Source: Acidimicrobiia bacterium (GTDB lineage: Bacteria; Actinomycetota; Acidimicrobiia; IMCC26256; JAMXLJ01). From it: a stretch of 32,487 nucleotides of DNA. The notes beneath the pieces were generated by a model. It made no database searches. It had not been told where the DNA came from and saw only the letters and a list, made by a program, of their open reading frames with translations. This document shows, in pieces, positions 1 through 32,487 of the stretch. Location: NCBI GenBank assembly GCA_024281095.1, contig JAMXLJ010000122.1:1-32487 (forward strand). The letters run 5' to 3'. Both the position numbers and the translations under genes were made by a program. Positions within the stretch are counted from its first letter, which is position 1. Each line of letters begins with the position of its first letter.

Positions 1-101
1 TCTACGCGTGTCGTTCGCTCGCTGGCGAGTGCCTGCGGCACCGCGTTTTCTCGCTCGCTCCACTTGCTGGTCGGCTCCGCGGTTGGCCCGCCGCCGGCCG
101 C
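1..101. other. Upstream edge, no gene recognised
   Basis: No coding region is recognisable here. The stretch is rich in TCGCTCGCT-like words and holds two adjacent small hairpins: CTCGC-TG-GCGAG at 18-29 and TGCC-TGC-GGCA at 30-40. They could be the tail of a terminator of a gene to the left of the window, but there is no T-run. The remaining bases up to the start at 180 contain the operator-like dyad listed separately. Confidence 0.3.
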
Positions 102-151
102 GTGCACCGCCCGTGCCGTACACCGTCGCACTTGCGCACAGCATCCGTAGC

Positions 152-165
152 TGACGGGGGCGTCA
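152..165. promoter_or_regulatory. TGAC-N6-GTCA operator-like dyad, copy 1
   Basis: TGAC-gggggc-GTCA followed by GG, 14 nt before the GTG start of the acyl-CoA dehydrogenase. It is one of five dyads of the same geometry in the window, each close to the start of an acyl-CoA or transport gene. A weak -10-like TACCGA (169-174) lies between the dyad and the start, so a bound protein would probably block transcription. The binding protein is not known. Confidence 0.55.
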
Positions 166-179
166 GGCTACCGAGTAAC

Positions 180-1382
180 GTGCCCGCCGTGCGACTGCGC
201 TACGCCGACGAGGACGAAGCGTTCCGGGCCGAATTCCTGGCATGGCTCGAAGCCAACGTGCCGCCCGACGACGTCCTGCGCCGGCCGAAGCGCTCGAGTG
301 CCGATCTCACGGACTGGTCGCGCGAGTGGCAGCGAAAGCTCTTCGACGCGGGCTGGCTCGTGCCGGGTTGGCCTCCGGAGCTTGGCGGCCGCAACGCCAC
401 GCCGACACAGCAGATGATCTATTTCGAAGAGATGGCGAAGCGCGAGATCCCGCGCAGCATGAACCCGCAGGGTCTCGGGATCATCGCGCCGTCGATCCGC
501 GATTACGGCACCCCGGATCAGCAAGAGAAGTTCCTCGTGCCGACCCTGCGGGCCGAGATCGCATGGTGCCTCGGCATGAGCGAGCCTACGGCGGGAAGCG
601 ACCTCGCGAGCTTGCGCACGCGCGCCACGCTCGACGGCGACCATTTCGTCGTCAACGGTCAGAAGGTGTGGACGTCCGGCGCGCACCACGCAGACTGGTG
701 CCTCTGCTTCGTTCGCACCGATCCCGACGCGCCGAAGCACAAGGGCATCAGCGCGCTCATCATCGACATGAAGACGCCGGGTGTGGAGGCCCGCCCGTTT
801 CCCGAGCTGAGCGAGCCCGACTACCTCGATTTCAACGAGGTGTTCTTCACCGACGCGCTCGTGCCGCGGGAGAACCTGCTTGGTGAGCTGCACAAGGGCT
901 GGCCGATAACACAGGGGTCGCTCGCCCACGAGCGGGCGATGTTGTGGATCGACCACGCGTACATCGCGCAACGTTCCGTGCGGGCACTCGTCGCGCTCGG
1001 GAACGAAGCCGGTGCCGACGGCCGCCCGCTGCGTGAGGATGCCCGCTTCCGCGACGAGGTCGCGGGCTTCGCCATCGACGCCCAGGCGTTGATGCTCATG
1101 GGCTATCGCGGCTTCTCGAAGTTCATGCGGGGCCGTTCGTCACCGGAGCACTCGCTCCTGAAGCTCTACGGCAGCGAGACGGTGCAACGGTCGTTGCAGG
1201 CGGGCTTCGACGCGCTCGGCGCGCGTGGCGTCGACACCTCGGTCCTCGGCCCGCTGCTGTGGCGCGACGGTTCGTGGATCGTGCAGTGGCTGCGGTCGTT
1301 CAGCGCGACGATCCCCGGCGGCACGAGCGAGATCCAGCGCAACATCATCGCCGAGCGCGTGCTCGGCCTGCCCCGCGCATAG
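180..1382 (+). CDS. Acyl-CoA dehydrogenase
   Basis: FAD-dependent alpha,beta-dehydrogenation of an acyl-CoA thioester, passing electrons to an electron-transfer flavoprotein in the cytoplasm. The 400-residue product has the family's order: N-terminal helical domain, the middle-domain motif EPTAGSDLASL near residue 140, the VNGQKVWTSGA strand, and a C-terminal end GGTSEIQRN..AERVLGLP typical of actinobacterial FadE-like enzymes. GTG at 180 is chosen over an ATG at 102 because family homology begins with the LRYADEDEAFRAEF segment and the extra N-terminal residues look like translated promoter; the operator-like dyad at 152-165 would otherwise be inside the gene. It is the first gene of a same-strand cluster running to 4406. 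The natural substrate cannot be read from the sequence; a branched or cyclic acyl-CoA is as likely as a straight-chain one. Confidence 0.92.
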   Translation: MPAVRLRYADEDEAFRAEFLAWLEANVPPDDVLRRPKRSSADLTDWSREWQRKLFDAGWLVPGWPPELGGRNATPTQQMIYFEEMAKREIPRSMNPQGLGIIAPSIRDYGTPDQQEKFLVPTLRAEIAWCLGMSEPTAGSDLASLRTRATLDGDHFVVNGQKVWTSGAHHADWCLCFVRTDPDAPKHKGISALIIDMKTPGVEARPFPELSEPDYLDFNEVFFTDALVPRENLLGELHKGWPITQGSLAHERAMLWIDHAYIAQRSVRALVALGNEAGADGRPLREDARFRDEVAGFAIDAQALMLMGYRGFSKFMRGRSSPEHSLLKLYGSETVQRSLQAGFDALGARGVDTSVLGPLLWRDGSWIVQWLRSFSATIPGGTSEIQRNIIAERVLGLPRA

Positions 1383-1410
1383 CAGGGCGGCGCCGCCGAT
1401 CAGCGCTCGT

Positions 1411-1416
1411 TACGCT
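1411..1416 (+). promoter_or_regulatory. -10-like hexamer of a leaderless start
   Basis: TACGCT lies 6 nt before the GTG at 1423, placing the expected transcription start on the start codon itself. No ribosome-binding site is visible before that GTG, which fits a leaderless mRNA. Similar hexamers precede the starts at 1913, 4475, 15380 and 26547. Confidence 0.4.
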
Positions 1417-1422
1417 GCAGAC

Positions 1423-1812
1423 GTGGCGCCGCTCGACCGGGCCGGGCTGATCGCGTTCGTCCCCACGACCGACCTGCCCCGCGCCCGCCGGTTCTTCGAG
1501 GACACGCTCGGCCTCCGCCACCTCGGTGACGACGCGTACGCATCGAGCTTCGACGTCAACGGCACGGTCGTGCGCGTCGTTGCCGTCCACGAGCTGCGCC
1601 CGGCGCACTTCACGGTGCTCGGGTGGATCGTCGACGACATCGCCGGCGCCGTCGACATGCTGTCCGCCCGCGGCGTCGGCTTCGAACGTTTCGACGGCAT
1701 GGGCCAGGACGAGCGGGGCGTCTGGACCGCACCCGGGGGCGACCTCGTCGCGTGGTTCAAGGATCCCGACGGCAACACCCTCTCGTTGACCCAGCTCGCC
1801 CCCGACCGCTGA
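1423..1812 (+). CDS. VOC/glyoxalase-fold protein
   Basis: A 129-residue protein of the vicinal-oxygen-chelate superfamily. It opens with AGLIAFVPTTDLPRARRFFEDTLGL, the standard first beta-alpha unit, and ends with WFKDPDGNTLSLTQ, the usual last strand carrying the DPDGN turn. VOC proteins use paired beta-alpha-beta-beta-beta units to bind a metal and act as glyoxalases, dioxygenases, epimerases or resistance proteins, so the reaction cannot be assigned. GTG at 1423 is chosen because homology begins right after it and a -10-like TACGCT sits 6 nt upstream. It stands 40 nt after the acyl-CoA dehydrogenase and 100 nt before the alcohol dehydrogenase, all on the same strand. Confidence 0.85.
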   Translation: MAPLDRAGLIAFVPTTDLPRARRFFEDTLGLRHLGDDAYASSFDVNGTVVRVVAVHELRPAHFTVLGWIVDDIAGAVDMLSARGVGFERFDGMGQDERGVWTAPGGDLVAWFKDPDGNTLSLTQLAPDR

Positions 1813-1877
1813 CCGTCCGGCCCCACCCCGCGCCGACCCCGGACCCGCCGCCGGCTCGGGCGCGGGAGCGCGAACCT

Positions 1878-1891
1878 TGACGCCCGTGTCA
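1878..1891. promoter_or_regulatory. TGAC-N6-GTCA operator-like dyad, copy 2
   Basis: TGAC-gcccgt-GTCA, followed by GGTTC, 21 nt before the ATG at 1913. The flanks add symmetry (GAACC on the left, GGTTC on the right). The dyad overlaps TTGACG (1877-1882), which is 18 bp upstream of a -10-like CACACT (1901-1906), itself 6 nt before the ATG. A repressor bound here would cover the -35 box. The 1813-1877 stretch before it holds nothing else I can identify. Confidence 0.6.
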
Positions 1892-1912
1892 GGTTCTCGC
1901 CACACTGCCCCG

Positions 1913-2968
1913 ATGACGACGCTGCCGGCAACGATGCGAGCCGCGGTCTACAAGGGCGACCGCCGGGTCGACGTCGAGGACCGCCCCACCCCCGAGCTCG
2001 GCCCCCACGACGTGCTGCTCGAGGTGAGCCACTGCGGCGTGTGCGGGTCGGACATCCACCACGTGCTCGAGGGCTGGGGAGCGACCAACACGATCGGGGG
2101 CCACGAGTTCTCGGGCCGGGTCGTGGCGGTGGGCGACGCGGTCACCACGTGGAGCATGGGCGACGAGGTGATCGGCGGGCCGTCGGCGCGGTGCGGTGAG
2201 TGCGAGTTCTGCCTCTCCGGTCGCCCGTCGTTGTGCGCGGGGCGCGGCGCGGTGGGGGAGGGCAACAGCTTCCAAGGCGCGTTCGCCGATTTCGTGAAGG
2301 TTCGCGACGACGAGCTGCTGCGCGTACCCGCCGGCTTGTCACTGCGTCATGCCGCGCTCACCGAACCGCTCGCGGTCGCGTTGCACGGCATCACCCGCAG
2401 CGGTGTGCAGCCGGGTCAGCGCGCGCTCGTCACCGGCGCGGGTCCCATCGGATCGCTCACCGTCGCCGCGCTGATTGCGAAGGGCGTCAGCGACGTCGTC
2501 GTGAGCGAGCCGTCGGTCGCGCGTCGCGCGTTGTGCGAGCGGCTCGGAGCGCACACCGTACAGCCCGAAGCCCTCGTGCCCCCGCCGTCGCCGAACTACC
2601 TCGTCGACGAGCCCTTCGACGTCGCGCTCGAGTGTTCCGGCAACGCGCGGGCGATGGAGTCGGCGCTGAGCCAGCTCAAGCGCACGGGCACCCTCGTGCT
2701 CGTCGGCGCGGGCATCAAGCCGCCGCGCTTCGACCCGAACCGCATCTTGTTGAACGAGCTCGTGGTCACCGGGGCGTTCTGCTACGACGGCGACGGCTTC
2801 GAGGCTGCGCTGGCGCTGCTCGCGTCGCCCGGTTTCCCGCGCGACGACCTCGTCGAGCCGGACGACGTGTCGCTCGACGGCCTGCTCGGCGCGATCGAAC
2901 GGCTCAGCACCGGCGAGATCCCGGCCAAGGTACTGATCGCCCCGACCCGGAGAGGGGTTCCCGCATGA
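1913..2968 (+). CDS. Zinc-dependent alcohol/polyol dehydrogenase (MDR family)
   Basis: NAD(P)-dependent medium-chain dehydrogenase of 351 residues, of the threonine/sorbitol/butanediol dehydrogenase type. Visible features in order: catalytic zinc site CGVCGSDIHH, then GGHEFSG with the conserved His-Glu pair, then the structural zinc cluster CGECEFC..GRPSLC (four Cys), then the Rossmann motif GAGPIGSLTV, and the usual C-terminal segment ending in PAKVLIAP. The ATG at 1913 is preferred over an upstream frame opening at 1877 because the latter would run through the operator-like dyad and a -10-like hexamer sits 6 nt before 1913. Its stop overlaps the next start (ATGA at 2965-2968), so the two are translationally coupled. 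The substrate is unknown. Confidence 0.92.
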   Translation: MTTLPATMRAAVYKGDRRVDVEDRPTPELGPHDVLLEVSHCGVCGSDIHHVLEGWGATNTIGGHEFSGRVVAVGDAVTTWSMGDEVIGGPSARCGECEFCLSGRPSLCAGRGAVGEGNSFQGAFADFVKVRDDELLRVPAGLSLRHAALTEPLAVALHGITRSGVQPGQRALVTGAGPIGSLTVAALIAKGVSDVVVSEPSVARRALCERLGAHTVQPEALVPPPSPNYLVDEPFDVALECSGNARAMESALSQLKRTGTLVLVGAGIKPPRFDPNRILLNELVVTGAFCYDGDGFEAALALLASPGFPRDDLVEPDDVSLDGLLGAIERLSTGEIPAKVLIAPTRRGVPA

Positions 2969-3429
2969 CGATCAACTGGACGAAGAAGCCGCGGTTCAAC
3001 CACGTGGCGATGAGCGTGTCGTCGGACCTGCTCGACGCGGACGGGCGCAAGCAGCTCACCGACTTCTACGGCGAGGTCTTCGGCTGGCAGGAGCTGCCCA
3101 CCGAGACCGTCGACCGGCAGAAGCTCGTCTTCGGCGCGTACCAGATCGACCAATTCGTCTTCCTGATCGCGGAGGACGAGCCGATGACGTGCCCGCGCCT
3201 CGACCACTACGGAATCGCCGTTTACGACGAAGCGGACTTCGACGGCATTCTCGAGCGTGCGAAGGCCTACCGCGACCGCGACGACCGCGTCGACATCATC
3301 GACAAGAAGGTCGACGACCACGGGATGCTGTCGATCACGAGCTGTTACGTCCGGTACCTGCTGCCGATGATGGTCGAGGTCCAGTGGTGGCAGTTCGCGG
3401 AGCAGCGGCCGGCCGGAGCGGACGCGTGA
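2965..3429 (+). CDS. VOC-family protein
   Basis: A 154-residue protein with a vicinal-oxygen-chelate fold: PRFNHVAMSVSSDLLDADGRKQ at the start, DFYGEVFGW in the first helix, then PRLDHYGIAVYDEADFDG opening the second module. The region after residue 100 (ITSCYVRYLLPMMVEVQWW) replaces the usual DPDGN end, so it differs from the VOC protein at 1423. The start overlaps the dehydrogenase stop by ATGA, and its own stop overlaps the next GTG start (GTGA at 3426-3429), so it sits in the middle of a tightly coupled three-gene unit with the Zn dehydrogenase and the LLM oxidoreductase. The reaction is unknown. Confidence 0.8.
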   Translation: MTINWTKKPRFNHVAMSVSSDLLDADGRKQLTDFYGEVFGWQELPTETVDRQKLVFGAYQIDQFVFLIAEDEPMTCPRLDHYGIAVYDEADFDGILERAKAYRDRDDRVDIIDKKVDDHGMLSITSCYVRYLLPMMVEVQWWQFAEQRPAGADA

Positions 3430-4406
3430 CGCCTCCGACGATCAAGTACGGCGCGTTCGTCCCGCAGGGCTGGAAGCTCGAGTACTCGGGCGTAGATGCC
3501 GCGAGCGCGTGGGCGCGTTCTCAGGAGATCGCACAGCTTGCGGAGCGTCTGGGCTACGACCACTTGTGGGTGTACGACCACGTAGAGACGGTGCCGCGGC
3601 GCGAGCCGACACACGTGTTCGAGGCGTTCACGACGCTCGCAGCAGTCGCGCAGATCACGCAGACGATTGCGCTCGGCCAGTTGGTGACGTGCGCGGCCTA
3701 CCGCAACGCAGGTCTGCTGGCCAAGGAGGCCGCGTGCGTCGACGTGTTCTCCGGCGGTCGGTTGATCTTCGGCATCGGCGCAGGTTGGTACGAACGCGAG
3801 TACCAGGCGTACGGCTACGAGTTCCCGCCCGCGAGCCGGCGTCTGCAGATCCTCGACGAGACGATCACCGTCGTGAAGCGGCTGTGGACGGAAGAGACCG
3901 TCAGCTTCGACGGCAAGCATCTCCACTTCGACGGCGCCTACTGCGACCCGAAGCCGCTGCAGGAACTGCCGCCGGTGTGGGTCGGCGGCGGTGGTGAAAA
4001 GGTCACCCTCGCGATCGCAGCGCGAGAGGCGGACGCAACCAACTGGCAGGTCGGCCTCGATTCCTTCGTGCACAAGTCGGACGTGCTGCGCGCGCACTGC
4101 GAACGCATCGGGCGCGAGTTCGACACGATCGTGCGCACGCACGGGCCCGACTGCCGCCTCTTCGACACGGAAGCGGACCTCGCGCGCTGGCTCGACTCTC
4201 CCGGTGGCGGCGGTCTGTGGGGCGGCGGTGATCCGGAGGAATACGTGCGCGACAACCTCGTCGGCACGGCGGAGCAGGTTGCCGAGAAGGTGCAGGCGTT
4301 CGTCGACGCGGGCTGCCGCGAGTTCGTGCTGTGGTTCCGTGACTACCCGTCGAGCGACAGCCTGGAGGGATTCGCGTCCGACGTCGTGCCCCGCGTGAGC
4401 GCCTGA
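3426..4406 (+). CDS. LLM-class (luciferase-like, F420-type) oxidoreductase
   Basis: A 326-residue TIM-barrel protein of the bacterial luciferase-like superfamily, whose actinobacterial members usually use the deazaflavin F420. Landmarks are IAQLAERLGYDHLWVYDHVETVP near residue 35, TIALGQLVTCAAYRNAGLLAKEAACVDVFSGGRLIFGIGAGWYEREY around residues 80-130, the PPVWVGGGGEK strand, and a C-terminal VGTAEQVAEKVQAFVDAGCREFVLWF. These match the group often annotated as F420-dependent LLM oxidoreductase. F420 rather than FMN is inferred from family and host. GTG at 3426 overlaps the preceding stop. It is the last gene of the first cluster; the next start is 85 nt away. Confidence 0.88.
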   Translation: MTPPTIKYGAFVPQGWKLEYSGVDAASAWARSQEIAQLAERLGYDHLWVYDHVETVPRREPTHVFEAFTTLAAVAQITQTIALGQLVTCAAYRNAGLLAKEAACVDVFSGGRLIFGIGAGWYEREYQAYGYEFPPASRRLQILDETITVVKRLWTEETVSFDGKHLHFDGAYCDPKPLQELPPVWVGGGGEKVTLAIAAREADATNWQVGLDSFVHKSDVLRAHCERIGREFDTIVRTHGPDCRLFDTEADLARWLDSPGGGGLWGGGDPEEYVRDNLVGTAEQVAEKVQAFVDAGCREFVLWFRDYPSSDSLEGFASDVVPRVSA

Positions 4407-4461
4407 TCGCCGGCGCGGTCGCGCACCCGGCCGCTGGCACGGAATCACGGGCGTCCGTCGC

Positions 4462-4467
4462 TATCAT
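4462..4467 (+). promoter_or_regulatory. -10-like hexamer before a mini-ORF
   Basis: TATCAT, 7 nt before an ATG at 4475. It is the best promoter candidate for the glycosyltransferase gene and would give an mRNA beginning at the mini-ORF start codon. No clear -35 box is visible, which is common in GC-rich actinobacteria. Confidence 0.4.
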
Positions 4468-4474
4468 CCGCGCG

Positions 4475-4495
4475 ATGCCCGGTCCGGCGCGATGA
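4475..4495 (+). other. Possible leaderless uORF (MPGPAR) coupled to the glycosyltransferase
   Basis: ATG-CCC-GGT-CCG-GCG-CGA-TGA encodes a six-residue peptide whose stop overlaps the ATG at 4492 (ATGA). A leaderless mini-ORF feeding ribosomes into a start that lacks its own Shine-Dalgarno sequence would explain how translation begins at 4492. This is inference from spacing only; the match could be chance. Confidence 0.3.
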
Positions 4496-6132
4496 AGGTC
4501 GATCCCGGCGCGCGCACCGCCGCCACCGCCGCCACCGCCACCACGGACGCCGCCGACGGTGGAGCGGCTTCGATCCGACGAGGCGGACGTACCATGTGGG
4601 CGCGCGTCGCGCCGGCGGCCGTGGCGCTCGTGCTCGTCGTGGCCGTCGTGCTGCGCTTCACCACCCGCAGTCACCTCTGGCTCGACGAAGCCCTGTCGGT
4701 GAACATCGCCCGGCTGCCGTTCGGCCGGTTGCACGCCGCGCTGCGGCAGGACGGCTCACCGCCGCTCTACTACGTGCTGCTCCACGGCTGGATCAGTGTG
4801 TTCGGCTCGAGCGACGGCGCCGTGCGCGCGTTCTCGGGTGTCGTCGGCGTGCTCACGCTGCCCGTCGCGTGGCTGTGCGGTCGCCGGATCGCGCACACCG
4901 ACGACGAGCGCGCGTGGCTGCCGTGGGTCGCGGTTCTCGTCGTCGCGTCGTCGCCGTACGCGATCCGGTTCTCCACCGAGACGCGGATGTACGGCCTCGA
5001 AATCCTCCTCGTACTGCTCGGATACCTCGCGATCCGGTCCGTGCTCGACCGTCCCCGCCCGGGCAATCTGCTCGCGGTGGCCGCAGTCACGGCCGCGCTG
5101 CTCTACACGCAGTACTGGGCGCTCTATCTCGTCGGCGTCGTGGCAGTCTTTCTGCTCGCCGCAGCGCTCGTGCGTCGCGGCGATGCAACCGGTCGCGCCG
5201 CGCGCGCTGCGTTCATCGCGGTCGCGGGCGGATGTGTCGCGTTCGTGCCGTGGTTGCCCACCTTCCTGTTCCAGGTCCGTCACACGGGAACGCCATGGGG
5301 GCGGGCGGTGCTGCCGCCCACCTCGGCGAAGGACACGTTCCTCGACTTCGCCGGCGCCAACACCAGCGAAGGCTGGACGCTCGTGCTCCCGTTGCTCCTG
5401 TTGGCTCTTCTCGCGGTGTTCGGGCGCGCCGTCGACGCGAACCGCATCGAGCTCGACCTGCGTACACGGCCGGGGGTTCGCTGGGAGGCGCTGGCCGGGT
5501 TCGGCGCGCTCGCGGTTGGTTTGAGCGCGGCGTACGTGGCCGGCGCGGCATACCAGGCAAGGTATGCCGCGATCGTCTTCGGATTGTTCGCGCTCGTCGT
5601 CGCGTACGGCGTGCTCGCGTTCCCCCGTCCCGCGTTGCGCGTCGGCGCACTCGTCGTCGTCGTCGGGCTCGGGCTCGCCGGCGGTCTTCGCAACGCACGC
5701 GAAGACCGCACCCAGGCCGCCGTGGTCGCCGCCCGCATCACCGCGGCGGCCGCGCCGAACGACGTGATCGCGTACTGCCCGGACCAGACCGGCCCGGCGG
5801 TGTCGCGCCTGATCCCCGCGAGCGCGCGTCTCGCCCAAGTGGTCTTCCCGAGCCTCGCGCGGCCCGACCGCGTCGACTGGGTGGATTACAAGGCACGGAA
5901 CGACTCGGCCGACACTGCGGCATGGGTCCGGAAGGTGGTGGCCCGGGCCGGCCCGCACGACGTCTGGTACGTGTACTCGGCCAACACCGTGTACGGCACC
6001 CGCTGCGAGGACATGCTCGCGGCGCTCGGTGCGGCCCGCCCCATGCAGCCGCTCGTCGCACCGAACGGGGCGAAGTACTTCGAGTACATGGGCCTGGCCC
6101 GCTTCGCACCCCCGCCGCCGACACCTCGTTGA
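4492..6132 (+). CDS. GT39-like membrane glycosyltransferase
   Basis: A 546-residue integral membrane protein of the polyprenol-phosphate-sugar-dependent glycosyltransferase superfamily (GT-C fold; PMT/ArnT-like). After the first membrane segment it has SHLWLDEALSVNIA, the acidic motif in the first external loop that is typical of these enzymes, then DGSPPLYYVLLHGW, and RFSTETRMYGLE. About ten or more hydrophobic segments follow up to residue 400, then a soluble C-terminal part. They move a sugar from a lipid carrier to protein or glycolipid on the outer face of the membrane; donor and acceptor are unknown. Start choice is uncertain: ATG 4492 gives an Ala/Thr-rich 34-residue lead, while ATG 4594 begins right at the first membrane helix and has a weak GAGG upstream. 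It appears monocistronic. Confidence 0.85.
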   Translation: MKVDPGARTAATAATATTDAADGGAASIRRGGRTMWARVAPAAVALVLVVAVVLRFTTRSHLWLDEALSVNIARLPFGRLHAALRQDGSPPLYYVLLHGWISVFGSSDGAVRAFSGVVGVLTLPVAWLCGRRIAHTDDERAWLPWVAVLVVASSPYAIRFSTETRMYGLEILLVLLGYLAIRSVLDRPRPGNLLAVAAVTAALLYTQYWALYLVGVVAVFLLAAALVRRGDATGRAARAAFIAVAGGCVAFVPWLPTFLFQVRHTGTPWGRAVLPPTSAKDTFLDFAGANTSEGWTLVLPLLLLALLAVFGRAVDANRIELDLRTRPGVRWEALAGFGALAVGLSAAYVAGAAYQARYAAIVFGLFALVVAYGVLAFPRPALRVGALVVVVGLGLAGGLRNAREDRTQAAVVAARITAAAAPNDVIAYCPDQTGPAVSRLIPASARLAQVVFPSLARPDRVDWVDYKARNDSADTAAWVRKVVARAGPHDVWYVYSANTVYGTRCEDMLAALGAARPMQPLVAPNGAKYFEYMGLARFAPPPPTPR

Positions 6133-6170
6133 GTTGTGAGGGTTGACGGGTTGACGGGCCACGGGGGCGT

Positions 6171-6926
6171 GTGAAAACGTCGTTCTCAGTGGCGCAATCC
6201 CCGTCTTCTGCGACCGCCGTCGCGTCCCGGCTCGTCGAGCGCTCGCTGGATCGCCAGCGCGAGAAGTCGGAACGCGAGGTCGCGCAGCTGTTGCGGGCGG
6301 CGGAACGAGTGCTCGCGCAGCGCGGCTACGCGGGCCTGCGGATCGACGACGTGCTCGCCGAGGCGGGCCTGTCGACCCGCGCCTTCTACCGGCACTTCCG
6401 CGGGCGCTCCGAGCTGTTCCTGGCGTTGTTCGAGCACGAGTCGGCGCGCGCGATGGAGCGGCTCGCCGGGAAGGTCGAGTCGCATGCCGATCCCGAGGAC
6501 CGGGTGCGAGGATGGATCGAGGCCAACCTCGCTCTCGCGTTCGACGCGCGCCTCGCGCGCCGCACCCGCCTGTTCCTGCTCGAGCGGGCCGAGATGGCAC
6601 GCGAGTTCCGCGACGAGGTGCGCCGGTGCGTGCGGTCCGTGCTCGCGCCGCTCGAGCAGGCGATCGCGGACGGCCGCGACGCGGGCCAGTTTCCCGCCGC
6701 GGACCCTTCGGGTGACGCGCTCGCGATCCACCACCTGTGCGCGGGGCTGCTGCAGGACGAGCTGCTCGGCCTCGGCGAGCTCGGCCGGAGCGACGCTCTC
6801 GCGCTCGCGACACGCTTCGCTCTGGGCACCTTGCGGGGCCCGACGGCACCCGAGCACCCGCCGGTGCGCGCGGCGGCCCATCGTCGGTCGCGCCCGGCCT
6901 CGACGACTTCGAAGGGGAAGACATGA
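6171..6926 (+). CDS. TetR-family regulator
   Basis: A 251-residue transcription factor. Residues 35-90 form the TetR helix-turn-helix domain: QLLRAAERVLAQRGYAGLRI, DDVLAEAGLSTRAFYRHFRGRSELFLAL. The rest is a helical ligand-binding and dimerisation domain, with a Pro/Arg-rich tail after about residue 225. The start codon used is GTG at 6171; a second in-frame GTG follows at 6189. The stop overlaps the ATG of the amidohydrolase (ATGA at 6923-6926), so regulator and enzyme are co-translated and the regulator probably senses a substrate or product of that enzyme. The short upstream gap contains two tandem copies of GGGTTGAC (6140-6155) but no clear palindrome. Confidence 0.88.
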   Translation: MKTSFSVAQSPSSATAVASRLVERSLDRQREKSEREVAQLLRAAERVLAQRGYAGLRIDDVLAEAGLSTRAFYRHFRGRSELFLALFEHESARAMERLAGKVESHADPEDRVRGWIEANLALAFDARLARRTRLFLLERAEMAREFRDEVRRCVRSVLAPLEQAIADGRDAGQFPAADPSGDALAIHHLCAGLLQDELLGLGELGRSDALALATRFALGTLRGPTAPEHPPVRAAAHRRSRPASTTSKGKT

Positions 6927-8026
6927 CGGCATTGGTCAACTCGGCCGACTCGCACGTGGTGGAACCACTCGACTTGTGGCAGCAACGCCTGCCCAGGCAT
7001 CTCCGCGACCGGGCGCCCCGGGTTGCGGAGGTGGACGGGAAATGGGTCTTTCTCGTGGAGGGGATGCCGCCGCGACGGATGGGTGGTCCGTCGACCAATA
7101 CCGACGGCAAGGCGGGCGGCGAAGGCGCGGCCGCGAGTCAGGAATCGCGGTTCCGTGCGGGCGGGTGGGACCCCGACGAGCGCGCCCGTGACCTCGACGC
7201 CGACGGCGTGTGGGGTGAGGTGCTGTATCCGACGATCGCCCTCTTCGGGTTCATGATCCCCGATGCGGAGCTGCGCATGGAGACCGCGCGCGCGTACAAC
7301 GACTGGCTCGCCGAGACGTTCTCGGCCGCGTCGAAGCGCTTCGCGGGTGCCGCGATGATTCCGGTGCAGGACGTCGACGCCGCGGTCGACGAGATCGAGC
7401 GGGTTGCCGCGCTCGGTCTGCGCTCGGTGATGCTTCCGATGCACGCGCCGGCGGAGCGGCCGTACAACTCGGCCGACTACGACGCGGTGTGGGCGGCCGC
7501 GTCGCACCACGGCATGCCGTGCTCGTTCCACGTGGGCACAGGCTCGAGCCCGTGGACGGAGCGCGGTCCGGGCGGCGCGGTCATCAACTACGTCGAGGTC
7601 GGGCTGGGTGCGCAACGCACCCTGGCGTACCTCGCCGCGTCCGGTGTGCTCGAGCGCTTTCCGGAATTGCACGTCGTGATGGTCGAGTGCGGCGCGGGAT
7701 GGCTCTCGTGGCTGCTCGAGCGGATGGACGAGGCGTTCGAGGAGCACGCGCAGTGGGTCAATCCGAAGCTCCCCGAGCCGCCGAGCTCCTACGTGCGCCG
7801 CCAGGGCCACGTGACGTTCGGCAACGACGCGGCCGGCGTGGTCAACCGGTCGTTCACCGGGGTGGAGGCGCTGCTGTGGGCCTCGGATTACCCGCATCCG
7901 GAGGGAACGTGGCCGCACACGCGCGAGACGCTCGATCGGATCTTCAACGACGTGAGCGCCACGGAACGGCGGACGATCACGTACGAGACCACGGCGGCGC
8001 TCTACGGGCTCGAGGCCCCCGCCTGA
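6923..8026 (+). CDS. Amidohydrolase (amidohydrolase-2, COG2159 type)
   Basis: A 367-residue metal-dependent TIM-barrel hydrolase or decarboxylase. Metal and catalytic residues that can be seen are D9 and H11 in SADSHVVEP, H203 in SFHVGTG, and D322 in ASDYPHPEGTWPH. This pattern matches the amidohydrolase-2 group that includes ACMSD-like decarboxylases and many actinobacterial proteins of unknown substrate. A Gly/Ala-rich insert lies around residues 55-75. It is coupled to the TetR gene before it. A short hairpin (CCGACG-AGC-CGTCGG) follows the stop at once. Confidence 0.88.
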   Translation: MTALVNSADSHVVEPLDLWQQRLPRHLRDRAPRVAEVDGKWVFLVEGMPPRRMGGPSTNTDGKAGGEGAAASQESRFRAGGWDPDERARDLDADGVWGEVLYPTIALFGFMIPDAELRMETARAYNDWLAETFSAASKRFAGAAMIPVQDVDAAVDEIERVAALGLRSVMLPMHAPAERPYNSADYDAVWAAASHHGMPCSFHVGTGSSPWTERGPGGAVINYVEVGLGAQRTLAYLAASGVLERFPELHVVMVECGAGWLSWLLERMDEAFEEHAQWVNPKLPEPPSSYVRRQGHVTFGNDAAGVVNRSFTGVEALLWASDYPHPEGTWPHTRETLDRIFNDVSATERRTITYETTAALYGLEAPA

Positions 8027-8028
8027 GA

Positions 8029-8043
8029 CCGACGAGCCGTCGG
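8029..8043 (+). terminator. Short hairpin after the amidohydrolase
   Basis: CCGACG-AGC-CGTCGG, a perfect 6-bp stem with a 3-nt loop beginning 3 nt after the stop codon. There is no T-run, so it is only a weak candidate for an intrinsic terminator. The rest of the gap to 8147 shows no recognised gene. Confidence 0.35.
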
Positions 8044-8147
8044 GGATGTCGCTTCCACCCGCGGTGCGCGTACGCGATCGGCGTCTGCGGCACGGTCGAG
8101 CCGGTCCCGTTCGCGACCATACGAGCCTGGACGGACGGGGGACTGAC

Positions 8148-8642
8148 ATGAGGAGGTTGGCGATGGCGTCCGCGTGCGTGGTCGCCGTGGGGGCGCTGCT
8201 CGCCGGTTGCGGTGGCGGCAGCAGCGGCGGCAGCACGAGCCGCAAGACGCTGCCGAACGACGTCGTGCCGACCACCGAGGTGAACCCCGGGACCACCACG
8301 ACGACCCGGCCGAAGCAGAAGGTCACGCTCACACCGGCATCCGGTCTGACCGAGGGGCAGATCGTCCAGGTCGCAGCCAAGGGTTTCAAGCCCAATGCCA
8401 AGGGGCTGCTCGTGCTCGAATGCGTGGACAAGCCCGACTCCGGCGTGGGCGACTGTAACTTCGGCCACCCGGCGGCCGACGCCGACGGGAGCGGCAACGT
8501 CTCGACGGCGTTCACGGTCACGAAGGGGCCCGTCGGCAGCAACAAGAACATGTGCTCGGCATCGCTGAAATGCCTCGTCGTCATCACTGAGCCGACGCCG
8601 AATGGCGACAACGGGACGGCCCCGATCGACTTTGCTCCCTGA
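8148..8642 (+). CDS. Small secreted lipoprotein of unknown function
   Basis: A 164-residue protein with an N-terminal type II signal: MRRLAMASACVVAVGALLAGC, with lipobox LLAGC. After the Cys comes a Gly/Ser/Thr-rich linker to about residue 65, then a compact domain (TLTPASGLTEGQIVQVAAKGFKP ... LLVLECVD) with four more Cys residues. The opening strand TPASGLTDGQxVxVxGxGF is like actinobacterial neocarzinostatin-type or immunoglobulin-like beta-sandwich domains; this is a resemblance only. The start is ambiguous: ATG 8148 supplies the two Arg residues of a signal peptide, whereas ATG 8163 has a perfect AGGAGG (8151-8156) six bases upstream but loses them. It lies just before the transporter operon and may be an accessory of it, though a 198-nt gap separates them. 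Confidence 0.75.
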   Translation: MRRLAMASACVVAVGALLAGCGGGSSGGSTSRKTLPNDVVPTTEVNPGTTTTTRPKQKVTLTPASGLTEGQIVQVAAKGFKPNAKGLLVLECVDKPDSGVGDCNFGHPAADADGSGNVSTAFTVTKGPVGSNKNMCSASLKCLVVITEPTPNGDNGTAPIDFAP

Positions 8643-8653
8643 CGCGCCGTCTA

Positions 8654-8692
8654 ATCGGCCGGGCTGATCGGTCGGGCTGATCGGCTGGGCTG
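8654..8692. repeat. Three tandem 13-nt repeats
   Basis: ATCGGCCGGGCTG, ATCGGTCGGGCTG and ATCGGCTGGGCTG follow each other without a gap, differing only at two pyrimidine positions. They begin 12 nt after the lipoprotein stop and precede the operator-like dyad at 8732. Function unknown; replication slippage is the simplest explanation. Confidence 0.7.
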
Positions 8693-8731
8693 TCTTGCGC
8701 GGTGGGCCCCCGCGCGGCAGGCTTCCGTCAC

Positions 8732-8745
8732 TGACACGCGTGTCA
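8732..8745. promoter_or_regulatory. TGAC-N6-GTCA operator-like dyad, copy 3 (perfect palindrome)
   Basis: TGACACGCGTGTCA is a perfect 14-bp palindrome and, with flanking C and G, a 16-bp one. It lies 95 nt before the substrate-binding protein gene and is the most symmetrical copy of the five. Its position ties the hybrid Liv transporter operon to the acyl-CoA genes that carry the same dyad. Confidence 0.65.
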
Positions 8746-8840
8746 GCGCTTCGGGGTTGCCGTTCGGGGGGCCGGCACGGCGCGTGGACGACGGGTTGCC
8801 GTCCACGGGTCCGTGCCACTCGGTTGATCGTGGAGGAATC

Positions 8841-10223
8841 GTGAGAGCGGAAGGCCGGCTTCGCACGACGCGCGGAGTGTTGGGACTCGTCATCGGCTTC
8901 GTCGTCGTGGCGTCGCTCCTCACGGCGTGCGGGGGGAGCTCCGGGAAGGGCAAGGGGTCGTCGAGCACGACCGCCGCGCCAGCCGGGAAGACCGCGGGGC
9001 TCGGTGTCGGCGTGACGCCGACGGAGATCAAGCTCGGCGTCGCGCTCGTGGACTTCAACTGCGTCAAGCAGTTCGTCGACTCCATCCGCGTCGATCAGGA
9101 CAAGGTGTACCAGTCGTTCATCGACGACATCAACGCAAAGGGTGGGATCGCGGGCCGCAGGATCGTGCCGGTGTACGACAACTACTGTCCGATCGGCAAC
9201 GCCGGCGCCCTCTCCGTGTGCACCAAGCTCACCGAGGACGACAAAGTCTTTGCCATCACCGGAAACCTGTTCGACTCGTCGGGTGACGCGCAGACCTGTA
9301 TCGCGAAGCAGCACGACCGCATCCTGCTGTCGTTCAACATGACCCAACCGATCATCGACCGTTCGCCACCGGGGCTCATCATCTATCCGGGCGCCACGAA
9401 CGAACGGACGGTGCGGGTCGTCCTGGAGCTCCTGCAGAAGCAGGGCACGCTCAGAGGCAAGCGGGTCGCCGCGATGGGCGCCACCCAGGAAGCGAGCACC
9501 GTCAACCAGGTGATCGTCCCCGGGTTGCGAAGGATCGGCGCAATCCCCGCGACACCCGCCGTTCTGTCGATCAGCGGCTCCGACACCACTGCCGCGCTCA
9601 CACAGCTCGACAGCTTCATCGAGCGTTGGAAGGGCGATCATGTGGATGCCGTGTTCCTCTCGGGTGACGAGGTGTCCTCGAAGCAGTTCGTCACGAAGCT
9701 GAAGACGGCGATGCCGAACGTGCAGCTCTACGTCGACAACACCGACGTCAAGACGCCGGCCCAGGACGCGGTCAAGTCGGGCGTGAAGCCGAACCCCTAC
9801 GAGAACATCACGTCGGCTGGGGGGCCGACGCCGCAGGAGTACGACCAGTCCGAGCACTGGCGCTACTGCGCGGCGATCTACGAGAAGTACACGGGGAAGC
9901 GCGCGCCGAATGCCGAGGAGGTCGTGCCCGGGCCCGACGGCAAGACTCTCGACACGAACGGCTCCATCAACGACGCGTGCCAGGTGCTGTCCCTGTTCCA
10001 CGACATCGCGGCACGGGTGGGGACGAACCTCAACAACGCGAATTGGGTCGCGACGGTCGACAGCTTCGGTCACGTCGACAACAAGGGCTCGGGACAATTC
10101 GCGTCGTTGCGGAAGGGAAAGTACGACATCGAGGACACGTTCCGTCTCGAAGCGTTCGACTCGTCCATTCCCCAAATGGGCAACTGGCGGGCCGTGACGG
10201 CGCTGGAGAACATCACGGGATAG
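8841..10223 (+). CDS. ABC transporter substrate-binding lipoprotein (Liv type)
   Basis: A 460-residue lipoprotein of the periplasmic-binding-protein type 1 (Leu/Ile/Val-binding-like) family. It has a signal peptide (GVLGLVIGFVVVASLLTAC) with lipobox LTAC, a Gly/Ser/Thr linker, then VTPTEIKLGVALVDF as the first strand and YQSFIDDINAKGGIAGRRIVPVYDNY as the next unit, both standard. It would sit on the outer face of the membrane and deliver its ligand to the permease. GTG at 8841 is preceded by GGAGGA (8832-8837) at good spacing, which decides the start. It is the first gene of a three-gene operon. Such proteins bind amino acids but also aromatic acids, amides and other small acids; given the shared operator-like site with acyl-CoA genes, a carboxylic acid ligand is a reasonable guess. 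Confidence 0.92.
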   Translation: MRAEGRLRTTRGVLGLVIGFVVVASLLTACGGSSGKGKGSSSTTAAPAGKTAGLGVGVTPTEIKLGVALVDFNCVKQFVDSIRVDQDKVYQSFIDDINAKGGIAGRRIVPVYDNYCPIGNAGALSVCTKLTEDDKVFAITGNLFDSSGDAQTCIAKQHDRILLSFNMTQPIIDRSPPGLIIYPGATNERTVRVVLELLQKQGTLRGKRVAAMGATQEASTVNQVIVPGLRRIGAIPATPAVLSISGSDTTAALTQLDSFIERWKGDHVDAVFLSGDEVSSKQFVTKLKTAMPNVQLYVDNTDVKTPAQDAVKSGVKPNPYENITSAGGPTPQEYDQSEHWRYCAAIYEKYTGKRAPNAEEVVPGPDGKTLDTNGSINDACQVLSLFHDIAARVGTNLNNANWVATVDSFGHVDNKGSGQFASLRKGKYDIEDTFRLEAFDSSIPQMGNWRAVTALENITG

Positions 10224-10231
10224 GCCCGGTC

Positions 10232-12442
10232 GTGGACGAGACCCGCCAGGCGCCGGGCGACGTCGCCGCACTCGCGGCGGCGGTGCTCGACGAGGAAGCT
10301 GCCCGGCAAGAGGCGCAGGCGCGCGCCAGGGAACAGGTGATCTTCCCGGACGAGCTGCTTCCGGGCGTCGACTCCGAGCCGGTGACGTGGCGTCAGGCGT
10401 TCGCGCGCGGCGGTGCGCGCATGTTCGTCGTGCTCGGGCTGATGATCTCGCTCGACCAGCTGACGCTCAACGCGGTCCAGGCGATCACTCCCGAGCTACG
10501 CAGCACGTTCCACATCAGCAGCGGGAGCGCGGTGTTCATCGGCACGGCGTCGGGCCTGTTCTACGCGCTCGGGGCCGTCCCGATGGGCTGGCTCGCCGAC
10601 CGGTTCCGTCGTGTGCCCATAGCGGGCGTCGCCAGCCTCGTCGCCGCGCTGTTCACGTTCCTCACCGGTGTGGCCCTGAACGTGTTCATGTTCTTCTGGA
10701 TGGTGTGTTTCACCGGCATCGCGAAAGCGAGTGGCCTCGCGGTGCACCCGCCACTCATCGCCGACAACTATCCGATCGGGATCCGAGCCCGGATGGCGGC
10801 GTCGATGAACGTCGGCCAGCAGATCATCGGCAACGTCAGCCCGGTGCTCGTGGGCGCGATCGCCGTGTGGATCGGTGGCAAGGAAGGCTGGCGCGGCGCG
10901 TTCCTGCTGTTCGCCATCCCGGGCGTCGTCCTCGGCCTCGCCGCTTTCCTCATGCGCGAGCCACCGCGGGGCCAGTTCGAGAAGGACGACGTGCTCGGCG
11001 AGGTGATCGAGGACGACAATCCGGCCCACCCGTCGATGGAGGCCGCGTTCGCGCGGCTGAAGAAGATCGCCACGGTGCGGACCTCGATCGCCGCCTTTGC
11101 CGCGCTCGGATTCGGCGTGTTCGCGCTCGGGAGCCTCCAGGTGCTGTACCTGAACGACACGCTCCACGTGCACAGCCTTCTGCGCCGCGGCGCGATCCTC
11201 AGCATCGCGGGTTACACCGCGGTTCCCTTCCTGTACCCGGTCGGCGCCTACTTCGATCGGACGTACCGGAAAGACCCCGCCAAGGCGCTCGTGCTCGTGG
11301 GACTGCTCCTCCTGCCTTCCGCGCTCTTCACACCTCTGCAGGTGTCGACGCACAGCGTCACCTGGTTCATCATCTTCGGCATCCCGCAGGCGGTGCTCAC
11401 CGCGTGCGCGTTCGCGATGGTGACGCCGGTGCTCCAGGCCGTGTGCCCGTATCGGCTGCGCGGGCTCGGCATCGCCATGGGCGTCATGTACGTCGTGCTC
11501 ATCGGCGGCTTCGCCGGCGGGGTGCTCGCCGATTTCTTCACGAACGCGATCGGTGTGCGTGGGGCCGTGCTCGTGGTCGGCGTCCCGACGACCGTCATCG
11601 GTGCGCTGCTCCTCATGAACGGCGCCCGATTCATCCGTCACGACCTCTCGCTCGTGGTCGAGGAGCTCCTCGAAGAGCAGGAGGAGTACCGGAAGCGGCA
11701 CGAGCTCGGGCAGGCGCCACCGGTGTTGCAAGTGGCCAACATCGACTTTTCGTACGGGCCCGTGCAGGTGCTCTTCGACGTGAACTTCGAGATCGCGCGC
11801 GGTGAGTGCGTCGCCCTGCTCGGTACGAACGGCGCGGGCAAGTCGACGATCCTGCGCGTCGTGAGCGGCCTCGAGGTCCCGGAACGCGGCGTCGTGCGGC
11901 TCAACGGGCGCAACGTGACGTACGTCGCGCCCGAGCAGCGGGTGCGTCTCGGAATCGTGTCGCTTCCCGGCGGCAAGGGGGTGTTCCCGAGTCTGACGGT
12001 CGCACAGAACCTCGCGGTGAGCGCGTGGCTGGGCGGAGGCGGGAAGGACGCGGTCGAGCAGCGCATCGACAGCGTCATGGTGTTCTTTCCCGAGCTCGAC
12101 GAGCGGCGCAAGCAGCCGGCGGGGAGCCTCTCGGGCGGCCAGCAGCAGATGCTCGCCCTCGCGCGGGTGCTCATCCACACGCCCGAGATCCTCCTGATCG
12201 ACGAGCTTTCGCTCGGGCTCGCCCCCGTGGTCGTGCAGCGCATGCTGCAGGTCGTCGACGAGCTGAAGGCCCGGGGCCAGACGATGGTCATCGTGGAGCA
12301 GTCGCTCAACGTCGCGCTGGAGATCGCCGACCGCGCGATCTTCCTCGAGAAGGGGCAGGTGAAGTTCGAGGGCGCGGCGCAGGATCTTCTCGCGCGCGAG
12401 GACCTCGCCCGGGCGGTGTTCTTCGGGAGCGAGGGCGGGTGA
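10232..12442 (+). CDS. MFS transporter fused to LivF-type ABC ATPase
   Basis: A single 736-residue chain joining two transporter classes. Residues 1-50 are a charged, Ala/Glu-rich cytoplasmic lead. Residues about 55-470 are a major-facilitator domain with roughly twelve hydrophobic segments and the loop motif GWLADRFRRVP. A charged linker (EELLEEQEEYRKRH) leads to an ABC ATPase from about residue 494: Walker A GTNGAGKST near 531, signature LSGGQQQ near 633, Walker B ILLIDE followed by LSLGLAP, and the switch region VEQS. The ATPase is LivF-like. No stop or frameshift separates the halves; codon use looks uniform. GTG at 10232 follows the substrate-binding gene by 8 nt; the stop overlaps the next start. 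In canonical systems LivF is a stand-alone protein and MFS carriers use ion gradients, so how the halves work together is unknown. Confidence 0.9.
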   Translation: MDETRQAPGDVAALAAAVLDEEAARQEAQARAREQVIFPDELLPGVDSEPVTWRQAFARGGARMFVVLGLMISLDQLTLNAVQAITPELRSTFHISSGSAVFIGTASGLFYALGAVPMGWLADRFRRVPIAGVASLVAALFTFLTGVALNVFMFFWMVCFTGIAKASGLAVHPPLIADNYPIGIRARMAASMNVGQQIIGNVSPVLVGAIAVWIGGKEGWRGAFLLFAIPGVVLGLAAFLMREPPRGQFEKDDVLGEVIEDDNPAHPSMEAAFARLKKIATVRTSIAAFAALGFGVFALGSLQVLYLNDTLHVHSLLRRGAILSIAGYTAVPFLYPVGAYFDRTYRKDPAKALVLVGLLLLPSALFTPLQVSTHSVTWFIIFGIPQAVLTACAFAMVTPVLQAVCPYRLRGLGIAMGVMYVVLIGGFAGGVLADFFTNAIGVRGAVLVVGVPTTVIGALLLMNGARFIRHDLSLVVEELLEEQEEYRKRHELGQAPPVLQVANIDFSYGPVQVLFDVNFEIARGECVALLGTNGAGKSTILRVVSGLEVPERGVVRLNGRNVTYVAPEQRVRLGIVSLPGGKGVFPSLTVAQNLAVSAWLGGGGKDAVEQRIDSVMVFFPELDERRKQPAGSLSGGQQQMLALARVLIHTPEILLIDELSLGLAPVVVQRMLQVVDELKARGQTMVIVEQSLNVALEIADRAIFLEKGQVKFEGAAQDLLAREDLARAVFFGSEGG

Positions 12443-15297
12443 TGTTCGCGTCGCTGCTGCAGCCGCACATCTGGACCGCGAACCTGCTCGTCATCGGATT
12501 GGTGCGCGGCCTCATCGTGTCGCTGATCGCGATGGGCATCGTGCTCGTCTACCGCTCGAGCCGGGTGATCAACTTCGCGGTCGCCGACCTCGGCGTGCCG
12601 TGTGCCGCGCTGTTGGCGATCATGGTGGCGAAGCAGCACTGGCCCTACTGGCCGGCCCTCGTGATCGCGGTCCTCACGGGTGCGATCGCCGGCGCCGTCG
12701 TGGAGATGGCGGTGATCCGCCGGTTGTTCCGGGCGCCTCGGGTGATCGTGCTCGTCGCGACGATCGGTGTCGCCGAGCTCGCACGCGCGGTGACGCTCAC
12801 CTTGCCCGGCTACCGCACCGGGCGGTTCCAGACCGCCTACCCGAGCCCGATCACGAGCGAGTGGCACCTCGGGAGCGTCACCCTCAAGGGCTCCCAACTG
12901 CTCGCTGTGATCATCGTGCCGATCATCACGTTCGCACTGTGGTGGCTGCTCGGGCGTACGCGGTTCGGGGTGGCCGTGCGCGCGTCGTCGACCAACTCCG
13001 ACCTCGCCCGGCTCACCGGCGTGAGCCCGAAGCTCATGTCGACCGCGATCTGGACGATCGCAGGCTTTCTCTCGGCGGTCGCGATCATCCTGTACGCCAC
13101 GGAGCAGGGCTCGTCGGATCTGGTTTCGGTGGGACCGGAGACGCTGCTGCTCGGTCTCACCGCGGCCCTCATCGGCGGGATGCGGTCGTTCCCGCGCGCC
13201 ATGGCGGGCGCGGCGGGAATCGGCGTCCTCTACCAGATCCTGGTCTACAACTACCCGAACACGGTCGGCCTCGTGCAGTTCGTGTTGCTCGTCGTCGTGC
13301 TGGTGCTCGTCGCGAGGATGAGCCGGTCCGACGACTCGGGAGCGGAGAGCTTCTCGTTCGCACCCCGCGTCGCCGCGGTGCCGGAACGGATGCGACAGAT
13401 CTGGTGGGTGCGGCGCATGCCCCAACTCGTCGCCGGGCTCGCGCTCGCCATCGCGATCGCGCTGCCCCTGGTGGTGCGGGAGTCGTTCCACCACCAGACC
13501 TACTCGATCGTCCTCGGATTCGCAGTGGCCGCGATCTCGGTCACCGTGTTGACCGGCTGGGGCGGCCAGCTGTCGCTGGGCCAGATGGCCTTCGCCGGCA
13601 TCGGCGCGTTGAGCGCAGCCGCGTTCGTGCGCGGGGTCTCGTTCAACATCGGGTGGCGGTCGACGCGATTTCTGAAGGGCTCGATACCCAAGGTGCCGTT
13701 CGTCCCGGCGCTGTTCCTCGGCGCGCTCGTCGCGTGCCTCATCGCGGTGGCCGTCGGCGCGGGCGCGTTGCGCGTGAAGGGCCTGCTGCTCGCGATCAGC
13801 ACGATGGCGTTCGCGATCGCGGCGCAGGCCTACATCTTCCCCCGGCCCATCTTCGCGGGCATCGAAGGGTCGCTCACCGTGCAGCTCCCGCGCGGGAAGC
13901 TCGGGCCGGTCGACCTCGCGAACCTCAACCGCAACTACTACTACTTCACGCTTGCGGCACTCGTGCTCGTGTTGATCGTCGTGGGCCACCTGCGACGCAC
14001 CGGCGTGGGCCGCACGATCATCGGCGTGCGGGAGAACGAGCCTGCCGCGTCCGCCTTCAGCGTCTCGCCGACCCGGGCCAAGCTGACCGCGTTCGCGGTG
14101 GCGGGGTTCGTCGCCGGTCTCGGCGGTGCGCTGCTCGGCGGGGCGGTCGTCACCATCGGCTACACCGAGCGCTTCTTCCGCATCGAGGACTCGTTGACGG
14201 TTGTCTCGGTCGCGGTGATCGGCGGGTTGGGGAGCCTGGCGGGAGCGGTCGCCGGCGCGCTGTGGGTCGTGGGCCTGCCGTCGTTCTGGCCGAGTAACCG
14301 CACCGTGCCGCTGTTCACGTCGAGCATCGGGTTACTCATCATCCTGCTCTACATCCCGGGCGGGTTCACGCAGATCGGGTACTGGTTCCGAACGTCGATC
14401 ATCAACTGGCTGGAGAAGCGACTCCCGGCCGCGCCGGTCAAGACGGTCACCGCGCCGCCGGCGTCGCTCACGCGTGCCGCGTCGCTCGAACCCGTGTCCG
14501 TGAACGCGGACGGCTGCGTGCTGTCGACCACCGGGCTGACCGTCAGCTTCGGCGGGATCGTCGCGGTGAACGAGGTCGACTTCCGCGCCTACCCGGGAGA
14601 GGTCATCGGCCTCATCGGCACGAACGGAGCCGGCAAGTCGACGCTGCTCAACGCCATCGGCGGGTATGTGCCGAGCTCGGGCCGGGTGGACCTCCTCGGC
14701 AAGGAGGTGGCCGGTCTACCGGCCCACCGGCGGGCCCGCCACGGGCTGGGCCGCACCTTCCAGGCCGCGACGCTGTTCCCCGAGCTCACCGTGCGCGAGA
14801 CCGTGCAGCTCGCGCTCGAGGCCCGACACGCCACCTCGTTCTGGGGATCGTTGCTGTGGCTGCCGCGCGCGACGCGGGCCGAACGTACGAAACGGGCCGA
14901 GGCAGCCGAGCTGATCGACTTCCTCGGCCTCGGTCGCTACGCGGACCGATTCGTCGCCGAGCTGTCGACGGGCACCCGCCGCATCGTCGAGCTGGCCACG
15001 GTGCTCGCGGTCGCGCCGCGTGTGCTGTGTCTCGACGAACCGACGGCGGGCGTCGCGCAGCGCGAGGCCGAAGCGTTCGGCCCGTTGATCAAACGGGTCC
15101 AGCACGAGCTCGACGCGACGCTCGTCGTCGTCGAGCACGACCTGCCGCTCATCCTCAGAATCTCCGACCGCGTCTACTGCATGGAGGCGGGGATGGTCAT
15201 CGCCGAGGGACCGCCCGACGAAGTACGCGAGAACCCCGCGGTCATCGCGTCGTATCTCGGCACCGACGAGCGGGCCATCAAGCGCAGCAACGCCTGA
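12442..15297 (+). CDS. LivH-LivM-LivG fusion (ABC permease-permease-ATPase)
   Basis: A 951-residue fusion of the remaining parts of a branched-chain-amino-acid-type ABC importer. Residues about 1-295 are LivH (GLIVSLIAMGIVLVYRSSRVINFA; LTAALIGGMRSFPRAMAGA). Residues about 325-655 are LivM (VLTGWGGQLSLGQMAFAGIG; LRVKGLLLAISTMAFA; VSVAVIGGLGSLAGAVAGAL). Residues about 692-951 are LivG: Walker A GTNGAGKST near 727, Walker B VLCLDEPTAG, and VEHDLPLI. The LivG signature reads LSTGTRR, a variant of the usual form. ATG 12442 overlaps the previous TGA; GTG 12439 is an alternative. With the two genes before it, the operon supplies one binding protein, both permeases and both ATPases in three chains, plus an extra MFS domain. 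Confidence 0.93.
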   Translation: MFASLLQPHIWTANLLVIGLVRGLIVSLIAMGIVLVYRSSRVINFAVADLGVPCAALLAIMVAKQHWPYWPALVIAVLTGAIAGAVVEMAVIRRLFRAPRVIVLVATIGVAELARAVTLTLPGYRTGRFQTAYPSPITSEWHLGSVTLKGSQLLAVIIVPIITFALWWLLGRTRFGVAVRASSTNSDLARLTGVSPKLMSTAIWTIAGFLSAVAIILYATEQGSSDLVSVGPETLLLGLTAALIGGMRSFPRAMAGAAGIGVLYQILVYNYPNTVGLVQFVLLVVVLVLVARMSRSDDSGAESFSFAPRVAAVPERMRQIWWVRRMPQLVAGLALAIAIALPLVVRESFHHQTYSIVLGFAVAAISVTVLTGWGGQLSLGQMAFAGIGALSAAAFVRGVSFNIGWRSTRFLKGSIPKVPFVPALFLGALVACLIAVAVGAGALRVKGLLLAISTMAFAIAAQAYIFPRPIFAGIEGSLTVQLPRGKLGPVDLANLNRNYYYFTLAALVLVLIVVGHLRRTGVGRTIIGVRENEPAASAFSVSPTRAKLTAFAVAGFVAGLGGALLGGAVVTIGYTERFFRIEDSLTVVSVAVIGGLGSLAGAVAGALWVVGLPSFWPSNRTVPLFTSSIGLLIILLYIPGGFTQIGYWFRTSIINWLEKRLPAAPVKTVTAPPASLTRAASLEPVSVNADGCVLSTTGLTVSFGGIVAVNEVDFRAYPGEVIGLIGTNGAGKSTLLNAIGGYVPSSGRVDLLGKEVAGLPAHRRARHGLGRTFQAATLFPELTVRETVQLALEARHATSFWGSLLWLPRATRAERTKRAEAAELIDFLGLGRYADRFVAELSTGTRRIVELATVLAVAPRVLCLDEPTAGVAQREAEAFGPLIKRVQHELDATLVVVEHDLPLILRISDRVYCMEAGMVIAEGPPDEVRENPAVIASYLGTDERAIKRSNA

Positions 15298-15304
15298 AAC
15301 GGTT

Positions 15305-15347
15305 CCGGCGTCAGTTCGCCGCGACAGTGCGCGTGAAGTGACGCCGG
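15305..15347. terminator. Interrupted palindrome, copy 1
   Basis: Outer arms CCGGCGTCA and TGACGCCGG pair perfectly, enclosing a partly paired centre that holds TTC, GTGCGCG and GAA words. It begins 8 nt after the stop of the Liv fusion gene. Two close relatives lie at 21604 and 21675, also beyond the ends of genes. There is no T-run, so it may be a terminator or mRNA-stabilising hairpin or a REP-like repeat. Confidence 0.6.
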
Positions 15348-15367
15348 ATCGGATCGCGGTATCGCGC

Positions 15368-15373
15368 TAGCCT
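15368..15373 (+). promoter_or_regulatory. -10-like hexamer of a leaderless start
   Basis: TAGCCT, 6 nt before the GTG at 15380. No ribosome-binding site is visible before that GTG, so a leaderless transcript is likely. Confidence 0.4.
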
Positions 15374-15379
15374 GCCGCG

Positions 15380-16045
15380 GTGCCCGATCACCCGAAGTCG
15401 TTCTTCCTGTCGCCCGAGATCCATCGGTACCTCGTCGAGCACGGCACGCCTCCGGATCCGCTGCAAGAGGAGCTGATCGCGGAGACGGCGAAGCTCGGTG
15501 GCATCGCCATGATGCAGATCGCACCGGAACAGGGCGCGTTCATGACGATGCTCACGCGCCTGATCGGCGCGACGCGCGCGATCGAGATCGGCACGTTCAC
15601 CGGGTACTCGGCTCTGTGCGTCGCGCGGGGCCTCGGGCCCGGCGGCCGGCTGCTGTGCTGCGACGTGAGCGAGGAGTGGACGTCCATCGGCCGCCGCTAT
15701 TGGGAACGCGACGGCGTGGCCGACCGCATCGAGCTTCGCCTCGGTCCCGCGCTCGACACGCTCCGCTCGTTGCCCTCCGACGCGTCGTTCGACATGGCCT
15801 TCATCGACGCCGACAAGCAGAACTACGCGAACTACTACGGCGAGGTGCTGCCTCGGCTGCGGCCCAACGGTGTGCTCCTCGTCGACAACGTCCTGTGGGG
15901 TGGCCGGGTGGTGGACCCCGACGCCGACGACGCCGACGTCAAGGCGATCCGGGCGTTCAACGACCAGGTCGCGGCCGACGATCGGGTCGACGCGGTGATG
16001 CTGCCGTTGGGCGACGGCCTCACTCTGGCTCGCAAGCGGGCCTGA
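15380..16045 (+). CDS. SAM-dependent O-methyltransferase (CCoAOMT/catechol-OMT family)
   Basis: A 221-residue class I methyltransferase moving a methyl group from S-adenosylmethionine to a hydroxyl, usually of a catechol-like compound, with a divalent metal. Motifs: AIEIGTFTGYSALCVARGL (SAM-binding motif I, near residue 70), LLCCDVSEEW (motif II acidic residue), FIDADKQNYANYY (the metal-binding IDADK motif) and GVLLVDNVLWGGRV with the second metal-site Asp-Asn. N-terminal HPKSFFLSPEIHRYLVEHG is typical of the bacterial subgroup. It is probably transcribed alone from its own leaderless promoter after the hairpin that ends the transporter operon. Acceptor unknown. Confidence 0.9.
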   Translation: MPDHPKSFFLSPEIHRYLVEHGTPPDPLQEELIAETAKLGGIAMMQIAPEQGAFMTMLTRLIGATRAIEIGTFTGYSALCVARGLGPGGRLLCCDVSEEWTSIGRRYWERDGVADRIELRLGPALDTLRSLPSDASFDMAFIDADKQNYANYYGEVLPRLRPNGVLLVDNVLWGGRVVDPDADDADVKAIRAFNDQVAADDRVDAVMLPLGDGLTLARKRA

Positions 16046-16082
16046 CCCCGGCGGACGCCCCGGGCAAGGCTTAACGCACGAT

Positions 16083-16113
16083 CGGTTCGGGTACCGCGCG
16101 CGTCCGAACACCG
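16083..16113. other. Inverted repeat between the methyltransferase and DUF1360 genes
   Basis: GTTCGG (16085-16090) and CCGAAC (16104-16109) can pair, extended by CGG and CCG with a one-base bulge, around a GC-rich 13-nt loop. It lies about 40 nt after the methyltransferase stop. It could be a terminator or part of the next promoter; nothing decides between them. Confidence 0.3.
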
Positions 16114-16147
16114 CTGCGTCGTCGTTTCGTGCCCGAGGAGTCGCGCC

Positions 16148-16690
16148 GTGAGCACCGAGTCGCCCAGCCGCCCGCGTGAAGTGGTCCACGAGGTCGCCCA
16201 GCGTCTCCGGGCCGAGGAAGAGGAGTACGCGGATGGGAAGCCGCGCCCGCTGGGCGGCTACGCGACGTTGCTGTCGGGTTACGCCACGGGTGTGGGAGCG
16301 CTCGCCTGGGCAATTCGCCGCCGTGGTGCCCTTCCCGAGCGCATCCCGGCCGGCGACCTCGCGCTTCTCACGGTGGCGACCCACAAGCTGAGCCGTCTCG
16401 TCGCCAAGGACTCGGTGACCGCGATCGTGCGCGCGCCGTTCACCCGCTTCGAGGAATCCATCGGTGAGGGAGAGGTCAACGAGGAGGTGCGGGGCACCGG
16501 AGTACGCCATGCCGCCGGTGAGCTGCTCACGTGCCCGTTCTGTCTCGGTCAGTGGATCGCCACGGGGTTCGTCGGGGCGTACGTGCTCGCGCCGCGTGCG
16601 ACGCGCGCCGTGGCGTCGGTCTTCGCCATCCTGGCCGGCAGCGACGCGCTGCAGTTCGCCTACGCCGCTCTCCGCAAGGCCGAGTCGTGA
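16148..16690 (+). CDS. DUF1360 family membrane protein
   Basis: A 180-residue protein with the hallmarks of DUF1360: THKLSRLVAKDSVTAIVRAPFTRFEE in the middle and GTGVRHAAGELLTCPFCLGQW followed by a hydrophobic segment near the C-terminus. Hydrophobic stretches at about 40-56, 130-150 and 153-172 suggest a membrane protein. The CPFC motif is conserved in the family. The function of the family is not established. GTG at 16148 has GAGGAG (16135-16140) seven bases upstream. Its stop overlaps the GTG start of the HAD gene, so the two are coupled. Confidence 0.88.
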   Translation: MSTESPSRPREVVHEVAQRLRAEEEEYADGKPRPLGGYATLLSGYATGVGALAWAIRRRGALPERIPAGDLALLTVATHKLSRLVAKDSVTAIVRAPFTRFEESIGEGEVNEEVRGTGVRHAAGELLTCPFCLGQWIATGFVGAYVLAPRATRAVASVFAILAGSDALQFAYAALRKAES

Positions 16691-17361
16691 GCGTCGCCGG
16701 CCGTCCCGCCGCGCTGTTCGACGTCGACGGCACGCTCGTGGACACCACGTATCTGCACGCGGCCGCGTGGCGGCGCGCGTTCCTGTCGCAGGGCTTCGAC
16801 GTGACGACGGCGCGCATCCACCGGATGATCGGTGCCGCGTCCGAACGCTTGATGCGTCAGTTGATCGGGGAGGTCAACGGCGACGTGCGCGCCGCGTGGC
16901 GCGAGGAGTACTACCGGGCATGGCCGGAGATCCGTCCGATCCCCGGCGCGGGCCGCCTGATCCGCAAGCTGCACGACGTCGGTGTTGCGGTCGTCCTGGC
17001 GTCGTCGTCCGAGCAGGAAGATCTCGACGCATCCCGCCGGGCCCTCGGCTGCGACGATGCCATCGACGCGGCGACGTCCGCGGCCGACGTCGACGAAGCG
17101 AAGCCGGAGCCCGGGGTGTTCCTCGCCGCGTGCGAGCGGGTCGGGGCCGTTCCCGCGACCGCGATCGCGATCGGCGACGCGGTCTGGGACGTCGTGGCCG
17201 CGGATCGCGCCGGGATCGGCTGCATCGGCGTGCGTAGCGGCGGAGTCTCGCCCGCCGAGCTCCGCGACGTGGGCGCGCTGGCGGTCTACGAGGACGTCGG
17301 TGAGCTCGCCGACGACTTCCGCAACTCCCCGTTGGCCGCCCTCCTCACCGTCCCGACGTAG
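16687..17361 (+). CDS. HAD-superfamily hydrolase (phosphatase/phosphoglucomutase-like)
   Basis: A 224-residue haloacid-dehalogenase-type enzyme, likely a cytosolic phosphatase for a small sugar phosphate. Motif I is FDVDGTLVDTT (nucleophile Asp and acid/base Asp) near residue 10, followed by the helical cap; motif II is the VVLASSS strand; motif III is KPEPGVFLAA; motif IV is IGDAVWDVVAADRAGI. This order matches the beta-phosphoglucomutase/phosphoglycolate phosphatase subgroup. GTG 16687 overlaps the DUF1360 stop (GTGA). Its stop abuts the stop of the convergent aldolase gene with no spacer, so the two transcripts must overlap. Confidence 0.9.
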   Translation: MSVAGRPAALFDVDGTLVDTTYLHAAAWRRAFLSQGFDVTTARIHRMIGAASERLMRQLIGEVNGDVRAAWREEYYRAWPEIRPIPGAGRLIRKLHDVGVAVVLASSSEQEDLDASRRALGCDDAIDAATSAADVDEAKPEPGVFLAACERVGAVPATAIAIGDAVWDVVAADRAGIGCIGVRSGGVSPAELRDVGALAVYEDVGELADDFRNSPLAALLTVPT

Positions 17362-18024
17362 TCACATCGGGTTGGTGCGCAGGAATCCGTAGATGCTCGT
17401 CCACTTGTCGCGCAGCTCCGCGGGGAGCTCGTGGATCGTGCCCAGCTGACGCGCGCCCCACACGATCTCGGCGGTGCGCTCCACGAGCGCCGCGATCTTC
17501 ATCGCGTGAGCGGGGTTCACGCCCACGGTGAGGAGGCCGTGATTGGCCATCAGCACCGCGCTGCGATCGCCGACGTGCTTGGCCACCTCGTCGGCCAGCG
17601 CGTCGCTGCCGGTCTCCTTGTACTCGGCGACGGGCACGTCGCCGCCGACGTACACCTGGAACTCCTCGATCACCGCGGGAATCGGCTGGCGGACGACCGC
17701 GAACATGCTGGCGAACTTGGCGTGCGAGTGGATCACCGCGCCGACGTCGTCGTGCAGGCGCAGGGTCGTGCAGTGCAGCGCCTTCTCCGACGTGGGCCCA
17801 CGTGTGCCTTCGAGGACGTTGCCGTCGGGGTCGCACACGACGAGATCCTCGAGCGTCATCGTCTCGTAGGGGAGTGACGACGGGGTGAGGAGGATGTTGC
17901 CGTCGGGGAGACGGGCCGACAGGTTGCCCGACGTGCCCTCGACGAGACCCGTCCGCAGCATCTCCTTCGCCGTGGCAAGGAGCATCTCCTTGAGCTGCGG
18001 GGCACTCAGGTCTTTCGCTGCCAT
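17362..18024 (-). CDS. Class II aldolase/adducin family protein
   Basis: A 220-residue zinc enzyme of the fuculose-1-phosphate/ribulose-5-phosphate-epimerase family, which cleaves or isomerises small sugar phosphates or sugar acids. Motifs: GTSGNLSAR near residue 30 (phosphate-binding loop), TPSSLPYETM, TSEKALHCTTLR (catalytic Glu), VIHSHAKFAS (zinc His residues) and VLMANHGLLTVG (third zinc His). Length is typical. It follows the 2-hydroxyacid dehydrogenase gene by one base, with AGAGGAG inside the end of that gene as ribosome-binding site. The pair suggests one sugar-acid pathway: oxidation by the dehydrogenase, then cleavage by the aldolase. The substrate is not known. Confidence 0.9.
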   Translation of the reverse strand: MAAKDLSAPQLKEMLLATAKEMLRTGLVEGTSGNLSARLPDGNILLTPSSLPYETMTLEDLVVCDPDGNVLEGTRGPTSEKALHCTTLRLHDDVGAVIHSHAKFASMFAVVRQPIPAVIEEFQVYVGGDVPVAEYKETGSDALADEVAKHVGDRSAVLMANHGLLTVGVNPAHAMKIAALVERTAEIVWGARQLGTIHELPAELRDKWTSIYGFLRTNPM

Positions 18025-18025
18025 G

Positions 18026-19036
18026 TCACGCTCCTCTGGTGGTCGCCCGTTCGAGTACCTCGGGGTTGCAGATGTGCTGCGGTCGCTCGCCGTCGAGCAG
18101 GCGCCGGAGGTCGTCGGCGATCAGTCGCGAATGGTTCGCCTCGGTGTCGTAGGTGGCGCCACCGATGTGCGGGGTGAGCACGACGTTGCTCATCGAGCAC
18201 AGCGGATGGTCGGGAGCGATGAACTCGCCGATGAAATGGTCGAGGCCGGCGCCGCCGAGATGGCCCGACTGCAACGCGGCGACGAGCGCGTCCGTGTCGT
18301 GCATCATCGCCCGCGCCGTGTTGACGAAGACCGCGCCGTCCTTCATGCGTGCGAACTGCTCGGCGCCGATCATGCCTTCGGTCTCGGGCGTCACGATCGC
18401 GTGCATCGACACGACGTCGGCTTCCGCGAGCAGGTCGTCGAGGGAATGGGTGGCGTCGGGGGAGTAGGGGTCGTACGCGATCACCCGCATCCCGAGACCC
18501 TCGAGGCGCCACTTCGTCGCCCGTCCGACGGCACCGAGCCCGATGAGGCCGGCGGTCTGGCCCGACAGCTCCCAGGCCCGGAACCGCTGGTAGGGGATCG
18601 TGCCGTCGCGATACGTCTGGCCTTCACGCACGTCGCGGTCGGCCGCGACCACCCGGCGATTCACCGCGAACAGCAACGCGACGGTGAGCTCGGCGACCGC
18701 GTCGGCATTGCGCCCCGGTGCCCGCAGCACCGGGATGCCCCGCTGGGTCGCGGCGGGGATGTCGACGTTGTTCGGGTCCCCCCGGCAGGAGCCGATGGCC
18801 ACGAGGGGTAGCTCGAGCACGGGGCCTTTCACGCTGTCGCTCTCGACGATGACGATGTCGGCGTCCTCGGCCTGGATCCGTTCGGCCAGCTGCTCGGAGT
18901 TGTAGAGGCGGATGGGCTCCTGCTCGATCCAGGGGTCGTAGACGACCTCGGCGAGCTCCTGCAGCGTCTCGAGGCCCTCCCCGCGAAAGGGGGCCGTGAC
19001 CAGCGCCTTGTGTCGTCCGTCGTCTCGGAGGGTCAT
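18026..19036 (-). CDS. D-isomer-specific 2-hydroxyacid dehydrogenase
   Basis: A 336-residue NAD-dependent dehydrogenase of the D-3-phosphoglycerate/glycerate dehydrogenase family. The substrate domain opens with KALVTAPFRGEGLETLQ; the NAD domain has GLIGLGAVGRATKWRL. Catalytic positions that can be seen: Arg in FVNTARAMM, an acidic residue in LDHFIGEF, and His in TPHIGGAT. The last acidic loop differs from the common DVFExEP. It is the first gene of a two-gene unit with the aldolase. Its start faces the enoyl-CoA hydratase gene across a 73-bp gap that contains operator-like dyad copy 4, so both directions may be controlled by the same protein. Confidence 0.9.
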   Translation of the reverse strand: MTLRDDGRHKALVTAPFRGEGLETLQELAEVVYDPWIEQEPIRLYNSEQLAERIQAEDADIVIVESDSVKGPVLELPLVAIGSCRGDPNNVDIPAATQRGIPVLRAPGRNADAVAELTVALLFAVNRRVVAADRDVREGQTYRDGTIPYQRFRAWELSGQTAGLIGLGAVGRATKWRLEGLGMRVIAYDPYSPDATHSLDDLLAEADVVSMHAIVTPETEGMIGAEQFARMKDGAVFVNTARAMMHDTDALVAALQSGHLGGAGLDHFIGEFIAPDHPLCSMSNVVLTPHIGGATYDTEANHSRLIADDLRRLLDGERPQHICNPEVLERATTRGA

Positions 19037-19067
19037 GGGCGGCAGTCTCGCGCGAAATTGCGTTCCC

Positions 19068-19081
19068 TGACTATCGTGTCA
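19068..19081. promoter_or_regulatory. TGAC-N6-GTCA operator-like dyad, copy 4
   Basis: TGAC-tatcgt-GTCA followed by GGTT, in the divergent gap between the 2-hydroxyacid dehydrogenase (-) and enoyl-CoA hydratase (+) genes. The spacer TATCGT itself resembles a -10 box for the rightward gene. It is placed to affect both divergent promoters. Confidence 0.6.
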
Positions 19082-19109
19082 GGTTGCTCACGTCTGTCGG
19101 GGGGCTGCC

Positions 19110-20057
19110 TTGCCAATCCACTACGAGAAGAACGACGAGCACATCGTCCTCATCACGATCGATCGTCCGGACGCGCGCAACTCGGCCGACATGGAGCATT
19201 TCAAGCTCCTGCGCGAGGCGTGGGAACGCTTCAACGACGATCCGGACGCGTGGGTGGCGATCATCACCGGCGTGGGCGACGCGTTCTTCACCGGCGCCGA
19301 CCTGAAGCGCTACATCCCCGAGATCACGAAGCTGCAGAAGCAGATCGCCGACGAGGGCCTCACCGAGATCAACGGGTACCGGCTCGACGACGGTACGCGC
19401 GCCGTCCTGCGGAACGTGCCGATCTACAAGCCGATCATCGCCGCGGTGAACGGCTTCTGCACTGCGGGCGGCATGGAGATGCTCGGCGGCATCGACCTGC
19501 GGATCGCGTGTCCCGAGGCGAAGTTCGCGGTGATGGAGCCCAAGCGCGGCCTCTTCGCCGGGGGCGGCACGACGGTGCGCCTGCCCCGGCAGATCCCGTG
19601 GCCGCAGGCGATGGAGTTCCTCCTGTGCGCGGATCTCATCCCGGCACAGCGAGCGTTCGAAATGGGTCTGCTCAACGCGGTCGTGCCCCGCGACGAGTTG
19701 CTCGACACCGCCTACGAGCTCGCCCGCCGCATGACTGCGAACGCGCCGCTCGCGGTCCAGGCCACGAAGCAGAGCGCGCTCCAGGGCCTGTACCACGACG
19801 AGGACACGACGCGAGCGTTGCGCGAGGCCGTGAAGTCGCTGGCGGAGGTGCTGCAGCACGCAGAAGCAGCGGGTCCCGACGGTCAGTCCTCCGCGCTGAA
19901 GGGTGCGATCGAGGTCCTCGATGGCTTGACGAAGGAGCTGCGGACGCCCTTCGAGAAGGAGAGTCGTATCTCGTCGCGCATCTTCCAGACCGAGGACGCC
20001 AAGGAGGGCCCGAAGGCGTTCGCCGAGAAGCGCAAGCCGAACTGGCAGGCGAGGTAG
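19110..20057 (+). CDS. Enoyl-CoA hydratase/isomerase (crotonase) family protein
   Basis: A 315-residue crotonase-fold enzyme, acting on acyl-CoA thioesters in the cytoplasm. The oxyanion-hole segments are GDAFFTGADLKRY and AVNGFCTAGGMEML; both general acid/base glutamates of classical hydratases appear to be present, in MEPKRGLF (about E143) and PQAMEFLL (about E169). The protein is longer than the usual 260 residues, with an insert around residues 70-95 and an extended C-terminus. The start is TTG at 19110, supported by GGGGGG just upstream and by the homology start; there is no better start. It is followed 5 nt later by the SCP2-thiolase-like gene. Hydration of an enoyl-CoA is the simplest reading. 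Confidence 0.9.
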   Translation: MPIHYEKNDEHIVLITIDRPDARNSADMEHFKLLREAWERFNDDPDAWVAIITGVGDAFFTGADLKRYIPEITKLQKQIADEGLTEINGYRLDDGTRAVLRNVPIYKPIIAAVNGFCTAGGMEMLGGIDLRIACPEAKFAVMEPKRGLFAGGGTTVRLPRQIPWPQAMEFLLCADLIPAQRAFEMGLLNAVVPRDELLDTAYELARRMTANAPLAVQATKQSALQGLYHDEDTTRALREAVKSLAEVLQHAEAAGPDGQSSALKGAIEVLDGLTKELRTPFEKESRISSRIFQTEDAKEGPKAFAEKRKPNWQAR

Positions 20058-20062
20058 CCGTC

Positions 20063-21592
20063 ATGGCGAGAGGCAACGTCGACCCGCGGACGCCGTGCAT
20101 CATCGGTGTCGCGCAGCACACCTGGCATCCCGACGAGGTGGGGCAGGAGGGCGCGCCGGAGCCGCTGCTGATGTGGGAGACGGTCGCGCGCTCGGCGGCG
20201 GACGACACGACTGCCGGGTCGAGAGCGCTGGAGACGCTCGACAGCGTGCAGATCGTCTTCTGTCAGACATGGCAGTACGACGACGCGGTCGAGCGTCTGA
20301 CACAACGCATCGGCGCGCAACCGCGTTCGCGTTACTACTCCGGCATCGGTGGCACGACACCCCAGGTGCTCGTCTCGCAACAGTGCGAGGCGATCCTGCG
20401 CGGCGATGTCGACCTCGCGCTCGTCACGGGCGCCGAGGCCCTCGCGACACAGCGCCTGTACAAGAAGCGGGGCGAACGCCCGTCGTACAGCTTCAAGCCC
20501 GACGAGAAGCGCCCGTATCCGTGGGAGGCGCCGTTCCACCCCGCCGAGGTAGCGCACGACGTCTTCCAGGCCTGGCTCACGTTCGCGATCTTCGACAACG
20601 CGCGCCGCGGCCACCTCGGCGTCCCGCTCGAGGAGTACCGCCGTCAGATCGGAGCGCTTCTCGCACCGATGACCGAGATCGCGGCGAAGAACCCGCACGC
20701 GTGGTTCCGCAACCCCCGCTCGGTCGACGAGCTCATCACCCCGTCGCCCGACAACCGCATGGTCGGCTATCCGTACACGAAGTACATGGTGTCGATCATG
20801 GACGTCGACATGGCCGCCGCGGTGATCCTTGCCAGCGAGGCGAAGGCTGACGAGCTCGGCGTCCCGGTCGAGCAGCGCGTCTACCCGCGTGGCTGGTGCT
20901 ACGCGACCGACCCGACATATCTCGCCGAGCACGACGACATGTGGCGTTCGCCGGCGATGGCCGCGGCGAGCGGCGAGGCATTGCGACTTGCGGGAATCGG
21001 CGTCGACGACGTCGCGCGCTTCGACCTCTACAGCTGTTTCGGCAGCTCGGTGAACTTCGCCCGTGACGCCCTCGGGTTGCGCGACGGTGACGATCGGCCG
21101 CTGACCGTCACCGGCGGTCTTCCGTACCACGGGGGGGCCGGCAGCAACTACATGACCCACTCGATCGCGCAGATGGCGACCGAGCTGCGGCAGGCGCCCG
21201 GGTCGAACGGGATGGTCAGCGGCGTCGGGATGCACATGACGAGGCACGTCTACGGCGTCTATTCGACGACGCCCGGCCCGGTCGCTGCGCCCGAGCAGGC
21301 CGCGGTGCAGCGGGCACTCGACGAGGGCGGCCACGTACCGATCGTCGAGGAGCACGCGGGCCCCGCGACCGTTGTCGCGTACTCGGTGGTGCACGGGCGC
21401 GAGGGGCCCGAATGGGGTGTCGCAGTGTGCGACGTGCCCGGCGGCGGTCGCTGCTACGCCAAGCTTGTCGACGCCGACCTGTTGGCCGGGGCCGAGCGGG
21501 ACGAGCTCGTCGGAACGCAGCTGAAGCTCGAGACCCGCACGGTCCCGTTGATGACGGGCGGCGAAGGCCGTCAGAACGTCGTGGTGGGCTGA
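20063..21592 (+). CDS. SCP2-thiolase-like protein (thiolase-like protein type 1)
   Basis: A 509-residue thiolase-fold protein with an extra C-terminal domain. The N-terminal half includes PCIIGVAQHTWHP and ILRGDVDLALVTGAEAL; the C-terminal half has DLYSCFGSSVNFA and GGLPYHGGAGSNYMTHSIAQM in place of the normal thiolase His motif; the last about 90 residues (VAVCDVPGGGRCYAKLVD...GTQLKLETR) look like the additional domain of mycobacterial thiolase-like protein type 1. By hand alignment, the position of the thiolase nucleophilic Cys is Gly97 (GIGGTTPQ), so classical thiolase chemistry is unlikely. Family members have unknown or weak activity, with CoA-ester binding or retro-aldol cleavage proposed for relatives. 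It is co-transcribed with the enoyl-CoA hydratase. Confidence 0.85.
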   Translation: MARGNVDPRTPCIIGVAQHTWHPDEVGQEGAPEPLLMWETVARSAADDTTAGSRALETLDSVQIVFCQTWQYDDAVERLTQRIGAQPRSRYYSGIGGTTPQVLVSQQCEAILRGDVDLALVTGAEALATQRLYKKRGERPSYSFKPDEKRPYPWEAPFHPAEVAHDVFQAWLTFAIFDNARRGHLGVPLEEYRRQIGALLAPMTEIAAKNPHAWFRNPRSVDELITPSPDNRMVGYPYTKYMVSIMDVDMAAAVILASEAKADELGVPVEQRVYPRGWCYATDPTYLAEHDDMWRSPAMAAASGEALRLAGIGVDDVARFDLYSCFGSSVNFARDALGLRDGDDRPLTVTGGLPYHGGAGSNYMTHSIAQMATELRQAPGSNGMVSGVGMHMTRHVYGVYSTTPGPVAAPEQAAVQRALDEGGHVPIVEEHAGPATVVAYSVVHGREGPEWGVAVCDVPGGGRCYAKLVDADLLAGAERDELVGTQLKLETRTVPLMTGGEGRQNVVVG

Positions 21593-21603
21593 CCCCCGAC
21601 ATT

Positions 21604-21642
21604 CCGGCGTCACTTTCCGCGCACTGTGCGCGTGAAGTGACG
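21604..21642. terminator. Interrupted palindrome, copy 2
   Basis: GGCGTCACTT and GAAGTGACG arms around CGCGCAC-T-GTGCGCG, 12 nt after the stop of the thiolase-like gene. It shares the GTGCGCGTGAAGTGACG word with the copies at 15305 and 21675. A bidirectional termination role between convergent operons is likely but not proven; no T-run follows. Confidence 0.6.
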
Positions 21643-21674
21643 ACGAAATCCGGGACGCCGGCGGACCTCAGCGT

Positions 21675-21719
21675 TCTGGCGTCATTCTCCGCGCACTGTG
21701 CGCGTGAAGTGACGCCAGA
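21675..21719. terminator. Interrupted palindrome, copy 3
   Basis: Perfect 10-bp outer arms TCTGGCGTCA and TGACGCCAGA, enclosing TTC..GAA and the inner GCGCAC-T-GTGCGC pair. It touches the stop codon of the leftward acyl-CoA dehydrogenase gene, exactly where a terminator for that operon should be. Copies 2 and 3 are head-to-tail direct repeats with a 32-nt spacer. Confidence 0.65.
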
Positions 21720-22877
21720 TCAGGAGCGGGGCAGGCCGAGGATGCGCTGCGCGATGACGTTCTTGTTCACCTGTGTCGTGCCGCCGGCGATCGTGACCGC
21801 ACGCGAGTAGACCGCGTCGCGCCCCCAACGGCCGCGGTTGGCGTCGGGGCCCAGCACGTCGCCCGCCACCTCGCCGAGGTGTTGCTCGGTCTCGCTCCAC
21901 ACGAGCTTCGCGACGCTGGACTCGGGGCCCATCGGACGTCCGTGCAACGCGCCGGAGATCGCCCGGTCGGCGAGGAGCTTCAGGTACTCCGCCTCCAGGT
22001 AGACGCGGGCGAGCTTGCGCCGCAGTACCGGGTCGTCGGACGCGTGCCGGCCGCCGCCGATGGGTGTCTGCTTCGCGAGGTTCAGGAGGTCGACCACCTT
22101 CGAGCGCAGCCCGAGGTGCAGGTTCGCGACCCCGGCCCGTTCGTACGCGAGGGTGCTCATGGCGACGCGCCAGCCCTCGTTCAACGGGCCGAGCAACGCC
22201 TCCTTGGGGACGCGCACGTCGTCGAAAAAGATCTCGTTGAACTCGCGCTCGCCGGTGATCGTGACGAGGGGGCGCACCTCGACACCGGGCAGGGTCATGT
22301 CGACGAGAAGGCACGAGATGCCGCGGTGCTTGGGCGCGGACGGATCGGTGCGGACGAGCAGCTCGCACCAATTGGCGAGGTGCCCCAGGGTGTTCCACGT
22401 CTTCTGACCGTTGACGACGAAGTGGTCGCCGTCGAGCACGGCCGACGTCTTCAGCGACGCGAGGTCCGAGCCCGCGTCGGGCTCGGAGAAGCCCTGGCAC
22501 CAGATGTCGTCGCCGCGCAGCATCCGGGGGAGGAAGCGGCGCTTCTGGTCCTCGGTGCCGTGCTCCATGATCGCGGGGGCGATGTTCGACAGGCCGATGA
22601 CGTTGACCGTGCCGGGTGCCTGCGCCCGGTGCATCTCCTCGCTGAAGACGACCTGTTCCATGATGCCGGCCCCGCGTCCGCCGTACTCCGCCGGCCACGC
22701 GATCGCGGCGTACCGCGCTTCGGCGAGGCGTCGGTTCCACTCGCGCAGTCGCTCGAACTGCGCCGGCTCGGAGCTCATCACCGACGCGCCCCGCAGGTCG
22801 TCGGTCAGGTTCTCGGCCAGCCAGCCCCGGAACTCGCTGCGGAATGCCTCGGGTTCCTCGGGATAGGTGAAGTCCAT
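21720..22877 (-). CDS. Acyl-CoA dehydrogenase
   Basis: A 385-residue flavoprotein dehydrogenase. It begins MDFTYPEEPEAFRSEFRGWLAENL, carries SEPDAGSDLASLKTSA and VNGQKTWNTLGH in the middle domain, and ends with IAGGTTQVNKNVIAQRILGLPRS. It resembles the enzyme at 180 in layout but is clearly a different paralogue. It is the last gene of the leftward operon, 22 nt after the 2-oxoacid oxidoreductase beta subunit. That order suggests it oxidises the acyl-CoA made by the oxidoreductase, as isobutyryl-CoA or isovaleryl-CoA dehydrogenases follow branched-chain oxoacid oxidation; this is inference from context. Confidence 0.92.
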   Translation of the reverse strand: MDFTYPEEPEAFRSEFRGWLAENLTDDLRGASVMSSEPAQFERLREWNRRLAEARYAAIAWPAEYGGRGAGIMEQVVFSEEMHRAQAPGTVNVIGLSNIAPAIMEHGTEDQKRRFLPRMLRGDDIWCQGFSEPDAGSDLASLKTSAVLDGDHFVVNGQKTWNTLGHLANWCELLVRTDPSAPKHRGISCLLVDMTLPGVEVRPLVTITGEREFNEIFFDDVRVPKEALLGPLNEGWRVAMSTLAYERAGVANLHLGLRSKVVDLLNLAKQTPIGGGRHASDDPVLRRKLARVYLEAEYLKLLADRAISGALHGRPMGPESSVAKLVWSETEQHLGEVAGDVLGPDANRGRWGRDAVYSRAVTIAGGTTQVNKNVIAQRILGLPRS

Positions 22878-22899
22878 GTCTTCTCGCTCAGTCGATCGG

Positions 22900-23793
22900 C
22901 TACTCGTGTTTGGCCGCGAGGTCGCGGGCTTTCGCGGCGGCGGCCTCCTCGGCCCGGCGCACGTTCTCGGTGTGGAGCTCCTCGGTCGAGCGCACGACGC
23001 CGCCCACCTTGAGCTCGCCCATGATGTGCACCTCGCCCAGGGTCTCGGTCATGTAGTCGGGTCCGTCGGCCGTCGGGATGAACCATCCGGTGGGGCACAT
23101 CGTGAGCACTTCGACGAACGTGAACCCTTCACCGCGGATCTGGGCCTCGAACGCGCGGCGGAACATCTTCTTCGTGCGAGCGATGGCGCCCGCGTTGTGC
23201 ACCGAGCCGCGAGCGACGTAGACCGCGCCCTGCAGCTGTGCGATGAGATCGCCGATGAGGATGGGGTAGCCGTGGTACTGCGCGTCGCGGCCGTCGAGCG
23301 TGTTCTTCGTACGCTGGCCGAGCACGCTCGTGGCGGTCATATGTCCGCCGGTCTCGCCGAACACGCCGTTGTTCAAGAGGATGCACGTGACCCGCTCGCC
23401 GCGAGCGGCGGTGTGCAGGACCTCCTGCAGGCCCTCGTTCACCATGTCACCGTCGCCTTGCAGCGTGAACACGACGGAGTCGGGCAGCATCCGCTTCACA
23501 CCGGTCGCGACGGACGGCGCGCGTCCGTGCAGCGCCTGCACGAGGTCGACGTCGAGCGTGCCCGAGAAGCTCGTGTAGCAGCCGATGCCGCAGACCGCGA
23601 CCGTCTTCTGCGCGACGCCGAGCTCCTGGATCGCCTCGAGGAACACCCGGATGGTGAGCGGCTCACCGCAACCCGGGCACATGTGGTGCTCCTGCGTGAG
23701 CAGCAGGTCGGGCTTGAGGTCGCCCACCTTGCGCGCGCCGTCGGGTGGTCCGGTCGTGTCGAGGACCGGTCCGACCGGAATGTGCGTGCTCAT
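22900..23793 (-). CDS. 2-oxoacid:ferredoxin oxidoreductase, beta (TPP) subunit, VorA/KorB-like
   Basis: A 297-residue thiamine-pyrophosphate subunit. CPGCGEPLTIRVF near residue 38 and GIGCYTSF contribute Fe-S cluster cysteines; the TPP/Mg site is QGDGDMVNEGLQE followed by CILLNNGVFGETGGHM. The segment HGRAPSVATGVKRMLPDSVVF is very like VorA/KorB proteins. With the alpha, gamma and delta subunits it would convert a 2-oxoacid, CoA and oxidised ferredoxin into acyl-CoA, CO2 and reduced ferredoxin. ATG 23793 is supported by GGAG eight bases upstream; it lies 16 nt after the alpha-subunit stop. Confidence 0.9.
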   Translation of the reverse strand: MSTHIPVGPVLDTTGPPDGARKVGDLKPDLLLTQEHHMCPGCGEPLTIRVFLEAIQELGVAQKTVAVCGIGCYTSFSGTLDVDLVQALHGRAPSVATGVKRMLPDSVVFTLQGDGDMVNEGLQEVLHTAARGERVTCILLNNGVFGETGGHMTATSVLGQRTKNTLDGRDAQYHGYPILIGDLIAQLQGAVYVARGSVHNAGAIARTKKMFRRAFEAQIRGEGFTFVEVLTMCPTGWFIPTADGPDYMTETLGEVHIMGELKVGGVVRSTEELHTENVRRAEEAAAAKARDLAAKHE

Positions 23794-23809
23794 CCCATGA
23801 TCTCCTCGA

Positions 23810-24958
23810 TCAGGCGCGGTCGTTGAGGGGGAGCGGAGGAAGGTCGGCGTCAGGGCCGCCGCGGTGCACGGCGAGCACGCGCTCGCGGATGATCTCGGCA
23901 TCGAGCAGCGGGCCCACGCCGAACCCGGAGCCGTCGGTGGAGATGCCGCCGATGGTGACAACCGGTGCCCGCCCGGCGACGCCGAGCCGCACGTCGTCGA
24001 CCATCTGCCCCGCGCACAGCTCGAACGTCGCGACCGTCCGCGCCGCCGCGGCGGCGCCGGCGACTGCGTCGTACGGGAAGGGCCACAGCGTGATCGGCCG
24101 CACGTAGCCGACCTTCTCGCCCTCGGCCCGCAACCGCTTCACCACGTAGCGGACGAACTTGGCGGGCGTGCCGAACGCGACGACGACGGTCTCGGCATCG
24201 TCGACCCATCCCGACTCGACCCGCACCTCACGCCGCTCGATCTCACGTTGCTTCGCGACGATGTTGCGCAGGTGCCGTTCGATCCCCGGCGCCGGTTGAC
24301 CGAGCTTCCCGAAGCCGAGTGGCGAGACGATGCCCGAGCGCCCGGTGCCTCCGAGCGTGCCGTCGAGAGCCCAGTGCTTCGCGGGAACCTCACCGAACTC
24401 GATGCGCTCGACGGAGACGGCTTCTTGCATGTGAGCCGTGAGGTAGTCGCCGTAGACGAGCACGGGATGGCGCCACATGTCCGCGAGGTGGAACGCGAGC
24501 TGTGTGAGCTCGGCCGCCTCGGCGATGTCCATCGGCGCGAGCACGATGTGCCGGTAGTCGCCGTGACCTCCGCCGCGCGTCGCCTGGAAGTAGTCGCCCT
24601 GGCTCCGGGCCATGTTGAACACGACGAGCGGGAGCTCGGCGAGCGTGATCTCCGCGAACGACTCCTGCATCAACGACAGGCCCTGGCCGGTGGATCCGGT
24701 CGCGGCCCGCGCCCCTGTCGCCAGCGCGCCCCATGCCATTCCCACCGCTTCGAGCTCGCTCTCGGCGTTGATGCACACGCCGCCGGCATCCGGCAACAGG
24801 CGCGCGAAGTGCTCGAGCACCTCGGTGAACGGAGTCATGGGATAACCGGCGAAGAAGCGGCAGCCCGCGGCGATCGCGGCGGTGGCGATCGCCTCTGCAC
24901 CTTCCATCAGCCGGCGCGACGACGCCGCGGGCCGAGGCGACTCGGTGGTCGTCGTCAT
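23810..24958 (-). CDS. 2-oxoacid:ferredoxin oxidoreductase, alpha subunit, VorB/KorA-like
   Basis: A 382-residue subunit. MEGAEAIATAAIAAGCRFFAGYPMTPFTEVLEHF is the standard N-terminus; NAESELEAVGMAWGA and STGQGLSLMQESFAEI follow; the segment SQGDYFQATRGGGHGDYRHIVLAP closely resembles VorB of 2-oxoisovalerate:ferredoxin oxidoreductases, which is the main reason to prefer a branched-chain 2-oxoacid over 2-oxoglutarate. A C-terminal transketolase-like domain (TVVVAFGTPAKFVRYVV...PITLWPFP) completes it. The ATG overlaps the stop of the ferredoxin subunit (ATGA). An open frame continues upstream, but that part is the ferredoxin gene read in another frame. Confidence 0.9.
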   Translation of the reverse strand: MTTTTESPRPAASSRRLMEGAEAIATAAIAAGCRFFAGYPMTPFTEVLEHFARLLPDAGGVCINAESELEAVGMAWGALATGARAATGSTGQGLSLMQESFAEITLAELPLVVFNMARSQGDYFQATRGGGHGDYRHIVLAPMDIAEAAELTQLAFHLADMWRHPVLVYGDYLTAHMQEAVSVERIEFGEVPAKHWALDGTLGGTGRSGIVSPLGFGKLGQPAPGIERHLRNIVAKQREIERREVRVESGWVDDAETVVVAFGTPAKFVRYVVKRLRAEGEKVGYVRPITLWPFPYDAVAGAAAAARTVATFELCAGQMVDDVRLGVAGRAPVVTIGGISTDGSGFGVGPLLDAEIIRERVLAVHRGGPDADLPPLPLNDRA

Positions 24959-25257
24959 GAGCTGACCTCCACGACCGTGAGCCGGGGCTCGTCGAAGCGG
25001 TAGACCTCGAAGCAGAAGTCGGGACAGACGAGCTGGCACGCAGCGCAGCCGGTGCAGCCGGGGTGGAGCTGGGGGAACCGGTAGCCGAGATGGTTGACCT
25101 CGGTCGACATGCTGAGCACCTCGGGCGGACACGCAGTGATGCACAGCTCGCAGCCCTTGCACACCTCGGTGTCGATCCGGACGGACCCTCGGCTCCTGAT
25201 CGTCGTCGTAGCCGGAGTAGTTGTCGTGGTCGTTGTCGTGGTCCTCGTGTCGCTCAT
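24955..25257 (-). CDS. 2-oxoacid:ferredoxin oxidoreductase, delta (2x[4Fe-4S] ferredoxin) subunit
   Basis: A 100-residue electron-carrier subunit with two complete cluster motifs, CKGCELCITACPP and CTGCAACQLVCPD (each CxxCxxCxxxCP). An N-terminal run of Thr (nine in a row, then PATTT) is unusual for this family and is encoded by an ACN codon repeat. Both ends overlap neighbours by ATGA: its start with the gamma-subunit stop, its stop with the alpha-subunit start. It passes electrons from the TPP subunit to an external ferredoxin. Confidence 0.9.
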   Translation of the reverse strand: MSDTRTTTTTTTTTPATTTIRSRGSVRIDTEVCKGCELCITACPPEVLSMSTEVNHLGYRFPQLHPGCTGCAACQLVCPDFCFEVYRFDEPRLTVVEVSS

Positions 25258-25838
25258 CGCATCACCGCGGTGGGTTCCCAGGCCGGCACCGTCAGGTGCT
25301 CGACGTCTTCGAAGCCGGCTCTGATCGCGGCCTCGTTGGCCGCGATGTGTTGTGTGCGATAGGGCGGGATGGACTCGCGCATGCCGTCGACGGCCGCGTC
25401 GATGCTCACGAGCCCGGTGATGCCGACGTACGCGCCGACGATGACCATCGACGCGCCGAGCTGGTTGCCGAGCCCGGCCGCGATCTCGGTGGCTCGTATC
25501 CGTTGCACGTGCCACGCGTCGTCGTCGAGTGCACGGGTGAAGGTCGCGTCGTTCACCAGGACGAGCGCGCCCGGCCGGAGCTTCCGGGCAACCGGCTCCC
25601 AGAACTCGTCGTGCATGGCGATCGCCGACCATGTGTGCGAGATCAACGGGGGCGCCTCGAGCGGGCCGTTTCCCACGACCACCGTCGCGTCGGTGTTTCC
25701 CCCGCGCATCATCCCGCCGTACACCCCGAACAGCGCGACGTTGCGACCCTCGAGCGTGGCGGCCCGTGCGATCACCTGCGCGGCCAGCTGCACGCCTTGA
25801 CCGCCGATTCCCGTGAGGACGAGCTCACGCTCGGTCAT
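25254..25838 (-). CDS. 2-oxoacid:ferredoxin oxidoreductase, gamma subunit
   Basis: A 194-residue subunit with the signature ELVLTGIGGQGVQLAAQVIARAA at the N-terminus and VYGGMMRGGNTDATVVV, both diagnostic of the POR/KOR/VOR gamma domain. ATG 25838 has GGAG close upstream. It is the first of the four subunit genes; the order gamma-delta-alpha-beta is as in other split oxidoreductases. The 82-nt gap between it and the TetR gene upstream is GC-rich with GGCC-type short dyads and no clear promoter, so regulator and enzyme are probably on one transcript. Confidence 0.9.
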   Translation of the reverse strand: MTERELVLTGIGGQGVQLAAQVIARAATLEGRNVALFGVYGGMMRGGNTDATVVVGNGPLEAPPLISHTWSAIAMHDEFWEPVARKLRPGALVLVNDATFTRALDDDAWHVQRIRATEIAAGLGNQLGASMVIVGAYVGITGLVSIDAAVDGMRESIPPYRTQHIAANEAAIRAGFEDVEHLTVPAWEPTAVMR

Positions 25839-25920
25839 GTCTCTCCGCTCTCGGCCCTGCGGGCCGGGCCGCTCGGGCCCCGCTCGCTGCTCGGCGGGAT
25901 ACCCGCCTCGCGACGCTCGC

Positions 25921-26547
25921 TCATGTTTGTTCGATCCCGGCGAGGGCGAAGCGGACGATGTGCGCGACGTCGTCGCGGGTGGGGGTGGTGCGGGCGACCA
26001 GATGGTCGTACATGGTGCCGATGGAGAGGTGGTAGATCGCCGCCGCGTCGCGCTCGGGATCGCCGCCGGCGGCCGCAACGGCGGACCGCAACGGCGCGAG
26101 GACGAGCTCGCTGGCACGCTTCGATTCGGCCGGGAACCGGTCGCGCAGGCGTGCGCCGTTCACCGCGAAGGGGCGCGTGCGTTCAGCGGCGTCTCGGTTG
26201 CGAGCCTGCTCGAGCACGGCCTCGATCCACTGGCGCACCCGCGGGATGCCGTCGGCGACGGCGCCCATCCGCCGCTCGAGATACTCGACGAGCTGGCGCT
26301 GCCCGTCTTCGAGCACCGCGAGGAGCAGCTCGTCCTTGCCCGCGAAATGGCGGTAGAAGGCCTGGTTCGACAGCCCCGACTCGCGCACGATGTCGCTGAC
26401 CCGCGGTTCGAGCTCGCCCGAGGCCCGCATGGTCACGAACGCGGCGTCGAGAAGCCGCCGCACCTCGTCGGCGTAGGTCTGCTCGCGTGACGCCACACCG
26501 CGACGGGCGACACGCAACACGACCGGGTTGGGAACGGCGTTCCCCAT
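25921..26547 (-). CDS. TetR-family regulator of the oxidoreductase operon
   Basis: A 208-residue transcription factor. The helix-turn-helix domain spans about residues 20-75 (TYADEVRRLLDAAFVTMRA, VSDIVRESGLSNQAFYRHFAGKDELLLAV), followed by a helical ligand domain. ATG 26547 is chosen because TAGCAT lies 7 nt upstream as a leaderless -10 box and because two GGAAY-N3-RTTCC dyads flank and overlap this start, the expected layout for an autorepressor. It lies directly before the VorABCD-like genes and probably controls them, with a CoA ester or oxoacid as likely ligand (inference). Confidence 0.9.
   Translation of the reverse strand: MGNAVPNPVVLRVARRGVASREQTYADEVRRLLDAAFVTMRASGELEPRVSDIVRESGLSNQAFYRHFAGKDELLLAVLEDGQRQLVEYLERRMGAVADGIPRVRQWIEAVLEQARNRDAAERTRPFAVNGARLRDRFPAESKRASELVLAPLRSAVAAAGGDPERDAAAIYHLSIGTMYDHLVARTTPTRDDVAHIVRFALAGIEQT
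26530..26544. promoter_or_regulatory. TetR operator candidate O2 (perfect palindrome)
   Basis: GGGAACG-G-CGTTCCC is a perfect 7+1+7 palindrome lying within the first codons of the TetR gene. If the mRNA is leaderless it covers bases +4 to +18. Its centre is 21 bp (two helical turns) from the centre of the upstream dyad at 26552-26564. Confidence 0.65.
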
Positions 26548-26551
26548 AACC

Positions 26552-26564
26552 GGAATGCTATTCC
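26552..26564. promoter_or_regulatory. TetR operator candidate O1 with embedded -10 box
   Basis: GGAAT-gct-ATTCC, a 13-bp dyad sharing the GGAAY-N3-RTTCC form with the site at 26530. On the minus strand it contains TAGCAT (26560 to 26555), 7 nt before the TetR ATG. Binding here would block RNA polymerase. Confidence 0.65.
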
Positions 26565-26605
26565 CGAACTCGCCCGTCCGCCACCGCCATCGCCATCCCG
26601 CCGTC

Positions 26606-26646
26606 CCAACTGGTGGAAGGCGGAGCAAGATTCAGCCAACCGGTGG
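26606..26646. repeat. Two CCAACYGGTGG direct repeats upstream of the TetR promoter
   Basis: CCAACTGGTGG at 26606-26616 and CCAACCGGTGG at 26636-26646 are 30 bp apart (near three helical turns) between the ligase stop and the TetR promoter. They could be an activator site; chance is possible. The gap 26565-26664 shows nothing else. Confidence 0.3.
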
Positions 26647-26664
26647 CGCACACCCCGCGTCGCG

Positions 26665-28140
26665 TCATTGCGCGCGCGAGGCGATGCGTTCCACGATCAA
26701 GGTGCGCTGGATCTGTCCCGTCGCAGGCGTGCGCGGCAGGTCGTCGACCACTTCCACCCGCCGCGGGTGCTTGAAGGGCGCGAGGCGGCCATCGCAGTGC
26801 CGGCGCAGCGCGTCGACGTCGACGGGTTCGTGCACACCCGGTGCGATGACCACGACTGCACAGACGATCTCGCCCCAGGCAGCGTCCGGGACGCCGACCA
26901 CCGCGACCTCGGCGATCGCCGGATGCTCCGCGAGCACGGCTTCGATCTCAGCCGGCGCGACGGTCTCGCCGCCGGTGCGCACCACGTCGCGCGCCCGGCC
27001 GACGATCGAGAGGTATCCCTCGTCGTCGAACGCGCCCAGGTCGCCGGTGTGGTACCAGCCGTCGTGCAGCGCGGCCTCCGTTGCGTCGACATCGTCGAAG
27101 TAGCCGTCCATCAGGTACTCACTGCGCAGGCAGACTTCGCCGTCGGCCGCGAGCCGCACCTCCACACCCGGTGCCGGAAGACCGACTGCACCGGGCTTGC
27201 GCAGCACGTCGGCGTGCGGAAGCAGGGTGCCCGGGCCGGCCTCGGTCGATCCGTAGTAGATGCGGGTGACGGTGTCGGGGAACGCGTCGCGGATCGCGGC
27301 GACGAGCTCGGGCGGCGTTGCCGACGTGCCGGTGTCGGTCTCGCGCAACGACGTGAGGTCGAACGCGGCGCGACGACGCGTTCCGGCCACGTGGTCCAGC
27401 ACCCGTGCCCAGACCGCCGGGATGCAGTAGAGCCGTGATGCGCGGCGCCGCTCGACGGTGCGCAGCAGCGTCTCGGCATCCGGCGTGCGCACGAGGTGCA
27501 GCGGGCAACGGCTCTGCCACGCGCCGAGCGCCATGGACCAACCGGCCATGTGGAACAGCGGGAACATGCACACGGTGCTGCCGGTCGGATCGGCCGTCGG
27601 GCTCGGGAAGCTGCGCAAAGCGTTGGCACGATGGGAGAGGATCACGCCCTTGGGCCGGCCGGTGGATCCGCTCGTGAAGAAGATCACGTGCGGATCGCGT
27701 TCGTCGACGCCGGGAGCCGCGGCCGGCGTGGCGGCGGCCTCTGCGGCGGCCTCTGCGAGCCGGGCCGCCTCCACGACCGGAACGTCCCACCCCTCGACGA
27801 GCGGCGCGTGCCCGCCGTCGACGACGAGAAGCCGCGGGCGCGCGTACCCGACCACTTCGGCGGCCTCGACGGGGCCGAGGCGCGCGTTCACCGGAGCGAA
27901 GACGGCGCCGAGCTTCGCCAGGGCGCCGAAGACCGGCATGACGTCGAGCGAGGTCTCGCCCCACCACGCGACCCGGTCCCGGTGGCCGACACCGAGGCTC
28001 CGCAGCACGTGCGCCGTCCGGTTCGATCGGTCGTCGAGCTGTCCGAACGTCAGCTCGTCGTCGCCGAGCGTGGCCGCAAGGCGGTGGGGCGCCGCCGCCG
28101 CGGCTCGCCTGATGACGTCTCCGATGAGCAACCCGGCCAT
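26665..28140 (-). CDS. ANL-superfamily acyl-CoA ligase with altered A10 motif
   Basis: A 491-residue AMP-forming acyl-CoA synthetase homologue. Visible motifs: FFTSGSTGRPKGVILSHRAN (ATP-phosphate loop), YYGSTEAGPG (A5), YHTGDLGAFDDEGYLSIVGRARD (A7/A8) and GGETVAPAEIE. The C-terminal A10 motif, normally P-x-TGK, reads PATGQIQRTL: Gln476 (codon CAG) stands where the catalytic Lys should be. In this superfamily that Lys is needed for efficient adenylation but not for the thioester half-reaction, so activity may be reduced or changed. The start at 28140 lies only 20 bp from the divergent ligase start. It is 117 nt upstream of the TetR gene on the same strand. Substrate unknown. Confidence 0.88.
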   Translation of the reverse strand: MAGLLIGDVIRRAAAAAPHRLAATLGDDELTFGQLDDRSNRTAHVLRSLGVGHRDRVAWWGETSLDVMPVFGALAKLGAVFAPVNARLGPVEAAEVVGYARPRLLVVDGGHAPLVEGWDVPVVEAARLAEAAAEAAATPAAAPGVDERDPHVIFFTSGSTGRPKGVILSHRANALRSFPSPTADPTGSTVCMFPLFHMAGWSMALGAWQSRCPLHLVRTPDAETLLRTVERRRASRLYCIPAVWARVLDHVAGTRRRAAFDLTSLRETDTGTSATPPELVAAIRDAFPDTVTRIYYGSTEAGPGTLLPHADVLRKPGAVGLPAPGVEVRLAADGEVCLRSEYLMDGYFDDVDATEAALHDGWYHTGDLGAFDDEGYLSIVGRARDVVRTGGETVAPAEIEAVLAEHPAIAEVAVVGVPDAAWGEIVCAVVVIAPGVHEPVDVDALRRHCDGRLAPFKHPRRVEVVDDLPRTPATGQIQRTLIVERIASRAQ

Positions 28141-28152
28141 GACGCGGCATGA

Positions 28153-28166
28153 TGACGCCCATGTCA
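28153..28166. promoter_or_regulatory. TGAC-N6-GTCA operator-like dyad, copy 5
   Basis: TGAC-gcccat-GTCA followed by GGTC. It overlaps the ATG at 28161 of the rightward ligase and lies 12 bp from the start of the leftward ligase, so one bound protein could close both genes. The sequence is nearly the same as copy 2 (one difference in the 14-nt dyad). Confidence 0.6.
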
Positions 28167-29696
28167 GGTCAGAGCAACACCGCAGCCGGCGTCCGGGCCC
28201 ACGCGCAGTCGACGCCCGACCAGGTCGCCTTGATCGAGCCCGTCGGCGAAGCAGGAAACGTCCGCACGTACGCGCAGCTCGACGACCGCGCCCGGCGCGC
28301 CGCGCATGCATTGCACGGTCTCGGCGTTCGCCGGGGGGACCGGGTGTCGATCATGGTGCCGAACTCGATCGAGTTCTTCGAGGCCGTGCACGCGTGCGGG
28401 CGACTCGGCGCGGTCGTGGTGCCGATCAACGTGCACTTCAAGGCGGACGAGACGGGATGGATCGTCAGCGACTCGGGCTCGACTGCAGTCGTCGTGGCAC
28501 CCGATCTGTTGCCCGCGCTCGACGGAGTGCCCGACGCACCCCGACTCGTGATCGGCGACGACTACGAGCGCGCGCTCGCGGCCGCCCCCGACGGTGAGGT
28601 CGACGACGACTCGAGGATCGGCGACGCGTGGCCGACCACCATGGCGTACACGTCGGGAACAACGGGGCGGCCGAAGGGTGTGGCGATCGGCGAGGACGAT
28701 TTCCGCCGCCGCGCGATCGGCGTCGCCGCGAGCGGGCAACGCTGGAACCTCGGTCCCGACGACGTGCATCTGCTCGTCGGCCCGTCGTACCACTCGGGCC
28801 CGCTGTTCTGGGCCCAGATGCACCTCGCGTTCGGAGGCAGCGTCGTGATCATGCGCAAGTGGGACGCGGCCGAGGCGCTCGCGCTGATCGAGCGCTTCCG
28901 CGTCACGAACGTGCACATGGTGCCGGCGAACTTCACCCGCATTCTCGAGTTGCCCGACGACGTGCGGAACCGTTTCGACTTGTCGTCGTTGAAGATCGTC
29001 GCCCATGCCGCGGCGCCGTGTCCCGTCCCACTGAAGCGGGCGTTCATGGAGTTCGTCGGGCCGGACAAGGTGTGGGAGTACTTCGGTGCATCGGAAGGCG
29101 GCGGCACCGTGATCAGCCCGCAGGAGTGGTTGGAGCACCCGGGCAGTGTCGGCAGGCCGTTCCCCGGCAACGACTTCGTGGTCCTCGACGACGACGGCAA
29201 CGAGCTGCCCCCGGGCGAGGTCGGCACGATCTACACCCGACCGGCCGAATCCAGCTTCCGCTACCACAACGACGACGCGAAGACCGCGGCTGCGCACCGC
29301 GGAGCGTTCTTCACCGTCGGCGACGCGGGCTACTTCGACGCCGACGGCTACCTGTATCTCACCGATCGGAAGAGCGACATGGTGATCTCGGGTGGCGTGA
29401 ACATCTACCCGCGTGAGGTGGAGGACGCGTTGCTGCGTCATCCCGACGTCGTCGATTGCGCGGTGCTCGGCGTCCCCGACGAGCGTTGGGGCGAGGTGCT
29501 CCTCGCCGTCGTGCAACGACGCGACGGCGCGTCGCTCGACGAGGACGGCGTCGTCGGCTGGGTGCGCGAGCAGCTCGCCGACTACAAGCGTCCGCGCCTC
29601 GTCGAGTTCGTCGACGAGCTACCGCGTGATCCCAACGGCAAGGTACGCAAGCCGAAGCTTCGCGAAGCCTGGATCGCAAATGGCACCGTTGTCTGA
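28161..29696 (+). CDS. ANL-superfamily acyl-CoA ligase
   Basis: A 511-residue AMP-forming acyl-CoA synthetase that makes a CoA thioester from a carboxylic acid, ATP and CoA. All key motifs are intact: AYTSGTTGRPKGVAI (A3), EYFGASEGGG (A5), TVGDAGYFDADGYLYLTDRKSD (A7/A8), VISGGVNIYPREVE, and PNGKVRK with the catalytic Lys near residue 494. ATG 28161 is preferred to the ATGs at 28149 and 28152 because those would put the operator-like dyad inside the gene and because CATGAT 7 nt upstream of 28161 can act as a leaderless -10 box. It is followed 70 nt later by the reductoisomerase-like gene. The acid is unknown; FadD-like, benzoate-like and short-chain ligases share these motifs. Confidence 0.9.
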   Translation: MSGQSNTAAGVRAHAQSTPDQVALIEPVGEAGNVRTYAQLDDRARRAAHALHGLGVRRGDRVSIMVPNSIEFFEAVHACGRLGAVVVPINVHFKADETGWIVSDSGSTAVVVAPDLLPALDGVPDAPRLVIGDDYERALAAAPDGEVDDDSRIGDAWPTTMAYTSGTTGRPKGVAIGEDDFRRRAIGVAASGQRWNLGPDDVHLLVGPSYHSGPLFWAQMHLAFGGSVVIMRKWDAAEALALIERFRVTNVHMVPANFTRILELPDDVRNRFDLSSLKIVAHAAAPCPVPLKRAFMEFVGPDKVWEYFGASEGGGTVISPQEWLEHPGSVGRPFPGNDFVVLDDDGNELPPGEVGTIYTRPAESSFRYHNDDAKTAAAHRGAFFTVGDAGYFDADGYLYLTDRKSDMVISGGVNIYPREVEDALLRHPDVVDCAVLGVPDERWGEVLLAVVQRRDGASLDEDGVVGWVREQLADYKRPRLVEFVDELPRDPNGKVRKPKLREAWIANGTVV

Positions 29697-29705
29697 ACCG
29701 CAGTC

Positions 29706-29742
29706 GGGACGGTTTCGTGCTTCATGGCTTGCACATCGTCCC
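29706..29742 (+). other. Weak dyad before the reductoisomerase-like gene
   Basis: GGGACG (29706-29711) and CGTCCC (29737-29742) can pair around a 25-nt loop that itself holds TGC and GCA words. It lies between the ligase stop and an AAGGAGG ribosome-binding site (29751-29757). It may be a weak terminator or an operator; the long loop makes either uncertain. Confidence 0.25.
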
Positions 29743-29766
29743 AACTGATGAAGGAGGGAGAGGCGA

Positions 29767-30759
29767 ATGGCGACGATCTATCACGACGGTGATGCCGACC
29801 TCGCCGCGATCGCGGGCTCACGCGTCGCGGTCGTCGGCTACGGCAACCAGGGGCGTTCATGGGCCCTGAACCTGCGCGACTCGGGGCTCGACGTGCAGGT
29901 GTGCGTGCGGGCCGACGAGACACGCGAGCGTGCGGTCGCGGACGGGTTCACGCCGGGCGACCTCGCGGACGCGAACGACGCGGACGTAGTGTGCGTGCTC
30001 GTGCCCGACGACGTGATCGCATCGCTTCCACTCGCGCCGCGCGACGACGCTGTCGTGATCGTCGCGAGCGGGTACACGCTCGCCTTCGGTCGCCTCGACC
30101 CGCAGTGTGACGCGGGGATGGTTGCGCCCCGCATGCTCGGCCCGGAAGTCCGTCGCTGCTACGAGGAGGGCACCGGGTTCATCACCGCCGTGGGCGTGCA
30201 TCACGATGCGACCGGTCGCGCGACGGAGCGGGTGCTCGCGGTGGCCAAGGCGATCGGGGGCCTGCGTCAGGGTGCGATCGAACTGACGCCGCGCCAGGAG
30301 GCGGTGCTCGATCTCGCGGTCGAGCAGGCGCTGTCACCCGCGCTCACGCACGTGAACAACGCGTTCGTGCAGGTGATGCTCGAGCAGGGGATCCCGATCG
30401 AGGCGGTCGTCACCGAGCTCGTGCTCTCGGGGGAGGTGGAGCGCACGTACCGACTTCTGCGCGAGGAGGGATATGCCCGGCAGTCGGAGTACCACTCACC
30501 GACGAGTCAGTACGGCCAGCTGACCCGCCGCGGCCGTTACGACCACCTCGACATGCTCACGACGATGCGCGGGCTGGTGTCCGACATCACCGACGGGCGC
30601 TTCGCCGACGAGTGGGACGCCGAGCGCGACGCCGGTTATCCGCGACTCACGGAGCTGAAGGCACAGTTCGCCGGGCCGGAGGTGCGGGCGTTCGAGGACG
30701 ACCTGCGCCGCCAGCTCGGCCCACGCGTCGTGTCGGGGCAGAAAACGGTTGCTAGCTGA
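29767..30759 (+). CDS. Ketol-acid reductoisomerase homologue with altered active site
   Basis: A 330-residue protein with the length and fold order of class I ketol-acid reductoisomerase (IlvC): Rossmann motif VAVVGYGNQGRSWALNLRDSG (residues 20-40), VLVPDDV, MVAPRMLGPEVRR, and a knotted helical C-terminal domain. Several catalytic positions differ. The AHGFN His is Ser101 (ASGYT); the MVAPK Lys is Arg122; of the four metal-site acids, D182, E186 and E217 can be aligned but the fourth aligns with S221. It is unlikely to be the housekeeping IlvC. It may reduce or isomerise another 2-oxo or acyl substrate, or act only as a reductase. The ATG has a strong AAGGAGG nine bases upstream. It is followed by the PerR promoter, which begins within its last codons. 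Confidence 0.82.
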   Translation: MATIYHDGDADLAAIAGSRVAVVGYGNQGRSWALNLRDSGLDVQVCVRADETRERAVADGFTPGDLADANDADVVCVLVPDDVIASLPLAPRDDAVVIVASGYTLAFGRLDPQCDAGMVAPRMLGPEVRRCYEEGTGFITAVGVHHDATGRATERVLAVAKAIGGLRQGAIELTPRQEAVLDLAVEQALSPALTHVNNAFVQVMLEQGIPIEAVVTELVLSGEVERTYRLLREEGYARQSEYHSPTSQYGQLTRRGRYDHLDMLTTMRGLVSDITDGRFADEWDAERDAGYPRLTELKAQFAGPEVRAFEDDLRRQLGPRVVSGQKTVAS

Positions 30760-30776
30760 CAATCATTGTTGATAAG
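30749..30776 (+). promoter_or_regulatory. Promoter of the perR-rubrerythrin operon with PerR-type box
   Basis: TTGCTA (30749-30754), 16 nt, then GATAAG (30771-30776) make a plausible -35/-10 pair ending 9 nt before the GTG. Between them TGACAAT-C-ATTGTTG (30757-30771) matches the 7-1-7 form of PerR/Fur boxes, with a perfect ACAAT-C-ATTGT core. Its A/T-rich composition stands out in this GC-rich window. Autoregulation by the encoded PerR-type protein is likely. Confidence 0.7.
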
Positions 30777-30785
30777 GTCGCGCTC

Positions 30786-31244
30786 GTGAAGACGGCCGAC
30801 GAGCTCACCGCCCGTTTCCGTGAGGAGGGGCTGCGGGTCACGCCTCAGCGGCAGTGCATCTTCCGTCTGCTGAGCGGGAACGACCAGCACCCGACGGTGG
30901 ACGCGCTCTACGACGCGGCTCGAGTCGAGATGCCGATGATCTCGCTCAAGACCGTGTACCAGACCGTGAACGACCTTGCGGCCATGGGCGAGGTGACGTT
31001 GCTCGATCTCGGCACCGGGAGCTTCCGTGTGGATCCCAACGTCGAGATGGCACATCACCATTTCGTGTGCTCGCAGTGCGGGCTCGTGCGCGATCTCCCG
31101 CTCGACGTGCCCGCGCTGCCGTTGCCGGGCCGCTACCGTCGCCGCTTCTCCGTCGAGTCGGTCGAGGTGATCCTCCGCGGCCGCTGCGACGAGTGCAACC
31201 GCACGTCACCTGTTCCAAGCCACCGCGACATCGACAAGGAGTGA
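30786..31244 (+). CDS. perR: Fur-family regulator, PerR type
   Basis: A 152-residue metal-dependent repressor. The N-terminal winged helix contains [14 protein letters not shown] and [19 protein letters not shown] (recognition helix). The C-terminal dimer domain has [16 protein letters not shown] (C95, C98) and RGRCDECN (C134, C137), giving the four-Cys structural zinc site. The HxH pair, the Asp of RVDPN and the Asp in CGLVRDLP match the regulatory metal site of PerR; that last Asp rather than Glu favours a peroxide sensor over an iron sensor. GTG 30786 follows a PerR-type box. The rubrerythrin gene begins 3 nt after the stop, so the regulator controls peroxide defence. Confidence 0.88.
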
Positions 31245-31247
31245 GGA

Positions 31248-31670
<423 letters not shown>

Positions 31671-31694
31671 GTCCGGCCGCGCTGATCGCGACGC

Positions 31695-31721
31695 AACGGC
31701 CCCGGTTCGCCCGGGGCCGTT
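31695..31721 (+). terminator. Hairpin terminator after rubrerythrin
   Basis: AACGGCCCCGG-TTCGC-CCGGGGCCGTT is a perfect 11-bp stem with a 5-nt loop, 24 nt after the rubrerythrin stop, followed by GTTCGT. It is the strongest hairpin in the window, although the T-run is poor. Some transcription may read through into the Fe-S protein gene. Confidence 0.8.
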
Positions 31722-31751
31722 GTTCGTGATGCCGGCGGGCGGGAGCACTCC

Positions 31752-32487
31752 GTGACCATCACGTACGACCCTCACGACGACGCATATCTCGAGGCCCCCG
31801 ACGCGCGCGCCGAGCGCGATCGCGTCTTCGGCCTCTGTCACGGTTGCCGCCTGTGCTGGAACCTCTGCCCGAGCTTCGAGAGCCTGTTCGACCTCATCGA
31901 CCACGCGGTCGACGGTGACGTCGCTGCGCTGTCGGAGCGGCACCACGACCGCGTGATCGCCGAGTGCTACCAGTGCAAGCTGTGCTACGTGAAGTGCCCG
32001 TACGTGCCGCCGCACGAGTGGCAGCTCGACTTCCCGCGCCTGATGCTGCGGTCGCTCGCGGTGCAGCGCGGCGAAGGCAAGGTGTCACGGGCTGCCGACG
32101 TGCTGGCGCGCACCGACGTGCAGGGGCGCGTGGCCACCACGGTGGCGCCGGTGATGAACCGGGTTACGCGTGTGCCCGCGGTTCGCATGCTCATGGAACG
32201 CACCCTGGGCATCGGACGCGACCGGCTCCTGCCGGAGTTCGCGCGGGAGCGGTTCTCGAAGTGGTTCGCTGGCCGCGGCGCAGCCGCTACGGATGCAGTC
32301 GATGCCCGGGCCGAAACGCGGGTCGCGCTGTTCCCGACGTGTCTGGTCGAGTACCAGGCGCCCGAGATCGGCCGGGCGTTGGTCGGCGTCTACGAGCACA
32401 ACGGAGTGGGGTGCGAGCTCCCCGAGGGCCTCGTCTGTTGCGGAATGCCGTGGCTCGACGCGGGCGACGTCGAACGCTTCGTGCAGG
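31752..32487 (+). CDS. GlpC/HdrD-like Fe-S oxidoreductase (partial, cut by window end)
   Basis: The first 245 codons of an iron-sulfur protein; the gene runs off the right edge. Two ferredoxin-type motifs are seen, [14 protein letters not shown] and [13 protein letters not shown], then a linker and the start of a CCG domain ([16 protein letters not shown] ... LVCCGMP). This order is that of the GlpC/heterodisulfide-reductase-subunit-D-like proteins, which move electrons between cofactors or thiols. GTG 31752 has GGGAG eight bases upstream. It follows rubrerythrin after the hairpin; in many bacteria a rubrerythrin, such an Fe-S protein and a DUF3501 protein are adjacent, so it may be the electron donor to rubrerythrin. 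Confidence 0.85.

Follow-up and report, generated by a model that had tools for sequence, protein, structure and literature searches.

A ketol-acid reductoisomerase-like gene outside the ilv operon

The open reading frame at positions 29767-30759 (+ strand) raises the question of whether a protein that resembles ketol-acid reductoisomerase (KARI, IlvC), and in which catalytic residues are replaced, is a working isozyme of that enzyme or belongs to a separate branch of the family with a different reaction. The frame lies on the source contig JAMXLJ010000122.1, of which we analysed a stretch of 32,487 nucleotides, hereafter the window. It comprises 330 codons without internal stops, and the encoded protein of 330 amino acids was assigned to the KARI family, and within it to what we call the Ser/Arg branch, using Pfam, NCBIfam, alignments and a phylogenetic tree.

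The two Pfam KARI domains, which represent the NADPH-binding and the C-terminal part of the enzyme, span residues 15-315 and both pass their curated cut-offs (KARI_N with 127.4 bits at a cut-off of 20.6, KARI_C with 64.6 bits at a cut-off of 29.1). The NCBIfam equivalog models of ilvC also match the protein over its whole length, with scores below the respective cut-offs (TIGR00465, 166.8 versus 226.2 bits; NF004017, 192.7 versus 336 bits). The protein is thus a member of the KARI superfamily, yet the curated rule does not call it IlvC. Each of the 44 aligned branch sequences is likewise matched by these models. Comparison of the AlphaFold model (mean pLDDT of 94) with solved class I KARIs revealed Z-scores of 29-34 across 299-324 residues, and the modelled fold is that of a class I KARI. 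This is in line with a sequence-only reading of the window, which had stated that the fold and the GYGNQG and VPDDV motifs of IlvC are kept: both motifs were found and the Pfam domains support the fold. The dinucleotide-binding motif GYGNQG comprises residues 24-29 (29836-29853, +) and reads GYGSQG in canonical IlvC. Promoter-like or convincing terminator-like sites were not found around the gene.

Two catalytic residues are replaced and four metal acids are kept

Residues were compared by alignment with the canonical IlvC of the same genome and eight further canonical copies from the same order. Ser101 (30067-30069, +) replaces the catalytic His of the AHGF(N) motif and Arg122 (30130-30132, +) the catalytic Lys of APKGPG. 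Both substitutions had been proposed from the sequence alone; they hold against the genome's own IlvC and are fixed in 100 of 100 branch members, including a protein of Saccharolobus solfataricus, and occur in none of the nine canonical copies, in which the His and the Lys are invariant.

The third substitution proposed in that reading, a Ser221 in place of the fourth acidic metal ligand, turned out to be an alignment error. Between the third and the fourth acid, the canonical sequence reads E-TLH-E-VKLIVDLIY-E, whereas the branch has E217-LVLSG-E223-VERTYRLLR-E. These two extra residues move the acid to Glu223 (30433-30435, +) and leave Ser221 inside the inserted LVLSG segment (30418-30432, +), as seen in the alignments and the model. 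The nine-residue spacing from the fourth acid to the 'E(E/G)G' motif is identical in the branch and in canonical IlvC, and in the alignments by MAFFT, a profile HMM search against PDB chains and HHalign, the fourth ligand consistently corresponds to Glu223 and Ser221 falls in the insertion. Moreover, a helix of the AlphaFold model is interrupted exactly at residue 221, which fits the expectation for a two-residue insertion at this site. The model of the canonical copy was built from nine close sequences and reached only a low pLDDT of 62 in its C-terminal domain. The other three acids were aligned as the bridging Asp182 (30310-30312, +), Glu186 (30322-30324, +) and Glu217 (30415-30417, +). All four are invariant across 100 branch members; Ser221, Gly222 and Gln248 are likewise invariant in the branch. 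By alignment, all four metal acids are kept, and Glu223 would be expected to bind metal.

A further difference concerns the cofactor loop between beta2 and alphaB, in which Asp50 (29914-29916, +) is invariant (100 of 100) and canonical copies carry a Ser. Acidic residues in this loop mark KARIs that prefer NADH (PMC5940873), and in the cyclopropanol synthase BurG, Asp51 together with Asn48 excludes NADP+ (PMC9359912). By this published rule, the branch likely prefers NAD(H) over NADP(H). Such a preference does not follow from the sequence, since the S. solfataricus protein shares this Asp and yet its solved structures include NADH as well as NADPH complexes.

A conserved branch that accompanies canonical ilvC

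In a tree of 71 sequences, the branch including KARI 2 of S. solfataricus forms one clade apart from canonical IlvC, with an SH-aLRT support of 100 and a long stem. The tree was inferred with a quick method. The S. solfataricus protein and that of locus L051 sit on long end branches, so that their exact placement is uncertain. Branch members were detected in Actinomycetota, Myxococcota, Binatota, Acidobacteriota and Pseudomonadota, with Mycobacterium fragae, M. shimoidei, Acidimicrobiia, Myxococcota, Candidatus Binatota and metagenome-assembled genomes (MAGs) of an Acidobacteria and a Spongiibacteraceae member among the carriers. Of 31 genomes from the order, among them that of the window, 14 have the gene, and the other copies are 66-85% identical to that of the window. 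It was found in 37 of 325 genomes of the class, in 6 of 396 genomes of the phylum sample, in 11 of 190 genomes sampled from a second phylum and in one of 397 sampled Pseudomonadota genomes, that one being the seed. Carriage by phages was rejected, as relatives were not found in viral contigs. Five proteins from Myxococcota (L193-L197) represent a deeper group of the branch; they are 46-49% identical to the window copy and have the same Ser and Arg and the SGE insertion, with variable residues on either side of SGE.

Within one set of 18 genomes, the mean pairwise identity was 66% for the branch proteins versus 63% for canonical IlvC, and the two sets of values correlated with r = 0.76. Branch and canonical proteins thus change at similarly slow rates and largely in parallel, which indicates strong and mostly vertical constraint on the branch. 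That the gene is a decaying or inactive duplicate, as the replacement of two catalytic residues might suggest, is scarcely credible in the light of this conservation between the same species and of approximately 55 positions that are invariant across 44 diverse branch members; we ruled out a decaying copy on the grounds of its IlvC-level conservation.

The genome (4.39 Mb, 98% complete) contains exactly two KARI_C genes. The second one is a canonical ilvC on contig C120, directly preceded by an ilvN-like gene, and a single ilvD is located on the same contig at a distance of approximately 10 kb. The branch gene thus lies apart from ilvBN, as had been noted from the window, with the ilvN-ilvC operon on another contig. 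The sequence-only reading had named the absence of any other ilvC as an observation that would speak against it; a canonical copy is present. In addition, at least one further KARI_C gene was detected in all 20 other branch-carrying genomes examined, which belong to several phyla. Full-length canonical proteins, each with the APK motif, were obtained from 18 of these, while one genome contained a class II-like gene and one a fragment only. Together with the clade support and the scores below the ilvC equivalog cut-offs, this supports the earlier suggestion that the protein defines a branch of the family. The branch is real, conserved and separate within a known family, and an archaeal protein of known structure already shows its Ser and Arg residues.

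A second IlvD was not found in any of the tested genomes with the branch gene. Genomes that carry the branch gene and those that lack it alike have a single dihydroxy-acid dehydratase, apart from two incomplete genomes that show none and one genome (G025) with two hits that are probably fragments of a single gene. Furthermore, ilvB, ilvN and ilvD were never seen next to the branch gene in the neighbourhoods that were read. A duplicated KARI-dehydratase module for a parallel branched-chain pathway was rejected based on the lone IlvD and the absence of ilvB and ilvD among the neighbours seen.

Comparison with characterised members of the KARI family

The nearest solved structure is that of the archaeal 'putative ketol-acid reductoisomerase 2' of S. 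solfataricus (Sso-KARI; PDB 6jcv, 6jcz, 6jd1 and 6jd2). It was the best PDB match of the branch profile with 446 bits versus 279 bits for the next one, albeit with a profile that had included the Sso-KARI sequence itself. Sso-KARI shares with the branch the two substitutions by Ser and Arg, the SGE insertion and an HS.TSQYG motif, while its sequence identity is 36-38%. The structure entries contain Mg2+, NADH or NADPH and the ligand CPD, which we take to be the KARI inhibitor cyclopropane-1,1-dicarboxylate. Binding of Mg2+, of both cofactors and of CPD indicates that a site with Ser and Arg is still a working KARI-type site, and Sso-KARI was reportedly described as an active KARI by Chen et al. 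in 2019.

Canonical class I KARI (IlvC, EC 1.1.1.86) resembles the branch in its fold, the GYGxQG motif, the four metal acids and a substrate-binding Ser. It differs in the His and Lys that are Ser and Arg in the branch, in an SDTAEYG motif that is replaced by SPTSQYG, in the lack of the two-residue insertion before the fourth acid and of the Asp in the cofactor loop, in its location in the ilv operon and in its overall sequence (35-37% identity). The branch protein could nevertheless be a functional KARI isozyme, in which Arg122 and other residues perform the tasks of the Lys and the His, and which yields the 2,3-dihydroxy acids of canonical KARI, perhaps using NADH and in a different setting. 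The retention of all four metal acids and the ligands solved with Sso-KARI speak for such an isozyme. We regard it as possible and on balance doubtful, because a second KARI gene was present in all genomes tested, because genes for IlvB, IlvN and IlvD were not seen beside the branch gene in the neighbourhoods read and because residues that do not vary among the nine canonical copies compared are replaced in all branch copies.

BurG is a KARI-fold paralogue that, similar to the branch, occurs alongside a separate ilvC, has an NAD-type cofactor loop and forms its own clade (PMC9359912). Unlike the branch gene, it is part of the malleicyprol gene cluster, and it reached 249 bits on the branch profile, a score like those of canonical KARIs, compared to 446 bits for Sso-KARI. 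An enzyme that builds or rearranges a specialised molecule via a hidden redox cycle, as BurG does, would be consistent with the Asp in the cofactor loop and with the fold comparison, in which BurG structures ranked first (Z of 33.8), although many KARIs scored within 1 of them. It would also be compatible with Glu223, which is aligned to the fourth of the acidic KARI ligands; the base of BurG is Glu232 (PMC9359912). However, no conserved biosynthetic cluster surrounds the branch gene, its broad and mostly vertical spread over phyla is unlike that of a cluster gene and its nearest relative by sequence is not BurG, which renders a BurG-like role improbable. Genes for gonydiol or malleicyprol biosynthesis were found neither near the window gene nor at the other loci, which outside the window were read by eye. 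The IlvC2 proteins of Streptomyces are likewise second KARI copies with a shifted specificity (PMC4353338); in contrast to the ancient branch described here, they are recent duplicates, with 97% identity to IlvC1 in S. coelicolor.

Gene neighbourhood

The gene is preceded by a co-directional gene for an AMP-binding acyl-CoA ligase (28149-29696, +), which ends 70 nt upstream and corresponds to the acyl-CoA ligase neighbour described in the sequence-only reading. Downstream, a Fur-family regulator (30786-31244, +) starts after 26 nt and is followed by genes for a rubrerythrin (31248-31670, +) and an iron-sulphur protein. The ligase adjoins the enzyme only in close relatives and therefore says little about the reaction. 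The Fur and rubrerythrin genes show shared synteny in Acidimicrobiia. The ligase, Fur, rubrerythrin and iron-sulphur genes were accordingly rejected as operon partners, as they represent local synteny of near relatives, and a partner gene conserved across phyla was not found among 45 dereplicated loci. A MAG labelled as Bifidobacterium breve (L111) contains the branch gene next to the Fur and rubrerythrin genes that typically adjoin it in Acidimicrobiia, and its label or bin is probably wrong.

On the opposite strand, the window encodes another ligase, a TetR regulator, a three-subunit 2-oxoacid:ferredoxin oxidoreductase and an acyl-CoA dehydrogenase. The last three belong to a gene set at 21720-25850 (-), which comprises the acyl-CoA dehydrogenase followed by the complete three-subunit oxidoreductase (POR/TPP domains), its own ferredoxin-like protein and the TetR gene. 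This set is divergent from the ligase pair and conserved within the genus.

Across lineages, cytochrome P450 genes were more frequent among adjacent (6 of 90) than among distant genes of the same loci (4 of 409; p = 0.003), an enrichment that was identified post hoc after 12 families had been tried. The adjacent P450 genes stem from six separate lineages (L069, L074, L084, L093, L121 and L130) and are not orthologous, their products being 25-50% identical between lineages; in six further lineages an adjacent P450 gene was absent. Genomes with the branch gene also showed a higher P450 density than those without it (5.8 versus 4.0 per Mb; p = 0.014, or 0.06 after removal of one P450-free genus). 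We regard this signal as a lead to oxidative catabolism and not as evidence of a partnership.

Proposed function

The reading that we favour, and to which we give slightly less than an even chance, is that the branch comprises Mg2+- and NAD(H)-linked 2-oxoacid reductases or 2-hydroxyacid dehydrogenases which act outside branched-chain amino acid synthesis and in which the alkyl shift is weakened or lost. More broadly, the tests of function leave a Mg2+- and NAD(H)-linked enzyme for a 2-oxo or 2-hydroxy acid, whose isomerase step may be weakened, lost or taken over by other residues. The enzyme would bind two Mg2+ ions at the dimer interface as well as NAD(H), which it probably favours over NADP(H). 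As in KARI and BurG, the substrate acid may be held on the metals through its carboxylate and alpha-oxygen, and a hydride could pass from its alpha carbon to the nicotinamide or back. With the His/Lys pair gone, the substrate would most likely be a compound other than acetolactate, and the enzyme might operate in catabolism or in the specialised metabolism of bacteria rich in P450s. Site mutants of the E. coli KARI reportedly lost the isomerase activity and kept the reductase activity (Tyagi et al., 2005). A precedent is BurG, an NAD+-dependent, neofunctionalised KARI from a genome with a separate ilvC (PMC9359912). Several 2-oxoacids are reduced by canonical KARIs (PMC4353338). Neither the loss of the isomerase step nor the cofactor preference follows from the sequence, as Sso-KARI bears the name of a KARI, has been studied as one and binds both cofactors despite having the same Asp.

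It may also be speculated, although we deem it unlikely, that the branch catalyses a reaction new to the KARI fold, such as one that uses NAD(H) to oxidise, reduce or rearrange a bulky 2-hydroxy or 2-oxo acid released when branched or terpenoid compounds are degraded oxidatively. A new catalytic set would then consist of Ser101, Arg122 and the displaced Glu223.

Branch sequences match generic ilvC models and hence risk being labelled as ilvC in genome annotations and metabolic models, despite scores below the curated cut-offs, as tested for the window copy, and despite the coexistence with a real ilvC. Judged by its residues, the branch appears to be a clean case of a textbook bifunctional enzyme that has dispensed with the His/Lys pair and kept the two-metal site. 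It bears on the evolutionary separation of the two half-reactions of KARI.

Pantoate synthesis in the Acidimicrobiales

The branch enzyme could alternatively be a ketopantoate reductase that stands in for PanE in coenzyme A synthesis. The canonical KARI of Corynebacterium glutamicum has such a side activity (PMC4353338), and a PanE above the cut-off is missing from many Acidimicrobiales. PanE was detected in 3 of the 14 genomes with and in 4 of the 17 genomes without the branch gene (Fisher's exact test, p = 1.0). Replacement of PanE was rejected as there is no complementary distribution, and we consider this role very improbable. Most of the sampled Acidimicrobiales (G000-G030) have no PanE above the curated cut-off, regardless of the branch gene, and canonical IlvC may make pantoate in the PanE-less members of this order.
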